A stretch of 64,000 nucleotides of DNA, taken from positions 62,001 to 126,000 of the forward strand of contig CAMFLR010000006.1 in the NCBI GenBank assembly GCA_945957605.1, in the 5' to 3' direction. The notes under the pieces are model-generated. The model had not been told where the DNA came from. It was given only the letters and a program-made list of their open reading frames with translations, and ran no database searches. The number at the start of each line of letters is the position of its first letter. Position 1 is the first letter of the stretch. Both the position numbers and the translations under genes were made by a program. Shown piece after piece: positions 1 to 64,000 of the stretch. Source of the DNA: an uncultured Isosphaeraceae bacterium (GTDB lineage Bacteria; Planctomycetota; Planctomycetia; Isosphaerales; Isosphaeraceae).

Positions 1-1072
1 GTGGATACGGTGGAACCCCGCGCCGGTCGCGAAACCAATCATAAAGATCGAGATAGTCGATCCCCTCTGTGAACCCTTGCACATAACGCCGGAATTCGTC
101 GGGATAGTTTGGCGGCACCTCTTGCCCCTGAATTCCCCAGAACGTGATCCAACCTCGCTCACAATGGCTGGCATACAATGCGTGCGACGGCCAGGCGTCG
201 AACCAGCCCAATCGCTCAGTCAGAGGCAATACCGCGACGATGGCAACGCCAACAACTCCAACTCGGCCAGCACGCGAAAACGCAGTTCGCTCGGCAATTT
301 GCGAGCGACGTTGCCCGACGCCAAACAACAAAACATCTTCAACACAAAAGACAGCGTTCCACAACAGCACGATCGCGCTATGCGCAAGCCCCCAGGGACT
401 GAGAATCGTAATCAAGATCAGATGCATGACGATTGCGAGTATCAGGCCGACGATCCGCGTTCTTCTCCAAATCAGCAGAATCGCCGCGAGAATTTCCGCA
501 AGCGGCGCAACGTATAGCAGTAACCCGTCGTCTGCCGTGGCAAACGCGCCGATATCTCGATTCGTCACACGCGAAAACGCTTGGGCGAACCTGGGTCCGA
601 GCTCGTGAACAAATGAGAAATCAAACTTGGACAGTCCGGAATGGATATACGTCAAAATCATAAACGCGCGAGAGAGCAACAATGCTTCGCGCGCAGGCAG
701 AAATGCTAGTAATGCACCAACAACAAGAAAGTGATAAACCCACGCTTGAAGCCGTAGTTGATCGGCGAGAATCAACACAAAAAAAATCGCCAGCGCGGAA
801 AACAATCCAACACGTTGCGTCGGCCGCCACGCGCCACCGGCCAATGCAATCGCAAGCAGCAAGAGTGACGCAGGAGACCAGGTAAGCGGCAAACTCGGCC
901 ACCAACGGATGAATGGAATCGCGGGAAAATCAGCCTGATCGAACCAGAGTCGCCAGGAAAGCGCGACCATCACGAGCGTTGCGCCACAGAGAAAACGGCC
1001 GAGCGTTCGAGCCGTCTCAACGGGCACATCGCTCACGCTCGAATCGATCTGCACCGGTTCGCTGGCGCTCAC
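1..1072 (-). CDS. MauE/DoxX-like integral membrane protein, C-terminus cut by window edge
   Basis: The minus strand is open from a GTG at 1072 to the left edge, about 357 codons, with no stop seen. The product has several hydrophobic helices, a cluster around HSGLSKFDFSFVHELG, and a later helix with HLILITILSPWGLAHSAIVLLWN-like content (key residues H, PWGL, H, LLWN), which recalls planctomycete MauE/DoxX-type redox-associated membrane proteins. The GTG lies 5 bases beyond the stop of the upstream 75-residue gene, so the two are probably co-transcribed. The start is GTG because no upstream in-frame ATG fits. No catalytic residues can be assigned and the function is unknown. The coding character is strong; the family call is moderate. 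Confidence 0.75.
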   Translation of the reverse strand, partial: MSASEPVQIDSSVSDVPVETARTLGRFLCGATLVMVALSWRLWFDQADFPAIPFIRWWPSLPLTWSPASLLLLAIALAGGAWRPTQRVGLFSALAIFFVLILADQLRLQAWVYHFLVVGALLAFLPAREALLLSRAFMILTYIHSGLSKFDFSFVHELGPRFAQAFSRVTNRDIGAFATADDGLLLYVAPLAEILAAILLIWRRTRIVGLILAIVMHLILITILSPWGLAHSAIVLLWNAVFCVEDVLLFGVGQRRSQIAERTAFSRAGRVGVVGVAIVAVLPLTERLGWFDAWPSHALYASHCERGWITFWGIQGQEVPPNYPDEFRRYVQGFTEGIDYLDLYDWFRDRRGVPPYP

Positions 1073-1076
1073 AAGG

Positions 1077-1304
1077 TCAAACCTCGTTGCCCATCGAATA
1101 GATCCCGTGCCCCTCGCGTTTCAGCTTGCCTTGCTTCGCAAGTTCTTCCCAGACTTCGGGCGTGAAACCATTGGGGGGAGTGATCCCGCTAATCTTAGAC
1201 GTTTTCGTGCCTGGACTCAGCCCCGAAGCGTCATCAAGTCGCGCCAGTTTCAAACGTTTTTTGAACGCTTTGTACGCCCGTTTCAATTCGTCTTCGGTCG
1301 GCAT
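1077..1304 (-). CDS. Small conserved hypothetical protein (75 aa)
   Basis: A 75-residue, lysine-rich soluble protein. The N-terminal third is helical and basic (MPTEDELKRAYKAFKKRLKL), the middle is a Gly/Ser/Lys-rich linker, and the C-terminal third (TPPNGFTPEVWEELAKQGKL) looks like a small folded helix. Proteins of this shape occur in planctomycete genomes without assigned function. Its stop is 5 bases before the start of the membrane protein gene at 1072, which suggests one operon. It has no signal peptide and no membrane segment. Confidence 0.7.
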   Translation of the reverse strand: MPTEDELKRAYKAFKKRLKLARLDDASGLSPGTKTSKISGITPPNGFTPEVWEELAKQGKLKREGHGIYSMGNEV

Positions 1305-1379
1305 CGATCATCTCCCCAAATCAATCGCACTGGGACGAATCCGAGAGTAGCCGACCCACCCGCGCGCAGCAAGGCGACA

Positions 1380-2171
1380 TCACGCCAGGAATGCTCCAAT
1401 CGCGTCGCGGAACAAGGCTCCATTCTCAATATGCGGCAAGTGCCCCACTTCCGGAAAGATCGAGAGACTCGCGCCGGGAATTGCCTCGGCCAGCGCCGTC
1501 GCCACGCGCGGAGGGTTCACGAGGTCATACTCGCCGACGATCACCAACGTGGGGACGCGAATCTCGCCGAGGCGATCCTTCGAGTAATGCCCCGCCGCCG
1601 CTTCGCACTGACGCGTGAACGCACCAAGATCTTGCGACCAGTCGTTCCGCTCGGCGAACTTGACCAGTCCTTCGACCTGTGCCGGGCTCTGATAGAAGGC
1701 TGGAGCGACGAGCCAGGGAAGCGTTGTGCGAGTGAATTCGCCAGGTGTCGACTTGGAACGAATGTCGATCCATGACGCGAGCAGCGCCTTACGCCAGGGG
1801 TCGGCCCCGCCGTGCGTCGACGCGAGTACGAGCGATCGAACGCTATGCGGATGATTGATCGCCAGTTCCTGTGCGATCATCCCGCCAAGTGAATGCCCCA
1901 CAACATGCGCTGGCCCCGCGCCGATCTGCTCGATCCATGCCGCGACTCCATGCGCAAGGTCGCTCGCGGAATACGACGCACTCCTTCGCGTACTTCGACC
2001 CGAATCGGGATTGTCGAGTGCCAGACAGCGAAACTGCGGCTGGAAGTGCCGCATCGTCACGCTGAACGCGCGGCTATCGCCACCAATTCCGCTGAGAAAC
2101 ACGAGCGGGGGGCCTTCGCCCTGTTCCTGGTAATACGCTTGAAACCCCGCGATCTCAACAGTCGGCATCAC
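1380..2171 (-). CDS. Alpha/beta-fold hydrolase (PcaD/enol-lactonase-like)
   Basis: A 263-residue cytoplasmic alpha/beta hydrolase of normal length. The nucleophile elbow VGHSLGG is at 91-97 (Ser94), the acid is probably Asp216 in GEYDLVNP, and the base is His244 in [10 protein letters not shown]. The oxyanion region follows strand 3 ([14 protein letters not shown]). The overall shape resembles 3-oxoadipate enol-lactonase and carboxylesterase relatives, but the substrate cannot be read from sequence and no aromatic-degradation genes are nearby. It starts with tandem Met codons just upstream of the tRNA-Glu locus and is transcribed away from it. Confidence 0.85.
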
Positions 2172-2208
2172 CTAACCCTTTGGTCCGCAAAATCTTGGAG
2201 CACATTCC

Positions 2209-2236
2209 TTGACAATCGATGTTTTGCGGTAAAAAT
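2209..2236 (+). promoter_or_regulatory. Sigma70-type promoter for tRNA-Glu
   Basis: TTGACA at 2209-2214 and AAAAAT at 2231-2236 are separated by 16 bases. Transcription would begin a few bases before the tRNA at 2249. The -35 box matches the consensus; the -10 box is weaker. Confidence 0.6.
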
Positions 2237-2248
2237 GAATTCCGTAAC

Positions 2249-2321
2249 GCCCCCATCGTCTAGTGGCCTAGGATACTAGGTTCTCAGCCTAGGGACCGGG
2301 GTTCGAGTCCCCGTGGGGGTA
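2249..2321 (+). tRNA. tRNA-Glu (anticodon CUC)
   Basis: A full cloverleaf can be drawn. The acceptor stem is GCCCCCA paired with TGGGGGT (a G:U closing pair). The anticodon stem is CTAGG/CCTAG around the loop TTCTCAG, giving anticodon CUC. The T arm is CGGGG TTCGAGT CCCCG. The discriminator is A2321 and CCA is not encoded. The start GCCCCCATCGTCTAG is typical of bacterial tRNA-Glu. Confidence 0.95.
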
Positions 2322-2333
2322 TTGATTGCAGCG

Positions 2334-2364
2334 AAAGGGTCAGGGCTTTGCCCCGGCCCTTTTT
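2334..2364 (+). terminator. Rho-independent terminator after tRNA-Glu
   Basis: An interrupted GC-rich hairpin (AAAGGG and GGGC pairing with GCCC and CCCTTT) ends in a run of T at 2360-2364, 13 bases after the tRNA. Confidence 0.7.
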
Positions 2365-2560
2365 GCATGCGCTGTGGCCGCAAATATACCATATCTCACT
2401 CACATCGAAGAATTCCGCGTCGTTCCATCAAATCGTACGTGAATTCTTGCGCGACACTCGATTCAAGGACGCGCTCCAACGTCTTGCTCGGTGTTCGGGT
2501 GTCGTTTATATCTCGGGCGGAATCGAATCTCTCCGCTACGACTCAACCCGCCCGGAAACG

Positions 2561-3940
2561 ATGCTCATGCGATTCGCTCAAAGACTTTGCTTGCCAGGCA
2601 TTTTTGCCATCGTGGTGACACTCCAATTCTTCCCAGACGCGGCAATTGCTCAGCAGGCTCCGTACGACGTCTTCCCGCCCGCCGATCCTCCCTACTATCG
2701 GGTCCGCTACGAGCCCTCGACCAAGCCGGGCGAATTGATTTTCGGCGTCAACTACACGGTCTGGATTCCAACGGGAGTGAAGACGCTGCGCGGGGTTGTG
2801 GTTCATCAGCATGGTTGTGGCGAAGGGTCGTGCAAGTCGGGGCTTACAGGCGCTTACGATCTCCACTGGCAAGCCCTTGCGCGTAAACATGATTGTGCGT
2901 TGCTCGCTCCTGCCTATGAGCAACCAGAAAAGGCCGATTGCCAGATGTGGTGCGACCCGCGAAATGGATCGAGCGCTGCGTTTCAGAAGGCACTTATCGA
3001 TTTGGGCGACAAGTCGGGTCATCCCGAAATGGCACAGGTCCCATGGGCGCTTTGGGGACATAGCGGCGGCGGTCACTGGGCGGGTGGTATGGTAATGCTG
3101 CATCCCGAGCGTGTTGCTGCGGCGTGGCTCCGGTCGGGAGTTCCTCAAATGAAAGCGAATCCCGAGCGGGCGACGATCAAGACGCACAAGTTGCCGGAAG
3201 CTGCGCTTAAGGTGCCGATCATGTGCAACCTGGGCACGAAGGAAGGCGTTTCGATCAAGAACGATCGCTTTTCCGGTGTCTGGCCTTCGAACGAGACGTT
3301 CTTCAACGAAGTCCGCGGCAAGGGTGGACTCGTCGGCGTCGCGGTCGACCCGCTCACGAGCCACGAATGCGGTAACCAGCGCTATCTGGCAATTCCCTGG
3401 CTCGACGCCTGTCTCACCGCGCGTTTGCCCGAAAAATCTGGTGAGGCACTGCGGTTGATGTCCACCGATGATGTTTGGCTCGCCGCTCCGACAGGTATGG
3501 AAGCCTCGCCGGCAGCGAAGTTTTCGGGTGATCCGCTCAAGGCGGCGTGGCTTCCGAATGCAGCGATCGCCCGAGCCTGGACGCAGTACGTCAAGGACAC
3601 GAATCTGCCCGACACCACTCCTCCGCCAGCCCCAACGAACGTGCGGCTCGACGGCAATCGTCTCACCTGGGAGTGTCAGGCGGATCTTGAGAGTGGGCTC
3701 GCTGGCTTCATCGTCGAACGCGACGGCAAACCCGTTGCAAACTTGCCCGAGAAGCCAAGAAATCCCTTCGGACGCCCGGTCTTTCAGAACCTTCAATACA
3801 GCGACACTCCAAGCCAGCCGCTCGTGCCTATGCAATTCACCGATACAACCGCCAAGCCGGGAGAGCCGCACATCTACCGAGTGATTGCGGTCAACACGGC
3901 AGGCTTGAAGTCGGATCCGAGCACCGAAGCGAGGAAGTAG
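2561..3940 (+). CDS. Secreted alpha/beta hydrolase with C-terminal fibronectin-III-like domain
   Basis: From the ATG at 2561 the product is 459 residues. It starts with a hydrophobic signal peptide ending near AIAQQA. The hydrolase domain follows: [13 protein letters not shown] near 83-95 probably forms the oxyanion region, and [14 protein letters not shown] carries the nucleophile Ser168. After about residue 340 a domain begins with [16 protein letters not shown], a fibronectin type III-like beta sandwich. The frame is open further upstream, but that stretch has no coding character and would hide the signal peptide. It is probably a periplasmic or surface hydrolase of unknown substrate. It stands alone between a tRNA and a convergent signalling operon. 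Confidence 0.8.
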
Positions 3941-3959
3941 GCCAACAATCAGGCGACCG

Positions 3960-4409
3960 TCAGGCGTGTAAGCGCCGTGGCGGTCGCAGCGCGCTCAAGC
4001 CCCAGTAACGATGCAGCGTCTTGACCAGTTCCTGGTAGAGAGCGTATTCGTCTGGCTTACGGATGAACGTATTCGCACCGGCCCGATATGCCTGTGCCAC
4101 GTCCTCTTCGCGCTGAGACGTCGTGAGCATCACGACGGGGATCAGCTTCAGCTCTTCGTCCGACTTGATCGAGGCAAGAACCTCGCAGCCGTCGATGCCG
4201 GGAAGGTTCAGGTCGAGGAGAATCAAGTCGGGAGTTTCGTCGATTCGGCTGTCATCGCGCGATAGGGCTCGTAAGTAGTCGAGCGTGGAGAAGCCGTCAG
4301 CGAACGTCGTCAACCGGTGCGGTACGTTTGTTTCGCGCAGGGCCCGACCAATGATCAGCACATCGGTCGGGCTGTCGTCAACCAGGAGTATGTGAAAGCT
4401 TGAGGACAT
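3960..4409 (-). CDS. Single-domain response regulator (Rcp1-like)
   Basis: A 149-residue receiver domain with no output domain. It has the acidic pair Asp11/Asp12 (LLVDDSP), the phospho-acceptor Asp66 in LILLDLNLPG, the switch Thr96 in VVMLTTS, and Lys118 in IRKPD. The extended loop between strands 2 and 3 and the overall length resemble Rcp1-type regulators that pair with phytochrome-like kinases. It lies 30 bases downstream of a PAS histidine kinase on the same strand, so it is probably the acceptor of that kinase. All receiver catalytic residues are present. Confidence 0.93.
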   Translation of the reverse strand: MSSSFHILLVDDSPTDVLIIGRALRETNVPHRLTTFADGFSTLDYLRALSRDDSRIDETPDLILLDLNLPGIDGCEVLASIKSDEELKLIPVVMLTTSQREEDVAQAYRAGANTFIRKPDEYALYQELVKTLHRYWGLSALRPPRRLHA

Positions 4410-4439
4410 AACGACTGCTTTCCGATTCGGTGATTTTCG

Positions 4440-6488
4440 TCATTCACCGGCGGCAGGCAGGGTGAAGAAGAATCGCGCCCCTTTTCCTGCCTGGCTTTCG
4501 ACCCAGATCTCTCCGCCATGCGCCACGACGATCTTCTGACAGATCGCCAGCCCTGCGCCTGTGCCCTCGTATTCCTCGCGGGCATGCAAGCGACGGAAAA
4601 GCTGGAAGACCTTCGCGTGAAATTGAGGGTCGATCCCAATTCCGTTATCGCGCACCTCGAAGGCGATGTGGCCTTCAGGTATCGTCCGTCCTGGCGCCGC
4701 GACCGCCTCAATTTCGACGAGTGGCCGCTCAGATTGATTATACTTCAACCCATTGCCAACGAGATTCGAGATTAATTGCCCAATGCGCGTAGGATCGCCC
4801 AGAACGTCGGGAAGACGGCCCTGGATCACGATTCCGCCGCCTCGTGATCGCAGTTGTTCCGCAAAATCAGCGCGAGTGCGATCGACAAGGACACTTAGGT
4901 TCACGCGAACGAACTCTCCCGTCACATTTCCAGCGCGTCCAAGCGTCTGCAGATCATCGATGAACGCCCGCATGCGTCGCGAAGCGTCCATGATATGCTG
5001 CAAGCTCTCACGTCCGACTTCCGTTATTGCGTCTCCGCAGTCGCGTTCGAGGAAGCCTGAAAACGCAGTAAGCGTGCGTAGCGGTTCCTTCAAGTCGTGC
5101 GCGACAATATAAGCAAACTGGTCGAGTTCCTTGTTCTTGCGCTGCAACTCGTTGTTTGCCTGTGCCAGCCGCTCGCTGTTCTCGCGCACCTGAGCTTCGA
5201 GCTCTCGCTTGCGCGTGACATCCCGGCCGACAAGCATCGCATACTGGAATCGACCGTCAGGCGCCCTCACTGCGCGGGCTGCAATCGCGATCGCGAGTGG
5301 ATCACCTTCTTTGGCGACCCATCGGGTTTCGATCTCGACGTTGCTCACGAGTTTCAGCAGCTCGAACCATTCCCTGAATGCCCCCCGGCGATCCGAGGTT
5401 TCGAGCTCGACGTACGGCCGGCCGATCACATCAACTCGCTGACGCCCGAGAGTGCCAAGCAGAGTGTTGTTGCACTCGATGACCTTCCCAGTCGCATCGA
5501 CGCTAAGGTACAGCGATGGCGCTTCGTGATAGAGGCTGCTGTAGCGGTTCTTGAGCGATTCCAGCTCGCGATTCATGCGGCGAAGTTGCTGGTTGATCTC
5601 CACAAGCTCGCGCGTGCGTTTGCGCGATTCGAGCTCGGCGGGCGGGCGGCTCGTCATGTCGATCATGCTCATCTTCAAATGAGCAGGAATCGGCCGTTCG
5701 AGTTCGGGAACCTTGCGATATCGCACGGAAAGATGCAACTCGACAGTTTTGACCTCGCCGCGCCTGTTCCTGATCCGGTAGAGAAGGTTGTGGTCTTCCC
5801 CCTTGTCGATGGCCGCGTGAATCTGTGCCAGTGCGAGATCGCGTTCTTTGGCGTCGACGATATCGAGAAACGACATCTGTTTCAGGTCGCGCAACGGCCA
5901 GCCGAGAAACGTTTGATCTGCGTCAGACGCGTCGAGCCAGTTCAATGTATCGAGGTCGAGCCGGCTCACCATGTCAGAACCAGCGGACCAGCGAGCTTCG
6001 GTCGAGTCGCGTCCGTTGGGGGTGAAATCAAAACCCTCTGGCGGCACGATATCGAACTCGCCGCTTGCTGCCAGATTCGAGTCGCTCTGGTTGCGATGCA
6101 CCCCCGGCTCGCGCATCGAGATCAGCTTGGAACGCATCTCGGAAACGGCGCGTACCAATTCGGCAAGCTGAGGATTATCGAGCGTCTCGATCGGCCGCTC
6201 GGGATTCTCCGAGATCGCGCGAACTTTCGTCGCCATTTCCTCGATTGGATACATCCAGCGCTGGCGTTCGGCCCACCGTTCGAGTGCAGCCATCGCGACA
6301 ACGCACGTGCCGCCCAGAAAACCGACCGCCACACCAAGTTCGTGCCACGACACGACATAGATAAATGCCGCGGCGGACGACCACGCGACGACTTGCACGA
6401 GGATTTTCACTGCGACGAGCGGCCGCCCCATTCGGTTGCTCGCGCGCGCTGGCGGAATCTTGAGCGCCGATTCGATCGTGCGGTTCAC
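4440..6488 (-). CDS. PAS-domain sensor histidine kinase
   Basis: A 682-residue membrane kinase. Two hydrophobic helices at about 25-68 are separated by only a few residues, so there is almost no external sensing loop. A HAMP-like linker (75-125) and two PAS-like regions (about 165-280 and 315-430) follow, joined by coiled coil (285-315, 425-455). The HisKA box is FAYIVAHDLKEPL with His464. The ATPase has Asn575 and Asn579 (N box), DNGIGID with Asp614, and GTGAGLAI. This HisKA type is the one found in phytochrome-like kinases paired with Rcp1 receivers. The start is GTG at 6488; it overlaps the upstream stop in GTGA, so translation is probably coupled. No bilin-binding domain is present. Confidence 0.93.
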   Translation of the reverse strand: MNRTIESALKIPPARASNRMGRPLVAVKILVQVVAWSSAAAFIYVVSWHELGVAVGFLGGTCVVAMAALERWAERQRWMYPIEEMATKVRAISENPERPIETLDNPQLAELVRAVSEMRSKLISMREPGVHRNQSDSNLAASGEFDIVPPEGFDFTPNGRDSTEARWSAGSDMVSRLDLDTLNWLDASDADQTFLGWPLRDLKQMSFLDIVDAKERDLALAQIHAAIDKGEDHNLLYRIRNRRGEVKTVELHLSVRYRKVPELERPIPAHLKMSMIDMTSRPPAELESRKRTRELVEINQQLRRMNRELESLKNRYSSLYHEAPSLYLSVDATGKVIECNNTLLGTLGRQRVDVIGRPYVELETSDRRGAFREWFELLKLVSNVEIETRWVAKEGDPLAIAIAARAVRAPDGRFQYAMLVGRDVTRKRELEAQVRENSERLAQANNELQRKNKELDQFAYIVAHDLKEPLRTLTAFSGFLERDCGDAITEVGRESLQHIMDASRRMRAFIDDLQTLGRAGNVTGEFVRVNLSVLVDRTRADFAEQLRSRGGGIVIQGRLPDVLGDPTRIGQLISNLVGNGLKYNQSERPLVEIEAVAAPGRTIPEGHIAFEVRDNGIGIDPQFHAKVFQLFRRLHAREEYEGTGAGLAICQKIVVAHGGEIWVESQAGKGARFFFTLPAAGE

Positions 6489-7591
6489 TCGTCGGCCGAC
6501 GCGACCGCCGCCTCACTCGCCAGCGGCAGGCGAATCGAGAAGACCGCACCGCCGGCGGGGCCGTTGCTCACCGTAAGGCTGCCAGCCTGTTCACGAACAA
6601 GTTGATGCGCCAGGTACAAGCCGTACCCTGTACCGTTTTCCTTGGTCGTGAAAAACGGCTCGAAGATCCGCTCGAGCACGGCCGCCGAAATCCCCGGTCC
6701 GTCATCCGCGACATCAATAACGACCCAATCGGCCCCTTCCGCAGCAACCTTGCGCAAGGTGATGTCGATTTTTCCCGACCCCTCGCGTTCGTGCATTGCT
6801 TCTTGCGCGTTAGCCAGCAAGTTGAGCAACACTTGAATGAGCTGGCCGGCGTCGATCTCGACATGCGCGACTTCAAAATGTGCGGAAACGCCGACTCTTG
6901 CGCGAGTCCGGCGAGGGTCGAAGCTCTTTGCGAAAAGCTCAACCGCCTCGTCGACGACCGCCCGCGCAGAGGCGAGCGAACGCGTCGCAGGGCCGACTCG
7001 CACCGCGGTCATCAAGTGGTCGAGCCGTGACTGCAAAACCATTGCGTTCCGCAAAATCGGATCGACGCTTTCCTTGATCGAGGCGTCGTCCTTGTACACC
7101 AGATGCATCAGCTCGGCGTGCCCGCGAATCACTGAGAGCGGCGTGCGAATTTCGTGCACGATGCCAGCGAGCAGCCGGCCCATTTGCATGAGCTGCTCGT
7201 TCATCACGGTGAGAGTCGCCAGCTTGCGATAATTCGCGAGGCGATTCACCCGCGCGAGAATGATTTCGTTCGCCTCGTCCTTGGCAATGTAATCGTCGGC
7301 ACCGGCGGAAAGCCCACGGAGCACGTCATCGCTCTGGGCATGAACCGTCAGCATCAGCACTGGAATCCCGGAACAGAACGGGTCGCGCCTGATCTGCCGG
7401 CAGACTTCATGGCCATCGGTGTCGGGCAGGTTGACGTCGAGCACGACGACGTGCGGCATCACCTGCTTGATCCGGTCGAGCACCTCGGTTCCGAGCGAAA
7501 CCTCGTGAACCGTGTGTCCCCCATCGCCGAGCATACGGCGGAACAGGGCCCGGTCTGCCGGACTATCATCAACGAGCAGAACTGTGCTCAT
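6485..7591 (-). CDS. Receiver-histidine kinase (response regulator fused to kinase)
   Basis: Starting at ATG 7591 (STVLLVDDSPADRALF), the product is 368 residues. The N-terminal receiver has Asp8/Asp9, phospho-acceptor Asp52 in VVVLDVNLPD, and Lys104. A short linker leads to HisKA with His146 in GIVHEIRTPL, then an HATPase domain with NLLANAQEAM, DVADDGPGIS and GTGYGLYLAHQLV. An upstream in-frame start exists at 7648, but the receiver fold begins at 7591. The soluble architecture (receiver, then kinase) suggests a relay component: it may be phosphorylated by another kinase and feed the PAS kinase or the single receiver that follow in the same operon. Its stop overlaps the next start by 4 bases. 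Confidence 0.93.
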   Translation of the reverse strand: MSTVLLVDDSPADRALFRRMLGDGGHTVHEVSLGTEVLDRIKQVMPHVVVLDVNLPDTDGHEVCRQIRRDPFCSGIPVLMLTVHAQSDDVLRGLSAGADDYIAKDEANEIILARVNRLANYRKLATLTVMNEQLMQMGRLLAGIVHEIRTPLSVIRGHAELMHLVYKDDASIKESVDPILRNAMVLQSRLDHLMTAVRVGPATRSLASARAVVDEAVELFAKSFDPRRTRARVGVSAHFEVAHVEIDAGQLIQVLLNLLANAQEAMHEREGSGKIDITLRKVAAEGADWVVIDVADDGPGISAAVLERIFEPFFTTKENGTGYGLYLAHQLVREQAGSLTVSNGPAGGAVFSIRLPLASEAAVASADE

Positions 7592-7755
7592 ACAAGCCGC
7601 TCCGCACAGACCCACACTGTGCGGCCCCGCATCAACGTGGACCGACAACGAAACCTTACGCAGTCTAACAAAGCCCTACGAATCGCCATAGACGATCCTG
7701 CACCCAATGAGGCGTGGAATGGACAAAACGCTGCGCATTTGAACGCCTGGCCAGC

Positions 7756-8487
7756 CTAGTCATCCCCGTTTGACGGAGGTGCCGTCAGCCGCACAGTTTC
7801 CGACTTCGTAAAGAGTTTGGCAGTGACGGCCGTTGCCAGCATCTCGACATCGGCAGCGGCTCGCAAAATCGAGTCGCCGGCCGCCCCGCGCGTGTAGAGC
7901 GGGGCGAGGTTGCTGATCACGCCGAACATCTGCGTGCAGAACAGAAGATAAGTATAATCCATATTGAGGTTAGAACGGCCGCTCGGCCCCGTCGGATCGT
8001 AGAGGTCTGGCGTGTAATAAAGTTGCGTCACATCGATGACGTGAATGAATTCGCGAAGTTCGCCGATGTACTCGAGCGCCTTACGGCGCTTGCTACGTGC
8101 TTCCAGGGTGATAAAAAACCAAAGTGCTCCCGCGACGAGCACCAGCAAGTTGAAGCCAGCGTCCGCCGCCTCGAACAGTTCGGCAACGGTGCCGAACTCC
8201 CAACGCGTGTGAATATGATAGGCAAGATACCAAAGTCCGAGCGCACAGAGAGCGATTGCCGCGACGGACGCCCCTCGAATCAGCAAGATCGGCCGACGCG
8301 CTTCCTTGGCCCGCATCTCCGTCGCCCGAGCGATCTGCGCCAGATCGACTGCTAAACCTGCGAGCGTGCTTCCTGGCAGTTTCTCGGTGATGCGCTTCGC
8401 CAAATGATCGGCCGTCTCGACGATCCGTTGTGGGTCGAGCCGGTGCGTGGGCTTACGCCAGCGCCGCGAGGCAAGGCCAAACGCCAT
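7756..8487 (-). CDS. Hypothetical membrane protein with two transmembrane helices
   Basis: From ATG 8487 the product is 243 residues; an in-frame TTG at 8505 is an alternative start. There is a basic, amphipathic N-terminal region (about 1-65), a transmembrane segment near 68-88 (LIRGASVAAIALCALGLWYL), a short loop, a second segment near 105-125 (NLLVLVAGALWFFITL), then a soluble tail. Residues RRKALEYIGELREFIHVID form a predicted helix, and the tail holds an aromatic stretch with NLNMDYTYLLF. I do not recognise the family. It lies 165 bases upstream of the two-component operon on the same strand and could belong to the same transcript, but nothing in the sequence proves it. Confidence 0.7.
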   Translation of the reverse strand: MAFGLASRRWRKPTHRLDPQRIVETADHLAKRITEKLPGSTLAGLAVDLAQIARATEMRAKEARRPILLIRGASVAAIALCALGLWYLAYHIHTRWEFGTVAELFEAADAGFNLLVLVAGALWFFITLEARSKRRKALEYIGELREFIHVIDVTQLYYTPDLYDPTGPSGRSNLNMDYTYLLFCTQMFGVISNLAPLYTRGAAGDSILRAAADVEMLATAVTAKLFTKSETVRLTAPPSNGDD

Positions 8488-8647
8488 GATGAAGCGGGAA
8501 GTCAATCGTCACCCGTAATTCGTCGAAAGAGCCTGATCTCGGCAATCGCGTGCATTGGACGATCAAATATAAACCGATCGGCCGTACTGAACCACATTCG
8601 AGTTCAAATCTCTAAAGAAGAAGCAAAGGGGACGCAGCCAAGGCATT

Positions 8648-8992
8648 TTGAGCGCCGTCGTGGACTGCGAACTCGATCGCTTGCAGTATCGCCGGCTTGA
8701 CGCGTGGTTCGACTACCTGGAAAAACGTACTCAGCTCGGCGTACCTACCAATACCGAAATCGAAAATTTCGCGGAAATGAAGGCTTCTCGCGACATACTG
8801 GTTCACAACCGAGGTATCGTAAACGAAATGTATTCATCAAAGGCCGGCCGTTATGCGAGGTGCGTTGTTGACGAGAAACTCGAGATTATCGAACCGTATC
8901 TGATCGATTGCTGGCAGCTCATTACAAAGGTGGTAAGCGAAACGTCAGCAGCGGCCATTGCGAAACTCGAAACGTCGATGAGCAATGGCTAA
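8648..8992 (+). CDS. HEPN-like protein, probably truncated at the N-terminus
   Basis: A 114-residue frame that must start at TTG 8648; the frame is closed by TGA at 8588. The core (residues 20-95) looks like the C-terminal half of HEPN-type helical proteins. It has LDAWFDYLEKRTQLG, then the Rx4-6H-type motif in KASRDILVHNRGIVNEMY, then KLEIIEPYLIDCWQLI. In related proteins known to me an N-terminal helical region of 100 or more residues precedes this, and here it is missing. No toxin or antitoxin partner is adjacent. It may be a relic, or a minimal HEPN ribonuclease with its R...H pair intact. Confidence 0.5.
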   Translation: MSAVVDCELDRLQYRRLDAWFDYLEKRTQLGVPTNTEIENFAEMKASRDILVHNRGIVNEMYSSKAGRYARCVVDEKLEIIEPYLIDCWQLITKVVSETSAAAIAKLETSMSNG

Positions 8993-9139
8993 GCGACGTC
9001 CGGAATACTCCTCGATCTGACGCCAATTTCCGTTTCGCCCAGAAACCGACTATAATAATCGTGTGGTCCCCTGAGCGTTTGAGTCACGGATTGCTCGGCG
9101 AGCGGGGAGCGAAATTCGACCGATCTTGCGGATAATGCC

Positions 9140-10252
9140 ATGACACGCCTCGCGGAAGCGACCGGACTTGCTCCCCTCCCCTTCGACCCCTATCGCTCCG
9201 CCGACCCAGCCGAGCTCGCCGAACGGATCCGCGCGGTTAAGGCGGAAATGGGCGACTCGTTGCAAATTCTCGGGCACCATTATCAGCAAGACGAAGTCAT
9301 CGAATTCGCCGATTTGCGTGGCGATAGCTACAAGCTCAGCCAGATGGCGGCCGAAAGCCAGTCGTGTCGGTGGATCGTCTTTTGCGGCGTCCACTTCATG
9401 GCCGAGACCGCCGACATCCTCACGCGTCCTGAAGTCGATGTGATTCTGCCCGACATGGCCGCCGGCTGCAGCATGGCCGATATGGCCGATCTCGACTCGG
9501 TTGAAGCCGCGTGGAGCGATCTCGGCGAGTTGATCGATACCGAAGAAATCACACCGGTCACTTACATCAATTCGACCGCCGATCTCAAGGCGTTTTGCGG
9601 TCGCCATGGCGGCATTGTTTGCACCAGCTCAAACGCGCGGGCCGTGCTCGAATGGGCGTTCGCTCGCAAACCGCGCGTCCTGTTCTTCCCCGACCAGCAC
9701 CTTGGCCGCAACACGGCGCGGAAGATGGGAATTCCGCTCGAGCGCATGCCGCTCTGGGATCCGCGTTTACCGCTCGGCGGAAATACCGAAACAGCCCTCA
9801 ATGACAGCAAGGTGCTGCTCTGGAAGGGGCACTGCTCGGTCCATCAAATGTTCAAGCCGGCGCATATTGCCCAGTTCCGCCAGCAGTACCCGGGAATCAA
9901 GGTACTCGTCCATCCCGAGTGCATGATGTCGGTCGTCGACGCTGCCGATCTCGTTGGCTCGACCGAATACATCCTCAAAACCATCGCCGAGGCTCCCAGC
10001 GGCTCGCAATGGGCAGTGGGAACCGAACTGCACCTGGTCAACCGGCTCGCGAGCGAAAATCCCGACAAGCTCGTGAAGTTTCTGTCACCTATGGTTTGTA
10101 TGTGCGCCACGATGTACCGCATCGACGTCCCGCACCTCGCTTGGTCGCTCGAGAACCTCGCGCAGGGGACGCCTGTGAATATCGTCAAGGTTCCTGAAGA
10201 CACTGCGCACTGGGGTCGCGTCGCCTTGCAGCGCATGCTTGACGTGAAGTAA
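9140..10252 (+). CDS. nadA: Quinolinate synthase A
   Basis: A 370-residue NadA of normal length. It condenses iminoaspartate with dihydroxyacetone phosphate to quinolinate in de novo NAD synthesis. The three pseudo-symmetric domains are visible: ILGHHYQQDEV (43-53) near the start, and three cysteine ligands of the 4Fe-4S cluster, Cys110 (AAGCSMADM), Cys261 (HPECMMSV) and Cys320 or Cys322 (MVCMCATMYRI). GGNTET and KGHCSVHQMF are also conserved landmarks. nadB and nadC are not in the window. The gene stands alone, with a short leader upstream and a weak ribosome binding site. Confidence 0.97.
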   Translation: MTRLAEATGLAPLPFDPYRSADPAELAERIRAVKAEMGDSLQILGHHYQQDEVIEFADLRGDSYKLSQMAAESQSCRWIVFCGVHFMAETADILTRPEVDVILPDMAAGCSMADMADLDSVEAAWSDLGELIDTEEITPVTYINSTADLKAFCGRHGGIVCTSSNARAVLEWAFARKPRVLFFPDQHLGRNTARKMGIPLERMPLWDPRLPLGGNTETALNDSKVLLWKGHCSVHQMFKPAHIAQFRQQYPGIKVLVHPECMMSVVDAADLVGSTEYILKTIAEAPSGSQWAVGTELHLVNRLASENPDKLVKFLSPMVCMCATMYRIDVPHLAWSLENLAQGTPVNIVKVPEDTAHWGRVALQRMLDVK

Positions 10253-10329
10253 CGCGCACTTATCAAATCGAAGTCCGATGTGACGGGTCGCGCTATGATT
10301 CATCTCGTGAATCTTGTGATTGAGGGACG

Positions 10330-11553
10330 ATGAGCAAAACTTCGCGTCCTTCGAGCGACTCGTTCTGGCGCTGCGAACGTTGCAACACGCCAAATCCGAT
10401 AGCCAGCTACCTGACCAACTGCCTCGGTTGCGGTGCAGCCCGCGATTCGTTCATCGAGTCGCGGACTGAGCCAACCGAAACGCCGGCTCCCACTCCCGGC
10501 GTAACGCAACAAATCAGGCGGCGCCGGATGCGGTTGCTCGCGACGACCATCGTCTATAGTGCGGCCGTTTTTCTCGCCAGCACGATGGTGCGAATCGTCG
10601 GCGACTCCTGGCTCCCCAGCCTGCTGCTCCTGCTCTCCCCACGTTGGCTTTTTCTCCTCCCCGCCCCGTTCCTGCTGTTCTGGGCCTGGCGACTGAAGCG
10701 CGTTCCGGTCGCGGCGATGCTCGTCGTGGACGTGCTCTTCGTGCTCGGCCCGCTGATGGGGTTTGGCGTACCGTGGGGCCGGCTCGACCCGGTGCAGCTC
10801 GATGGCCCCGTCATCCGGGTCATGACATTCAACCGTGGCGCTGGCAAGGTCGATGTTCCACGTCTCAGCCGTTACGTCGAACGACACAAGATCGACGTGA
10901 TCTGCTTTCAGGACTTCGCAGCCGACCCCGCGCTCGACGCCTATTTCGACGGCGAACGCTGGTACCACGACGCCACACGTTCGGTCGTCAGCCGGTTCCC
11001 GATCGTCGAGGAATTACCACGTCCCGTCGAGCATAACCTCGATAAAAACCGCTACACGCTCACCGCATTCCGAGTTCGCGTCAAACCGCCGAACGGCTCC
11101 GACTTCGTGGTGGCTTCAATTCAGTTACCCACGATGCGACATGGCTTGAATCGACTTTTTCAAGGAAATGTCGAAGGCTTTCGCACGCAGGCGGAGTGGT
11201 GGTCGCAGGAGTTCACTCGTCTCGTCGACATCGTAACCGAGCCCAGGCCAACCCCGGTGATCGTCGGTGGCGACTTCAACATGCCGATCGAGTCGAACGC
11301 GATGTATTCGCTCATCGACAACGGCATGTTCATTTCAGCGTTCGAACAAGCGGGGCTCGGCTGGGGCTACACCCGGCCATCGAGCTTCTCCTGGGTGCGG
11401 ATCGACCACATCCTCTGCTCGCCCGATTGCGACGTTCGCCAGTGCTGGATTGGTCCCAGCTTTAACTCTGACCACAAGTCGGTCATTGCCGAGGTTGCGC
11501 TTCCTGCTTCCAACCCCGACGCAGATGCTCCCGCGCAGCCCGCACAACCCTGA
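10330..11553 (+). CDS. Membrane protein with RanBP2-type zinc finger and endonuclease/exonuclease/phosphatase domain
   Basis: A 407-residue protein of three parts. Residues 11-36 are a RanBP2-like zinc ribbon (FWRCERCNTPNP...NCLGCGAA, with Cys15, Cys18, Cys31 and Cys34). Residues 65-150 hold three hydrophobic helices. Residues 160-395 are an EEP-family metal-dependent hydrolase with VMTFNRG (start), GGDFNMP at 313-319, WVRIDHIL at 355-362 and SDHKSVIAE at 380-388. The general EEP catalytic Asp and His residues are present. Similar membrane-anchored EEP proteins occur widely in bacteria with unknown substrate; the zinc finger is the unusual part. The finger should lie in the cytoplasm if the N-terminus is inside. 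The substrate (nucleic acid, phospholipid or phosphosugar) is not known. Confidence 0.85.
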   Translation: MSKTSRPSSDSFWRCERCNTPNPIASYLTNCLGCGAARDSFIESRTEPTETPAPTPGVTQQIRRRRMRLLATTIVYSAAVFLASTMVRIVGDSWLPSLLLLLSPRWLFLLPAPFLLFWAWRLKRVPVAAMLVVDVLFVLGPLMGFGVPWGRLDPVQLDGPVIRVMTFNRGAGKVDVPRLSRYVERHKIDVICFQDFAADPALDAYFDGERWYHDATRSVVSRFPIVEELPRPVEHNLDKNRYTLTAFRVRVKPPNGSDFVVASIQLPTMRHGLNRLFQGNVEGFRTQAEWWSQEFTRLVDIVTEPRPTPVIVGGDFNMPIESNAMYSLIDNGMFISAFEQAGLGWGYTRPSSFSWVRIDHILCSPDCDVRQCWIGPSFNSDHKSVIAEVALPASNPDADAPAQPAQP

Positions 11554-11699
11554 CGACCGTTGCGAGCCTGACGGTTTTACCGGCCAGCCAAGTTGCGTCG
11601 GCCAACCCGCTCGCATAGCCTGTGGTGTTGAGGCAAATCACCCACATCGATCGCCGTTTGATTTGCCTGCCACCGACTCGAGACGGGACAGTATCTTCC

Positions 11700-13940
11700 A
11701 TGTCGACGATCACGCTGCCGACGGCCGCTCGCGAGGACATCGACCGCATCATTCACGCCGATCACTGGGACCCGTTCGCCGTTCTCGGCCAGCACGAGTT
11801 GGTGATCGACAAAAAGCCCGCGCGCGTGATTCGTGCCTTCCTTCCCGAAGCGGTTGACGCGTGGGTGATCGACATCACCAAGGGCGATCCCGGCGTGCGC
11901 GTGCCGCTCGAACGCGTTCATTCCGACGGATTTTTCGAGGCGGTTTTTCCTAATCGCACCGAGCCAGTCAAATACCGGCTCGGCGTGATGAACCACGAGC
12001 ATCATTCGTGGGAATTCATCGACGCCTATTCGTTCACGCCAGTGCTCACCGAGTTCGACCTCCATTTGCTCGGCGAAGGGACGCACCTGCGAAACTTCGA
12101 AAAGCTCGGGGCACACATCGTCACGCATGAAGGCGTCCGCGGGGTTCATTTCGCGGTTTGGGCACCCAACGCGCGACGGGTGAGCGTCGTCGGCAATTTC
12201 AATCATTGGGATGGTCGTCGCCATCCTCTACGTGTGCGCGGCTCGGGCGGAATCTGGGAGATTTTTATCCCCGAAATTAGCCAGGGCGAAGTGTATAAAT
12301 TCGAGATCAAGAGCCGCGAAAACGGTTATATGGTCTCGAAGTCTGACCCGTACGGCTTCGCAGCAGAAATGCGCCCGCGAACCGCGTCGGTCGTGTGGGA
12401 CGTCGATCATTTCGAGTGGAAAGACGACGAATGGATGGCCGAGCGTCCCAGACGTCAGGCGCTCGACGCACCGATCTCGGTCTACGAAGTTCACCTCGGT
12501 TCGTGGAAGCGCGACCCGCACGACGGCGACCGGTTTCTCACCTATCGCGAGCTGGCTGACAGCCTCGTCGAATATCTTGGTCACACCGGCTTCACGCACG
12601 TTGAACTGCTCCCGATCAGCGAACACCCGTTCGACGGAAGCTGGGGCTATCAGCCCGTTGGATATTACGCGCCAACCTCGCGTTTCGGCACGCCCGACGA
12701 CTTTGCCTACTTCGTCGACAAGCTGCACCAGCACGGGTTCGGCGTCATTCTCGACTGGGTCCCCGCGCACTTCCCCAACGACGAGCATGGCCTCGGCTTC
12801 TTCGACGGCACCCATCTCTACGAGCACGCCGACCCACGCCTGGGCGAGCACCGCGACTGGGGCACGAAGATCTTCAATTACGGCCGCGCCGAGGTGCGAA
12901 ACTTCCTCTTCGGCAATGCCCTGTTCTGGTTCGAGCACTATCACATCGACGGCTTGCGCGTCGACGCCGTGGCTTCAATGCTCTACCTCGACTACTCGCG
13001 CAAAGAAGGCGAGTGGATTCCGAACATGTACGGCGGCAACGAGAATCTCGACGCCACCTCTTTCCTCAAGCGGTTCAACGAGATCGTCCACAGCGAGCAC
13101 CCCGGCGTTCTGACGATCGCCGAGGAATCGACAAGCTACGCCGGCGTTTCGCGTCCCACTTACATGGGCGGTCTTGGATTCAGCCTGAAGTGGAACATGG
13201 GCTGGATGAATGACACGCTCGCCTACATGCACAAGGATCCCGTTTACCGCAAGTACGACCACGGCAACCTGACGTTCTCGATGATCTACGCATTCAACGA
13301 GAACTTCTTGCTGCCGCTCTCGCACGACGAGGTCGTGCACGGTAAGGGCTCGATTCTCGACAAGATGCCGGGCGATCTCTGGCAGAAGTTCGCGAACTTG
13401 CGGCTACTCTACGGCTACATGTTTGGCCACCCGGGGAAGAAGCTCCACTTCATGGGCAACGAGATTGCCCAGTGGCGCGAGTGGAATCACGACCAGAGTC
13501 TCGACTGGCACCTGCTTCAGTGGCGCGACCACCAGGGCGTACTGCAATTGATCTGCGACCTCAATCGCCTCTACCTCTCAGAACCCGCGCTGCACCAGGT
13601 CGACTTCAACTGGCAAGGGTTCGAGTGGCTGATTCTGCATGACTCCGAGAACAGCATCCTCGGTTTCCTGCGCAAAGGCACAAACCCCGACGACGCAATG
13701 GTCGTGCTCTGCAATTTCACGCCGATGGTGCGGCACAATTACCGCGTAGGAGTGCCCTACTCCGGGTTCTACCGCGAGGTAATGAACACCGACTCGGAAG
13801 TGTACGGCGGCTCGAACGTCGGCAATTTCGGCGGCAAGTGGGCCCAGCATCACGGCTGGAACGGCCGGCCGTACTACATTGAAGTCAGCGTGCCACCGCT
13901 CGCCACGGTGTTCCTCAAGCCGGTGGGTGAGGATATTTGA
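11700..13940 (+). CDS. glgB: 1,4-alpha-glucan branching enzyme
   Basis: A 746-residue glycoside hydrolase family 13 enzyme that makes the alpha-1,6 branches of glycogen. From ATG 11700 it has an N-terminal CBM48-like module ([12 protein letters not shown]), a second CBM48 region with [18 protein letters not shown], and the TIM barrel. Catalytic residues are Asp422 in [10 protein letters not shown], Glu475 in IAEEST, and Asp543 in [23 protein letters not shown] marks the barrel start and the C-terminal all-beta domain ends in PLATVFLKP. The frame is open 78 bases further upstream, but homology begins at 11700. No other glg gene is adjacent. It ends 40 bases from a convergent gene. Confidence 0.97.
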
Positions 13941-13980
13941 TCGTCGCGGGATTTGCAGATACCGCCGTTGGTCGATGAGA

Positions 13981-14367
13981 CTAATCGACGACCAGCGGCA
14001 CTCCGCCGCCCGGTTGAATCACGTGCACCGTCTCGCCGCGCAAAACGGCCTCGAAGATCCCACGATAGTTGTTCCACGAGGTATCTGGGAAACTGCGCAA
14101 GAACCTCCGCACATCCTCCCAGAATTTCGTCTCAATGAAGCCTTCAAAGTCGTGAGCGGCGAAGATCGCGAGATTGTGAAACGTGGCCGTTCGCAGAGCG
14201 GCGCGACGAGCATTGTGCGCTTGTGACCAAAACTGCCAAGGCGGCCACGAAAGACCCCGTTGAAACCTGGCGAGGTCCCATTTGGAATGCAAAAACGCGA
14301 CCGACAAAAGTAGTCGATAAGCTTCCTTGCGAATCGGATCCACAAAAGGCGCCTCGACAGATTGCAT
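13981..14367 (-). CDS. Conserved hypothetical protein downstream of mutS2
   Basis: A 128-residue protein from ATG 14367, which overlaps the mutS2 stop in TGATG; GTG 14370 is an alternative. It is soluble and rich in aromatic residues (FLHSKWDLARF, SWPPWQFWSQAHNARR, HDFEGFIETKFWEDVRRFL). It is not an Smr domain: the DLHG and HG.G motifs are absent. The overlap means its translation is probably coupled to MutS2. I do not recognise the family. Confidence 0.65.
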   Translation of the reverse strand: MQSVEAPFVDPIRKEAYRLLLSVAFLHSKWDLARFQRGLSWPPWQFWSQAHNARRAALRTATFHNLAIFAAHDFEGFIETKFWEDVRRFLRSFPDTSWNNYRGIFEAVLRGETVHVIQPGGGVPLVVD

Positions 14368-16388
14368 CACTGATATCGATCGATATCCGGTACCGACCTT
14401 CCGCCCTTTGGCCGAGATGCAGACTCCTCACCCGTCCGAATCACCTGCGGAATCAACTCAGCAATCGGCACGTTCCACTGCATCTGGCCGATCGCCACCA
14501 CGGCCACCTTTTTCTTGGCGTCGACCTTCACCACACGTCCCGGTCTGTCGTACCCCATCTTGGGTACCACAACGCGATCGCCCGGCTGCAACCGCTCGCG
14601 TGCGTCGGCTAGCCGGACGTCGTTTTCTGCTTCACGTTGCAGGTCACCGAGTCGTTGATTGAGCGCTTCGCGCGTCCGCTCTGCTTCGGCCTTGGCTTCG
14701 AGGGCTTCGAGTCGCGCGTCCTCAGCCTCTTTCCTCAATTTCTGAATGACCAGCAAGTCAGGCGAATCGCTGGGGCGTGATTCCGAAAGGTAGCGAAAGC
14801 CACGCGTGACGATGTGCTCGGGAAGCGCCAGGCGCCGCGCGATTTGCAGCGCGTTGGACTGGCCGATATCGCCAATCCGTACGCGATACATCGGCCTCAT
14901 CGTTTCGAGGTCGAACTCGACCGCCGCATTCTCGGCGCGCGGGTTTGAGAGCGCGTACGACTTGAGGTCGCCGATGTGCGTCGTCACCATCGCCAAGCTA
15001 CCGATCGAATCAAGCTCGTCCAGAATCGCTCGTCCCAGCGCTGCACCTTCAGCAGGGTCAGTTCCCGCGCCCATTTCGTCGAGCAGCACGAGAGAGCGCT
15101 CACTCGCCTGGGCCACGATTTTCGAGATTCGTTTGATGTGACTCGAAAAGGTCGAAAGGCTTTGCTCCAGGCTCTGTTCGTCGCCAATATCAGCTAGCAC
15201 ATCATCGAGCACGGGCAAGAGCGATCCTTCATGCGCGGGGACATGAAGCCCCGATTGCGCCATGATCGCCAGCAGTCCCACCGTCTTGAGCGCGACCGTT
15301 TTTCCACCCGTGTTGGGCCCCGTGATTACAAGCATCCGGAACGGGCTGCCGAGATGAATGTCGATCGGCGTAACTTTCCGCGGCTCGCTCGGCGGTGCTT
15401 CTTCGACTTCCTCGCCCGCATCCTCCGGACGTTTGCGAGCATCCTCGCGAAAGAGAGCTTCGAGCAGCGGATGCCGAGCTCCTCGCAGCGAAAGTCGTCC
15501 TTCCGTGTTGATGTCGGGCGGCGACATTTTGTAATCGAGGCTGTACCGTCCGCGCGCAAAGATCAGGTCGAGCTCTGCAAGCGTTTCGAGCGTTCGCAAC
15601 AAGTCGGTCGCGACCTGCCCCACCTGCGCACTGAGCCAGCGCAGAATGCGGCGAATCTCTTTCAGTTCCTTCGCACGCAAGAATGAAAGCTGTGCCGATT
15701 GCTCCGCGATGGCCTGTGGCTCGATGAAAACCGTTTCGTTGCTCGAGCTGGTGCGGTGGACCGACCCTTGAATCTCGCCGCGATGTTCCTTGGCGATCGG
15801 CAGCACATAATGATGGCCGACCATCGTGAAGTTGGGATAGCGAAGGATGCGTTTGATCTCGTTCGAGCGCAACATGCGCCTGAGCGTTTCTTGGATTCGC
15901 TCTTCAGCCTGGCCAACTTCGCGGCGAATTTCTGAGAGCTTGCGACTCGCAGTGTCGAGGATCTTCCCGCGACTATCGATACACGACTCGATCGCGTTCG
16001 CCACGCCAGTGAAAGTGCCGACGCCTTGCTTCATCTCGCCGAGGCGCGGGAACTGCGTACCGATCCGTTCGAGCCACGCGCCGACGTTATCGACGGCCTT
16101 CAACGTCTCGAAAGTCTCGGCGAGTTCTTCGGCGTTGAGCGATGAGCCGACTTGCGCGCGTCTCACGAGCGGGCGAATATCGTGCAGGCCGCCGAACGGA
16201 GGCGAAACACCGCTCGAAAGCGCGTCGGCCATTTCGGTCGTCAGGGCGATTCGTGCGCGGACGACCTCGGTCTCGAGGCTCGGCTCCATGCGCCGCGCAG
16301 CATCTTTACCGAGGGAGCACGACGCATACCCCGCGACGAGGTTGCACACCTTGTCGAATTCCAGAAGTTCCAGCGTATGCGCGTCCAT
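14367..16388 (-). CDS. mutS2: MutS2-family DNA ATPase lacking the Smr domain
   Basis: From ATG 16388, preceded by GAGGGG, the product is 673 residues. It has the MutS2 start (MDAHTLELLEFDKV), the lever/clamp region with HHYVLPIAKEHRGEIQG and HRTSSSNETVFIEP, Walker A GPNTGGKT at 357-364, Walker B LVLLDEMGAGTDP at 433-445, and the signature region STFSSHIKRI. A charged coiled coil (545-600) leads to a KOW-like beta segment (GDRVVVPKMGYDRPGRV). The usual MutS2 runs to about 780 residues with a C-terminal Smr nuclease domain; this one stops after the KOW-like part. MutS2 acts on branched DNA and, in some bacteria, on collided ribosomes. The assignment of family is firm; the cellular role here is inferred. 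Confidence 0.93.
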   Translation of the reverse strand: MDAHTLELLEFDKVCNLVAGYASCSLGKDAARRMEPSLETEVVRARIALTTEMADALSSGVSPPFGGLHDIRPLVRRAQVGSSLNAEELAETFETLKAVDNVGAWLERIGTQFPRLGEMKQGVGTFTGVANAIESCIDSRGKILDTASRKLSEIRREVGQAEERIQETLRRMLRSNEIKRILRYPNFTMVGHHYVLPIAKEHRGEIQGSVHRTSSSNETVFIEPQAIAEQSAQLSFLRAKELKEIRRILRWLSAQVGQVATDLLRTLETLAELDLIFARGRYSLDYKMSPPDINTEGRLSLRGARHPLLEALFREDARKRPEDAGEEVEEAPPSEPRKVTPIDIHLGSPFRMLVITGPNTGGKTVALKTVGLLAIMAQSGLHVPAHEGSLLPVLDDVLADIGDEQSLEQSLSTFSSHIKRISKIVAQASERSLVLLDEMGAGTDPAEGAALGRAILDELDSIGSLAMVTTHIGDLKSYALSNPRAENAAVEFDLETMRPMYRVRIGDIGQSNALQIARRLALPEHIVTRGFRYLSESRPSDSPDLLVIQKLRKEAEDARLEALEAKAEAERTREALNQRLGDLQREAENDVRLADARERLQPGDRVVVPKMGYDRPGRVVKVDAKKKVAVVAIGQMQWNVPIAELIPQVIRTGEESASRPKGGRSVPDIDRYQ

Positions 16389-16543
16389 AACCCCTCGAAC
16401 TGCCTCGCCTCGCAACTGGCGCAATGCAACATGGCCCAACAGCGACACGCCTCGTCAATCGGCGGTTCGCGCGGGCCACACAACCCAATGAATTATCGCA
16501 TCTCGTGCGCAGATCGGCAGGATCAGTTTGCCGAGGGCTTCGC

Positions 16544-17389
16544 TCAACGATAGACGCTCGACGCCGGTCGTGCCGATGCATCAAGCGTCGGCGCTCCACC
16601 AGGCTGGCGTCTTGGAGTCGGCGATGCAGCATCGGGCAACGCAGGCAAGCTCGGTGCAGGATTCGCAGACGCGGTGTTGCTCGGTGCGGGATTCGCGGAA
16701 GCCGTGTTGCTCGCCGCCGGCTTCTTCGAGGAGTCTTGCTTCGCCAGCTCCTGGCGCCACACCTTCACGTCGACTCCCAGATCCTTGCCTGTAATCTTCT
16801 TCAACGATTGATAGGAAGCAAGCCGGATCGCGGGGTCGTCGTTCTCCATACCTTGCACGAGATACGAAGGCGTGCGCGGATCGACCGACTTCAAGTCGCC
16901 GAGCGCTTCGATGGCTGCGACCTGACAATCGGGATTCGCGTCGAGCGTCATGATCTGCATGAGCACGGTCGCGTCTTCGGGCTTGCCCACCTTTCCAAGG
17001 CAACGCATTGCTTCGCTGCGCAGGAGCACATCGCTATGACGTGCGAGTCGCAGCATAGGCTCGCGTGCAGCCGGATCGCCGAGTGAACCAAGCGTTCTAC
17101 AAATGACCGCGCGTGTTGCGACGGGTTCGCGTTTTCCATTCAGCGCAGCGAGGAGAACCTTCACAGCGCGGGCGCGTTGCTCGTTGCTATCGTAGCACCG
17201 CGGCGACGCGAGCTTCTCGTAATCCTTGAAGCGCACGTTGGGATCATCGCTCGTTTCGATCTCGTTCAAGAAGCTCGTCGCTGTCGTCTTCATAAGAGAC
17301 GCGCAGCCGCCGAAGCCGATGAACGCAGCCAAAAAGCCGAGGCGAATCGAATGAAACGCCAATCGAGAACGGAAGGCAGCGACATCCAT
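16544..17389 (-). CDS. HEAT-repeat lipoprotein
   Basis: A 281-residue exported protein. The N-terminus is a signal peptide ending in IGFGGCAS, a probable lipobox with Cys29 (the -3 residue is Phe, slightly off consensus). Residues 45-205 form HEAT-like helical repeats (RAVICRTLGSLGDPAAREPM, RSEAMRCLGKVGKPEDATV, QVAAIEALGDLKSV). The C-terminal 65 residues are a low-complexity Ala/Pro/Ser tail with two copies of SNTASANPAP. It is probably a cell-envelope scaffold; no enzymatic motif is visible. It lies 155 bases upstream of mutS2 on the same strand. Confidence 0.75.
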   Translation of the reverse strand: MDVAAFRSRLAFHSIRLGFLAAFIGFGGCASLMKTTATSFLNEIETSDDPNVRFKDYEKLASPRCYDSNEQRARAVKVLLAALNGKREPVATRAVICRTLGSLGDPAAREPMLRLARHSDVLLRSEAMRCLGKVGKPEDATVLMQIMTLDANPDCQVAAIEALGDLKSVDPRTPSYLVQGMENDDPAIRLASYQSLKKITGKDLGVDVKVWRQELAKQDSSKKPAASNTASANPAPSNTASANPAPSLPALPDAASPTPRRQPGGAPTLDASARPASSVYR

Positions 17390-17666
17390 GTCACGCTGTT
17401 CCTACCTCGCGCTGAGGTCGTTAGAAATTCGGACGTCCTGGCCGAAGCCTCGGCAAGAGCCACTGCGCATGCGGGGAGAGACCGGGACGCGCGACGCATG
17501 TTAGTCGCGATCGGCAAATCGAACAAGCTCAATGTCGCGAGTGTAAAACAGCAGAAATGAGCCACCAAGCTCGCGTTGCCACGAAACAAAAATCGCCTCA
17601 CACCGCGCGAGGTGCGCGGCGGAGGCATTCGTTGTATCGATTAGCAATCGAGCATCAGGTGGGTAC

Positions 17667-18107
17667 TCAGGCAGAAGCCGGAGCGGCGCCAGCACCGAGG
17701 TGCTTCTCGCCCGCCTTCGAGACGGTGTAGCGATAAGCGCCGGTGGCCTTATCCTTCGCACCCTTCTTGATCAGCTTCTTGCCGAGCAGCGACTCGAGCG
17801 ACTTGGCTTCCGCCTTCTTGTCGCCCATGTAGCCGTCAGCGCCGGCCGAGCTGATGCTCTTGAGGAATTCCGTCTGCTTGTCGGTCAGCTTGACCGGGGC
17901 AACCTTCTTGACGACAGCCTTGGCAACCGTCTTCTTGACGGCGGTCTTCGGCTTGCTGACCTTGGCAGCGCCATCGGCCGAAGCCTTGGGAGCAGCAGCC
18001 TTCGCGGCCTTCGCCTTAGCGGCCGGAGCAGCCTTCTTGGCCTTGGGAGCAGCGGCCTTCTTCGCCTTCGTGGCCGCCGCAGTCGTCGTCGTCTTGCTCT
18101 TCGCCAT
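17667..18107 (-). CDS. Histone H1-like Lys/Ala-rich nucleoid protein
   Basis: A 146-residue basic protein from ATG 18107, preceded by a strong GGAGG ribosome binding site. The first 75 residues are a tail of Lys, Ala, Pro and Thr with repeated AKKAAAPKAKKAAP-type blocks, like histone H1 C-terminal tails. Residues 76-146 (KLTDKQTEFLKSIS...YRYTVSKAGEKHLG) form a small winged-helix-like domain with a GYMGDKKAEAKSLESLLGKK core. This is probably an abundant DNA-compacting protein. A long A-tract region and a CGCG-saturated spacer lie upstream. The longer in-frame start at 18287 has no coding character. Confidence 0.85.
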   Translation of the reverse strand: MAKSKTTTTAAATKAKKAAAPKAKKAAPAAKAKAAKAAAPKASADGAAKVSKPKTAVKKTVAKAVVKKVAPVKLTDKQTEFLKSISSAGADGYMGDKKAEAKSLESLLGKKLIKKGAKDKATGAYRYTVSKAGEKHLGAGAAPASA

Positions 18108-18361
18108 CTTAATGGCCTCCTCGCTGGAGGTGCTCAAAGGTGCGACCGTTCTCACACGCGAGCGGTCTTCCAACACTATTGTTCTTAGCGAATCATATTC
18201 CGCGCGTGAAGAGAGAGTTGTCACTTTTTTTGATTTTTTTTCAGTTTTCTGCCGAAAAAACACCTGTCGCATCAACCAAATTCTCACTCAACAAATTGAT
18301 TGCGCTTTTCAAATCATTTAAGTTTTGTAATTTCATGTGTTGAATTAACAAATAAGACATC

Positions 18362-18390
18362 AAAAAACACGGCATTTTTCGCCGTTTTTA
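18362..18390. terminator. Possible bidirectional hairpin terminator
   Basis: A short CGGC/GCCG stem (18370-18373 and 18381-18384) is flanked by six A on the left and five T on the right, so both strands carry a hairpin with a U run. No gene clearly ends here, so its role is uncertain. Confidence 0.35.
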
Positions 18391-18479
18391 CGAATCACCA
18401 CTCTTCAACGTCTTTGAACGAACAGTGTGTTCACGTTGACCGCGCCTGTTGCATCGTCATAACTCGTGCTCGAAAAAAT

Positions 18480-18815
18480 TTTTCGCTCGCGCGCTGATTT
18501 CCGCGCGCTTCGACGCGCTAAAAGTGCGCGAGCGCGCGCGATCAAATCATTTTCGCGCGCAACATCGACTCATCGCGCGCTCATCAAAGCGCGTTCGAAC
18601 GCGCGCGTCTGCGCATCATCGCGCATCTCCTTGCACCTCGTTCGCATCATTCGCGCGATGTCATCTCGCGAAGCGCGAACGATCGCGCAACGACACCATT
18701 TGCTCTCGATGCGCGCGATCGTTGAACACCATGCGCGATGATCTCGCGCGAGCAGCGCGCTCAACATGCCAACAACAGCGCGCTCGACACACATTTGCTC
18801 GGTCTCGCAGCGCGC
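18480..18815. repeat. CGCG/GCGC-saturated low-complexity DNA
   Basis: Blocks such as GCGCGCGATC, TCGCGCGC, AACGCGCGCG and ATGCGCGATGATCTCGCGCG recur across about 335 bases, many of them small palindromes. The blocks are not exact tandem repeats and spacer lengths vary, so this is not a CRISPR array or a simple satellite. Confidence 0.7.
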
Positions 18816-18941
18816 GGCTTCACTTGCCTTCATGCAATTCTTCAGGCATAATTGGTGAACAAATCCACAGAGCATTGCACCGCAATGAAAATGCGGTTTC
18901 GACAATGCAGCGCGAGGTTCGTGCACGGAGGGTGATTCGCT

Positions 18942-19601
18942 TTGATCAGCCTGATTCGCGGGGTCGTGCGGGCAGTAAATGAGGAGGAGTTAATCCTGGC
19001 GATCGACCCGTGCGAAATCACGGTGCTCATCCCGGAAACTGCTCGCAGACAGTTGCAATCGAAAGTCGGCGAGCACGTCGTTTTGCACACGATGTTCTAC
19101 ATCGAGGGCAATCAGATGGGCTCGAAGATGACGCCGAGGCTCGTCGGATTTCTGAGCACCGTCGATCGCGAATTCTTCGACGTCTTTTGCTCGGTCGACG
19201 GAGTAGGCGTGCGCAAGGCGCTCCGCGCAATGGTTCGACCGACGCGTGAACTGGCGCGAACGATTCAGGATCAGGACGTCAAAACACTCGCGACCTACCC
19301 AGGTATCGGCGAAGCGATGGCCGAACGCATCGTCGCCAAGCTGCGTCGCAAGGTTGGCATCTACGCGCTGATCGTCGGCGGCCCAGGCCAGGAGAAGGCG
19401 GCCGAGCACGCAACGAACGGCCAGGCCGAAAACGCCGAGCCCGACGTGATTCGCGACACCTTCGCCGCGTTGATCTCAGTCGGTCACACAGAGAACCAGG
19501 CTCGCGCCGCGATCGATCGCGTGCTGAGTGGCAAGAAGAAATATCGCACCGTCGCAGACATGATCGACGCGATCTACGTCCAACGGAAGGACGAAGACTA
19601 G
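18942..19601 (+). CDS. ruvA: Holliday junction branch migration protein RuvA
   Basis: A 219-residue RuvA that starts at TTG 18942 (ISLIRGVV). Domain I is the OB fold (1-65, ending FYIEGNQMGSK), domain II holds helix-hairpin-helix motifs (VDGVGVRKALRAM and YPGIGEAMAERIVAKL), and domain III (about 170-215, FAALISVGHTENQARAAIDRVL) is the RuvB-binding module. It binds four-way junctions as a tetramer and recruits the RuvB motor. ruvB follows after 80 bases. ruvC is not adjacent. The non-ATG start is the only one that keeps the conserved N-terminus. Confidence 0.95.
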   Translation: MISLIRGVVRAVNEEELILAIDPCEITVLIPETARRQLQSKVGEHVVLHTMFYIEGNQMGSKMTPRLVGFLSTVDREFFDVFCSVDGVGVRKALRAMVRPTRELARTIQDQDVKTLATYPGIGEAMAERIVAKLRRKVGIYALIVGGPGQEKAAEHATNGQAENAEPDVIRDTFAALISVGHTENQARAAIDRVLSGKKKYRTVADMIDAIYVQRKDED

Positions 19602-19681
19602 CGCGACACGAGGCATTCAATCAACAATCGGCTTCAGCCCTTTACTTCGAATTGCCGATTTTACAACCACGGAGGAGAAAA

Positions 19682-20776
19682 ATGCCCATGCGTGAACCCA
19701 CCATTCAAGGCGATCCGAATCGCGGCGAACCTTCAGGTCGCAAGGGACGCGACGAACCGTCGCGACCAGTCGACGCGGTCGAAGAGAAGCTTCGTCCTCA
19801 GCGCCTTTCCGAAGTCGTCGGCCAGCGAAGCGTCGCCGAGCGACTGGCAATCGCGCTCGCCGCCTGCAAAAAACGCAACGAGCCGCTGCCGCATATTCTC
19901 TTCGATGGTCCCCCAGGTCTCGGAAAGACCACCTTCGCCACAGTTTTGCATAATGAGCTGGGCGTCGAGCTGAATATGACGAGCGGCCCCGCGCTCGACA
20001 AGAAGCTCGATGTGATGCCTTACCTCACCAATGCGGCTGAGGGGTCGATCCTGTTCATCGACGAAATTCACCGCCTGCCGATCGCAGTTGAAGAATTCAT
20101 CTATCCGGTGATGGAAGATTTCCGCGTTGATATGGTGCTGGGCGAAGGAATGTCGGCCCGCACGATCAACCTGCCGCTCAAGCGATTCACGATCATCGGC
20201 GCCACGACACGCAGCGGCATGCTCTCGAGCCCGCTTCGCGACCGCTTCCACATGCACGAGCATCTCGAGTTTTATGACGCCGACGAACTCGCGCGAATCG
20301 TCATCGTCAACGCTGCAAAGCTGAAAACCACGATCGCCGAAGATGCGGCCTGGGAGTTGGCCCAGCGTTCGCGCGGTACGCCACGGCTCGCGAATGCTCG
20401 ACTCCGCTGGGTGCGCGACTTCGCCACGGCGCGGTCCGACGGCCATGTCTCACTCGCAATCGCCCGCGACGCGCTCGACATGCAGGAGATCGATGCCGAA
20501 GGGATGGACAAGCAGGATCGTCGCTATCTCGACACGCTGATCAAGGTCTTCAACGGTGGCCCGACCGGCGCCGAGGCGATTTCTGCGACGATGAACGTGG
20601 CGGTCGACACGCTGACTGACGAGGTCGAACCTTATCTGTTGCGGAAGCACTTTATTGTACGCACCCCGCGCGGCCGCAAAGCCACGCCGCTTGCGTATCG
20701 CCATTTGAATTATCCCGAGCCGCTTCCCGACCCCGATTTTTCCATCGGCAATCAGCGCCGGCTGTTTGATGTCTGA
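19682..20776 (+). CDS. ruvB: Holliday junction branch migration helicase RuvB
   Basis: A 364-residue AAA+ motor from ATG 19682, with a GGAGG-type ribosome binding site. Residues 1-30 are a variable charged extension. Walker A GPPGLGKTT is at 76-84, Walker B LFIDEIHR at 124-131, and sensor/arginine-finger regions include IIGATTRSGMLSSPLRDRF. The C-terminal winged helix ends with TPRGRKATPLAYRHL. It drives branch migration with RuvA encoded just upstream. Length and motifs are normal. Confidence 0.97.
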   Translation: MPMREPTIQGDPNRGEPSGRKGRDEPSRPVDAVEEKLRPQRLSEVVGQRSVAERLAIALAACKKRNEPLPHILFDGPPGLGKTTFATVLHNELGVELNMTSGPALDKKLDVMPYLTNAAEGSILFIDEIHRLPIAVEEFIYPVMEDFRVDMVLGEGMSARTINLPLKRFTIIGATTRSGMLSSPLRDRFHMHEHLEFYDADELARIVIVNAAKLKTTIAEDAAWELAQRSRGTPRLANARLRWVRDFATARSDGHVSLAIARDALDMQEIDAEGMDKQDRRYLDTLIKVFNGGPTGAEAISATMNVAVDTLTDEVEPYLLRKHFIVRTPRGRKATPLAYRHLNYPEPLPDPDFSIGNQRRLFDV

Positions 20777-21394
20777 GTGAAGGACGCAGGGATGGGAAAG
20801 GTTCGCGAGAGCGGCATGCCGGAGGATTCGTACTGGGAGACATTTTTCAATCCGGCATGCATGCTCGACGAACTCGATTGCACGGGACCTGGCGATGTCG
20901 TCGAGTTCGGCTGTGGCTATGGAACTTTTACACTACCCGCAGCGCGCTTAATTGATGGCAAACTTCTGGCGCTCGACATCGAGCCGGCGATGGTCACTGC
21001 GACGATGCAGAAGGCCGATGCAGTTGGACTGAAAAACGTCGTCGCCGAGATACGCGATTTCGTCGCGGACGGATGCGGACTACCGGATGGCGTCGCTGCG
21101 TACGCGATGCTCTTCAACATTCTCCACATCGAGGGCCCTGTGGAGTTATTGCGCGAGGCGCATCGCACGCTTGCGCCCGGGGGCAAGGTGGGAATCATCC
21201 ACTGGCGATCGGATATCGAAACTCCTCGCGGCCCGTCGATCGCGATTCGCCCCAGCGCCGAACAATGCCGGAACTGGGGCGAGGCGGCTGGGCTCGAGTT
21301 TGTGCGTTATCAATCGTTTTGCTGCTGCCAGTGGCACTGGGGACTGGTCATGCAGCGACCAACGCCCGACGAAATCGTTACGACGGATTCGTGA
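20777..21394 (+). CDS. Class I SAM-dependent methyltransferase
   Basis: A 205-residue protein from GTG 20777, immediately after the ruvB stop; ATG 20792 is an alternative. It has a Rossmann SAM-binding motif I VVEFGCGYGTFT, an acidic loop end LALDIEPAM (motif II), and a post-motif LHIEGPVELLREAHRTLAPGGK. The substrate is unknown. The C-terminus contains a CCCQWHWG patch. It is probably co-transcribed with ruvAB. Its last 17 bases overlap the convergent serpin gene. Confidence 0.85.
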   Translation: MKDAGMGKVRESGMPEDSYWETFFNPACMLDELDCTGPGDVVEFGCGYGTFTLPAARLIDGKLLALDIEPAMVTATMQKADAVGLKNVVAEIRDFVADGCGLPDGVAAYAMLFNILHIEGPVELLREAHRTLAPGGKVGIIHWRSDIETPRGPSIAIRPSAEQCRNWGEAAGLEFVRYQSFCCCQWHWGLVMQRPTPDEIVTTDS

Positions 21395-22598
21395 CGCGGC
21401 CGAAGAAGAGCCACGCACCCGTGGTCTCGTCGCGAATCAGAAAGAGGAACGGGTGATCGGCCTTGAACTCAACCGGCGGTCGCTGAATCGGCATGCTTCG
21501 CACGCCCATAACGGCGGTTGCTGCCGCAGCCTCGGTTCCTTCTTCGTTGACGTCGACAAACGCCTTGTGGATCACGTTGGAAAGCTGCATCCGGCCGCTA
21601 GTTACCATGCCCGAAAAGTCGGCGCTGGCGGAAAACGCGGTCGACATCCCCAGGTCTTTGAGCAGACCGTTCAACTCGGCCTGCGACTCAGCGCGGAATT
21701 TCGGCAGCGACACGCTGACACGCTTCGGTTTCACGCCATTGATCCAATCGGTCACCTTGGCTGAGGTGAGCGACTTTTCGAGGTCGCCAATGCCATCGGC
21801 CTTGCGCGGAAGCAGGATGTACATCGACTGCCCCTGCCCTTTGTATGACATCCGCAGCACTTGCAGATCAGCGTTCTCGGCGTAGCCAAACATCGCCGTT
21901 TGGTGCATGGTCGGCTTTTCGACGACCTTGTCGAGCGTGACAGTGAATGGCTGACTCTTTGTCATCGATTCACGAAACGGCGATTCCCACGCCCCTTTGA
22001 AATACACGGCATTCACGAGCACCATCGACGTGCCGCCGCCGAGTAGGCCGGATGGAATAAGGTTCTGAATCTTTTTGGCGGTTTGTTTTTCGACCCACTG
22101 ATTGATGTGACTCCGCGCCGCCTCGGGATCGGCGCCGAAGTCGAGCGATTCGAGCAACGCACCATAATCGGTACTCACAAGCTTGAGATATTCCGGCCGG
22201 AACGACTCATGAATCGAGCCGAAAAGCGCGTTGGCCGTCGCAAGCTGAACCTTGCCGTCTTTGCCCGCTTCGTTAAGTGACTTCAAGAGCGCGCCGAACG
22301 CCTGCGCGTTATCGGCGGGACGATGCAGCACCTGGCTCATTTCCTGCTGTGTTTTGCCGGCAGCACCCGCCATCGTCATCATCAGCGCGGTCGAAATGCT
22401 GAACGGCGAATACGCGACATTTCCAGGTTGAGCCTTGAGCTTGCCGTAGAGGTCGAGTGCGAACTCGGCGTCTCCAGCCGTAGCCTGCCCCGCGCGACTG
22501 GGTTTCTCGATCATCGGTGAAGCTCCTCGCGCCACCAGCGTCAGCCCAGCAACAAGGGCCGAGCATGTTCCAACCGTTCGTACCAAACGAAGCATCAC
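21378..22598 (-). CDS. Secreted serpin-family protease inhibitor
   Basis: A 406-residue serpin with a signal peptide (residues 1-27, ending LVARGAS). Landmarks include NVAYSPFSISTALMM, NAVYFKGAWESPF, and the reactive-centre hinge NEEGTEAAAATAV at 351-363, which has the small-residue pattern needed for loop insertion; the C-terminal signature is DHPFLFLIRDETTGAWLFFGRV. The scissile bond should lie near residues 366-370 (VRSMP); the exact P1 is not certain. An inhibitory serpin traps serine or cysteine proteases irreversibly. GTG 22598 and ATG 22595 are both possible starts. It overlaps the convergent methyltransferase gene by 17 bases. Confidence 0.93.
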   Translation of the reverse strand: MMLRLVRTVGTCSALVAGLTLVARGASPMIEKPSRAGQATAGDAEFALDLYGKLKAQPGNVAYSPFSISTALMMTMAGAAGKTQQEMSQVLHRPADNAQAFGALLKSLNEAGKDGKVQLATANALFGSIHESFRPEYLKLVSTDYGALLESLDFGADPEAARSHINQWVEKQTAKKIQNLIPSGLLGGGTSMVLVNAVYFKGAWESPFRESMTKSQPFTVTLDKVVEKPTMHQTAMFGYAENADLQVLRMSYKGQGQSMYILLPRKADGIGDLEKSLTSAKVTDWINGVKPKRVSVSLPKFRAESQAELNGLLKDLGMSTAFSASADFSGMVTSGRMQLSNVIHKAFVDVNEEGTEAAAATAVMGVRSMPIQRPPVEFKADHPFLFLIRDETTGAWLFFGRVTNPS

Positions 22599-22731
22599 AC
22601 AGACTCCTCAGGAAGTGAATCGCAAGTGCTTCACTCACAGAGGTTATACGAACCAATCGCCCGTTTGTTAGCAGCCGCATTGTTGCACGAACGGGAGACT
22701 TTACGCGAGCGTCCGCGTAAAGCTTTCTTCG

Positions 22732-23778
22732 TTACGCTTCGTCGAGCGGCCGCGTTGCACGCAGAAGCCGGTCGCGCAAAGCCACCCATTCGGGCGAATC
22801 AGGCGGCGGAACGACGAGAATGGCGTCGAGATCGAGTTCATCGAGCCGATGAAGTGCGTCGTAAAAGGCGGGCTCGGCGAAATCGGGCGTCCGCAACTCG
22901 ATCACATGGGCAAACGCCCTGCGTGCGTCGGGATTATGATGCCCAACCAGCAGCAGTCCCGTGTTTTCCGGCAACTCGGGATCGTCGAGCTGGTCGATCC
23001 CCGCGCGAAAGCAGGGTGTCGACGGCGCATAGTGGATCGGGTTGAGTCCAGGGCTCTTATTAATAAAGGAAGGGACCTGGCCGCGAATCGCCGGCACGAA
23101 ACCGAGGATTTCCGCTAATTCAGTTGGCAAAATGGAACCAGGTCGAAGGATGGCCGGCGGGTCGCTCGTTAGATCGAGCACGGTCGATTCGATGCCGACC
23201 GCCGTAGGTCCCGAATCCAAGATGAGATCGATCCGCCCATCGAGATCCTTGGCGACGTGCCTCGCGAGGGTTGGCGAAACTCGCAGTGATCGATTCGCGC
23301 TGGGGGCTGCGATCGGCAGTCGAGCGGTCCGAATGAGGTCGCGAGCCACGGCGGGACGAGGGACACGCAATCCAACGGTCGCGCCGCCTGCGGTCGCGAG
23401 ACTCGAAATCACCGGCGATTTCGGCAGTACCAAAGTCAGCGGGCCGGGCCAGAATCGTTCGGCGAGACGCTCTGCGACATCGGGCCAGGTGCTGGCAAAT
23501 GGCCGGGCCGATTCAAGCGAGTCGATGTGGACGATCAGCGGGTTGGTTGACTCGCGCCCCTTTGCCTCGAAGATACGACGAACAGCGCCATCGCTTGTCG
23601 CATTGGCGCCGAGGCCGTAAACCGTTTCGGTCGCAAATGCAACCAGGCCGCCACGTTCAATAACGTCGGCGGCCTGGCAAATGGCGTCGGGATCGGGAGC
23701 GTCGGGGGAAACGACCAAAATCGGCGTACGTGGCGTCGGCATGAATCGCCCCCGAAACTTGCGCTTCGGCTCAGGCAT
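22732..23778 (-). CDS. tsaC: Threonylcarbamoyl-AMP synthase, Sua5 type
   Basis: A 348-residue protein from ATG 23778; ATG 23742 is an alternative start. The YrdC domain (about 25-215) has AFATETVYGLGANA, KGRESTNPLIVH (73-84) and APSANRSLRVSPT. A C-terminal Sua5 domain (about 240-348) follows SPGLNPIHYAPSTP. The enzyme makes threonylcarbamoyl-AMP for the t6A modification of tRNA position 37. The 23778 start overlaps the upstream deoxyhypusine-synthase-like gene by 8 bases, so translation could be coupled. Most Sua5 features are intact. Confidence 0.92.
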   Translation of the reverse strand: MPEPKRKFRGRFMPTPRTPILVVSPDAPDPDAICQAADVIERGGLVAFATETVYGLGANATSDGAVRRIFEAKGRESTNPLIVHIDSLESARPFASTWPDVAERLAERFWPGPLTLVLPKSPVISSLATAGGATVGLRVPRPAVARDLIRTARLPIAAPSANRSLRVSPTLARHVAKDLDGRIDLILDSGPTAVGIESTVLDLTSDPPAILRPGSILPTELAEILGFVPAIRGQVPSFINKSPGLNPIHYAPSTPCFRAGIDQLDDPELPENTGLLLVGHHNPDARRAFAHVIELRTPDFAEPAFYDALHRLDELDLDAILVVPPPDSPEWVALRDRLLRATRPLDEA

Positions 23779-24877
23779 AATCGCGTTGCTTGAGCAGCTC
23801 AAGATATTCGTCGCGAAGAGCGTTGTAATTGGCTTCGCGCGAGTCATACAACCGCTTGAGCGGCCGCGGTTCGTGCCGGGCCAGCGAGTATGAGGTCAAA
23901 AGCGGCAGCGCGAGCGTGCTGTCGGTGTAGCAGGTCACCGAATCGGGCAGCTTTTCCGGGTCGACCTTACCCCAGGTCATCGCTTCGGTTGCTGTCGCGC
24001 CGGAGAGACCGCCGGTATCGGGACGGGCGTCTGTGACTTGCAGGAAGTAGTCATGGCCCGATTCAGCCAGACCCAGCACTTCCTGAATCTGCGGCTCGGT
24101 CTGGAGCATAAAGTTCTTGGGAGAACCACCACCCAGAATCAAAACGCCGGACTTACCGCCGTTTCGTTTGGCGTTGAGCACGATCGACGCCGTTTCGTTG
24201 ACGTCCTTCAGGCAGTCGATTTGAAGCGCGTTGTCGCGTAACGAAAGCGCGGCGAGGTTCATGCCGATCGACGAATCGCCTGGGCTCGAAGTGTAAATCG
24301 GCACGCCGGCTTCGTACGCGGCTGAAAGCAAGCTGCTGGGCGCACGCTTCAGCTCGACGTCGCGTCCGTGCAGATAGCGGCCGACTTCGTAGTGGAATTC
24401 GGCAGTGCTCATCGACTTCGCAAACGGCTCGCTCTTGATCAGCTTGCGATAGAAGCTGTCGGTATCGAGGAGCGTCTGGTAGTCGAAGACAATGTCATAA
24501 ATGCGAATGATTTGATTTTCGCGCAGCTCGTAGTCGTCGAGGTTGGGACGGCTCTGGTGCAGCGGCAGGTCGAGCGCGAAGTGGGTGTCGTGGTAGAGAT
24601 TCGCGCCGGTCGATATCATCCAGTCGATGAAGCCGGCCTTGATGAGCGGAATGAGGCAGCTCAGGCCGAGTCCGGCCGGGGTCAGTGCGCCGGAGACCGA
24701 CACGCCGACGGTGCAGTCGGGCTCGAGCATCTTCTGCGTGAAAACCTTGCAGATCTCGCGCAACCGGCCGCCGTTGTAGCTCAGAAACGCCGAATCGATC
24801 AGGTCGGCCGCTGTTTCCTTGCCGCTCACAGGCGGTGGGGCGATCCTGCGCTGGCTTACTTTGTGCAGATAGCTCAT
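23771..24877 (-). CDS. Deoxyhypusine synthase homologue
   Basis: A 368-residue protein from ATG 24877 (SYLHKVSQRRI). The fold is that of NAD-dependent deoxyhypusine synthase: FIDWMISTGANLYHDTHF, PIYTSSPGDSSIG, VLILGGGSPKNF and DARPDTGGLSGATATEAM-TWGK. Lys304 in TWGK matches the lysine that carries the aminobutyl group in the eukaryotic enzyme. Bacteria do not normally have eIF5A, so the acceptor is more likely a small amine, as in plant homospermidine synthase, which evolved from this family. The pyruvoyl arginine decarboxylase gene lies upstream on the same strand, which supports a role in polyamine synthesis. The product is not established here. Confidence 0.88.
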   Translation of the reverse strand: MSYLHKVSQRRIAPPPVSGKETAADLIDSAFLSYNGGRLREICKVFTQKMLEPDCTVGVSVSGALTPAGLGLSCLIPLIKAGFIDWMISTGANLYHDTHFALDLPLHQSRPNLDDYELRENQIIRIYDIVFDYQTLLDTDSFYRKLIKSEPFAKSMSTAEFHYEVGRYLHGRDVELKRAPSSLLSAAYEAGVPIYTSSPGDSSIGMNLAALSLRDNALQIDCLKDVNETASIVLNAKRNGGKSGVLILGGGSPKNFMLQTEPQIQEVLGLAESGHDYFLQVTDARPDTGGLSGATATEAMTWGKVDPEKLPDSVTCYTDSTLALPLLTSYSLARHEPRPLKRLYDSREANYNALRDEYLELLKQRDYA

Positions 24878-25035
24878 TGCAACTCGATCCAAAATGCGGA
24901 AATGCGAAAACTCATCCGTGACCAGGCGAAACAAAAAGAACGCAGTGGGCAAGCAACGCGAATCGCCCTGCTTACCCACGGCGTGTATCATTCAAGCGTG
25001 CTAAATCGCACGTCTTTTTGTGCAATGCGAGTCGA

Positions 25036-25581
25036 TCAGGGCAGCAGAATCGCTGCGGCGACGACGGTCGTCCACCAGCCATCCTTGTGACCAACCGCTG
25101 TCTGCGTCACTTCCTTGGTGCGATAAATGACGTCGGCAATCCGCCAGATCTCGCGCTTTTCGTCCCACGAGCTATCGGGATTGAACTCGACGCCTAGAAC
25201 CGTCGCGAGCATTTCGGCCGCGAGATCTTCAGCGTAGTCGGCCGCGTGCTTCGACGTCTGGCCGTAAGCGTGGTGCTCTGAGAGGTAGCCGAAATGCGAG
25301 CTATCGCGAGGAATCGCCACGCCCACGCTCGCCGCGACGAGGCGGTTCGGCTCGGCGGTGGCGCATTCGCTCATAACGACGTGAACAATTTGGCCCGGCG
25401 AGAGGTGCTTCAGCCCCTCTTCAACCGTGACTTCTTCGCACTGCGGGGGGAAAATGCTGGAGACGCGGACCAGGTTGTAACAAGCGATATCGGCGTCGCG
25501 AAGCGCCATCTCAAAAGAGGTAAGCTTCTCGCGGTGAACGCCGGTGCCCTTCGTGAAGAACAGTTTCTTGGGTACGTACAT
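25036..25581 (-). CDS. pdaD: Pyruvoyl-dependent arginine decarboxylase
   Basis: A 181-residue proenzyme from ATG 25581 (YVPKKLFFTKG). The self-cleavage site is RVSSIFPP, between Ser41 and Ser42; Ser42 would become the pyruvoyl group. SECATAEP, RDSSHFGYLSEHHAYGQ (with the conserved Glu102) and the alternating beta C-terminus fit the family. The reaction is arginine to agmatine, the first step of polyamine synthesis. A longer start (25620) is possible but lacks family similarity. It is 158 bases upstream of the deoxyhypusine-synthase homologue on the same strand. Confidence 0.93.
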   Translation of the reverse strand: MYVPKKLFFTKGTGVHREKLTSFEMALRDADIACYNLVRVSSIFPPQCEEVTVEEGLKHLSPGQIVHVVMSECATAEPNRLVAASVGVAIPRDSSHFGYLSEHHAYGQTSKHAADYAEDLAAEMLATVLGVEFNPDSSWDEKREIWRIADVIYRTKEVTQTAVGHKDGWWTTVVAAAILLP

Positions 25582-25804
25582 CGCTCTGTTCCAAGCCTCC
25601 CCAACCGACCCGTTTTTCAACAGCGCTCGTGCGTCCCTGAAAAACAGCGATCGGCGATAATCCTAGAATCGCCCAGCCCCCACCATTCGATTGCTCTGCC
25701 TCGGCCACGACCCGGCCGTTCGAGCCACCTTTATAAATACCGTTTGTTCACCGGAATTACCACGAGTCACCGTGGGATGAGGGTTCCGTGAAGAATGCTG
25801 CCTC

Positions 25805-25837
25805 TGTTAACAAAACAACCCCGGATGAAATCCGGGG
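25805..25837 (-). terminator. Rho-independent terminator of tRNA-Asp
   Basis: CCCCGGAT (25819-25826) pairs with ATCCGGGG (25830-25837) around a 3-base loop. Read on the minus strand it is followed by TTGTTTTGTT. It lies 31 bases after the tRNA. Confidence 0.75.
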
Positions 25838-25868
25838 CTGAACTTGCTCACTCACTTCGCTATCGAAA

Positions 25869-25942
25869 CGAGGATGACGGGGCTCGAACCCGCAACCTCC
25901 GGCGTGACAGGCCGGTGCTCTAACCAATTGAGCTACATCCCC
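25869..25942 (-). tRNA. tRNA-Asp (anticodon GUC)
   Basis: Read on the minus strand, the acceptor GGGGATG pairs with CATCCTC (one G:U). The anticodon stem CCGGC/GCCGG surrounds the loop CTGTCAC, giving GUC. The T arm is GCGGG TTCGAGC CCCGT and the discriminator is G. CCA is not encoded. The D arm has AGCTCAATTGGTTAGAGC. Confidence 0.94.
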
Positions 25943-25971
25943 ATGCGACCCGCGATGGGGGCGACGGGTGT

Positions 25972-25999
25972 ATGTTACCACCCCCTGGCGCGATGTCAA
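25972..25999 (-). promoter_or_regulatory. Sigma70-type promoter for tRNA-Asp
   Basis: On the minus strand, TTGACA (25999-25994) and TAACAT (25977-25972) are 16 bases apart, about 30 bases upstream of the tRNA. The -35 box is a perfect consensus match. Confidence 0.65.
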
Positions 26000-26189
26000 G
26001 CACCTGGTTTCCGGCAGTTGGGCGGATGCTTCCAGCAACGTTGCAGGCTGCGAGTTTTTGCTCCGCCCTCAACGCCGAACAACAGTCGCTTTTTTCTTGA
26101 ACACAGGTCACAAACAGCATTCAATTCATCATCTGTTCAGCAATTGAGCGGCGAGCCTTCTAAAGGGGACTCAACATCCGGAGTGCACT

Positions 26190-27017
26190 GTGATGAAACG
26201 AGGCCATCGTAAATTTCCGCTGAGTTGGGATTTTCTCCTCTTCGGACTCCCGCTCGCGGCGTTTGCATCGAATGTCCTCGCATTCTCGAACACCATCTGG
26301 CGAACGCAAAATCTGGAAGACGCGAGCGATCATATCAACATTGGAACGGGCGTCTTGTTCGCCACGCTGTCCATTCCGATGCTCATCACGGGCTACTCGT
26401 TCTTGCGCTCAGTTCGTGGCGACAACAAGTTACGCGCCTTGCTCAACCTCATCCTGGCTTACCCAACGCTCATCGTCTGCTTCGCGTCGCTTTACTACCT
26501 GATCGCGTGGGAGGCCGATCTCACGGACGCTGAGAAACAGAACGAATACTACGTAAATCTGCACGACAACGAATCGAAGTGGAAGCAAATCGCGCCGACC
26601 GTTCCTCGCACGATTTCCTATCGAGCTTTCAAGGGCTTCGAGTACAAACTATGGACGGGAATTGAGGAACTCTCACGCCCCGCTGGCTACCCAGCGGATG
26701 CGCCAGTTCCGGTTGATTTGATTCTCAAAAATGTCGCATGGGTTCGGGGTCTACCCTCATTTGCGCGCACGTTCAATGGTCCTCGCGCCTGGGGCGAGGT
26801 CCACCTCGACTGCCTTCATTACAGCCTGGTGACAATGTCAACCGTCGGCTACGGCGACATCTCACCTCAGTCACGCCTCGCCAAGGTCGCAACCGGCGTC
26901 CAGATTCTCTGCAGCCAGACGCTCTTCCTCTTCGCACTCGGCTTTGTCTTCAGCAAGCCGGAACAAACGCCATCCAAAGCTACGAGTGCATTTCCGCCCG
27001 GCCTTCGCTCTGATTGA
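26190..27017 (+). CDS. Potassium channel protein (TVGYG selectivity filter)
   Basis: A 275-residue membrane protein; GTG 26190 or ATG 26193 starts it. Transmembrane segments lie at about 12-33, 52-72 and 84-107. A soluble stretch of about 100 residues follows, then a pore helix with the filter MSTVGYGDISP (Thr218-Gly222) and a last helix near 232-254. The filter is that of potassium-selective channels. No cytoplasmic RCK/TrkA domain is attached: the protein ends about 20 residues after the last helix. The long loop before the pore is unusual for two-helix channels. It converges on the lipoprotein gene at 27021 with a 3-base gap. Confidence 0.88.
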   Translation: MMKRGHRKFPLSWDFLLFGLPLAAFASNVLAFSNTIWRTQNLEDASDHINIGTGVLFATLSIPMLITGYSFLRSVRGDNKLRALLNLILAYPTLIVCFASLYYLIAWEADLTDAEKQNEYYVNLHDNESKWKQIAPTVPRTISYRAFKGFEYKLWTGIEELSRPAGYPADAPVPVDLILKNVAWVRGLPSFARTFNGPRAWGEVHLDCLHYSLVTMSTVGYGDISPQSRLAKVATGVQILCSQTLFLFALGFVFSKPEQTPSKATSAFPPGLRSD

Positions 27018-27020
27018 AAA

Positions 27021-27464
27021 TCACCGCCCGGCGATCTCGAGAATCTCACGGAACGCTGCCATATCACGTGCACTGATATTTTGAAGCTGAGTCGCGTTCT
27101 CGACTCGCGCACCAATCCAGCTTTTGCCAACCGAGATGAGGAGATGCTTGTCTCCTTCAGTATCGATTTGCAGAGTGTATTCGGCTGTGGAGTCGCCATC
27201 GCGAGGCGCACGCCAGTCGTTGCCGTGTTTCGAGATGAATTTGATAACCTGGGCGATTCTTTCCCGATCCTCAATGACGGGAAAACGCGGAGCAGGCGCG
27301 GTCGGCTGATCGGCACTTCCGCCCACATTCGTAATCGTGATTCGCGTCACGCGATCGGCCACCGGCAACACGACGCGATGATGCCTCGGCAGCAAGCCGC
27401 AGCCGGCGCACATCAAGATCGCTACTACAACCGCGCAGATTCCATTCCGCTGCATGCTCGGCAA
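27021..27464 (-). CDS. Hypothetical lipoprotein (147 aa)
   Basis: A 147-residue exported protein (ATG 27455 is an alternative start). The signal peptide ends in LMCAGCG, a probable lipobox. The mature part (ITITNVGG...YTLQIDTEGDKHLLISVGKSWIGARVEN) looks like a small beta domain with a C-terminal helix. I do not recognise the family. It converges on the potassium channel gene. Confidence 0.65.
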   Translation of the reverse strand: MPSMQRNGICAVVVAILMCAGCGLLPRHHRVVLPVADRVTRITITNVGGSADQPTAPAPRFPVIEDRERIAQVIKFISKHGNDWRAPRDGDSTAEYTLQIDTEGDKHLLISVGKSWIGARVENATQLQNISARDMAAFREILEIAGR

Positions 27465-27777
27465 GCCCCGTCCGCAGACGAAGTTCGGTCAATTTTCGGA
27501 ACGCAGGGTAGCGATTGATCGCGATGGACACAATCCGAATTCGATGCGCACGCCTTTCCTATCACAATGACCGGCCGGCTCGATGAACACCATTCAGTAA
27601 CAACACTCGCGGTGCATGAGGTATTTGGATTACACATCAACACAATAATGTGCACCCATGCAGTTACAGGTTTTTATCGACGCACACTTGACAGCGAGCA
27701 TGCAGTCTGAAAGTCTGTGCAATGGGTATGGCTCGCGCCATAGAGGTTTTGATCGTTCAGCCCCAGGATCTTTGACA
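27465..27777. other. 313-bp divergent intergenic region between two lipoprotein genes
   Basis: No gene is visible. Promoters for the minus-strand lipoprotein (27464) and the plus-strand lipoprotein (27778) must lie here. I see no clear consensus boxes, repeats or terminator. Confidence 0.5.
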
Positions 27778-28026
27778 ATGTCCTCGATTGCGGTTCGTCG
27801 CGCGCTCACGGTCGCCACATGTGTTCTATCTTTCGGCGCCCTACAAGGTTGCGACAACGCCGGCTCTGCTCCCGCCCCTCTTCCCGCCGCGAATCTTCCC
27901 GCCGATGCACCCAAGGCCCCGGTTGATTCCAAGACAGTGATGGAGAAGACGAAAGGCAGCTCGAGCGCCGCGTTCGATTCCACGGTCAACACCTCGCTCC
28001 AGAAGGGAACCGCTCCCGGAAAATAA
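27778..28026 (+). CDS. Small lipoprotein, cassette copy 1
   Basis: An 82-residue protein from ATG 27778. The signal peptide leads to the lipobox LQGCDNAGS with Cys25. The mature part is a short Ala/Pro-rich linker followed by VDSKTVMEKTKGSSSAAFDS. A near-identical protein is encoded at 29514-29765, also directly before a DUF1559 gene. It is probably a surface-anchored companion of the pilin-like protein. The function is unknown. Confidence 0.8.
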   Translation: MSSIAVRRALTVATCVLSFGALQGCDNAGSAPAPLPAANLPADAPKAPVDSKTVMEKTKGSSSAAFDSTVNTSLQKGTAPGK

Positions 28027-28156
28027 GCTCCCCCTCACTTGTTTTCTCATTCTGAGGTCCACACGTAAGAACCCTCTCGTCTTACGGCCGCTCGTCAGAT
28101 TCTTCCTCCAGAATCTGGATTTTCTTTCTTTTTTTCTTTCGTCAGCGGAGTTCGAC

Positions 28157-29278
28157 ATGAAGCGCCGGATGGGTTCACGAGGTTTCACCCTCATTGAACT
28201 GCTCGTTGTTATCGCGATCATCGCCGTTTTGATCGCCCTGCTCTTGCCCGCCGTGCAGGCTGCACGTGAGGCCGCCCGCCGTTCGCAGTGCGTCAACAAC
28301 CTCAAGCAACTCGGGTTGGCACTGCACAACTACCACTCCACCAACAACGTCTTCCCCTCGGGTGGCTCGGTCACCTCGAACGGCGTTGGGAGCACCAGCG
28401 CCTGGGGCGCGTGGAGCTGCCAGTCGATGCTCCTGGCCTTCATGGAGCAGACCCCGATCTACAACTCGCTCAACTTCGCGTGGGAAACTCGCTCCGCAGG
28501 TTTCGGCGAGCAGATCAACCAGACCGGCATGACCATGCGTATCGACACGTTCCTCTGCCCGTCGTCGCCGACCGTTCCGGCGAACCAGACGTGGTACGGT
28601 CGCGTCTTCCCCGGCAACAACTACTTCGCCTCGACCGGCGCGACCGTTTGCTGGCGTGCTGACCTCACCCCTGGCACCAACGGCGTGTTCGGAGTTGCCG
28701 GTGCCAACGTCGGCATCCGCGACATCACCGACGGTGCCTCGAACACCGTTGCCTTCGGCGAGTGGCGCACCGGCGACTACGACGATACCAAGAACAGCAT
28801 TCAGGACATGGTTGGCGACGGCAACTTCGGCAACTTCTCGTCGACGGCTGGCCGCGACATGAACGACGCCACGAACGGCAACACGAACATGCCGAAGGGT
28901 GGCGGTGGCGTTGCTCCGACCATGAACGAGGGCGCGCTCTGCTGGCAGTCGGGCGGTAGCGGTGTTTGCTCGGGGTACGGCACCCGCGGTCAGCGGAGCT
29001 GGGTCGGCCGCATGTGGCACGTCGGCCTCTACGGCCACTCGCTCGGCAACACGGTCGTCCCGCCGAACTCGAACTTCCCCTACGTTCAGTTCTGGAACGG
29101 TAATTCCGACTTCGACTCGGGCGGCATCATCGGCCTCACGAGCTTCCACTCGGGTGGCGCCAACGTAATGCTGGCCGACGGTTCGGTCCGCTTCCTCAAG
29201 AGCAGCCTGAACTACAACACCCTCTGGTCGCTCGGCTCGCGCTCGCAGGGTGAAGTCATCTCGGCTGACTCCTTCTAA
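28157..29278 (+). CDS. DUF1559 pilin-like surface protein, cassette copy 1
   Basis: A 373-residue protein with a type IV prepilin-like start: MKRRMGSRGFTLIELLVV, then a hydrophobic helix (IAIIAVLIALLLPAVQAARE) and RRSQCVNNLKQLGLALHNYHS, the start of DUF1559. The C-terminus carries HSGGANVMLADGSVRFLKS, the H-x9-DG motif of this planctomycete family. It is expected to be processed by a prepilin peptidase at GF and assembled at the envelope. Residues 37-218 are encoded by DNA identical to the second copy (29766-30998); the rest differs. It lies 130 bases after a lipoprotein gene and ends before a double hairpin. Confidence 0.95.
   Translation: MKRRMGSRGFTLIELLVVIAIIAVLIALLLPAVQAAREAARRSQCVNNLKQLGLALHNYHSTNNVFPSGGSVTSNGVGSTSAWGAWSCQSMLLAFMEQTPIYNSLNFAWETRSAGFGEQINQTGMTMRIDTFLCPSSPTVPANQTWYGRVFPGNNYFASTGATVCWRADLTPGTNGVFGVAGANVGIRDITDGASNTVAFGEWRTGDYDDTKNSIQDMVGDGNFGNFSSTAGRDMNDATNGNTNMPKGGGGVAPTMNEGALCWQSGGSGVCSGYGTRGQRSWVGRMWHVGLYGHSLGNTVVPPNSNFPYVQFWNGNSDFDSGGIIGLTSFHSGGANVMLADGSVRFLKSSLNYNTLWSLGSRSQGEVISADSF
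28265..28809. repeat. 545-bp identical tract, copy 1
   Basis: Bases 28265-28809 match 29988-30532 at every position at a constant offset of 1723. Outside this tract the two DUF1559 genes differ. The tract spans codons for the end of the membrane helix and the first half of the globular domain. Confidence 0.95.
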
Positions 29279-29293
29279 GTCGCCAACGACTTG

Positions 29294-29390
29294 ATGACCG
29301 CACGGATTTGTGCGGTCATGCACGCAAAAACGATTATGACGAATGGCCAGATCCATGGGTGCGTGGATCTGGCCATTGTCATTTTTACGA
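29294..29390 (+). terminator. Double-hairpin terminator after DUF1559 copy 1
   Basis: Hairpin one has perfect 10-base arms (ATGACCGCAC, 29294-29303, and 29310-29319). Hairpin two has perfect 14-base arms (AATGGCCAGATCCA, 29342-29355, and 29364-29377) followed by a T run. It ends the lipoprotein/DUF1559 unit. Confidence 0.85.
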
Positions 29391-29513
29391 ATGTGTAAAG
29401 TCTTCCATCGAGACCCTTGACATCGGATCTCGCTCATGAAATTCTAAGGATGAGTCTGGCGAGTGCGCTCGCCAGGTCCCCCATTTCTCCCTTTCCTCAT
29501 CCAAGGTTGCAAG

Positions 29514-29765
29514 ATGACTCACCTGATGATGGTCCGTCGCGCGCTTGTTTCGGCCGCTTGTGGTGCCACGCTCTTCCTGGCCACCGGTTGCGACAATGCA
29601 GGCTCGGCTCCGGCCCCGTTGCCGGCCGCGAATCTGCCTGCCGATGCACCCAAGGGTCCGGTTGATTCGAAGACCGTGATGGAAAAGACCAAGGGCAGCT
29701 CGAGCGCCGCGTTTGACTCGACGGTCAACACGTCGCTGCAGAAGGGCAATGCTCCCGGAAAGTAA
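29514..29765 (+). CDS. Small lipoprotein, cassette copy 2
   Basis: An 83-residue protein from ATG 29514. The lipobox is LATGCDNAGS. After the cysteine it is almost identical to copy 1 (about two substitutions, near APKGPVD and KGNAPGK), while the DNA differs at many synonymous positions. The protein is therefore under strong constraint. Its stop is followed about 105 bases later by the second DUF1559 start. Confidence 0.8.
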   Translation: MTHLMMVRRALVSAACGATLFLATGCDNAGSAPAPLPAANLPADAPKGPVDSKTVMEKTKGSSSAAFDSTVNTSLQKGNAPGK

Positions 29766-29870
29766 TTGTCAAAGATCTTGGATTCTTTCAGCTCAGGGGT
29801 TCCCTCTCTCAGACTTTCTCGTAGGGAGTCTGTCATCTTTTTTTCTTTCCCTAGCCCCGCGGAGAGTGTC

Positions 29871-30998
29871 ATGAAAGGTCGGTTGGGTCTGCGCGGTCGC
29901 CGCGCATTTACGCTCATCGAGCTCCTCGTTGTCATCGCGATCATCGCTGTCTTGATCGCCTTGCTGCTGCCTGCCGTGCAGGCTGCGCGTGAGGCCGCCC
30001 GCCGTTCGCAGTGCGTCAACAACCTCAAGCAACTCGGGTTGGCACTGCACAACTACCACTCCACCAACAACGTCTTCCCCTCGGGTGGCTCGGTCACCTC
30101 GAACGGCGTTGGGAGCACCAGCGCCTGGGGCGCGTGGAGCTGCCAGTCGATGCTCCTGGCCTTCATGGAGCAGACCCCGATCTACAACTCGCTCAACTTC
30201 GCGTGGGAAACTCGCTCCGCAGGTTTCGGCGAGCAGATCAACCAGACCGGCATGACCATGCGTATCGACACGTTCCTCTGCCCGTCGTCGCCGACCGTTC
30301 CGGCGAACCAGACGTGGTACGGTCGCGTCTTCCCCGGCAACAACTACTTCGCCTCGACCGGCGCGACCGTTTGCTGGCGTGCTGACCTCACCCCTGGCAC
30401 CAACGGCGTGTTCGGAGTTGCCGGTGCCAACGTCGGCATCCGCGACATCACCGACGGTGCCTCGAACACCGTTGCCTTCGGCGAGTGGCGCACCGGCGAC
30501 TACGACGATACCAAGAACAGCATTCAGGACATCGTCGGCGACCACAACTTCGGCAACTTCTCGGCCCCCGACCGTAACATGAACGACGGCACGAACGGTA
30601 ACACGAACATGCCGAAGGGTGGCGGTGGCGTTGCCCCGACCATGAACGAAGCCGCGCTCTGCTGGCAGTCGGGCGGCAGCGGTGTTTGCTCGGGGTACGG
30701 CACCCGCGGTCAGCGTAGCTGGGTCGGCCGCATGTGGCACGTCGGCCTCTACGGCCACTCGATGGGCAACACCGTCGTTCCCCCGAACTCGAATTTCCCC
30801 TACGTTCAGTTCTGGGATACGAACTCCGACTTCGACTCGGGCGGCATCATCGGCCTCACGAGCTTCCACTCGGGCGGTGCCAACGTGATGCTGGCCGACG
30901 GTTCGGTCCGCTTCCTCAAGAGCAGCCTGAACTACAACACTCTCTGGTCGCTCGGCTCGCGTTCGCAGGGTGAAGTCATCTCGGCCGACGCATACTAA
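29871..30998 (+). CDS. DUF1559 pilin-like surface protein, cassette copy 2
   Basis: From ATG 29871 the product is 375 residues; a longer in-frame start exists right after the lipoprotein stop but places a non-pilin leader before the motif. The start is MKGRLGLRGRRAFTLIELLVV, then the same membrane helix. The C-terminus has HSGGANVMLADGSVRFLKS and ends in SADAY. Except for short stretches such as QDIVGDHNFGNFSAPDRNM (against QDMVGDGNFGNFSSTAGRDM), it equals copy 1. It is followed by a strong hairpin at 31026. Confidence 0.93.
   Translation: MKGRLGLRGRRAFTLIELLVVIAIIAVLIALLLPAVQAAREAARRSQCVNNLKQLGLALHNYHSTNNVFPSGGSVTSNGVGSTSAWGAWSCQSMLLAFMEQTPIYNSLNFAWETRSAGFGEQINQTGMTMRIDTFLCPSSPTVPANQTWYGRVFPGNNYFASTGATVCWRADLTPGTNGVFGVAGANVGIRDITDGASNTVAFGEWRTGDYDDTKNSIQDIVGDHNFGNFSAPDRNMNDGTNGNTNMPKGGGGVAPTMNEAALCWQSGGSGVCSGYGTRGQRSWVGRMWHVGLYGHSMGNTVVPPNSNFPYVQFWDTNSDFDSGGIIGLTSFHSGGANVMLADGSVRFLKSSLNYNTLWSLGSRSQGEVISADAY
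29988..30532. repeat. 545-bp identical tract, copy 2
   Basis: The partner of 28265-28809 (offset 1723), identical at every base. The flanks on both sides diverge, including at synonymous sites. Confidence 0.95.
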
Positions 30999-31301
30999 GT
31001 CGCCCGGCTGACTCGCAACATCGACGAACGGCCAGACCCGCATATTCAAGCCGGTCTGGCCGTTCTCGTTTCGAATCCGATCGATTCCGCAAATATCGAC
31101 AATAGATCATTTATTTTGAATACCAACTCATTGCAATTCTTCAAAGCAATCAAGGCACGCCTTTTGCTGCATTTTATGCCAATATCATGACACTCGTTCG
31201 TCTCGGGCTGACGTTACTGTTACAACGGCCTTCACGCTAGAATCAATCGGCGCCGATGAGATCGGAATTCGTCGCGCCAACCTTCATGGGCGACCCAGAC
31301 C
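30999..31301. other. 303-bp intergenic region before the ABC permease
   Basis: Apart from the hairpin at 31026-31065, the region is AT-rich from about 31070 to 31190 and holds no gene. It probably carries the promoter for the ABC operon that starts at 31302. No clear consensus boxes are seen. Confidence 0.5.
31026..31070 (+). terminator. Terminator after DUF1559 copy 2
   Basis: GAACGGCCAGACC (31026-31038) pairs perfectly with GGTCTGGCCGTTC (31053-31065). The GGCCAGA core is shared with the second hairpin after copy 1 (29342-29377). Confidence 0.8.
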
Positions 31302-32537
31302 ATGATGTGGACCTTTGCCTGGCAGAACTTGGTCACACGCCCCTCGCGGACGACGCTCGCAATTATTGGGCTGACAATCCCGTTGCTCGCATTTCTCGGC
31401 CTTTTTAGCTTGTCGCGCGGGATTCGCGACCTGATGGGCAACACGCTGACCAAGATGCAAGATTTGCAGGTGATTCGGCAAAACTCGCCGAGCCCTGTCT
31501 TCAGCGACTTACCCTCGGACATGGCGGATAAGATTCGCAAGATTGCAGGCGCCGACGTCGTTGCGCCCGAGGTCTGGAAGATCTCACCGCCGATCGACGG
31601 CAAGGGCGGTGTCGGCGCGATGGCGCTCGGAATGCTCACCAAGCGAGAGAACTCGCTCAAAGGGATTGCCAACCTCGTCGTCATCGAGGGACAAGATCTG
31701 CCCGAGCACCTCAAGCTCAAGAACGCAGTCTTCAAGGGAACGCTACTGCCCAAAGAAAAAGGGGGCGGTCGGTTTCTCACGCTTGAGGATATTGGCAAGT
31801 CCAACATCGTGATCAGCACGAAAATCGCGCGCGACTTCCCCAACGCAGATGGTTCGCCCAAAACGACCGGGCAGACGATGCACATCGGCGGCCAGGAATT
31901 CACGATCGTCGGAATCTACGAGACCGGCTCGCTCCTGCTCGATATCACGATCATCATGGATATCGGCGTGGCTCGAAAGCTACTCGGCGTCGGAACGGAC
32001 ACCGTCTCGTCGATTCACGTCGAGCCCAAAACTGCGGCCGATGGCGACGCGCTCGCGGATCGAATCATGTCCGCAATACCTGGAGTTCGCGCCCAGCCGA
32101 TCAGCCAGTTCGACCTGAGCATCGGCGCGATCATGGGCAAGCTCGACCTCTTTCTGCTGCTCGCGGTCACGCTCGCGACGCTCGTGGGTGGCGTGGGAAT
32201 CGCGAACACGATGCTCATGAGCACAATGGAGCGTTACGTCGAGTTCGGCGTGATGCGCACAAATGGTTGGACGAGAAAAAACATCCTCATACTCGTCACT
32301 ACGGAAAGTGCTCTGCTGGGTCTGCTTTCCGGCGCCATTGGCGCAATGACGGCGAGCGTACTGGTGCTCGTGATCAATCGGTTCCTGAACGGATTCGAGC
32401 TCGACTTGAGTTTTGGCCTGATCGTAACGAGCTTTGCCGTCGCGCTGATGATTGCGACCCTCGCCGGTCTTTACCCGGCCTGGCGCGCCTCGAGGATGAC
32501 GCCGATGGACGCTATCCGCAAGAGCGGGACCATGTAA
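31302..32537 (+). CDS. MacB/FtsX-family ABC transporter permease
   Basis: A 411-residue permease. It starts MMWTFAWQNLVTRPSRTT with a transmembrane helix at 17-38. A periplasmic domain of about 230 residues follows, and three more helices lie near 282-303, 330-355 and 370-395. The end YPAWRASRMTPMDAIRKSG is the FtsX/MacB signature. It overlaps the ATP-binding gene by one base (TAATG), so translation is coupled. The family exports lipoproteins, peptides or drugs, or transmits signals to the periplasm. No membrane-fusion partner is adjacent. Confidence 0.92.
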   Translation: MMWTFAWQNLVTRPSRTTLAIIGLTIPLLAFLGLFSLSRGIRDLMGNTLTKMQDLQVIRQNSPSPVFSDLPSDMADKIRKIAGADVVAPEVWKISPPIDGKGGVGAMALGMLTKRENSLKGIANLVVIEGQDLPEHLKLKNAVFKGTLLPKEKGGGRFLTLEDIGKSNIVISTKIARDFPNADGSPKTTGQTMHIGGQEFTIVGIYETGSLLLDITIIMDIGVARKLLGVGTDTVSSIHVEPKTAADGDALADRIMSAIPGVRAQPISQFDLSIGAIMGKLDLFLLLAVTLATLVGGVGIANTMLMSTMERYVEFGVMRTNGWTRKNILILVTTESALLGLLSGAIGAMTASVLVLVINRFLNGFELDLSFGLIVTSFAVALMIATLAGLYPAWRASRMTPMDAIRKSGTM

Positions 32538-33202
32538 TGCCGAACATGATCGAGGCGATCGACGTTGACAAATCCTTCCTAAGCGGCGAAGACACAGTCG
32601 AGGCGCTCCGAGGCGTGTCGTTCACTGTCCCCGAAAAAACCTGCACATTCATCGTCGGCCCATCGGGATCGGGCAAAAGCACCCTGCTCTACCTTCTGGG
32701 AGCCCTCGACCGCCCTACCTCCGGCACCATTCGGATCGCCGACGAAGACGTCACCGCGATGAACGAATCCCAGCAAGACGTTTACCGCCGTAATAAAGTT
32801 GGTTTCGTTTATCAGTCGTTCAACCTGATTAGCAATCTCTCGTGCCTGGACAACGTTTTGCTCCCCTACATTCCTTCCGGTGTGACTTCTGAACTGAGAG
32901 ACAAGGCGGTCGAATTGCTCAAGCAGGTTGGAGTAGGGAATCGTCTGAAGCACAAGCCGAGCCAACTCTCGGGTGGTCAGCAGCAGCGAGTGGCAATTGC
33001 ACGGGCACTTGTGAAGGATCCGGTTGTCATTCTCGCAGACGAACCGACCGGCAACCTAGACCGTAGCGGCGGCGATGCAATCGTTCAGCTATTGCGATCG
33101 CGAGAGAGCACATTGCTTGTGGTGACGCACGATCGGCGATTTATCACGCCGGATGATCGTGTGCTTGAGATCGAAGACGGGTTGCTCAAAACGAACTGTT
33201 GA
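32537..33202 (+). CDS. ABC transporter ATP-binding protein (LolD/MacB type)
   Basis: A 221-residue ATPase. Walker A is GPSGSGKST (41-49), the Q loop is in YQSFNL, the signature is LSGGQQQR (144-151), Walker B is VVILADEPTGNLD (163-175), and the H loop is VVTHDR. All catalytic residues are intact. The ATG overlaps the permease stop. It powers the permease encoded just upstream. The length is normal for LolD-like ATPases. Confidence 0.95.
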   Translation: MPNMIEAIDVDKSFLSGEDTVEALRGVSFTVPEKTCTFIVGPSGSGKSTLLYLLGALDRPTSGTIRIADEDVTAMNESQQDVYRRNKVGFVYQSFNLISNLSCLDNVLLPYIPSGVTSELRDKAVELLKQVGVGNRLKHKPSQLSGGQQQRVAIARALVKDPVVILADEPTGNLDRSGGDAIVQLLRSRESTLLVVTHDRRFITPDDRVLEIEDGLLKTNC

Positions 33203-33346
33203 AGCGGCCGCGATCCGTCCCCTCGCTGGCCATGTCGGCGAGCACCTTGAATTGAAATAGAACCGGCACGATGATAGGCCGCGAAACCGACTGAGTCGGC
33301 GCGTAGGATCTGTCGCGCGTCTTCCCCCCAACATGAGTTCCGCGTC

Positions 33347-35161
33347 ATGATCGAATCTGAAAGCGATGCCTCAGGTGAACTGTCAAGCGAGATGCGTGCC
33401 GGGCCCATAAGTGCCGCCAAGCGAGGCGCAAGGGGCGGGTTCGTCATCACCACTTATATCATTGCGCCCGTAGCGTTCTTGTTACTCGCGCTCATGCTCG
33501 TTCCCACAGCAATCGGCGTGGGAAGCGGCTATGGCCTCGCGTTCCGTCCTTTAAGCTTTGCAGCTCTCGGGCTGTATCTCTCATCAGCACTATGCGGCGT
33601 GATCGCAGGTGCGATCATTGGCCTGACTCTTGGCATCGTCCAAGAAGTGAGAGGCAAGCCGTTCCAAGGTCGGCTCGCCGCGTTCTTCAATCATCCGGCC
33701 GGCAACATTCCGCGAAGTGGTCACATCAGTACGTTTCCTTCGGAAAGGCGCCCTCTCAGCTGGGCTAAGCTGGTCTGGCCGATGCTCTTCATCTTCCCCG
33801 GAATTATCGTTGTCATCGCCGGTCTTGTCTTTGGGGCCAACGCCGGCAAAGTGACGAAACGCAAACTCGTTAACGCAAGGATCGCGGCCGAACGGTCAAT
33901 GCCTGGCTGGCAGTTCGCTGACCTTATAGCCGCGCGTATTCCTATTCCAGACGAAGAAAACAGCGCCCTCATAGTCGCCCAAGTCAACGAACAGATTCCC
34001 GAGAGTTGGCCGCCCGAAGGTTCCATCAGCGAGGCATTTGATGAAATCGACAAAACAGCCCATAACAGGCGCCTCCCTGACGATGTCTCCAACGTATTAA
34101 AGGCCGCGCTTTCGAAGAACAAACAAGCCGTTGAGCTCGCGCGAACGATCGCGCAGTTCAAGCGCGGTCGCCATGAAGTCGAATTTGCGCCGAACCTGAT
34201 CGCCACGCTTCTGCCTGAGACTCAAAACAGCCGCTACGTGGCCCGCTTTCTTGCCGCGGATTCGGCGCTTCGAGCCCAAGATGGCGACATTGACGGAGCG
34301 CTCGACAGCGCTCGGGCGATTCTCAGTGTCGCGCGTTCAATCGGCGACGAGCCGTTCCAGATTTCAGCCATTGTCCGCATATCGATTTGTAGTGTCGCAG
34401 TAAAGGCGATTGAGCGAGCTCTCGCACAAGGAAGCGCGTCAGATCACGCGCTCGCTCGGGTGCAAGCCGATCTGAGCGAGGTGCTGCTTGATCCCATTTT
34501 CGTCAACGGAATGCGCGGAGAACGCGCGGTGCTTGACGAATTGCTGCGGCGTTTTCAGGCCGACGAAGTCCCCCTTCTCGATATAAATAGCGGCATGCGC
34601 ATTCCAGATATCGGCCTGACCGCACCGTGGGGCCGGCTGTGGTATGACCACCAGCGGGCGGTTGGCCTCGCTTGGATGAACGAACTCGTGCGGATCGCCG
34701 AACAACCCGCCCCAGCGCGCCCACCGCTTTTGGCCGCGTTGGATGCTGAGATTTCTCAAGTGAAGCGGGATTACGTCATTGCGATGGGCGCGATAATGCC
34801 AGTACTTCTCGTACCTGTGAGCGCTGCTCCGTTTGACGCAGACCAGCGTTACCGTGCCGAAGTTGGATCAGCGATCGTCGCAATTGCCGTCGAACGTCAA
34901 CGACTCAAAACCGGCGTTTGGCCGGCTACGCTCGACACGATTGATCCGGTCATCCTCGCAGAGACGCCCGACGACTCGTATAACGGCGAGGCGTTTCGCA
35001 TCCTAAAGGACGACTCGTCTTATCGTGTCTATTCCATCGGCCGAAATCTTGAGGACGAGCGCGGCGCGTGGGACATCAAAAAATGGAACGACCGCGTCTC
35101 CGATGACGTGGGATTTGCTCTACACGCGACGTCCGAACGCGGCAGGCCGGCGGCAAAATGA
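33347..35161 (+). CDS. Membrane protein of planctomycete type, tandem paralogue 1
   Basis: A 604-residue protein from ATG 33347. There are hydrophobic segments at about 28-52, 62-92 and 142-166. A long soluble region follows, with an internal stretch rich in Ala and Glu (FLAADSALRAQDGDIDGAL and a DSARAILSVARSIGDEPF repeat-like helix). The C-terminal 110 residues (YRAEVGSAIVAIAVERQR, LKTGVWPATLDTIDP, YNGEAFRILKDDSSYRVYS) resemble the C-terminal module of planctomycete proteins that ends with YSIGRN. The start is followed 47 bases after its end by a clear paralogue (35209). Function unknown. No enzymatic motif is seen. Confidence 0.8.
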   Translation: MIESESDASGELSSEMRAGPISAAKRGARGGFVITTYIIAPVAFLLLALMLVPTAIGVGSGYGLAFRPLSFAALGLYLSSALCGVIAGAIIGLTLGIVQEVRGKPFQGRLAAFFNHPAGNIPRSGHISTFPSERRPLSWAKLVWPMLFIFPGIIVVIAGLVFGANAGKVTKRKLVNARIAAERSMPGWQFADLIAARIPIPDEENSALIVAQVNEQIPESWPPEGSISEAFDEIDKTAHNRRLPDDVSNVLKAALSKNKQAVELARTIAQFKRGRHEVEFAPNLIATLLPETQNSRYVARFLAADSALRAQDGDIDGALDSARAILSVARSIGDEPFQISAIVRISICSVAVKAIERALAQGSASDHALARVQADLSEVLLDPIFVNGMRGERAVLDELLRRFQADEVPLLDINSGMRIPDIGLTAPWGRLWYDHQRAVGLAWMNELVRIAEQPAPARPPLLAALDAEISQVKRDYVIAMGAIMPVLLVPVSAAPFDADQRYRAEVGSAIVAIAVERQRLKTGVWPATLDTIDPVILAETPDDSYNGEAFRILKDDSSYRVYSIGRNLEDERGAWDIKKWNDRVSDDVGFALHATSERGRPAAK

Positions 35162-35208
35162 GTGCGACTTGATATCTCGCGATTTCCCCCAAACACAAAC
35201 GACACCCG

Positions 35209-36993
35209 ATGAACGATCCAGAATTCGTTGACGTGGAGAAACCCAATCTGGGCGCCCCGTTTAGCCCCAGACCGTCACCGTTGAGCGGTGCAAAGAAAGG
35301 GTTTCGCATTGCGAGTTACTTGATTGGCCCCATCGCGTTTCTCGTCGTGACGATCACGCTCGTTCCGACGGCAATTGGCATCGGAAGTGGCTACGGTTTT
35401 GCTCTGCACCGAGAAGTGTTCAGCGGAGTCATATTCTATGTGACGTTTGCGATTCTTGGAACTTTCGCCGGCGCCATCTCCTGGCTCATCGTCGCGCCAG
35501 TCTCCTCTCGGCATACCTCAACACTGGACCGGCCGATTCGATTTTTCAAACGAGCAGACCCGACTGCTCCGCAACCGCGTTGGCGACGCTGGATCCTCTG
35601 GATCTGGCCTGCGCTTTTTGCCGTTCCGGGAATTCTGATCGTCATCGCCGGGCTTGGGTTTGGCATTTACTCGGGAATAGTCACGAACCGCAAATTAGCC
35701 GAAGCGATTTCGACCGCCGAACAGTCTTCACCGAACTGGCAGTTTAATGATCTCATCGCCGCTCGCGCAACTATTCCTGATGAGGAAAACAGCGCTCTCG
35801 TTGTCGCATCAGTGAGTGAACAGCTCCCACAGGCCTGGCCACCGGCCGCGGACGTGCTCCAGGCATATGATCAAATCGGCACTACTTATGACAATGTGCG
35901 TCTCCCCGATGCCGTTTACAAGGTGTTGCGAGCCGAAATGGTCGAACTCGATGAGAGCGTCCAACTCGCACGAACCATCGCGAACTACAAGCGAGGCCGC
36001 CACGAGTTGATCATTGGCCCGAATCTGTTCGACACACCTCTCGGGGAAACCCAGAACTGTCGAGCCGTCGCCCGTCTGCTATCCGTCGACGCCGCACTAC
36101 GTGCTCAAGCCGGTGATATCGACGGCGCACTCGAAAGCGCGCGAGCCATTCTCGGAGTGGCGCGATCGATCGGTGACGAGCCGTTCATCATCTCGGGCAT
36201 GGTTCGGATCGCAATCAGCAGCGTTGCGACCAACGCGATGCAACGTGCCCTCGCGCAAGGGAACGCGTCCGAGTCGACACTCGCTCGCATCCAGTCGGAT
36301 TTGAACAACGCCCTCGCCGACTCGTTCTTTGCCGACGAAATCCGCGGAGAGCGAGCGCAATTCGCAGAGTTGCTCCGTCGCCTCCGAGCGGGCGAGATGT
36401 CAGTTGCATCACTCAGCTCAGCGGAGGCGAGAAATCAACCGTTGGCGACGACTGCCCCATGGGGCCAACTCTGGTATGACTACCAGCGAGCGGTTGGTCT
36501 CACATGGATGAACGAACTCGTTCGCATCGCTCAACAACCTGTGCATGCCCGTGCGCCGTTACTCGCGGAGTTGGATGCCGAAATATCTCGAACGGTGGCG
36601 AATCGCTACTCGGCATTAGCTTCCACGTTGGCCGCGTTACTCCCGCCCGCATTCACTGCCGCGTTCGATGCGGATCAGCGCCATCGCACGGAGATTTCTT
36701 CGGCGATCGTGGCGATCGCTGCCGAACGACATCGCCTCAAGACTGGTAGTTGGCCCGCGACTCTCGACGCGATCGATCGCGTGATTTTGCCGAAGCCACC
36801 GGACGATCCATCCGACGGCCAGGCGTTGCGATTACTGAAAACGGACTCGTCGTACCGAGTCTATTCGATTGGCCGAAATCTCAAAGATGAACGTGGCGCA
36901 TACGACGTCAAGAAGTGGGGCCACCGCGTTTTGGATGACGTGGGTTTCACTCTTTACGTCCCTTCCGAACGCGGCAAGCCGGCTACTCAATGA
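35209..36993 (+). CDS. Membrane protein of planctomycete type, tandem paralogue 2
   Basis: A 594-residue paralogue of the preceding gene. It shares the N-terminal segment (RIASYLIGPIAFLVVTITLVPTAIGIG), NWQFNDLIAARATIPDEENSALVVA, ALRAQAGDIDGALESARAIL, TAPWGQLWYDYQRAVGLTWMNELV and the C-terminal RHRTEISSAIVAIAAERHR module. By eye about half the residues match, with gaps in the loops. The two genes probably arose by tandem duplication and form an operon. The role is unknown. Confidence 0.8.
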   Translation: MNDPEFVDVEKPNLGAPFSPRPSPLSGAKKGFRIASYLIGPIAFLVVTITLVPTAIGIGSGYGFALHREVFSGVIFYVTFAILGTFAGAISWLIVAPVSSRHTSTLDRPIRFFKRADPTAPQPRWRRWILWIWPALFAVPGILIVIAGLGFGIYSGIVTNRKLAEAISTAEQSSPNWQFNDLIAARATIPDEENSALVVASVSEQLPQAWPPAADVLQAYDQIGTTYDNVRLPDAVYKVLRAEMVELDESVQLARTIANYKRGRHELIIGPNLFDTPLGETQNCRAVARLLSVDAALRAQAGDIDGALESARAILGVARSIGDEPFIISGMVRIAISSVATNAMQRALAQGNASESTLARIQSDLNNALADSFFADEIRGERAQFAELLRRLRAGEMSVASLSSAEARNQPLATTAPWGQLWYDYQRAVGLTWMNELVRIAQQPVHARAPLLAELDAEISRTVANRYSALASTLAALLPPAFTAAFDADQRHRTEISSAIVAIAAERHRLKTGSWPATLDAIDRVILPKPPDDPSDGQALRLLKTDSSYRVYSIGRNLKDERGAYDVKKWGHRVLDDVGFTLYVPSERGKPATQ

Positions 36994-37014
36994 GACGCTG
37001 GCGACAGGTCACCA

Positions 37015-37926
37015 TCACCTCGGCGGAAATTCCGCGCCGCCTTCACTCGCCTCCGCCGCCTCAACCTGGCTGACACGGCTCACGCTCGGAATAATCCGGT
37101 GAGCATGTGCAAAATCATTGAAATACCAACTCTTCGGCCCAAATGGGCGGATGTGCACGCCGTTGGGAATATTCGCGCCGGACGAATCGCGATGGCCCGA
37201 GCCGGTCGAATCGAGCACGAGCGGCACACTGTCGGGCGATTCTCCCACGACGCCCAGCCACATGATCACGTGCGCAATCTTACCCGCGTTGTTGCGGATA
37301 TAAAGCAAGTCGGCTGGTTGCAGTGTCGCGAGCACTGCCTCGTAGCCGCGCGGTGCGAGCCGTTCTAGCTCGATCGCTCCCATTCCGCCAGGGCCACGCA
37401 CTCGCAGTCGCTCACCCTGTTCAGCAATGCCGGTGTCGAGCTTGATTCCTAACGCATAATTATAATAAAACGAGCTGAAATTACTGCAATCGATGCCGGG
37501 CGCGTTGTGGCCCAGCCCAACCTTGATCCACGGCCAGTGGGCCGGCGGATTCCAGTCGGGGATGTGGTGGTGCTGGTAGGAGTGCCCGATCCAGCGCGAG
37601 GCGGTCAGGATCACGCGGTCCTGAAGGAATGTCGCGTCCTTACCAAAAACGTGTCGAGGTGCGGGGTATTGCCGGGCGGGCGGTCCCCAGGCTCCCCAGC
37701 GTTTGTGAGTTCGCGCATCGTACCAATCGGCGTGAGGGACGCTTCCTTCGTCGCGCGGAGTGTTCCACGGAGCTTGCTCGAACCCTGCGGCAAGCGCCTC
37801 ACGCTCGTGCCGAAACCGCAGCCGATAGGGCGAACGATAGGCATCTTCCGCGCGAGCGGGTGCATGCTTGATGGCGAGCGAACTCGCGAGGGCAAGGCTG
37901 ACTTCAAGCCAGTGTCGGCGATTCAT
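37015..37926 (-). CDS. Secreted NlpC/P60-like peptidase
   Basis: A 303-residue protein with a Tat-like start (NRRHWLEVSLALASSLA, twin Arg at 3-4) and a signal peptide ending near PARAED. The catalytic Cys147 is in APGIDCSNFSSFYYNYALG, and His219 is in GKIAHVIMWLG; a possible third residue is His245 in TGSGHRD. This is the NlpC/P60 arrangement of cell-wall or amide-hydrolysing cysteine peptidases. It could act on peptidoglycan or another amide; the substrate is not known. It is divergent from galU. Confidence 0.8.
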   Translation of the reverse strand: MNRRHWLEVSLALASSLAIKHAPARAEDAYRSPYRLRFRHEREALAAGFEQAPWNTPRDEGSVPHADWYDARTHKRWGAWGPPARQYPAPRHVFGKDATFLQDRVILTASRWIGHSYQHHHIPDWNPPAHWPWIKVGLGHNAPGIDCSNFSSFYYNYALGIKLDTGIAEQGERLRVRGPGGMGAIELERLAPRGYEAVLATLQPADLLYIRNNAGKIAHVIMWLGVVGESPDSVPLVLDSTGSGHRDSSGANIPNGVHIRPFGPKSWYFNDFAHAHRIIPSVSRVSQVEAAEASEGGAEFPPR

Positions 37927-38096
37927 AAACTGCGGAACTCCTGCTCACGTCGGAAGGTGCGGCGTGTTTACGATTCATTGTAGGACACTCTGCGCATTGC
38001 GTTCGAGCCCATTCACGCGGTAGTCTGGGTCGACGAGTCAAGGATTGCAGGATCAGGCTGCGAAAATGCGGCCCTCAGGAGGGAGCGACGGGGCAC

Positions 38097-39056
38097 GTGC
38101 GGATCACCAAGGCGGTCATCACGGCGGCGGGGCGCGGAGCGCGACAGTACCCGGCATTCGACACGGTTCAGAAGGCGATGTTGCCGATGGTCGATCGCGA
38201 TGGGCTTACAAAGCCTGTCTTGCAGATCATCGTCGAGGAAGCGCTCGAAAGCGGTATCGAGGAAATCTGCATCGTCGTTGCGCCCGGCGATGAAGACATT
38301 TATCGCCGTCTCTTGCGAAGTTACGCTGCGAATCTGCGGAGCGGATACCGCGGCGAGCCCTGGGCTGAGGAACAGGCCCGCCGACTCAGCGACATGGAAT
38401 CGCGGCTCGTCTTTTCCGTGCAGCCCGAACCACTCGGCTACGGCCACGCGGTCTGGTGTGCCCGAGAATTCGCTGGCAACGCTCCTATTTTGCTGCTGCT
38501 TTCCGATCACGTCTACATCTCCGGCCAAAGCCAGCGCTGTGCGAAGCAGTTGATCGACCTGGCGACGAGTGAAACCTGCGCCGTCTCTGCCGTGCAGGCG
38601 ACGCGCGAACATTTGATTCATCAGTACGGCACGCTTACCGGCCGACGCCAGCATGATCGGCCCGACGTCTACGCCATCGACGAGATCATCGAAAAGCCGA
38701 ATCCCACTCAGGCCGAGTTGCGGCTCCAGGTTCCTGGTTTGCGATCTGGCCATTACCTCTGCTTCTTCGGCATGCACGTACTGACGCCGGCGGTTTTCGA
38801 CATCCTTGAAGACCTCGTCAAACGTGATGCACGTGAAGGTGGCTCGATTCAGCTCACCACCGCACTTAATACGCTCGCAACCCGCGAACGTTACCTCGCA
38901 CTCGAAGCGAAGGGGACACGGCATAACCTGGGCGTGAAGTACGGCGTGATTGAGGCGCAGATTTCTCTCGCGCTCGAAGGAAACGATCGCGACCGGATGC
39001 TCGCCATGTTGCTCGAGTCAGTCGTCCGCTTCGATCGCGGCCCGCGACGCGACTGA
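38097..39056 (+). CDS. galU: UTP-glucose-1-phosphate uridylyltransferase (GalU type)
   Basis: A 319-residue nucleotidyltransferase from GTG 38097. The start is KAVITAAGRGAR (10-16), then QKAMLPMVD, PVLQIIVEEAL, PLGYGHAVW (112-120), the metal-binding Asp137 in LLLSDHVY, and EKPNP (199-203). It should convert UTP and glucose-1-phosphate to UDP-glucose. The gene begins a two-gene unit with a second, eukaryote-type uridylyltransferase 50 bases downstream. Subfamily is judged by eye; another sugar-1-phosphate substrate is possible. Confidence 0.85.
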   Translation: MRITKAVITAAGRGARQYPAFDTVQKAMLPMVDRDGLTKPVLQIIVEEALESGIEEICIVVAPGDEDIYRRLLRSYAANLRSGYRGEPWAEEQARRLSDMESRLVFSVQPEPLGYGHAVWCAREFAGNAPILLLLSDHVYISGQSQRCAKQLIDLATSETCAVSAVQATREHLIHQYGTLTGRRQHDRPDVYAIDEIIEKPNPTQAELRLQVPGLRSGHYLCFFGMHVLTPAVFDILEDLVKRDAREGGSIQLTTALNTLATRERYLALEAKGTRHNLGVKYGVIEAQISLALEGNDRDRMLAMLLESVVRFDRGPRRD

Positions 39057-39106
39057 AAGCGAGCACCAAACGAATCCGCGAAGCAATCAGCAAGCGAGGA
39101 CGGAGC

Positions 39107-42100
39107 GTGGCGGCACTGGTTTCGGCTCTTTCGGAACGTGGCAAATCCCTGATTGAAACGATCACAAGCGCGGACCCTGTCGTGCGCGATCGGTCGGTCC
39201 ACGCACTTCTCGCAGGGGCATCGACGCAGGAAATCATCGCCGCCTGCAACGATCTCGAGTCGTTCCGCCACACGGCGACCAACCTGTACGATCGCGTTCG
39301 CGCGTTGATGTTCTTGCAGACAATCCATCGCTATTTCCTGCAAGAATCGCCCGACCTCCCCTCCACTGGCTTCATTCCGTTCGATGGCTTCACCGACCTG
39401 ATGGAGCGTCGCTTCGAGCAGGCGATCGCTTCGTTTCGAGCGGCCAGCGATCAACCCAACGGAGCAATCGCCAGCGCCCTCGCCGCGTCATACGAAAAGC
39501 TCACCTACCAAACCCTGGCCGACCAGGTGCGGCGTTCCGTGCGGAATTGCCGCGGCAATCGCTGGATGTTCCGCGTCGGCAGCGCGGATGAACTGCCGAT
39601 TCACATTCATCCCAAACTGCTCGAACGCCCGTCTGAAGACAGCCTGTTCCCAATCCTCGTCGAGCGTACGCCCGTGCGTCTCGACCTCTCGCACAGCGCA
39701 TGGTCTGACATCTTCTTCCTGGGGATGGACTATCCCGAAGGTGCGAGGGTTCTGAACATCTCGGTCGACCTCGGCGTGCATGAACGCGACGCCGAGCCAC
39801 GTCCGCCAATCGAAACCCGCGTACGAGTCATTTCGGAACCGCTGCTCAGGCTTACAAGCATCGATCTCAACGCGTGCAAGGACGTCACAACGCTCGAAGA
39901 ATTGTTCAATTTCGGCAATGATTATCTCGGGCTGGTGAAAGCCGGTGTGATTGCGTCGGGCTTGATTCCGCCTTCCTTCGAGGGCACGGCGTCGCGGCTC
40001 GAAGACATCCTCGCGCAGGTTTTGCGGCCGGGTCTTGGACTCGAAATCGTCAGCAAGGTAAATGACATCCCGAAGGGATCGCGCTTGGCGGTGTCGACGA
40101 ATTTGCTCGCCTCGCTCATCAGCCTGCTCATGCGTGCCACATGCCAGACCGCGAGCCTGACAGGTCCCCTCGATCGCGAAACGGCTCCAGTGGTCGTGGC
40201 ACGCGCGATTCTTGGCGAGTGGCTTGGTGGATCGGGTGGCGGCTGGCAGGATTCGGGGGGTATTTTCCCAGGCGTGAAGGTGATTCGCGGTGTTTCCGCG
40301 AGTGAGACCGATCCCGAACACGGCGTGAGTCGCGGCCGGTTGTTGCCATCGCACGAATTGCTGCACAACACGACCGAGCTCGAAGACCTGCCGGAATTTC
40401 ACCGCGTGCTGGCCGATTCGCTAGTGCTCGTACACGGCGGAATGGCACAGAACGTCGGGCCGATTTTGAACATGGTGACCGAGAAATACCTGCTTCGTTC
40501 GCCGAGCGAATGGACCGGTCGCGCTGAAGCCTTGAACGTGTTCGATCAAATCGTCGGGGCGGTCAAACAAGCCGACGTGCGGGCAATCGGCGAGTTGACG
40601 ACACGGAACTGGGAAGGGCCGCTCAAGGGGATCATCCCCTGGGTGAGCAACGAGTTCACTGAAGCGATCATTCGCGAGGCGAAAGCAGAGCTCGGTGAGG
40701 CGTTCTGGGGCTTCCTGATGCTCGGCGGCATGTCGGGCGGCGGGATGGCGTTTTTTGTCGCCCCCGAGCGAAAAGAGACATTCAAACGCCAGGCCGCCGC
40801 GATCATGCGGAAGGTCAAGTCAAGGCTCGACGACGCCCTGCCTTTCGCCATGGAGCCTGTCGTTTACGACTTCCGCATCAATCCGCTCGGCACCTGCGCG
40901 GAACTGGCGCAAGGGGCCGAGGCGATGATGCCCCCGCGCTATTACACGCTGCAAGTTCCCAAGATGATTGCCGAGGCGACCGGGCCGATCGACGCGATTC
41001 GCAAAACCGATGTCGACCACTTTGCCAACCAGTGCGGTGACCAGGCCGAGTTACTTCGCGTCTTCCGCACGATGGTGAACAACCTGTTTCCCGTCACTCA
41101 TTCGGCTGCCGACACAACCTCTGCGCAGTGGGACGAGGAAGCCGCGCGAATCCGTCGCGAAAACGGGTTCGACGCGGTTCAGCACGAAGCATTACGCGAC
41201 GATCTTCAGCGCGGGCGAATCGGTCTGGCGCGCAATCGCTTGCCCGTCGACATCGAAATCAAAGACGTGCTCGACAGCGACCTGATCCACGCACACGGCG
41301 AGATTTCAAAAGAAGCGATAAAACTCGGCGAAGCCGCGATTCGCAACGGGGAATTAGCAGTCGTTTCGCTTGCCGCGGGCGTCGGCAGTCGTTGGACGAC
41401 CGGCGCAGGCGTGGTGAAGGCCGTCAATCCGTTCGTGTCGATCGGCGGCTCGCACCGTAGCTTCCTCGAACTCCACCTCGCCAAGACACGCAAGGTTGCT
41501 CATACCTATCGTGTCGACATTCCTCACGTCGTCACCACGTCATACCTGACGCATGGCGCGATCGAACGTCACCTGTCGATGCATGCGAATTATGGGCACG
41601 ATGGGCCGGTTTACCTTTCGCCGGGACAGTCGATTGGCCAGCGTTTGATTCCGATGGCGCGCGACCTGAGCTTCCTCTGGGAAGAGGGTTCGCACGAAAC
41701 GCTCGACGACAACAAGCAAAAGGTGCGTGAGGCAGGCCGAAAGGCAATTCTCGGCTGGGCGCGATCGACTGGCGAGGGGCTGGACTACACCGATAACCTG
41801 CCGATCCAACGCTTCAACCCGCCGGGACACTTTTACGAAGTGCCAAACATGCTGCGAAACGGGGTCCTCGCGCGTATGCTCGTGCAAAACCCTCGTTTGC
41901 AGTGGCTGCTTGTGCATAACATCGACACGCTCGGCGCGAATGTCGATCCTGGCGTGCTGGGGTTAGCGATCGAGTCGCAAAGTACGCTCGGTTTCGAGGT
42001 GATTCCGCGACGAATCGATGATCGCGGCGGTGGACTGGCACGCGTCGCAGGCAAGCCGCGTTTGCTCGAAGGGTTGGCCCAGCCGCGGGAAGATGTCGAG

Positions 42101-42478
42101 TTTTCCCTGCGTTATTACAACACGCTTACGACGTGGGTTCATATCGACCGTTTGCTTGATGCCTTCGGCCTCACGCGATCGTCACTTCAAAGCTCCCCCG
42201 ATGCTGTTGCTAAGGCAGTGCGAAGCATGGCGGCGCGAGTCCCCACTTACGTCACGATCAAGGACGTCAAACGGCGCTGGGGACATGGCCAGGAAGATGT
42301 CTTCCCGGTAGCACAGTTTGAAAAGCTTTGGGGCGATCTTTCCTCGCTATCCGACCTCCCCTGCTCATTCCTTGCGGTATCGCGTATGCGCGGCCAGCAA
42401 TTGAAGGACCCCGCGCAACTCGATGGCTGGGCGAATGACGGCAGTCGCGATTACGTCACGCGACTCTGCGAATTCTGA
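39107..42478 (+). CDS. Fusion of fucokinase-like GHMP kinase and UDPGP-type uridylyltransferase
   Basis: A 1123-residue protein from GTG 39107. The first 170 residues are helical. Residues 185-590 are a GHMP kinase-like domain of the L-fucokinase type: PVRLDLSHSAWSD (189-201), VNDIPKGSRLAVSTNLLAS (318-336), GGWQDSGGIFPGVK (378-391) and LGGMSGGGMAFF (539-550). The ATP-loop glycines (usually GLGTS) are partly replaced here by RLAVS. Residues 745-1123 are a UDPGP-family nucleotidyltransferase with VVSLAAGVGSRWTTGAGVVK (752-771), then DIPHVVTTSYLTH and QWLLVHNIDTLGANVD. A kinase/pyrophosphorylase fusion would salvage a free sugar to a UDP-sugar in one protein. It lies 50 bases after galU. Confidence 0.85.
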   Translation: MAALVSALSERGKSLIETITSADPVVRDRSVHALLAGASTQEIIAACNDLESFRHTATNLYDRVRALMFLQTIHRYFLQESPDLPSTGFIPFDGFTDLMERRFEQAIASFRAASDQPNGAIASALAASYEKLTYQTLADQVRRSVRNCRGNRWMFRVGSADELPIHIHPKLLERPSEDSLFPILVERTPVRLDLSHSAWSDIFFLGMDYPEGARVLNISVDLGVHERDAEPRPPIETRVRVISEPLLRLTSIDLNACKDVTTLEELFNFGNDYLGLVKAGVIASGLIPPSFEGTASRLEDILAQVLRPGLGLEIVSKVNDIPKGSRLAVSTNLLASLISLLMRATCQTASLTGPLDRETAPVVVARAILGEWLGGSGGGWQDSGGIFPGVKVIRGVSASETDPEHGVSRGRLLPSHELLHNTTELEDLPEFHRVLADSLVLVHGGMAQNVGPILNMVTEKYLLRSPSEWTGRAEALNVFDQIVGAVKQADVRAIGELTTRNWEGPLKGIIPWVSNEFTEAIIREAKAELGEAFWGFLMLGGMSGGGMAFFVAPERKETFKRQAAAIMRKVKSRLDDALPFAMEPVVYDFRINPLGTCAELAQGAEAMMPPRYYTLQVPKMIAEATGPIDAIRKTDVDHFANQCGDQAELLRVFRTMVNNLFPVTHSAADTTSAQWDEEAARIRRENGFDAVQHEALRDDLQRGRIGLARNRLPVDIEIKDVLDSDLIHAHGEISKEAIKLGEAAIRNGELAVVSLAAGVGSRWTTGAGVVKAVNPFVSIGGSHRSFLELHLAKTRKVAHTYRVDIPHVVTTSYLTHGAIERHLSMHANYGHDGPVYLSPGQSIGQRLIPMARDLSFLWEEGSHETLDDNKQKVREAGRKAILGWARSTGEGLDYTDNLPIQRFNPPGHFYEVPNMLRNGVLARMLVQNPRLQWLLVHNIDTLGANVDPGVLGLAIESQSTLGFEVIPRRIDDRGGGLARVAGKPRLLEGLAQPREDVEFSLRYYNTLTTWVHIDRLLDAFGLTRSSLQSSPDAVAKAVRSMAARVPTYVTIKDVKRRWGHGQEDVFPVAQFEKLWGDLSSLSDLPCSFLAVSRMRGQQLKDPAQLDGWANDGSRDYVTRLCEF

Positions 42479-42483
42479 GCGAA

Positions 42484-43581
42484 TCAGAGGTCACACAAGT
42501 CTCGAATTGTTGCCTGTGCCACGGGACGCGGGCACGACCAGACCAGGAAGAACATGGCCTGCCGCGCCCAGCGCTGGGCTGGATCGCTTCGAAGAAATCC
42601 ACTTCCCTTTCGCGCGGCGAGATAGACCTGAGTCGCCCGCACGACGAGCGCGTTGGCTGAGCCGCGAATCGTTGCGGAGGATGGCGCGTCGGACGCGCCT
42701 GCAGCCGTGTTCATAAGATCGCACCAGAGTGAATTCCATTCAGCACGGAGCGCTGCGGTTGGCTCGTCGAGAGTCGTATCGGTTTCGGCCTCAAGCCCTT
42801 CAATGGCCGCCAGGGCCTGGCCCATCGCCAACGCGGAGGTTTCGAGCCCACCAGTGCCAGTCGCCGACGATCCGGCCATCACGTCGGCCGCGGGTTCGGC
42901 GAGCAGGTCGGCTTCGGTCAGATCCACGCGATCGCATCCCACCTCGCTCGTACGCGAAGCTCCGAGCGCGGCCAGGTCGTAGGCGGGTCGCACAACCACG
43001 CCAGGGCGATCCGCCGGTAGCGTGAATAGCAATTGCTTACCGTCTTCCGTCACAGCGCCGGCGACGAACACGTCGGCCCGTTCTGCGGCAGTCACCCAGG
43101 GCATCGCTCCGTTCAACTCGAACTGTCCCGATCCGACTGATTTCGCGACTAAGGCAGTCGCCCCCAACCGTCGCGAGGTTGTAAGCTGCGAAAGCCCAAC
43201 CGTGGCGAAGGCATCACCGTTGGAAATCGCTTCGAGCCAGTAGGCGGCGTTCGGGCGTTGTTCGGCGGCGATAAGAAGTCGTCGCACGGCCGCGTCGTGC
43301 TGCGATAGAATGAATGCGGCCGTGAGGCTTCCCTTGGCGATCCGTGCGTTTGCCGCGACGAGCGCGGGGCGGTCGAGTCCGGGACCGCCGAGTGAAGGCG
43401 GAAACGTCCAGAGCGGGACGCCTTCCGCGCGCAGCAGGTTCCAGAGTACTTCGGGCCAAACTCCGGCGATGTCGGCCGGTCCGTCGGCTTCGGCCAGTGC
43501 TCGCGAGAATGCGAGTTCGGCGGGGGTCTCGCGCCATGAAGAATCAGAATTCGCGGACGGCGTTTCGTTGTTGTGAGTCAT
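42484..43581 (-). CDS. Acyl-CoA dehydrogenase-like protein
   Basis: A 365-residue protein from ATG 43581 (THNNETPSANS). The N-terminal helical part has LWTFPPSLGGPGLDRPALV, and the middle has AAFILSQHDAAVRRL, GDAFATVGLSQLTTSRR and GAMPWVTAAERADVFV, where acyl-CoA dehydrogenases bind FAD. The C-terminal helical domain is short and the usual catalytic Glu is not evident, so the enzyme activity is uncertain. It is divergent from the Nudix gene, with only 63 bases between the two starts. Confidence 0.75.
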   Translation of the reverse strand: MTHNNETPSANSDSSWRETPAELAFSRALAEADGPADIAGVWPEVLWNLLRAEGVPLWTFPPSLGGPGLDRPALVAANARIAKGSLTAAFILSQHDAAVRRLLIAAEQRPNAAYWLEAISNGDAFATVGLSQLTTSRRLGATALVAKSVGSGQFELNGAMPWVTAAERADVFVAGAVTEDGKQLLFTLPADRPGVVVRPAYDLAALGASRTSEVGCDRVDLTEADLLAEPAADVMAGSSATGTGGLETSALAMGQALAAIEGLEAETDTTLDEPTAALRAEWNSLWCDLMNTAAGASDAPSSATIRGSANALVVRATQVYLAARKGSGFLRSDPAQRWARQAMFFLVWSCPRPVAQATIRDLCDL

Positions 43582-43644
43582 ATAGGTGATAGTGTTACCT
43601 ATCGCGACGCAAACTGCCACTTCACATCCCGGTCGAGCCGACTG

Positions 43645-44313
43645 ATGCCACAGTTCACTTACGACTATCCGATGCCCTCCGCCACGGTGGACCTCGCGGC
43701 GTTCCGCGTTCAGTCGGGCAAGTTACTCGTCGCGATGATTCAGCGCCGCCAGGATCCCTTCGCCGGCGCGTGGGCGTTTCCGGGCGGGTTCGTTGAGATC
43801 GATGAAGATTTCGAGTCGGCCGCTCGTCGCGAGATGAAGGAAGAAACAGGATACGACGTCACAACCGAACTCGGTTTTGTCGGAGTCTTCGGCCGTCCCG
43901 GACGCGACCCGCGTGGCAGGACGATTTCGATCGTCCAGGCGACGGTGATTCCCGCCGATCAAACCGCCAAAGTGAAAGGCAGCGACGACGCGAAACGCGC
44001 CGAATGGGTCGAACGGACGCAAATTCCCAAGCTGGCGTTTGACCACACGCAGATCATGCGTGCCTCGATCGCCTGGCTCAAGAATGGCGTGATGACCGGC
44101 CGTCTCGCCGCCGATCTTTTGCCCAAGACGTTTCGTAAGCGCGATGTGAGTGATGTTTTCGCGGCGATTTTTGGCGATCCCGACGGCGCAACCTCGTGGC
44201 TCAACCGCGCCAAACGTGAGGAGTTGATCAAGACGACTGATAAACGCGGCGTTTATGCGGTTGTGCGGCGCAAGCCCAAGGCGACGGTTTATGCGTTTCC
44301 GTTCGAGGCGTGA
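43645..44313 (+). CDS. Nudix hydrolase with NrtR-like C-terminal winged helix
   Basis: A 222-residue protein from ATG 43645 (PQFTYDYPMPSATVDLAAF). The Nudix box is intact: GGFVEIDEDFESAARREMKE-ETG fits G-x5-E-x7-REUxEExGU. The C-terminal 70 residues (LAADLLPKTFRKRDVSDVF, SWLNRAKREELIKTTDKRGVYAV) resemble the winged helix of NrtR regulators. It could be a hydrolase of ADP-ribose or another dinucleotide, a regulator, or both. nadA lies 33 kb away, so a link to NAD is only a suggestion. It converges on the membrane gene at 44332. Confidence 0.87.
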   Translation: MPQFTYDYPMPSATVDLAAFRVQSGKLLVAMIQRRQDPFAGAWAFPGGFVEIDEDFESAARREMKEETGYDVTTELGFVGVFGRPGRDPRGRTISIVQATVIPADQTAKVKGSDDAKRAEWVERTQIPKLAFDHTQIMRASIAWLKNGVMTGRLAADLLPKTFRKRDVSDVFAAIFGDPDGATSWLNRAKREELIKTTDKRGVYAVVRRKPKATVYAFPFEA

Positions 44314-44331
44314 TAAAAAGCTTGCTCGTTC

Positions 44332-44907
44332 TCAAGCCCAGCCGTAGGCAGCGAACAAATCCATCACCGGTTGCGTCAGTCCAAGGATTATCCAAAGGAC
44401 CGCAATCGCGAAACGAAAACCGTCGGCCCGGAGATCCCAACCGCAACGACGTGCGAGAAGAAGTTGCAAGATTGCGCCGAGCACGAAAAAACCAGTCGCA
44501 CTCTGCTCGGATGTGACCAAGCTCAAGAGGGCAAATCGATACTGTCGAAGGGAGCTTGCCCCCGCGCCAGGCGGATTGAGCTTGCGAAAACGGGTAATCC
44601 ACAGGAACAAAATGGCAGTTAAAAGATAAGCTGTTGCAGCAAGGCACCCGGCAAATCCCGGATATCGAACGAGTCGGCGAAATCGCTCGCGAGGTGGCAG
44701 GAACGCGTGAATTGTCGCCGCGATCGTAAGGGCGGAAAGCACCGGCAACGCAAAGATTCTGAAAACAAAGATCAAACCCCATGGACCCGAAATTGTCAGG
44801 CCGTCCGAGCCAGAGGCGTATCTAAGCGGAAGCGCACCAATGGCGGCGAACACAACCATGATCATTGAATCTCGCAGCAGAAACCGCGATCGCCCAGTCG
44901 TTTCCAC
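44332..44907 (-). CDS. Small membrane protein, paralogue A
   Basis: A 191-residue protein from GTG 44907, with about five hydrophobic segments. The segment RERFRRLVRYPGFAGCLAA is shared in form with RSLRRLMRGPGFVGCLAA of the upstream gene (45015-45647), so the two are paralogues. It has no catalytic motif. It is the last gene of a minus-strand run that begins with an ABC transporter. Confidence 0.65.
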   Translation of the reverse strand: METTGRSRFLLRDSMIMVVFAAIGALPLRYASGSDGLTISGPWGLIFVFRIFALPVLSALTIAATIHAFLPPRERFRRLVRYPGFAGCLAATAYLLTAILFLWITRFRKLNPPGAGASSLRQYRFALLSLVTSEQSATGFFVLGAILQLLLARRCGWDLRADGFRFAIAVLWIILGLTQPVMDLFAAYGWA

Positions 44908-45014
44908 GGAACACCTCGGAGTTTGCGACGATTCTGGGCATCACGCTTATCGCCGTAGGACGAGAGCCAATTTCGCTTCGGATTCGTTCAAGAAACACGA
45001 CGCTAAACTTACAG

Positions 45015-45647
45015 TTAGAGCCGCGGCCATTCTGACCACCAAGAGGGCATGGTTGTGAATGCGTTGATAACGTTTGGAATCCACCAAGAGCCAACGACCA
45101 GCCAGAGGAAACACAACACAAGTTGAAACCCATCGAGCAACCCCGACCAGCGCCAGCGGCGGCTGGCGTACAGGCCGAAGATTGCTCCAGACGCGATAGG
45201 TCCGACGCTTTCAAAGAGATGAGACGATCTTATGAGATAAAAAAGGGTCAGCCGTACTTCGCGTGATCCCGGAGCTCTCGTCGTCTTGTAATCATTCTCC
45301 ATTTGGAGAAACTGCGGAGCGTACTTTGCAGCAATTCCACTCGGCAAAACCACCAACACAAGCACGAGCGAGGCCGCTAGACAGCCGACAAAGCCAGGAC
45401 CGCGCATCAGCCTTCTAAGCGACCGATGCGGCGGCAATAGAGCCACTGCAGTCGACGCGAGCGTCAGTGAGACGAGCGGCGGAATGAAGAACGAGCGATA
45501 AGCCAGAAATCGACTCGTGGGCTGCAACATGAACGGCCAACGTGCACCGGTAAAAAGAAACCAAAGCGGCAGAAGCCCGACGGCAAGAGCACCAAGCATT
45601 ATCGCCGCAGCGACGACATGCTTCACTCTCGTGTCGGGCTTCTCCAT
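45015..45647 (-). CDS. Small membrane protein, paralogue B
   Basis: A 210-residue protein with four or five hydrophobic segments (AAAIMLGALAVGLLPLWFLF, FFIPPLVSLTLASTAVALL, GFVGCLAASLVLVLVVLPSG, near-C-terminal LVLCFLWLVVGSWWIP). It is paralogous to the next gene (shared RRLMRGPGFVGCLAA-like block). It starts 15 bases after the ABC exporter stop, so it is probably co-transcribed with it. Its role is unknown; a partner of the exporter is possible. Confidence 0.7.
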   Translation of the reverse strand: MEKPDTRVKHVVAAAIMLGALAVGLLPLWFLFTGARWPFMLQPTSRFLAYRSFFIPPLVSLTLASTAVALLPPHRSLRRLMRGPGFVGCLAASLVLVLVVLPSGIAAKYAPQFLQMENDYKTTRAPGSREVRLTLFYLIRSSHLFESVGPIASGAIFGLYASRRWRWSGLLDGFQLVLCFLWLVVGSWWIPNVINAFTTMPSWWSEWPRL

Positions 45648-45662
45648 TCCATGGCCCCTTGC

Positions 45663-47645
45663 TTACCCGTTCATTTGCCCCGCTTCGACTTCACCGGTTG
45701 CAAACTGGTTGAACTCGATGTACTGCAAGTGGCGATAGAGCTTGCTTTGCGAGTGCATATCGCGAGGCGCTCCGCTTGCGTCGACGTGACCGTTCGATAG
45801 AACGATCACCTGGTCGCACGACCGAATCGTCGACAGACGATGCGGCAGGATGATCACCGTTCGGTTCTGCGAGAGCCGGCTTACTGTGTCATCAAGGTAC
45901 GCCTTCACCTCATCGGGAAGGTGATCCTGCGGTTCCTCGATGATCACGATCGAAGGATCGTGCAGGGCTGCACGAGCGAGACCGATTCGATATTGCTGGT
46001 CGGGCGACAGATAGGTCCCGAGCGGCCCAATCTGCGTGTCGTAACCTTGCGGCAGGTCCTGAATGAACGAGTGGGCGTGCGCGAGTTTGGCAGCTTCCAT
46101 CACGCGAGGCAGGTCGTAGCTTTCATCACCAAGTGTGATGTTCGCCAGCACGGTATCGCTGAAGACCAGGTCGGCCTGAAGCACGGTCGAGACCTGAGCG
46201 CGAATTGATTCGAGCGTCACGTCTTTCAAGTCGATGCCATCGACTTTGACACGGCCAATCACAGGGTCGATCAGGCGAGGAATCAGGCAGACGAGCGCGT
46301 ATTTTGAATCGTCGTCGAGCCCCATGATCGCCACACGCGTGCCGGCGCGAATCTCGGCGTTCAAGCCGTCGAGAAGCTTGCGGCCCATCGCATTTTGCAG
46401 CGTCACGTTTTCAAACGTGATGCGATTCTTGAGCGGTGGCAGAAAACCCGCGCCGCCGGCTTGCTGAAGGTCGGGCGAGTGGTCGAGGTAGGTGAAAACC
46501 GCGTTGGCCGATCGGCCCGCCTGATCCTGGGCTTTCTTCATCCGCAGCCACTCAACCAACGGCACAACCAGGCCAGCGAGCGTCGCGACCAGGAAGAAGA
46601 TTGCAACGGGCGAATGCTGACGAACGACCACAGTCGACGTCAACACGCCAGCCGCAGCAACCGCCGCCGAGCCGATCACCAGGAAGAGCAACGCGTTGCC
46701 GTTCCCCGGCGCGACCATCCGACGAACGTCCGCGTCGGTGTAGCGTTCGAGGTGTTCGTCGAACCGCGTCTTGTCGACGTTCTCCATGCCGAACACGCGG
46801 ACGATTCGCAGCAAGCTCAAGTCTTCTTGAAGTGCGCTGAGATGAATGGCAGCGTCACGCGTGGCGACCGTGAGGATGTCGGCACTCGAACGTCGCAGCA
46901 CGCGCGTCACTAGCCAGATCAGAGCGCCGAGCGCGGCGAGGAAGAGGGTCGACTTCCAATCGACAAGCAGCAAGAACGTGAGCAGGCCGAGGACGAGAAT
47001 CGGTACGCGCGACTCGACGTCGAGTGAGTTGAAGAGGCTGTTGCGGATGTCGTTCACTTCGCGTGTGAAGAGGTTGACGACCGGGCCTGTGCCCTCGTTC
47101 GGCAAGCTCGACTCACCGAGGCGGTACATCTGGCGATGAATTTGGCGGCGAAGCGACGCAGCGGTATCGCAGGCGACGATCGCCAGCGACTTGCGGCGAA
47201 TGCGGCTCATGAGCGTGAGCAAAAGGATCAGCGCGAACGCCGTCGCGGTGAGCGTTTGCAGCGCGCCGGCGTTCGTGTGAAGCGACGGAACCGCTTCAAC
47301 CGCAGTCAGCGCGATCATCCCGCCGAGGCTGTGAATGGGGTGCGGGCTATTGAAATTCGCGGCGACGAGCGGGAACAGGCCCGAGTCGTCGACGATCGCG
47401 AGATTTCCTTTTTGGCCCGTCGCGCGGCTTTGTGCCCAGTCGGGCAGAACGGCAAGGGTGCCGCTATCTATGAGTGCGGTGCCGCGCGTCGTGACGAGCA
47501 CGCCAAGCAGACCGACCGTGGCAAGTAATCCCAGGACGAGTACCGACTGAAGGGTGCCGAGAAGCTGGGCTCGGAAGACTGCGCCTTGCCGGGTGCCAAG
47601 AAGCTTCCGGGCCCGTTCAAACGCCACGGTTGACATGCGTTTCAA
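45663..47645 (-). CDS. ABC exporter-like protein with degraded nucleotide-binding domain
   Basis: A 660-residue type I exporter architecture. The membrane part (about 20-370) has six hydrophobic segments. An external segment between helices 1 and 2 (about 55-130) holds SRATGQKGNLAIVDDSGLF. The nucleotide-binding part has Walker A replaced by GLDDDSKYA (442-450), which keeps Lys448 but loses the glycines and Ser/Thr. The signature LSGGQ is LSPDQ (546-550), and Walker B ends in IVIIEEP (Glu570, normally Asp). The H loop His602 remains. ATP hydrolysis is therefore doubtful. Comparable motifs may occur in other planctomycete proteins. Two small membrane paralogues follow it. Confidence 0.85.
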   Translation of the reverse strand: MKRMSTVAFERARKLLGTRQGAVFRAQLLGTLQSVLVLGLLATVGLLGVLVTTRGTALIDSGTLAVLPDWAQSRATGQKGNLAIVDDSGLFPLVAANFNSPHPIHSLGGMIALTAVEAVPSLHTNAGALQTLTATAFALILLLTLMSRIRRKSLAIVACDTAASLRRQIHRQMYRLGESSLPNEGTGPVVNLFTREVNDIRNSLFNSLDVESRVPILVLGLLTFLLLVDWKSTLFLAALGALIWLVTRVLRRSSADILTVATRDAAIHLSALQEDLSLLRIVRVFGMENVDKTRFDEHLERYTDADVRRMVAPGNGNALLFLVIGSAAVAAAGVLTSTVVVRQHSPVAIFFLVATLAGLVVPLVEWLRMKKAQDQAGRSANAVFTYLDHSPDLQQAGGAGFLPPLKNRITFENVTLQNAMGRKLLDGLNAEIRAGTRVAIMGLDDDSKYALVCLIPRLIDPVIGRVKVDGIDLKDVTLESIRAQVSTVLQADLVFSDTVLANITLGDESYDLPRVMEAAKLAHAHSFIQDLPQGYDTQIGPLGTYLSPDQQYRIGLARAALHDPSIVIIEEPQDHLPDEVKAYLDDTVSRLSQNRTVIILPHRLSTIRSCDQVIVLSNGHVDASGAPRDMHSQSKLYRHLQYIEFNQFATGEVEAGQMNG

Positions 47646-47814
47646 TCCTGGCGGTTCGCAGCCCGCCTTGCTGTTGAACGCCGGCCGCTCTCCCTGAGCA
47701 CCGGCGTTCCAGTCGTTGTTTCACGTCCTGAGTCGAGCGAAGGCGTCAAAGGCTACAAACCTGCGGTCGACCGACGAGCAAGAATACACGCCCAAAGAGG
47801 TGGGCGACGTCTCC

Positions 47815-48636
47815 TTACGCGAGGTCGCGATCCTCGAACAGCAAGAAGGCGAACATCAGGGCCGCGCCGGCATAAAGGGCGCAGTAACCGAGCGCGGGTA
47901 CCACATACCCGAGCCAGGGAATCAGCGTACCGGTCGAAATCGCCGGGCTGGCGTTGAAGAACTCGAGTTCGGGCAGTAAGAACGCAAACAGGTTCGCCAT
48001 GAAGTGAACGAGCTCGTTCGCCTTCCCATTCTTGGTCGCCTCGACGAGAATCGGCGTGAGGTGGCCAAGGAAGAAGATCGCGATGCAGACGACGAGATTC
48101 ACGAGCATCGGCAGACGCGTCGAAATCGCCACGCTGATCGCCGTGATGACCGTCACTTCGAGGAACCCAAGCGCCAGGCCAGGAAGCACTTGCTTCACCT
48201 GATCGATCTGCCGGGCCACCTCGGCGACACCACCGCCCGCTTCACGCATGTCGTACGAATACTTGTACCAGACGCCGCCGCAGAAGGCTGCACCCAGCAC
48301 GAGGAACATCAGCAGCACGCCCAGCTCGATGCCGATGAACTTGCCGACGATGAACTGCCGGCGGTTGATCGGTTTCGAGAGCAGCGTGATGGCCGTTTTA
48401 CCTTCGATTTCTTCCGCAACGGTCGAGCTCGAGGTGAGCAGCGCGAGCAGGAGCGCGACGAACGAGATCGTCGTCAGCCCCGTGTCCTTGTACATCTTGA
48501 TGTCTTCGCCAAACGTGAAGTACGACACGAAGATCGACCAGAACAGCCAGAGCAAGGCGATGAACATCAGGACAAAAAAGGCCGGCTGGCGGATCGCTTC
48601 CTTGGCGGTAGCCAGAGCGATGGTGAAGGATTTCAT
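47815..48636 (-). CDS. ABC-2 type permease (NosY-like)
   Basis: A 273-residue membrane protein with about six helices: AKEAIRQPAFFVLMFIALLW, VALLLALLTSSSTVAEE, GIELGVLLMFLVLGAAF, and others through PWLGYVVPALGYCALYAGAAL. The motif EEIEGKTAITLLSKPINRRQFIVGKF is the NosY/ABC-2 signature. An ATP-binding partner is not adjacent, and the exporter downstream is of another type. It lies 169 bases upstream of the degraded exporter on the same strand. Confidence 0.85.
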   Translation of the reverse strand: MKSFTIALATAKEAIRQPAFFVLMFIALLWLFWSIFVSYFTFGEDIKMYKDTGLTTISFVALLLALLTSSSTVAEEIEGKTAITLLSKPINRRQFIVGKFIGIELGVLLMFLVLGAAFCGGVWYKYSYDMREAGGGVAEVARQIDQVKQVLPGLALGFLEVTVITAISVAISTRLPMLVNLVVCIAIFFLGHLTPILVEATKNGKANELVHFMANLFAFLLPELEFFNASPAISTGTLIPWLGYVVPALGYCALYAGAALMFAFLLFEDRDLA

Positions 48637-48732
48637 GGCTCGGTAGGGCTCAACTCGGGATGAGAAAAATGCGTCCAGACGATCGACGATCGCGGTAACA
48701 GGCAGCCCCCGACGAGAGGCAACGGCAAGCCG

Positions 48733-49014
48733 TTAGTAACGAATCTGAAATGATTGCGGAGGCTCGTCGGGAAGGACGGGAACGACCGACTCATCTGCGC
48801 GATGGATTTTCGCGCCAAGCTCGGCCCGAATCGCGTCGAGAAACTGGCGGAGTTGCGTGGGATCGCCCTGGGCTTCTAACTCGACATTGCGATCGGGAAG
48901 GTTCCGAACGAATCCGGACACCCCAAACGCTGGTGCGAGGCTGCTAGCGGTGGCTCGGAAGCCCACGCCCTGCACGCGTCCCTGGTAAATCACCCGCAGC
49001 CGCTCCCGCGACAT
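48733..49014 (-). CDS. acyP: Acylphosphatase
   Basis: A 93-residue acylphosphatase of normal length. The catalytic Arg20 is in GRVQGVGFR and Asn38 is in FVRNLPD; VELEAQGDPTQLRQFL completes the fold. It hydrolyses the carboxyl-phosphate bond of acyl phosphates. It is followed by the ABC-2 permease about 100 bases downstream on the same strand, without an obvious link. Confidence 0.95.
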   Translation of the reverse strand: MSRERLRVIYQGRVQGVGFRATASSLAPAFGVSGFVRNLPDRNVELEAQGDPTQLRQFLDAIRAELGAKIHRADESVVPVLPDEPPQSFQIRY

Positions 49015-49177
49015 CGGTCTCAGCTACGCTCCGAAGGCGGAAAAGGTTCGAATCGGCCGAACGCGAGCGCCGATTTCCTACCTCAAAGACTGTATCACCT
49101 GCGAATGGGGTAAGACAAGCGACTTGCGGTATTTAAGCCGTAAAACAGCCGCAAATTTGCCCTCGCCGAAACGCGAA

Positions 49178-49207
49178 GCGGACCTCGTCTCGAAAGACGA
49201 AGTCCGC
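49178..49207 (-). terminator. UUCG-loop terminator after the 455-residue secreted protein
   Basis: On the minus strand a 13-base stem (one G:U pair) closes a stable UUCG loop, at 49178-49190 and 49195-49207. A short U-containing stretch follows. It lies 38 bases after the stop at 49245. Confidence 0.7.
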
Positions 49208-49244
49208 GCTTTGATGTTCGCGTCGGATTATGACCGTCGGCCGA

Positions 49245-50612
49245 TCAAAGTCCGTTCAGCTCAACGCGTTCGACCGAAGCCGTGGCGGCCTGGACGTTGG
49301 CGACAGCCGAGCGGACGGGACCGATGCCCATGCCTTCAAACGTCGTGGCAGGCGTACCAGCCGAACCGCCAGCCTTGAGCGTAACGCTCGCCAGGCTGAA
49401 CGGGAGGTGGTTTTCGATCCGCATTGCGTTTGAGCCAACCGACTTACGAAGCGGCTTGACGCTTACGAATTCAGCGGCAATCGCCTTGTCGACAGCGCGG
49501 GCGACGTCGATCCCCTTGAGGGCCGAAGCAGCCGACGTTTCCTTGAAGTTCGTGCTGCCCAACGAGGTCCACTCAGCACTCTGGCCGATGCCCGCCGCGT
49601 GACGGACTACGACCTTACCCGAGGTCGAACCGACCTTGCTGTCGGTCAGGTTCAGGACGATGTGCATCGCCGGAGCGCTGGCCTTGGGCAGGTCCTTCGA
49701 GACGACGACGCGCACCGGAAGGCCAAGCACGCGAAGACCTTCCATCTCGGTCGCGAGACGAAGAGCGTCCTTCTCGAGACCGGCACCACCAACGACGGTC
49801 ACGAACAGACGAGCGTCGGAAAGGTAGGTCGGGTCAACGAGTTCGGTCGAGCTCGAGGCGTCGAGGGCATCGACGAACCGGGCGGCGAGGGCCACTTCGT
49901 AGCGGTTCACGTACTTGTCGCCCTGGCCAAGCATCGTCGAGAAGGTCACGCCGTTGGCGACGTTCCACATCGTGGCCTGGGCGGTGCCGAGGCTGGTACC
50001 GAACGTGCCGAGCGAGCGGAGAGCCTTGCGAACGCGAGCGTCACGGGAGTAGTCGTCGACGTCCATCAGCGTCAGCTTGTCCTTGCCGGTCGGCGAAGGG
50101 AGGCCGAAGTTGAGGCAGACGGCGGGAAGGTCGACGTCGGCCGACTGGCCGGCGGGAATCGTAACGCTCGCGCGATTTTTCTCGGCAGTTGGGGCCACGG
50201 AGCGGAAACCGACCGGCGGGTTGCCGGCGGGAGCGAAGTTCCCGAATGCACCAGGCTGATTGTTGGGAGCGCCCAGGCCCATGTTCTGGAGCGGTCCGCC
50301 ACCGCCCGCACCACCGGCCTGACCGACGGCCGAAGCCGCCACAAGCCCTGGCGGCAGAACGACATTGAGTCGCTTGTTCGACGTGTTCTTGATCGAGAGC
50401 TTGACGGCGGTCTGGCCATGCCCGCGGACATCAACCGCAAGAGCGCCCGACTTCTTGCCGTCGAGAATCTTGACCGTCTCAGCCTGGGCGTCGGCAGTGG
50501 GCACCGGGTCCGCGGGCTCCGCGGCCAGGCTCACAGAAGCGCCCAGGGTCACGAAAGAAAGCATGCCTGCGGCCGAAAAGGCCCGGACCAGGCCGAGGTG
50601 TCGCCAAAACAT
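49245..50612 (-). CDS. Secreted hypothetical protein (455 aa)
   Basis: From ATG 50612 the product is 455 residues. It has a signal peptide (residues 1-31, ending SVSLAAEP), then a beta-rich part (VKLSIKNTSNKRLNVVLPPG) and a Gly/Asn-rich linker (VGQAGGAGGGGPLQNMG). The middle of the protein has an alpha/beta look (DARVRKALRSLGTFGTSLGTAQ and an ARFVDALDAS block). The C-terminus (SLASVTLKAGGSAGTPATTF) returns to beta. An in-frame start at 50678 precedes a basic stretch without a hydrophobic signal. I do not recognise the family. It follows the TIG/PPC protein gene on the same strand, 172 bases downstream. Confidence 0.75.
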   Translation of the reverse strand: MFWRHLGLVRAFSAAGMLSFVTLGASVSLAAEPADPVPTADAQAETVKILDGKKSGALAVDVRGHGQTAVKLSIKNTSNKRLNVVLPPGLVAASAVGQAGGAGGGGPLQNMGLGAPNNQPGAFGNFAPAGNPPVGFRSVAPTAEKNRASVTIPAGQSADVDLPAVCLNFGLPSPTGKDKLTLMDVDDYSRDARVRKALRSLGTFGTSLGTAQATMWNVANGVTFSTMLGQGDKYVNRYEVALAARFVDALDASSSTELVDPTYLSDARLFVTVVGGAGLEKDALRLATEMEGLRVLGLPVRVVVSKDLPKASAPAMHIVLNLTDSKVGSTSGKVVVRHAAGIGQSAEWTSLGSTNFKETSAASALKGIDVARAVDKAIAAEFVSVKPLRKSVGSNAMRIENHLPFSLASVTLKAGGSAGTPATTFEGMGIGPVRSAVANVQAATASVERVELNGL

Positions 50613-50784
50613 CGCGTTGGACCTTTCTGGACGGGGGCTGCCCTTGATCATCCATCCATCAACTTTAAAGACGCCCACGAGATGGTTCGCCGATTCGGCA
50701 CCCGATCGGTCGTCTCCGGTCGACAGACGCCGGTTTCGTCCGGCAACTCGGGTCCAGGTTGTGTAGACGACCCGAACCTCCGGG

Positions 50785-53325
50785 TTATTCGATCCGGCCT
50801 CGTCCTTTTTCTTCGGCAGTACGAACAGAAATCATCGGTCGAATTCGGGATTCGATCGCAACTGCCCCGCGCGGCATCCGCGCGATCGCGATAATCCGCA
50901 TCGGCACCGGCTTGGTGGTGATTCGCGCATCGGCCGACGCTTCGAGCGTGAGCATCGTCTCCGTGTCTTGCTCCTTGAGCGAAACCGGTGCCAGTTTCAC
51001 CCCCCGCGGGGCACCTTCGAGCTTGAAGTCGATCTCGACGTCCGCCCCCAGTTGGCGGCGCACCTCCACCCATACCGACTTCGACTCGCCGGGCGCGAGT
51101 TCGATCGGCTCATCGCGTAGAAGGATGTCCTTCAACGGCGATCGCACGATGACGAACACGACCTGAGTGATCGGCTTACCACCACTGAGCGCGTACGAGA
51201 TCGTGACCGGATAGACCCCCGGCACCGCCTTGGGCGACGCGAGGACGCGAACGATCACATCGCCCGGATTCTCCGACTCACTGTCGGGCACAGACGCACC
51301 GGAAAGAATGACCGTGTTCGTCGCCAGTCCCACTCCTTCGGCTTTGGCATCGAAGGTGAAACCAGGGTCGGCCAGCGGCGAGACGTCGAAATCGAGACCG
51401 AGATCGAGCCGATCTCCTGCAAGCAGCACGCCCGGCACGCGCACACCAATCAGCTTTGGTGGCTCGGGCGGGCCGACGAGCCGGAACCGGTTCTCGCCAA
51501 TCACCCGCAGCGGCAAGCTGGTGATCGTTCGCGTGATCGGCGGCGCGGGGATCGTCGAGCCAACCGATTCCAGGCCGATGACCGCACTTGCCGTACGTTT
51601 GATCAAGACGCCGGGCTCGATCTCCGCGGTACCCACGACCCGCAACTCGCCGAGTCCCGGACTGGCATAAGACGCCACGCTGAGCGCGAGGTTATCCGCC
51701 CGCGCAACCGCGTTGACGATCCGCGGCGAGCCCCCCTTGTCTCCCGGCCCAAGAACATCAACCTTGAGCGGTTCAACCGTCACGCCCTCAGGCAGCCCTT
51801 CAACGCTCAATGTCACTGGACCTGGGCGTCCTTGCGGAATCACAATGAAGCTGATGGGAATCCGAGTGCCTGGCGCAACGTTGAACACGCCAAACAAGCC
51901 CGGAGTCGATTGCGTCATCCGACTCGCTGCCGTCGCGATCTGCCCATTCGAGTTCGGGTTACCGATCAGCAACTTGACCTCAAAATTGGGCCGCGACACA
52001 CCCACCGACAATCGATAACCGTACTCCGGTCCGCCTTCGCCATAGCGGTCAGTCAGTTCGATCGCGAGCTTCATATCCTTGGTCGCTTCGTATTCGAGCT
52101 CACTATCTGTGGAGCCCCCAGAGAGCCCCATCACATTCACGCGCCCTGTTCCACCGTCACCCTGGTCGTCATTTTCGGCGACGGTTGCGCCAGACTCGTC
52201 CTTGAGAGTTAGCACCGTATCGAGCCACGAGCCGATTGCCGCCGCCGAGGCCGAGACGCGAAACTTTTGCCCTTTTTTTACGGTGACCGTGTAACGATCA
52301 ACCTCATCACGCGCCGAGATCCGGCCGTTCATCGTTTGCCCGAGTGCGATGGTTCGTTCCGCGCTCGCTGTGGCGGGTTCGACTAGCTCCGATTCGGCAG
52401 AGTTTCCCACCGTGATGAGATTCGGCGAGGGCACCGGGCCATCTGGGCTCGCGAACAGACCAGGGTCGATCCGCACGCCTGGCGTGTTGGGAAGTGTCAC
52501 AGTCTTCGTAAGCGGTTTCTTGAGGTTGCCGCCCGAAATGGTCACTTCGACCGGCTTGCCCGGCGGGCCACCCAGCGGGAACAGACCGGTAGCGTACGGT
52601 TGCCTTGTCACGCGAAGTCGGTAGCCTGCGAGATCGTTTCCCGAATACGTGTTATCGCGGACCTGAACGATCACCGCCCCCTCGCGAGGGATTGTCACCC
52701 CCAGCCGCGCGTCGCGATCGTTGCTGCGCGACTCACGTGCCTGCGAAATCGCTGCACCATTCGGTTTTGTCGCCGTAAGAACCGGCGAAATCGAAGTCCC
52801 GACCCGCCGCGCTTCGAGGTCGAACGTGACGGTCGTACCCGGCGGCCCTTCGACGCGATAGTAGTCGACATCGGCCGCTGCGATCACGGCCGCAACAGCC
52901 GTTTCAATGGGCACAACCTGCGCTTCGCTGGGCCGATTGTTCGGCTCGACCTCGACCACCTGTTTGACGGTGTCGATTCTCGCCAGGAGGAGATTCGAAA
53001 CACCGTCGGCACCTTCGACGCGTAACTCGCGATATCCCGGGTCGGCGTTGGCATCGATCGCGACGGTCGCCACCGCCTGGTTCTCGCCCCTCGCCTCGAA
53101 GCTCGTCGTCTTGATCCCCGAGCCGCTGATCATGAGCTGCCGGATCTTCGATAGTCCGCGCCCGTTGAGCGTCCATTGCACCGAGGTGCCAACCGTTCCC
53201 CCCGGTGGAAAAACGCTGGAAATCACCGGCGGATTGACGGGTTTTCTTCCCGGACCTTGCGCTTTCGCATCGTCGACGAGCGCGCACAAAACTAATCCCG
53301 CACAAAGCAAAGAGAGCCATTTCAT
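50785..53325 (-). CDS. Secreted TIG/PPC-domain surface protein
   Basis: An 846-residue exported protein with a signal peptide (residues 1-22, ending DDAKAQ). An IPT/TIG-like beta domain occupies about 33-115 (PPVISSVFPPGGTVGTS). Two PPC-type domains follow: one at about 130-240 (VDYYRVEGPPGTTVTFDL) and one at about 340-450 (VDRYTVTVKKGQKFRVSA, SWLDTVLTLKDESG). The remainder is made of beta modules. The set is typical of planctomycete envelope proteins. It has no catalytic residues. It is probably an adhesive or matrix component. It precedes the 455-residue secreted protein on the same strand. Confidence 0.85.
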   Translation of the reverse strand: MKWLSLLCAGLVLCALVDDAKAQGPGRKPVNPPVISSVFPPGGTVGTSVQWTLNGRGLSKIRQLMISGSGIKTTSFEARGENQAVATVAIDANADPGYRELRVEGADGVSNLLLARIDTVKQVVEVEPNNRPSEAQVVPIETAVAAVIAAADVDYYRVEGPPGTTVTFDLEARRVGTSISPVLTATKPNGAAISQARESRSNDRDARLGVTIPREGAVIVQVRDNTYSGNDLAGYRLRVTRQPYATGLFPLGGPPGKPVEVTISGGNLKKPLTKTVTLPNTPGVRIDPGLFASPDGPVPSPNLITVGNSAESELVEPATASAERTIALGQTMNGRISARDEVDRYTVTVKKGQKFRVSASAAAIGSWLDTVLTLKDESGATVAENDDQGDGGTGRVNVMGLSGGSTDSELEYEATKDMKLAIELTDRYGEGGPEYGYRLSVGVSRPNFEVKLLIGNPNSNGQIATAASRMTQSTPGLFGVFNVAPGTRIPISFIVIPQGRPGPVTLSVEGLPEGVTVEPLKVDVLGPGDKGGSPRIVNAVARADNLALSVASYASPGLGELRVVGTAEIEPGVLIKRTASAVIGLESVGSTIPAPPITRTITSLPLRVIGENRFRLVGPPEPPKLIGVRVPGVLLAGDRLDLGLDFDVSPLADPGFTFDAKAEGVGLATNTVILSGASVPDSESENPGDVIVRVLASPKAVPGVYPVTISYALSGGKPITQVVFVIVRSPLKDILLRDEPIELAPGESKSVWVEVRRQLGADVEIDFKLEGAPRGVKLAPVSLKEQDTETMLTLEASADARITTKPVPMRIIAIARMPRGAVAIESRIRPMISVRTAEEKGRGRIE

Positions 53326-53479
53326 AGGATTTCGCCGGCTCCTCGGACAAGCGTCGCGACAACTCCTAAACTATCCGGACTGAACCATTCCGCAAGAGTG
53401 CAGTCAACAAATCGCCGGACGCAAACCTGGCAGGTTATAATCGCGAAATTCGGCTCAAGTGATTGCGGATGATCAAGAC

Positions 53480-54283
53480 ATGAACGTGCTTATTATTGGC
53501 GGCGGTGGTGGAATCGGTCGCGCGGTTGCAATCCAATTTGCAAGAACAGGTGGAGAGACGATCGGTCTCGTCGGTCGAACGCAGCAAACTTTGGATGACG
53601 CAGCTCAGTCCGCCGAAGCCTTCGGTAGCCGCGTTTGGAGCAAAGTCGCCGACGCTCTCGATGCGGACCAAATTCAGCAGGCCGTGGCAGGCTTCAAGGA
53701 ATTCGCAGGTGGTCTCGATGCCGTAATTTACGCCGCAGGACGATTCTGCGCCGTCGGACCTCTGGCGGCCGTTGATCACACAGATTGGTGGCGCGACGTC
53801 GAAACGACGTTGCGCGGATTTGCGAATGTCGTCCGCATCACTGTTCCGCATTTGAAGCGTTCGCAGAATCCAAGCTTGACCGCTTTGATCGGCCCGGGTC
53901 ATGCGCGCGAGCTTGCGTTTGGAACCGGCTATGGCAGCGCTCAGGCCGGCCTTGTGCGGTTGGTCGAATCGCTCCACGTCGAACTGGAGCCAAACGGGAT
54001 TCGGACGTACGCCGTCAATCCTGGCCTCGTGCCAACGTCGCTGATGAACCATCTGCTCGACGACACCGAGGCCCGGCGCTGGCTGCCGCAGTTCACAGAG
54101 GCGTTTGCCGAAGGCAAGGAAGTGGGACCGGAAGTCGCCGCTGAGATGATCGCCTGGCTTGCTTCGGCCCGCCCTGCAGAACTAAGCGGACGAGTCGTTC
54201 CCGCGCTCTTGCCACCCGAGATTCTGGCAACGCGCCTGGAACGAATTACCATGGATGATCGTGGCAAGCTCCGAATCACATAA
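53480..54283 (+). CDS. SDR-family protein with atypical active site
   Basis: A 267-residue protein from ATG 53480; GTG 53459 is an alternative start. The nucleotide-binding motif is LIIGGGGGIGRAVA (4-17). The YxxxK position reads YGSAQ, with Tyr151 present but Lys155 replaced by Gln, and the strand that normally ends in the catalytic Ser reads LTALIGPGHARE. PNGIRTYAVNPGLVPTSLM follows as in SDRs. The catalytic Ser and Lys are therefore missing, and the protein may bind a dinucleotide without classic dehydrogenase chemistry. A GyrI-like gene starts 22 bases downstream. Confidence 0.82.
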   Translation: MNVLIIGGGGGIGRAVAIQFARTGGETIGLVGRTQQTLDDAAQSAEAFGSRVWSKVADALDADQIQQAVAGFKEFAGGLDAVIYAAGRFCAVGPLAAVDHTDWWRDVETTLRGFANVVRITVPHLKRSQNPSLTALIGPGHARELAFGTGYGSAQAGLVRLVESLHVELEPNGIRTYAVNPGLVPTSLMNHLLDDTEARRWLPQFTEAFAEGKEVGPEVAAEMIAWLASARPAELSGRVVPALLPPEILATRLERITMDDRGKLRIT

Positions 54284-54305
54284 CCATTTTTTCCGGGAAC
54301 CATCG

Positions 54306-54764
54306 ATGAGCGAATCTCCAGTCGAAATCGTTCACATGGAGCCAATCTGGATCGCCGCCATCGAAGCGCCATACACGATTCCCGAGCTTGCCACGCTCGT
54401 GCCTAAGACTCTGGGTGAAGTCTGGAAATACCTCCGCGCGAATCCGTCGATTCGGCATGGGCGGAACGTTGCCTATTACCGCACGCGAGATGTCGGACTC
54501 TTCGGCGTCGAGGTGACGAAACCTTTCCCCGACGAAAGCGGCATCGTCTGTGTTCAGCTTCCCGGCGGCAGAGGCGCTCGAGCCGAGTTCCGGGGCGATT
54601 ATCGCCGTCTTGGCGAAGCGCACGACGCGATTCACGCCTGGCTCAAGGCCCATCCCGAAGATTCGCCAGCCGATTCGTGCTGGGAAATCTACGGCCACAT
54701 CGCTCCCGACTCGGCAACGCCGCCGTTCACGGAGGTGTTCTACCCGCTACGAGCCGCGGACTGA
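54306..54764 (+). CDS. GyrI-like effector-binding protein
   Basis: A 152-residue soluble protein from ATG 54306. It resembles the GyrI-like/effector-binding domain of AraC and MerR family regulators: VEIVHMEPIWIAAIEAPYT, PKTLGEVWKYLRAN, NVAYYRTRDVGLFGVEV, LGEAHDAIHAWLKAH, WEIYGHIAPDSATPPFTEVFYPL. It has no DNA-binding domain. It could bind or hydrolyse a small cationic molecule. It lies 22 bases after the SDR gene and is probably co-transcribed with it. Confidence 0.78.
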   Translation: MSESPVEIVHMEPIWIAAIEAPYTIPELATLVPKTLGEVWKYLRANPSIRHGRNVAYYRTRDVGLFGVEVTKPFPDESGIVCVQLPGGRGARAEFRGDYRRLGEAHDAIHAWLKAHPEDSPADSCWEIYGHIAPDSATPPFTEVFYPLRAAD

Positions 54765-54923
54765 GCGAATTCGCACCATCCACAGGCGATTGACCCAGCG
54801 AAACGGCGCTTTTAGACTAGAGATGGCGTTCGTTGCGCGGGTTGGTGGACGGCCGAAGTGACGTGGCCGTGTCGCAGCCAATCCTCAAACTCATGGATCG
54901 AACCACGAGCGGGCGGTGGACTT

Positions 54924-55415
54924 ATGAGCTTGGGCGAAGGCGGGGAACAGGGCGTCGACTTCGAGACGATGAACGCCCGCAACTGGCCGACCATCACGCA
55001 GTTCTCAGTCTTTCTTGAGAACCGCGTCGGCCAGCTTCTCGAAATCGTCCGCGTTTTCAACGGCACCAAGGTGAAGATCGTCGGCCTGTCGATCTCCGAC
55101 TCGGCCGATTGTTGCATCATCCGCGTGATTCTGAGCCATCCCGAACAGGGACGCGAGATTCTTCAGCTCAACAAGCTCCCCTTCGCCGAGAACGAGTTGC
55201 TCGTCGCCGAATTGCCCAGCGGCCCGCAATCGCTCGTCGAACTATGCACAGCGCTTTTGCGTGCCGAGATCAACATCCATTACGCCTACCCGCTCATCGT
55301 CCATCCGCACGGCAAGGCCGCCGTCGCCCTGCACATCGATAACACCGAGCAGGCGAGCGTCATGCTGCAGGAAAAAGGATTCGAGATCCTTTGCGAAGCG
55401 GACTTGATCAACTAA
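54924..55415 (+). CDS. Tandem ACT-domain protein
   Basis: A 163-residue protein from ATG 54924. Another start, ATG 54969, gives 148 residues that begin NARNWPTITQFSVFLENRVG. Two ACT-like domains are visible: TITQFSVFLENRVGQLLEIV at the first, and YAYPLIVHPHGKAAVALHID with ASVMLQEKGFEILCEADL at the second. ACT domains bind amino acids. The protein has no attached enzyme domain. It is probably a regulatory sensor, perhaps of amino-acid metabolism. It lies 160 bases downstream of the GyrI-like gene. Confidence 0.85.
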   Translation: MSLGEGGEQGVDFETMNARNWPTITQFSVFLENRVGQLLEIVRVFNGTKVKIVGLSISDSADCCIIRVILSHPEQGREILQLNKLPFAENELLVAELPSGPQSLVELCTALLRAEINIHYAYPLIVHPHGKAAVALHIDNTEQASVMLQEKGFEILCEADLIN

Positions 55416-55457
55416 CCCAGGGCGATCGATCTCGCCCTGGGATCATGTCGGCCGCAA

Positions 55458-56204
55458 TCACGCAAAATCATCAACCGTCGGCTTGATGATCAGTTCGGGC
55501 ACGTGTGCACGCGGGTGGAGTTCGACGAGGAACGTCACCGCCGCCGCGATATCCTCCGGCTGAAGGATCATGTCGCGGCGTTCCCGCGAAACAGGAACGG
55601 GACGAGCGTCGAGAATCGGCGTTTCGACTTCGCCGGGATAAATCACCGACGAGCGAATGCCGTTCGCATTTTCTTCGCGTCCCAGGCAAATACCAAAGCC
55701 GGCCTGGCCGAATTTCGACGCCGTATAGCCGATGCCGCCGAGCAAGCTGGCGCGCTTGCCAGACACGGAGCAAACCTGCACAACCAGGCCAGATTTCCGG
55801 TCGCGCATCGAGGGAAGAATGGCCTGCGCGATGTTGAACGCGCCGGTGAGATTGATGTTGATCATTTTCTCCCAGTCGGCCAGCGTCAGCTTCGCCATCG
55901 ACCGATCGCGCACGTTCGTACCGGCGTTGCAGACGAGGACGTCGACGTGGCCCAGCGCCTTGATCGCCTCGGCTGCCATCGTGTGAGTCGCGGCATTATC
56001 GGCGACGTCGCATGAGAGAATGACAGGATCTGCCTTGGGATCGGCAGCTTTGATCAGCGCGGCGGTCGCTTCGAGCTTGCTTCGTTCCCGACCGACGAGG
56101 CCGACGCGAATTCCCAGCTTCGCAAGCGCGAGGCAAATCCCCTGACCAATCCCACTGCCTGCGCCTGTGACGATCGCGGTGGATGGCTTTTGTGTGGTCG
56201 ACAA
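55458..56204 (-). CDS. SDR-family NAD(P)-dependent oxidoreductase
   Basis: A 248-residue classical SDR: TGAGSGIG (13-20), NAG (93-95), Ser146, Tyr160 and Lys164 (YTASK). The cofactor loop after strand 2 reads LVGRERSKLEAT, which leaves NAD or NADP open. PGEVETPIL and the C-terminal helix match 3-oxoacyl-ACP reductase-like proteins. Substrate unknown. The catalytic set is complete, in contrast with the SDR at 53480. It converges on the ACT gene with a 42-base gap. Confidence 0.9.
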   Translation of the reverse strand: MSTTQKPSTAIVTGAGSGIGQGICLALAKLGIRVGLVGRERSKLEATAALIKAADPKADPVILSCDVADNAATHTMAAEAIKALGHVDVLVCNAGTNVRDRSMAKLTLADWEKMININLTGAFNIAQAILPSMRDRKSGLVVQVCSVSGKRASLLGGIGYTASKFGQAGFGICLGREENANGIRSSVIYPGEVETPILDARPVPVSRERRDMILQPEDIAAAVTFLVELHPRAHVPELIIKPTVDDFA

Positions 56205-56379
56205 CGGGCTTCTCCCTGGTGCGTTTAGGAATGAACGAACCCCACGACTGCGGCTTTCACCGTGGTCGCGGGGCCCATGTCTTCAGTGAGGCGGGGCCGG
56301 TGCGCTCGTTGCATGTTGCAAACGAGCGCCAGGCCGACATCTTAACGGTCGCCGCCTTGCGGCTCAAATCAAACCGTCG

Positions 56380-57723
56380 TCATTTCGTTTTCTTGACAGA
56401 AGCCGGGGCCGGCTGCGTCACGTTGCCGAATCCGCTCAAACGCGTGAGCGAACCGGTGAACAGGGCGAAGAACGAGGCCCAGCCACCGTTGGCGTTCGAC
56501 GCCACGAAGTTACCCGCGGCCTGTCCGTTGAAGAAGTAGGCGGTTGTCGACGCTGGCGGAGTCGTCGTCGGTGGCGGCGTGACGACCACGGGCGGAGCCG
56601 GCTTGGGAATGAGTGCCGCTGCGCCGGTGATCGACAGGCGACCGATGTCGATACCCGTCACCGAGTCGTGCACGTTTACCGCGCCCGCCTGGAGCCAGCC
56701 TTCAACCTGAGCGACGGTCGGCAGCGTGCCGTAGCGGCTCTGGTAGATCTGCTGGAGCAGCACGACCGCACCCGAGACGATTGGCGTGGCGAAGCTGGTT
56801 CCGTCGACGCTCTGGAAGTTGTTGCCGTCGGCCGGTGCCCACATCCCAACGCCAGGCGCTGCGATTACGGTCGCCGAAGGTCCGCCGACAGCCTTGCCGA
56901 GCCGCTGAGCGTCGGTGGCGATCGTGTCCTGCGGCGTCGTTGCGGTCACGCTCAGCGAGCCAGGAATAATCGCCGTGAAGCCTTCGCCTTGCTGGCCGTT
57001 GAAGTTGTTACCAGTCGCCGTTACGACAGGGATGTTGATCGCGCTGAGCTGGTTGATCAGGCTCGATATCTGGGCGCCGATGCCGGTGGTGTACCAGTCT
57101 TGCGTATAGTTGCCGCCATCAGAGAGCGACAGGTTCACCACGGTGATGTTGTAGGTACTGTGGTTGTCGATCACCCACTGAAGTGCCGACGCAACGCGAG
57201 CGAAGCTGCTCACATTATCGTTACCGAACACGCGGAGCGCGACGATGTTCGCCCCAGGCGCGATTCCGGGATTATTCGCCGAATCGCCGGCAGCCAGGCC
57301 TGCTACAGCCGTTCCGTGCTGCCAGGTCTGGGCCATCGGGTCGCCGGAGTTGGTCGAGAAGTCGAAGCCGGCTATCACTTTGTGACCGGGTCCGAATCCG
57401 CCGCCGCCGAAGTCCGCATTATTGTAGTTGACGCCGGTGTCGATCACCGCGATGGCGGAGCCGGTGCCATCAACGTTGTAGGCCGATCGCGTTGCCGAAG
57501 CGCCGGTGATTTTGTCGTAGTTTGTTGCGCTCGAGGGAGCGAGCGGAGTGGTCGCGGAGCTGGCAGGCAACGGCTGGCTGTACAGAGCGTGACGATGTTC
57601 TACCAGAGGGTGCGCGACGTGGTGCGGAACATGCGAAAGCATCGTCCGACCTTCGAGGGTCTCCAGGCAAACGAGCCGTCGATTGCGCTGTGCTCGGCGG
57701 CAGTCTTTGCGGGTCGAGCCCAT
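56380..57723 (-). CDS. Secreted subtilase (S8 family) with planctomycete LExRxxLS signal
   Basis: A 447-residue protein. The N-terminus has MGSTRKDCRRAQRNRR, then LETLEGRTMLS (21-30), the planctomycete surface signal. The catalytic triad is Asp95 (IAVIDTGVNYNN), His136 (WQHGTAVAG) and Ser310 (DGTSFATPIVSG), with the oxyanion Asn in ATGNN (236-240). A Pro/Thr-rich stalk (about 385-405) is followed by a short C-terminal segment (TTAYFFNGQAAGNFVASNA...). Catalytic residues are complete. It is probably cell-surface or extracellular. The C-terminal segment may be a localisation signal. Confidence 0.93.
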   Translation of the reverse strand: MGSTRKDCRRAQRNRRLVCLETLEGRTMLSHVPHHVAHPLVEHRHALYSQPLPASSATTPLAPSSATNYDKITGASATRSAYNVDGTGSAIAVIDTGVNYNNADFGGGGFGPGHKVIAGFDFSTNSGDPMAQTWQHGTAVAGLAAGDSANNPGIAPGANIVALRVFGNDNVSSFARVASALQWVIDNHSTYNITVVNLSLSDGGNYTQDWYTTGIGAQISSLINQLSAINIPVVTATGNNFNGQQGEGFTAIIPGSLSVTATTPQDTIATDAQRLGKAVGGPSATVIAAPGVGMWAPADGNNFQSVDGTSFATPIVSGAVVLLQQIYQSRYGTLPTVAQVEGWLQAGAVNVHDSVTGIDIGRLSITGAAALIPKPAPPVVVTPPPTTTPPASTTAYFFNGQAAGNFVASNANGGWASFFALFTGSLTRLSGFGNVTQPAPASVKKTK

Positions 57724-58331
57724 GTTTCCGTTAACCTCCCCAGACGGCCGCCATGCCCTTGGCTTGTGCCGCCCCGCGATTCAGTAGTGAGCGCCCCCCA
57801 TCCCTGGCGTGACGTGCGCTGAGGAAAGCATCTCCCCAGCCACCATCGCGGCGGCTGCGATCTGTCATAAATCACAACCTGTCAGAGCGCGTGCAAATGA
57901 TGATGGGAAGAACCGATGCGCCGGTGACGGCGACGGCCCCTCCCTCGACCACAGCCGGCGCGGATTCTTCCGGCCAACCACGATCGACGACGGAGCTTCG
58001 CGAATCGTCCAGCCAGGTCACGGGGCCTGGGGATGCCCCAGTCGAACCGGCGGTCTCATCGCGAAGGCGAGGCGAGCATCCTGCAATGGAATCGGGGGTG
58101 CAAAGCGGGGAGGCGGGCCTATCCTGGGCCACGCCGGGGAGAGTACGGTCCCGGGGTTCATCCGAAGTGAACGCACAGGGAGGAGCCTGGGCCGGAGAGG
58201 GTCAACGCTCCAATTGCGTCGCGACCGGCTTTGGCTATATTGGACGCTCGCATGCCACAGGTCCGTGGGGCACGCGGCTCTTCCGACGCCCCTGTTATCG
58301 GTCAGCATCAAGCCCCAATCGGGAACGAAAT
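57724..58331. other. 608-bp GC-rich spacer upstream of kdsB
   Basis: No gene with coding character is seen on either strand. The frame that is open upstream of kdsB (from 57891) encodes a low-complexity Ser/Thr/Gly/Arg text. The region has short inverted repeats (for example CTGGGG/CCCCAG near 58025) but no riboswitch or RNA that I recognise. It holds the divergent promoters of the subtilase and kdsB. Confidence 0.5.
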
Positions 58332-59090
58332 ATGGCAATTCTCGGAGTGATCCCCGCGCGATTCGCTTCCACCCGTTTACCCGGTAAACCCCTGCTATCC
58401 GACACCGGCAAACCGCTGATCCAGCATGTTGTGGACGCTGCGAAACGCTCGACCCTACTCACCCGCATCATCGTCGCGACCGACGATCAACGCATCTTTG
58501 ACGCCGTCACATCTTTTGGCGGCGAAGCGATGATGACGCGTGAAGATCATCCCAGCGGCACCGACCGCGTTGCCGAAGTCGCCGCCGCCGTCCCCGAAGC
58601 CGAGATCGTCGTCAACCTGCAAGGCGACGAACCCGAAGTGACCGGCGAGACGCTCGATCTCGTCGCGACTCTTCTCTTGAACGATCACGACGCACCAATG
58701 GCGACCATCGCCACACCCATTCGCGACGCGGCCATTTACACCGATCCCGCCTGCGTGAAGGTTGTGTGCTCCAATCGCGGCCGTGCGTTGTACTTCTCCC
58801 GCAGTCCAATCCCTCACGTACGCGACGGCGGTTTCCGCGTCGATGCCGCCACTCCACAAGCGTTCCTTCACCTCGGCCTATATGCCTACCGCCGCGACTT
58901 CCTGCTCAAGCTCGCCACGCTTCCCCCTTCTCCGCTCGAAGGACTCGAAAAGCTCGAACAGTTGCGAGTGCTCGAAGCCGGTTATCCGATTGCGGTGGGA
59001 TTTGTTGAGGAGCGTGCGGTGGGGATTGATACGCCAGAGGACTACGCGCGATTCTTGGAACGGTGGAACTTGGCGAAATCTAACGGCTAA
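58332..59090 (+). CDS. kdsB: 3-deoxy-manno-octulosonate cytidylyltransferase
   Basis: A 252-residue KdsB from ATG 58332 (AILGVIPARFASTRLPGKPL). It carries TDDQRIFDAV, GTDRVAEV, the metal-binding NLQGDEP (95-101), and GIDTPEDYARFLE near the end. It activates Kdo as CMP-Kdo for lipopolysaccharide. The frame is open upstream, but the conserved start is at 58332. Its presence fits a Gram-negative-type outer membrane. Length and motifs are normal. Confidence 0.96.
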   Translation: MAILGVIPARFASTRLPGKPLLSDTGKPLIQHVVDAAKRSTLLTRIIVATDDQRIFDAVTSFGGEAMMTREDHPSGTDRVAEVAAAVPEAEIVVNLQGDEPEVTGETLDLVATLLLNDHDAPMATIATPIRDAAIYTDPACVKVVCSNRGRALYFSRSPIPHVRDGGFRVDAATPQAFLHLGLYAYRRDFLLKLATLPPSPLEGLEKLEQLRVLEAGYPIAVGFVEERAVGIDTPEDYARFLERWNLAKSNG

Positions 59091-59134
59091 GAGTTTCGAA
59101 GCCGAAGAACCACGGCTACGTTGGAGATGTCTGC

Positions 59135-59656
59135 GTGCGCGTCGAATACGAAAGCACCTTGCGCGACCTCACTCAGCACAATCTGCGGAGCTTGATGTCG
59201 AAGCGCGTCAATCAGTGGCACCGGATCAAGCTCGGTTTGTTCTGCACTCTGATCGGCGCAGGCGTTTGGCTTGGGCGGAGCGATCAAACAATTCGTGAGG
59301 GACTGCCCGGCGCGGCCGTTACTGGTGTCTTAGGTGGATGCGTCGGACTATTCATCTATAGCTATTTGGTTCGCAAGTCTGTGGCGCAGCAGATTTCCGC
59401 TCGACTCGGTGGCGAGGGGCCGTACCGAATCGCCGAAGAGATCACGCCCAAAGGAATTACCTGCCGAATGGGTGCCCAGCAAACCCAGGCGGACTGGTCT
59501 GCCATCGAGCAGATCGTTGAACTTCCCAGAGGTGTCGAGCTCCGGAAAAAAGACGGCGGGACCATTCTCGTCCGCCGCCGCGGTTTTACGTCGGAACACC
59601 AGGTGATGGAATTCGTCGAGCTTGCGCGGCAATACCTCCGTGCGGCTGAGGTATAA
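59135..59656 (+). CDS. YcxB-like membrane protein
   Basis: A 173-residue protein from GTG 59135. Two hydrophobic helices at about 31-47 (LGLFCTLIGAGVWLG) and 59-80 (LPGAAVTGVLGGCVGLFIYS) are followed by a soluble C-terminal part (ITPKGITCRMGAQQTQADWS, AIEQIVELPRGVEL and RGFTSEHQVMEFVELARQYL) that matches the YcxB-like domain. The function is unknown. It lies 44 bases after kdsB. Confidence 0.8.
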   Translation: MRVEYESTLRDLTQHNLRSLMSKRVNQWHRIKLGLFCTLIGAGVWLGRSDQTIREGLPGAAVTGVLGGCVGLFIYSYLVRKSVAQQISARLGGEGPYRIAEEITPKGITCRMGAQQTQADWSAIEQIVELPRGVELRKKDGGTILVRRRGFTSEHQVMEFVELARQYLRAAEV

Positions 59657-59685
59657 GGGCTCTCACGAATTTGTCCTCAGCGTCC

Positions 59686-62600
59686 CTACGGCTTCGTCGC
59701 AGTCTTCAAGCTGAGCAAGTAGGCCACCAGATCACTAAAGTCGGCCGGTGTAAGCGTCTCGGCGAGGCCGGTCGGCATCACCGAAACCGTTCCCACGCGC
59801 CGTTCGTCGATCTCCGATTTGGCGACGCGTGTCACCTTCGTTTCCGACTCGACAAGTTCGAGATGAGTCTCGGTTTCCGACTTCACCAGGCCGGTGATCA
59901 CACGGCCGTCGGCCAGCGAAACGACCACTGGCTGATACCCGGTCGCGATGCGATTCGACGGCTCGAGGACCGAGCGAACAATCTCGGCCTTGTCGTATTT
60001 CAACGCGAGTCCGGTTAGGTCTGGCCCAACATTTCCCGTCCCGCGACCATTCGCCGCGTGGCACTTCACGCAGCCGACACCCTTGGCGTCAAAAAACAGC
60101 GTCTCACCCCTTCGAGCATCCCCCGGCGTCGCCAAAGCGAATTCGGCGAGTCGGGCCATGTCGTTGCCTCGCGCCTTCTCAAGGCCGGGCAAATCGAGCG
60201 GGTCGGAAACTTGTACGCCGAACGACCAAACGCCAATCCCTTGCCGCACGCGAAGCAGAATCCGATTGGTTCCCTTGACCAGCCGCACGCGCAGAACGTC
60301 AGAATCGGGCGAATAGGAACGACCGGAAAAATTGGAATAATTATGAACGATCTTTTCGTTGACGGTCAGCACCACGCCGCCGCTCGAGCCCACAAGTAGC
60401 ATCGCCGGCCGATCGCTCTCGGATTGAATCTCGGCATAGACAAACGCAGCCAGGTCGGGCGATCCATTCGTGTCGAAACCGAATCCGCCACGATCCCCCT
60501 TACCCGCCTTGAAATCATCGATCACGACGCGACCTGTTCTCGGATCTCCCTTACGCTCGGTCCACAGGATCGGCCGCCCTTCGACACCGCTGTGAGCCTT
60601 CGCGAAATCAATTTTCGGATCCTCGATGAACACCTGCGCCGTCGTCCGTGCAAACGGACCGATCACCTTCCAATCGGTGATCGGCCGGAAGCGGGTTAGC
60701 ACGCGTTCGATGGCCGACGCTGCCGATACCTCGATTTTTCCCGACTTCAACCGCTCTTTGAGTTCGTCGCCGACGAGATCTCGCAGCGAGATCAAGGCAA
60801 TCTCCGCTGCCCGGCGTGATTCAGGATTGCGCTCGCCGATGAGATCTAGGTAGATCGGAAGAGCGCGAACGTCGGGCATGCCGCACAGGGCGATCGCGGC
60901 CGGATCGCGCGTGACGGGATCGGCCGTCAACTTGATCAACGCATCGACGCTCTCGTGAATTCGAAGGCGCGCCACGGCATCAACAGCCGCGAGCCGGACG
61001 TCGAATTCTGAATCACTCAAGCGGTCGATTACCTGGGTGCGCACGGCTTCGGGAAGCGTTTTATGCTCGCTCAACGCCACCAGCGCAGCGAGTCGAACGA
61101 GTGACGATTTCGCCGTCAAAAAGCCGGCCAGATCGTTCGCGGGCAAGGCGCCGGTGCGCCCCAGCGCGGGAAGTGCACGCGCTACGAGCTCTGGCGGAGC
61201 TTGCGGATCGAACAATAACGCGAATCGCGCGTTGAATGCTGGTCGCGAATTGATCGTTGCCAGTGCATCGAGCGCCGCGGCGCGAACGCTCAGCTTTTCC
61301 TCGGAATTCTTGAGAATCGCAATGAATAACGAAGGCGAAAGTGGATCGCGCAGTCGCGCATAGGCGGCGACGAGAGCCCCTCGGTTAGTCTCGTCGGTCT
61401 CGCTTGCTAATGCTGTTCGAAGCGCGGCGATGGTCCCCTGCCCCACGTTGGCAAGCCCGATGATCGCCTGACGCCGGACGAGTGCATCTGCATCCGCAAG
61501 CGCTACCTTCAAAGCTTCAGCGACCGCCGCCATCGCCGGCAGATCCCAGTCGACGCTCTTGGTCGGGAATTCACCGGCCAGCGGATTCGTACCAAACCAG
61601 AAACCGTTCCAGGCAGGATATTTGCGATACTGCCCCGCCAGATTCGCAACCACACGAGCCCGCGCTTTCGCATCCTTGAGCTTCGCGAGCGACGCAGCCA
61701 GACCTTGAATCGCCGCTGGCGACCACGACTCGTCTGTCAGAGCGAGTGCGCTCTCGCGTCGCGCGGGATCTTCGAGTGCGGCGACAACCGCGTCGGCGTC
61801 GAACGCATTCAAGTCACGAATCGCCTTGCGAGCCGACCAAGCCACGAACGCGTCGCGATCGCCGATCAACGCCATGAGTGCTGCTCCGGCGGTGACATCG
61901 CCAATACGTCCGAGTGCGATTGCCGCCTCGCGCCGAACGACCGCATCTTCATCACGCAGCAGGGAAATGAATCCGCTCAACGCCGCCTTATCGCGTCGAA
62001 TACCGCGCGAGCGTGCCGCCTGACTGCGAACCTCGGCATTCTTATCGCCAAACGCCTGGCGAATTGCGGTCGCGGCATCGGCTGAAGGAATCGCGTCGAG
62101 CGTCCAGACCGCATGAATTCGTGACGTCGCACCGGCCTCGCTTGCGAGCAGTTTCGCGAGCCCTGGAACGGCGCGGTCGCCCAACTTTGCGAGCGAACGC
62201 TGCATTTGCAACCTCGCGCGAAGGCTTGGGCTTTCGAGGCTCGGTTGATCTGACTTAGAAACCGCGGGCCGATCGCTGCCGACATAGCTCAGCCGATAGA
62301 GCCGCCCGGTTTTCGGACCATCGGCGAGCCATTTGGCAAACGCCCAGTCGGAAATGATGAAGCTGTTCGAATTGACGTCGAGAGCGATCGACAGCGGCCG
62401 AAATTCGGAGACATCACCCGCCTCGACAATCGCCACGCGCGGTTGCGCTTTGAACGTCGCGCCTTTGCGGTCGATCGCGTAGTGAAAGATCTTCTGCTGA
62501 CCCCACTCGCAGAAAAACAACCCGCCGCGATACTTCTCTGGCAAGCCGCCTTCGTTGTACGACAGCCCTTGCGTCCCCGAACCACCGAGCAAGCCGGCCG

Positions 62601-63393
62601 TGATCGGCAACGCGCGCCAAGGGGCATTCAAAAACTCGAAGGGATAGCCGTAATGGCCGCCGACGATGTGGTGCGTCAGGCTGTTTGGCCACTTCTTGCT
62701 ATCGTCGTCGTTGCCGTAGGTGAAAATCTCGTCGCGATCGGTCAACGCGACCGAAAGTGGGTTCCGTTCGCCGGTTGAAACAATCTCCAGGTCGCTGCCA
62801 TCGGGCCGAACGCGAACAACGCCACCCCCCTTGAGCGTGATCGTCTTACCGTCGAGACCGGTTGCCTTGGGAATCCCCTTGTCGCCGACCGCAATATAGA
62901 GGAAGCCGTCCATCCCAAGCCGGACACCCGAAGCGATGTGATCGTTGACTCCGGAAAAGCCGGGAATCTTCGGACCGAGACCGGTCACCAAATCGACGCG
63001 TTCATCGGCCTTGCCGTCACCGTTGGTGTCGCGAAAACGGGAAAGATAGGGGGCATGGACGACATATAGTGCGCCGTCGATCCATTCAAGCCCCATCACT
63101 GCCCAGAGTCCCTCGGCAAACTTGGTGATCTTGCCACCCTTGATCGCCACGACTGAATCGATCGGCTGAGTCGCTGGCCCGGGCATATCCATCGGGTCCT
63201 GACCGAGATAGATCGTGCCGTCGGGGGCGACGACCACGGCCGTTGGGAACAAAATCGCCGGCGCTTCGGCGATTTGCTCGATTTTCCAGCCCTCGGCGAC
63301 TTTCGGCAGTGGGACCTGCCCCTTCACCGCGGATCCCAGCAAAAACGCCGGCAAAACGCACAGCAAGGCGCGGCGGAGGCGGGTGCAATTCAT
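59686..63393 (-). CDS. PVC-type secreted beta-propeller/HEAT/cytochrome c protein
   Basis: A 1235-residue exported protein with a signal peptide (residues 1-25, VLPAFLLGSAVKGQV). Residues 30-400 form a glucose/sorbosone-dehydrogenase-like beta propeller (WIDGALYVVHAPYLSRFRD, GMDGFLYIAVGDKG). Residues 415-900 are HEAT repeats (DAVVRREAAIALGRIGD and others). A further beta domain (about 910-1060, ITDWKVIGPFARTT) precedes a cytochrome c with the heme site CVKCH (Cys1108, Cys1111, His1112) and a likely axial Met in SVMPTGL. The architecture is typical of planctomycetes. It is probably a periplasmic electron-transfer or sugar dehydrogenase-like protein. Confidence 0.95.
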   Translation of the reverse strand: MNCTRLRRALLCVLPAFLLGSAVKGQVPLPKVAEGWKIEQIAEAPAILFPTAVVVAPDGTIYLGQDPMDMPGPATQPIDSVVAIKGGKITKFAEGLWAVMGLEWIDGALYVVHAPYLSRFRDTNGDGKADERVDLVTGLGPKIPGFSGVNDHIASGVRLGMDGFLYIAVGDKGIPKATGLDGKTITLKGGGVVRVRPDGSDLEIVSTGERNPLSVALTDRDEIFTYGNDDDSKKWPNSLTHHIVGGHYGYPFEFLNAPWRALPITAGLLGGSGTQGLSYNEGGLPEKYRGGLFFCEWGQQKIFHYAIDRKGATFKAQPRVAIVEAGDVSEFRPLSIALDVNSNSFIISDWAFAKWLADGPKTGRLYRLSYVGSDRPAVSKSDQPSLESPSLRARLQMQRSLAKLGDRAVPGLAKLLASEAGATSRIHAVWTLDAIPSADAATAIRQAFGDKNAEVRSQAARSRGIRRDKAALSGFISLLRDEDAVVRREAAIALGRIGDVTAGAALMALIGDRDAFVAWSARKAIRDLNAFDADAVVAALEDPARRESALALTDESWSPAAIQGLAASLAKLKDAKARARVVANLAGQYRKYPAWNGFWFGTNPLAGEFPTKSVDWDLPAMAAVAEALKVALADADALVRRQAIIGLANVGQGTIAALRTALASETDETNRGALVAAYARLRDPLSPSLFIAILKNSEEKLSVRAAALDALATINSRPAFNARFALLFDPQAPPELVARALPALGRTGALPANDLAGFLTAKSSLVRLAALVALSEHKTLPEAVRTQVIDRLSDSEFDVRLAAVDAVARLRIHESVDALIKLTADPVTRDPAAIALCGMPDVRALPIYLDLIGERNPESRRAAEIALISLRDLVGDELKERLKSGKIEVSAASAIERVLTRFRPITDWKVIGPFARTTAQVFIEDPKIDFAKAHSGVEGRPILWTERKGDPRTGRVVIDDFKAGKGDRGGFGFDTNGSPDLAAFVYAEIQSESDRPAMLLVGSSGGVVLTVNEKIVHNYSNFSGRSYSPDSDVLRVRLVKGTNRILLRVRQGIGVWSFGVQVSDPLDLPGLEKARGNDMARLAEFALATPGDARRGETLFFDAKGVGCVKCHAANGRGTGNVGPDLTGLALKYDKAEIVRSVLEPSNRIATGYQPVVVSLADGRVITGLVKSETETHLELVESETKVTRVAKSEIDERRVGTVSVMPTGLAETLTPADFSDLVAYLLSLKTATKP

Positions 63394-63514
63394 CGGGGGC
63401 GTCTCAAGAGGGCGAGGCTGGGGATTGGCGGGCGAACGGGTTCAAATTATAATCCTGGGGCACAAAGCACCACAACGCACAGCCTAACTCATAGGGACGA
63501 GGAGTCTTCCGTCC

Positions 63515-63865
63515 GTGAGCGAAACGCCGAATTTCCCCGCCGCACTCGCGAACCCCAAGCGCAACCCCAGCTATCCCAAGCGGACGCACAGCGGCGAAGG
63601 ACCGCAATGGCGTGAACTGCTTGCGACCTGGCAAGGTAAGGTTGCGAAGGCGGCCGCTCGCCTGAAAACGCTGGGCGATAATCCCAAGAAAGCCGACTAC
63701 CTCTACGCCTACGCCCAGATGCAAGGCGCGATCGATCAGATCGCCGACGCGGTCCGCCGCCTGCCGGGTGAAGTGGGCGACCTCTACGCCGAAGACAAAC
63801 ACCGCGTCGACCAGGCCGTCGCCGCATTGGAACGTTTGCTCGCCAAGTGGGAAACGCTCGGCTAA
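63515..63865 (+). CDS. Small hypothetical protein (116 aa)
   Basis: A 116-residue soluble protein from GTG 63515. The first 30 residues are Pro/Asn/Lys-rich (ALANPKRNPSYPKRTHSGEG), then helices (WRELLATWQGKVAKAAARLKTL, YAYAQMQGAIDQIADAVRRL, HRVDQAVAALERLLAKWETL) suggest a small helical bundle. I do not recognise the family. It is followed by a terminator at 63889. Confidence 0.65.
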   Translation: MSETPNFPAALANPKRNPSYPKRTHSGEGPQWRELLATWQGKVAKAAARLKTLGDNPKKADYLYAYAQMQGAIDQIADAVRRLPGEVGDLYAEDKHRVDQAVAALERLLAKWETLG

Positions 63866-63888
63866 TCAGGCATTGGTCACGAAACACG

Positions 63889-63940
63889 AATCGATCGCGG
63901 ACCGTCCGAAATTGGCGGCCCACGATCGATTTTGTGTTTT
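63889..63940 (+). terminator. Rho-independent terminator after the 116-residue protein
   Basis: AATCGATCGCGG (63889-63900) pairs with CCACGATCGATT (63920-63931) with one mismatch, followed by TTTGTGTTTT. The stop of the gene is 24 bases upstream. Confidence 0.8.
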
Positions 63941-64000
63941 CACAGCCGTTTAGACTCGCACGCGCGACGTGCGTTTCGTGCGCGTCCTGCCGGGAGCAGC

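Follow-up and report, generated by a model that had tools for sequence, protein, structure and literature searches.

An MsbA-like ABC exporter family of planctomycetes that has lost its canonical ATP-site motifs and usually adjoins a NosY-like permease gene

Degenerate ABC exporters have been reviewed before (PMC7756269). The degenerate exporters treated there keep one working ATP site, and a composite site consists of Walker A and Walker B of one nucleotide-binding domain (NBD) and the signature of the other. For Pdr5, PMC7756269 describes several motifs of one site that are changed at once. Here, we describe a planctomycete family of MsbA-like exporters in which the canonical motifs are lost together. 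Among the literature matches listed, no title or abstract start in the open-licence literature describes such a family; the fold is known, and it is the combination of features that is absent from these titles and abstract starts. The main text of a study on essential genes of Planctopirus limnophila (PMC10632474) contains no mention of ABC transporter, ABC-2, permease or MsbA.

The gene is located on the minus strand of a 64,000-nucleotide stretch of DNA from an uncultured Isosphaeraceae bacterium, referred to here as the window, whose source genome is 8.8 Mb. Counted from TTG 47645, its open frame is 660 codons long and ends at 45663. Orthologue starts align with ATG 47636, TTG 47645 being an upstream codon, and judged by this alignment the gene probably starts at ATG 47636 and encodes 657 amino acids (Table 1). 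Because the product matches PF00664 (63.7 bits) and PF00005 (43.9 bits), each above its cut-off, it is a real exporter gene. The membrane domain is fused to a C-terminal NBD as in type IV MsbA-like exporters, but none of the three motifs Walker A, signature and Walker B is intact. The protein is also not an MsbA lipid A flippase, reaching 258.9 bits versus the equivalog cut-off of 602 (NCBIfam TIGR02203). The original prediction had read GLDDDSKYA at Walker A, LSPDQ at the signature and EE at the end of Walker B, and these readings were borne out; it had given no strand, which is the minus one. It had also stated that the membrane part, Lys448 and the H loop remain, and Lys448 and H602 (numbered from TTG) are indeed present in the protein. 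Its description of Walker B as degraded holds for the Asp, which is replaced by Glu, but not for the catalytic Glu E571, which is retained in 100/100 family members among the matches listed.

Table 1. Features of the pseudo-exporter locus, in window coordinates
Feature	Coordinates	Strand	Remarks
Pseudo-ABC exporter, from probable start	45663..47636	-	657 aa from ATG; 660 aa from TTG 47645
Former Walker A GLDDDSKYA	46296..46322	-	residues 442-450, numbered from TTG
NBD helical subdomain, residues 498-536, with EAAKLAHAHSFIQDLPQGY	46038..46154	-	conservation in family equals canonical exporters
Former signature motif LSPDQ	45996..46010	-	
Altered Walker B IVIIEE, then Pro	45933..45950	-	Asp replaced by E570; catalytic Glu kept as E571
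H-loop His602-Arg603	45837..45842	-	Arg in 100/100 family members, His in 39/100 (among matches listed)
Insert, model residues 51-121	47274..47486	-	between first two long membrane helices; from secondary structure of model
ABC-2 (NosY-like) permease, 273 aa	47815..48636	-	upstream neighbour in most loci
Acylphosphatase gene	48733..49014	-	frequently upstream of permease
Two small membrane proteins	44332-44907 and 45015-45647	-	no Pfam match

For comparison of the motifs we used 100 non-redundant family members, at least that many existing among the matches listed from a peptide-pattern scan, same-class searches and three further loci; they remained from 111 after removal of identical C-termini, and copies from genus g6 stand outside this set. 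The contig scan used the EEP and EAAKxxHAH motifs as patterns, so the sample is biased toward members with those motifs. The joint change that had been noticed in the single gene recurs across homologues: among the matches listed, all three canonical motifs are lost in 99/100 members, and the sole exception among the 100 (L095) still has Asp-Glu in Walker B. Walker A glycine and lysine occur together in 0/100, and signature Ser-Gly is kept in none of the 100; counted separately, the P-loop Lys is found in 42/100 and the glycine before it in 3/100 (all among matches listed). In a control of 25 canonical exporters, Walker A was kept in 25/25 and all three motifs in 18/25. Chance is no explanation of the motif losses, given Pfam matches above cut-off and 99/100 members that share all three losses. 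Canonical motifs were also looked for in close orthologues and not found; every close orthologue aligned is non-canonical, as are 32/32 same-family copies. Of these 32 copies, 26 retain Lys448, 29 retain H602 and 30 retain the Q-loop Gln.

Conservation is distributed unevenly over the NBD. It is lower in the family than in canonical exporters for the signature block (0.52 vs 0.92), the Walker A block (0.49 vs 0.69) and the D-loop block (0.52 vs 0.71), and likewise for the Q-loop and Walker B blocks. For the helical subdomain the two values are the same (0.65 vs 0.65), and for the signature helix they are 0.76 in the family and 0.71 in canonical exporters. In known exporters, the helical subdomain faces the coupling helices. 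Among the matches listed, the Asp preceding the catalytic Glu is changed to Glu in 92/100 members, a Pro follows the catalytic Glu in 96/100 and an Arg follows the H-loop in 100/100. An Asp-Asp pair at 585-586 shows weighted conservation of 0.89 and 0.98 and is present in 32/32 same-family copies. In the membrane half, the near-invariant columns are R8, G86, L129, R163, R172, L173, G174, L269, R277, E285 and L296 (numbered from ATG). The ATP loops have drifted, and what was kept is the helical subdomain together with the Arg and E-E-P positions; the NBDs would still retain the coupling elements.

The former ATP site is rich in acidic residues. In 32 Isosphaeraceae-type copies, D444 is present in 29, E/D445 in 31, D/E446 in 30, D549 in 31, E570 in 31 and E571 in 32. 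The mean net charge over 18 motif positions is -5.1 in 32 Isosphaeraceae-type copies, -3.0 in the 68 other members and -1.0 in the 25 canonical exporters, the 32-row sets for net charge and for residue counts differing slightly in membership. Should the NBDs form dimers like those of known exporters, the acidic loop would lie opposite the acidic former signature at the interface. From these residues one might picture a conserved acidic site that could hold a divalent cation, the exporter fold being ATP-free, locked or gated by the cation and controlling the permease; we consider this a long shot. If it were true, these bacteria would possess an ABC machine operating on a different chemistry.

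The family forms a single group in the trees. In quick trees, 32 family rows were split from 16 canonical rows with an SH-aLRT of 100, and the same split with an SH-aLRT of 100 was obtained on the whole protein and on the membrane part alone; these trees were made with a quick method and contain long branches (L162, L053, L052, L003), and their canonical rows are a sample of best matches, not all exporters. The ATP sites were apparently lost once, in an old planctomycete family of MsbA-like exporters. Whole-gene dN/dS was 0.043-0.189 in 11 pairs, and NBD dN/dS was lower than that of the membrane domain in 8/11 pairs; dS was 1.35 in the window's own pair, which is near saturation. Motif loss in one sequence resembles decay, and one same-family genome (G025, 81% complete) has no copy, which would fit a pseudogene on its way out. 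However, long open frames in the fetched loci and the dN/dS of 0.04-0.19 rule out a decaying pseudogene, and with the same losses in 99/100 members among the matches listed this reading retains next to no probability. Stop-flagged matches are in line with this: G223, G272 and G264 proved to be single open frames on checking and G411 has an open frame of 615 codons, so that the flagged stops in these four are read as terminal; other flagged matches, such as G245 and G419, lay outside this check. The earlier proposal of selection for a non-ATPase role and not random decay is supported by the motifs of close orthologues, the low dN/dS and the complete predicted fold.

A structure model built from 42 sequences (mean pLDDT 85.1, pTM 0.72) presents a complete exporter protomer. 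In a structure search, the best 50 entries had Z scores of 28.7-31.3 and included MsbA, TmrAB, CmABCB1 and P-glycoprotein; full-length rows among the structure matches align over 495-594 residues, and the rmsd to MsbA (9fur_A) is 4.2 over 558 residues. In the model, the insert after the first helix forms a small mixed alpha/beta element that is presumably extracytoplasmic.

Copies of the pseudo-exporter were found in 36/37 same-family genomes searched, the 81% complete genome mentioned above being the sole blank. Clear orthologues with 46-70% identity are present in 30 of these genomes, including the window's own, three of them matched just from about residue 126 on. Of the others, one copy is more distant (G020), one is partial (G008), one is split across two contigs (G030), and three genomes of genus g6 carry very divergent copies adjoining the permease; a fourth g6 genome, outside the 37-genome set, likewise has a divergent copy beside the permease. 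Searching 393 genomes of the phylum with the family profile gave 59 genomes with scores of at least 497 bits, every one from the window's class; below a gap, the next-best row, at 411 bits, is a canonical exporter (L054). A cut-off near 450 bits is too strict: the copies in four g6 genomes and in G411 score just 239-262 bits, and a contig-end fragment with family motifs (G051) scores 373 bits. Because such divergent copies and the fragment score lower, there are at least 59 genomes with the family, and the score gap marks no clean border.

The g6 copies still have a readable helical subdomain and EEP stretch. Compared with the window protein, these copies are 46-56% identical in the helical subdomain, 23% in Walker A and 0% in the D-loop; for the canonical exporters L002 and L055, the corresponding values are 41-46%, 23-31% and 0-29%. 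At the sequence level, the identity pattern of the g6 copies is non-specific, with a helical subdomain at most slightly above canonical exporters. The most divergent copy (G411, locus L162) has 26% identity in the helical subdomain and YE at Walker B, and it scores below the cut-off for the Pfam ABC domain (19.5 vs 25). Four genomes of a single genus, as well as G411, have divergent copies directly after the permease; the loci with such extremely divergent pseudo-exporters directly 3' of the permease include L209-L212 and L162.

The upstream neighbour has the membrane family (PF12679, 35.6 bits vs a cut-off of 27.2) and the fold of a NosY-like ABC-2 permease (Z 19.5 and rmsd 4.1 over 249 residues versus NosY, 7znq_Y). 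In the window, 178 bp separate it from the exporter gene. In the phylum set, 59/59 genomes with the family (at least 497 bits) have the permease, and it is adjacent on the same strand in 55/59 with a gap of 25-773 bases. As a control, the permease was adjacent to 0/23 lower-scoring same-class exporters although present in the genome; these 23 are the listed rows below 450 bits in permease-bearing genomes, with motifs checked in some only (L002, L054). This same-class control was added because an earlier control set of 20 canonical exporters, none with the permease alongside, came mostly from other phyla that are possibly permease-free, with only three planctomycete titles (L141, L142, L148). 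Of 41 wide loci, two hold canonical exporters and three end at the gene; the permease is directly upstream on the same strand in 35/36 others. Among 60 family loci from named records, seven end too close, and in the 53 that are testable the permease is adjacent in 47 and apart in six. The pair is unlinked in G211 and G231 (one genus, one or two contigs), while in G043 and G415 each gene has its own contig.

Conversely, the permease is widespread in the phylum (291/393 genomes at E 1e-15) and occurs without a recognisable pseudo-exporter in 13/14 loci from genomes with low profile scores, the 14th being G411 with its very divergent copy. One of these 13 loci (L172) is from family f13, of which another genome has the exporter family. 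A dedicated ATPase encoded near the permease was not found in the window's locus and most others. With phmmer and seven ABC queries from the same genome, ABC ATPase frames were detected in the fetched flanks of only 2/39 degenerate wide loci (L051, L056). Other ATPase frames were seen near L124, among seven further loci, and several kilobases off in L173; outside the class, one of 13 permease loci (L191) has an ATPase frame close by. An acylphosphatase gene precedes the permease in 26/41 wide loci and also occurs in loci without the pseudo-exporter.

Several side observations concern the same neighbourhood. A terminator-like hairpin is located at 47789-47806 (minus strand) between permease and pseudo-exporter; such sites are at chance level, with 5 found vs 4.2 expected. 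At nine loci from several families of the class (L160, L161, L162, L166-L170, L173), the permease frame measures 490-649 codons from stop to stop, with about 180-370 extra residues before the permease part that resemble membrane helices around an extracytoplasmic domain; the pseudo-exporter is missing at eight of these nine. A frame about 3-7.5 kb downstream of the gene start recurs in 16/41 wide loci (among them L042 and L059-L066) and resembles a CMP-Kdo synthetase. The two small membrane proteins encoded downstream of the window's gene are paralogues with 33% identity to each other and had been suggested as possible partners. The first of them had no match in the one same-genus genome and only weak matches in 5/40 other family genomes, and neither gene recurs in the neighbourhood comparison of wide loci. 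As conserved partners they were rejected, the first of the two having been searched in the family; the conserved neighbour is the upstream permease.

Because the motifs are lost in nearly all relatives examined, yet selection is strong and a transporter gene is the usual neighbour, the protein probably has a job that needs no ATP. That this planctomycete MsbA-like family is ATP-dead and kept for a non-ATPase job as permease subunit, scaffold or regulator has, in our estimate, about an even chance. The protein would then form an exporter-shaped dimer whose NBDs serve as a mechanically coupled platform, not a motor, and would act as non-catalytic subunit, scaffold or regulator of the NosY-like permease. 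Motif loss is uniform, the family is a single tree group, purifying selection acts on both domains and the association with the permease is close; the predicted fold is that of a complete exporter. Adjacency to the permease is no proof of a complex. On the other hand, the pseudo-exporter might itself be an ATP-independent transporter, a homodimer that is gradient- or ion-driven or a lipid scramblase and is independent of the permease. That the membrane domain is entire and the predicted fold complete fits this idea, as does the protein's persistence where the permease lies elsewhere in the genome (G211, G231), and proton coupling has been reported for MsbA transport (PMC4979069). However, few columns in the membrane half are nearly invariant, and the charged ones appear to lie mostly in cytoplasmic loops and not along a proton path. 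A pure carrier also needs no NBD, yet NBD dN/dS is the lower one in 8/11 pairs, and we regard an independent transporter as unlikely, though a serious candidate. It is rather improbable that the link to the permease has no functional meaning and that the protein plays some unrelated part, structural or sensing, in the membrane: adjacency is found in several families of the class and the permease is present in 59/59 genomes with the protein, even when unlinked. What speaks for such a role is that the acylphosphatase is also a frequent permease neighbour (26/41 wide loci), so that the neighbourhood may be conserved for other reasons, and that the permease is common without the pseudo-exporter.

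The pseudo-exporter could further belong, as the degenerate half, to a heterodimer of the TM287/288, TAP or Pdr5 kind, the gene for its canonical partner lying elsewhere. Transporters with one degenerate site are common, accounting for 21/29 human non-homodimeric ABC transporters (PMC7756269), and canonical exporters do occur elsewhere in the genome, e.g. C6:30102-31616 with 28% identity. The signature of a composite site comes from the opposite NBD, however, and the protein has lost its own signature (LSPDQ) as well as its Walker A. Whatever the partner, both composite sites would therefore be non-canonical, its NBD could not re-create a canonical ATP site, and normal ATP hydrolysis by such a pair is unlikely. 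A canonical partner half is also not encoded alongside, ABC ATPase frames flanking only 2/39 degenerate wide loci and L124 among the seven further loci. The original prediction had suggested looking for a catalytically complete partner; none was found beside the gene, and pairing could not restore a canonical site. Altogether, a heterodimer seems very unlikely to us. Binding or hydrolysis of ATP at an unconventional site we consider more improbable still. It would agree with the catalytic Glu in 100/100 members (among matches listed) and with Lys448, H602 and the Q-loop Gln in 26, 29 and 30 of 32 same-family copies, but the former phosphate site is acidic (mean net charge -5.1 and -3.0 vs -1.0 in canonical exporters), and the P-loop Lys and the glycine before it are found in just 42/100 and 3/100 members among the matches listed.

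Near-universal loss of the chemistry among the copies examined, under selection across a class, offers a natural test of NBD roles beyond hydrolysis. With a permease family that is mostly without a neighbouring ATPase, the driving force of the permease becomes an experimental question. Like MsbA-like (type IV, ABCB/Sav1866-type) exporters, the pseudo-exporter has the full predicted fold, the domain order and the Pfam domains ABC_membrane and ABC_tran; unlike them, it is without Walker A, signature and Walker B Asp and carries a roughly 70-residue insert after its first helix. With heterodimeric exporters (TM287/288, TAP, CFTR, Pdr5) it shares motif changes in an otherwise preserved NBD. In the heterodimers, the losses are spread over both halves and one complete site is left (PMC7756269), whereas the pseudo-exporter has lost Walker A and signature in one chain and, in most loci, is without a partner half encoded alongside. 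Its upstream neighbour shares the fold of NosY and other ABC-2 permeases. Unlike NosY, the permease of NosDFY, it is seldom near an ATPase gene and instead adjoins the acylphosphatase and the pseudo-exporter.
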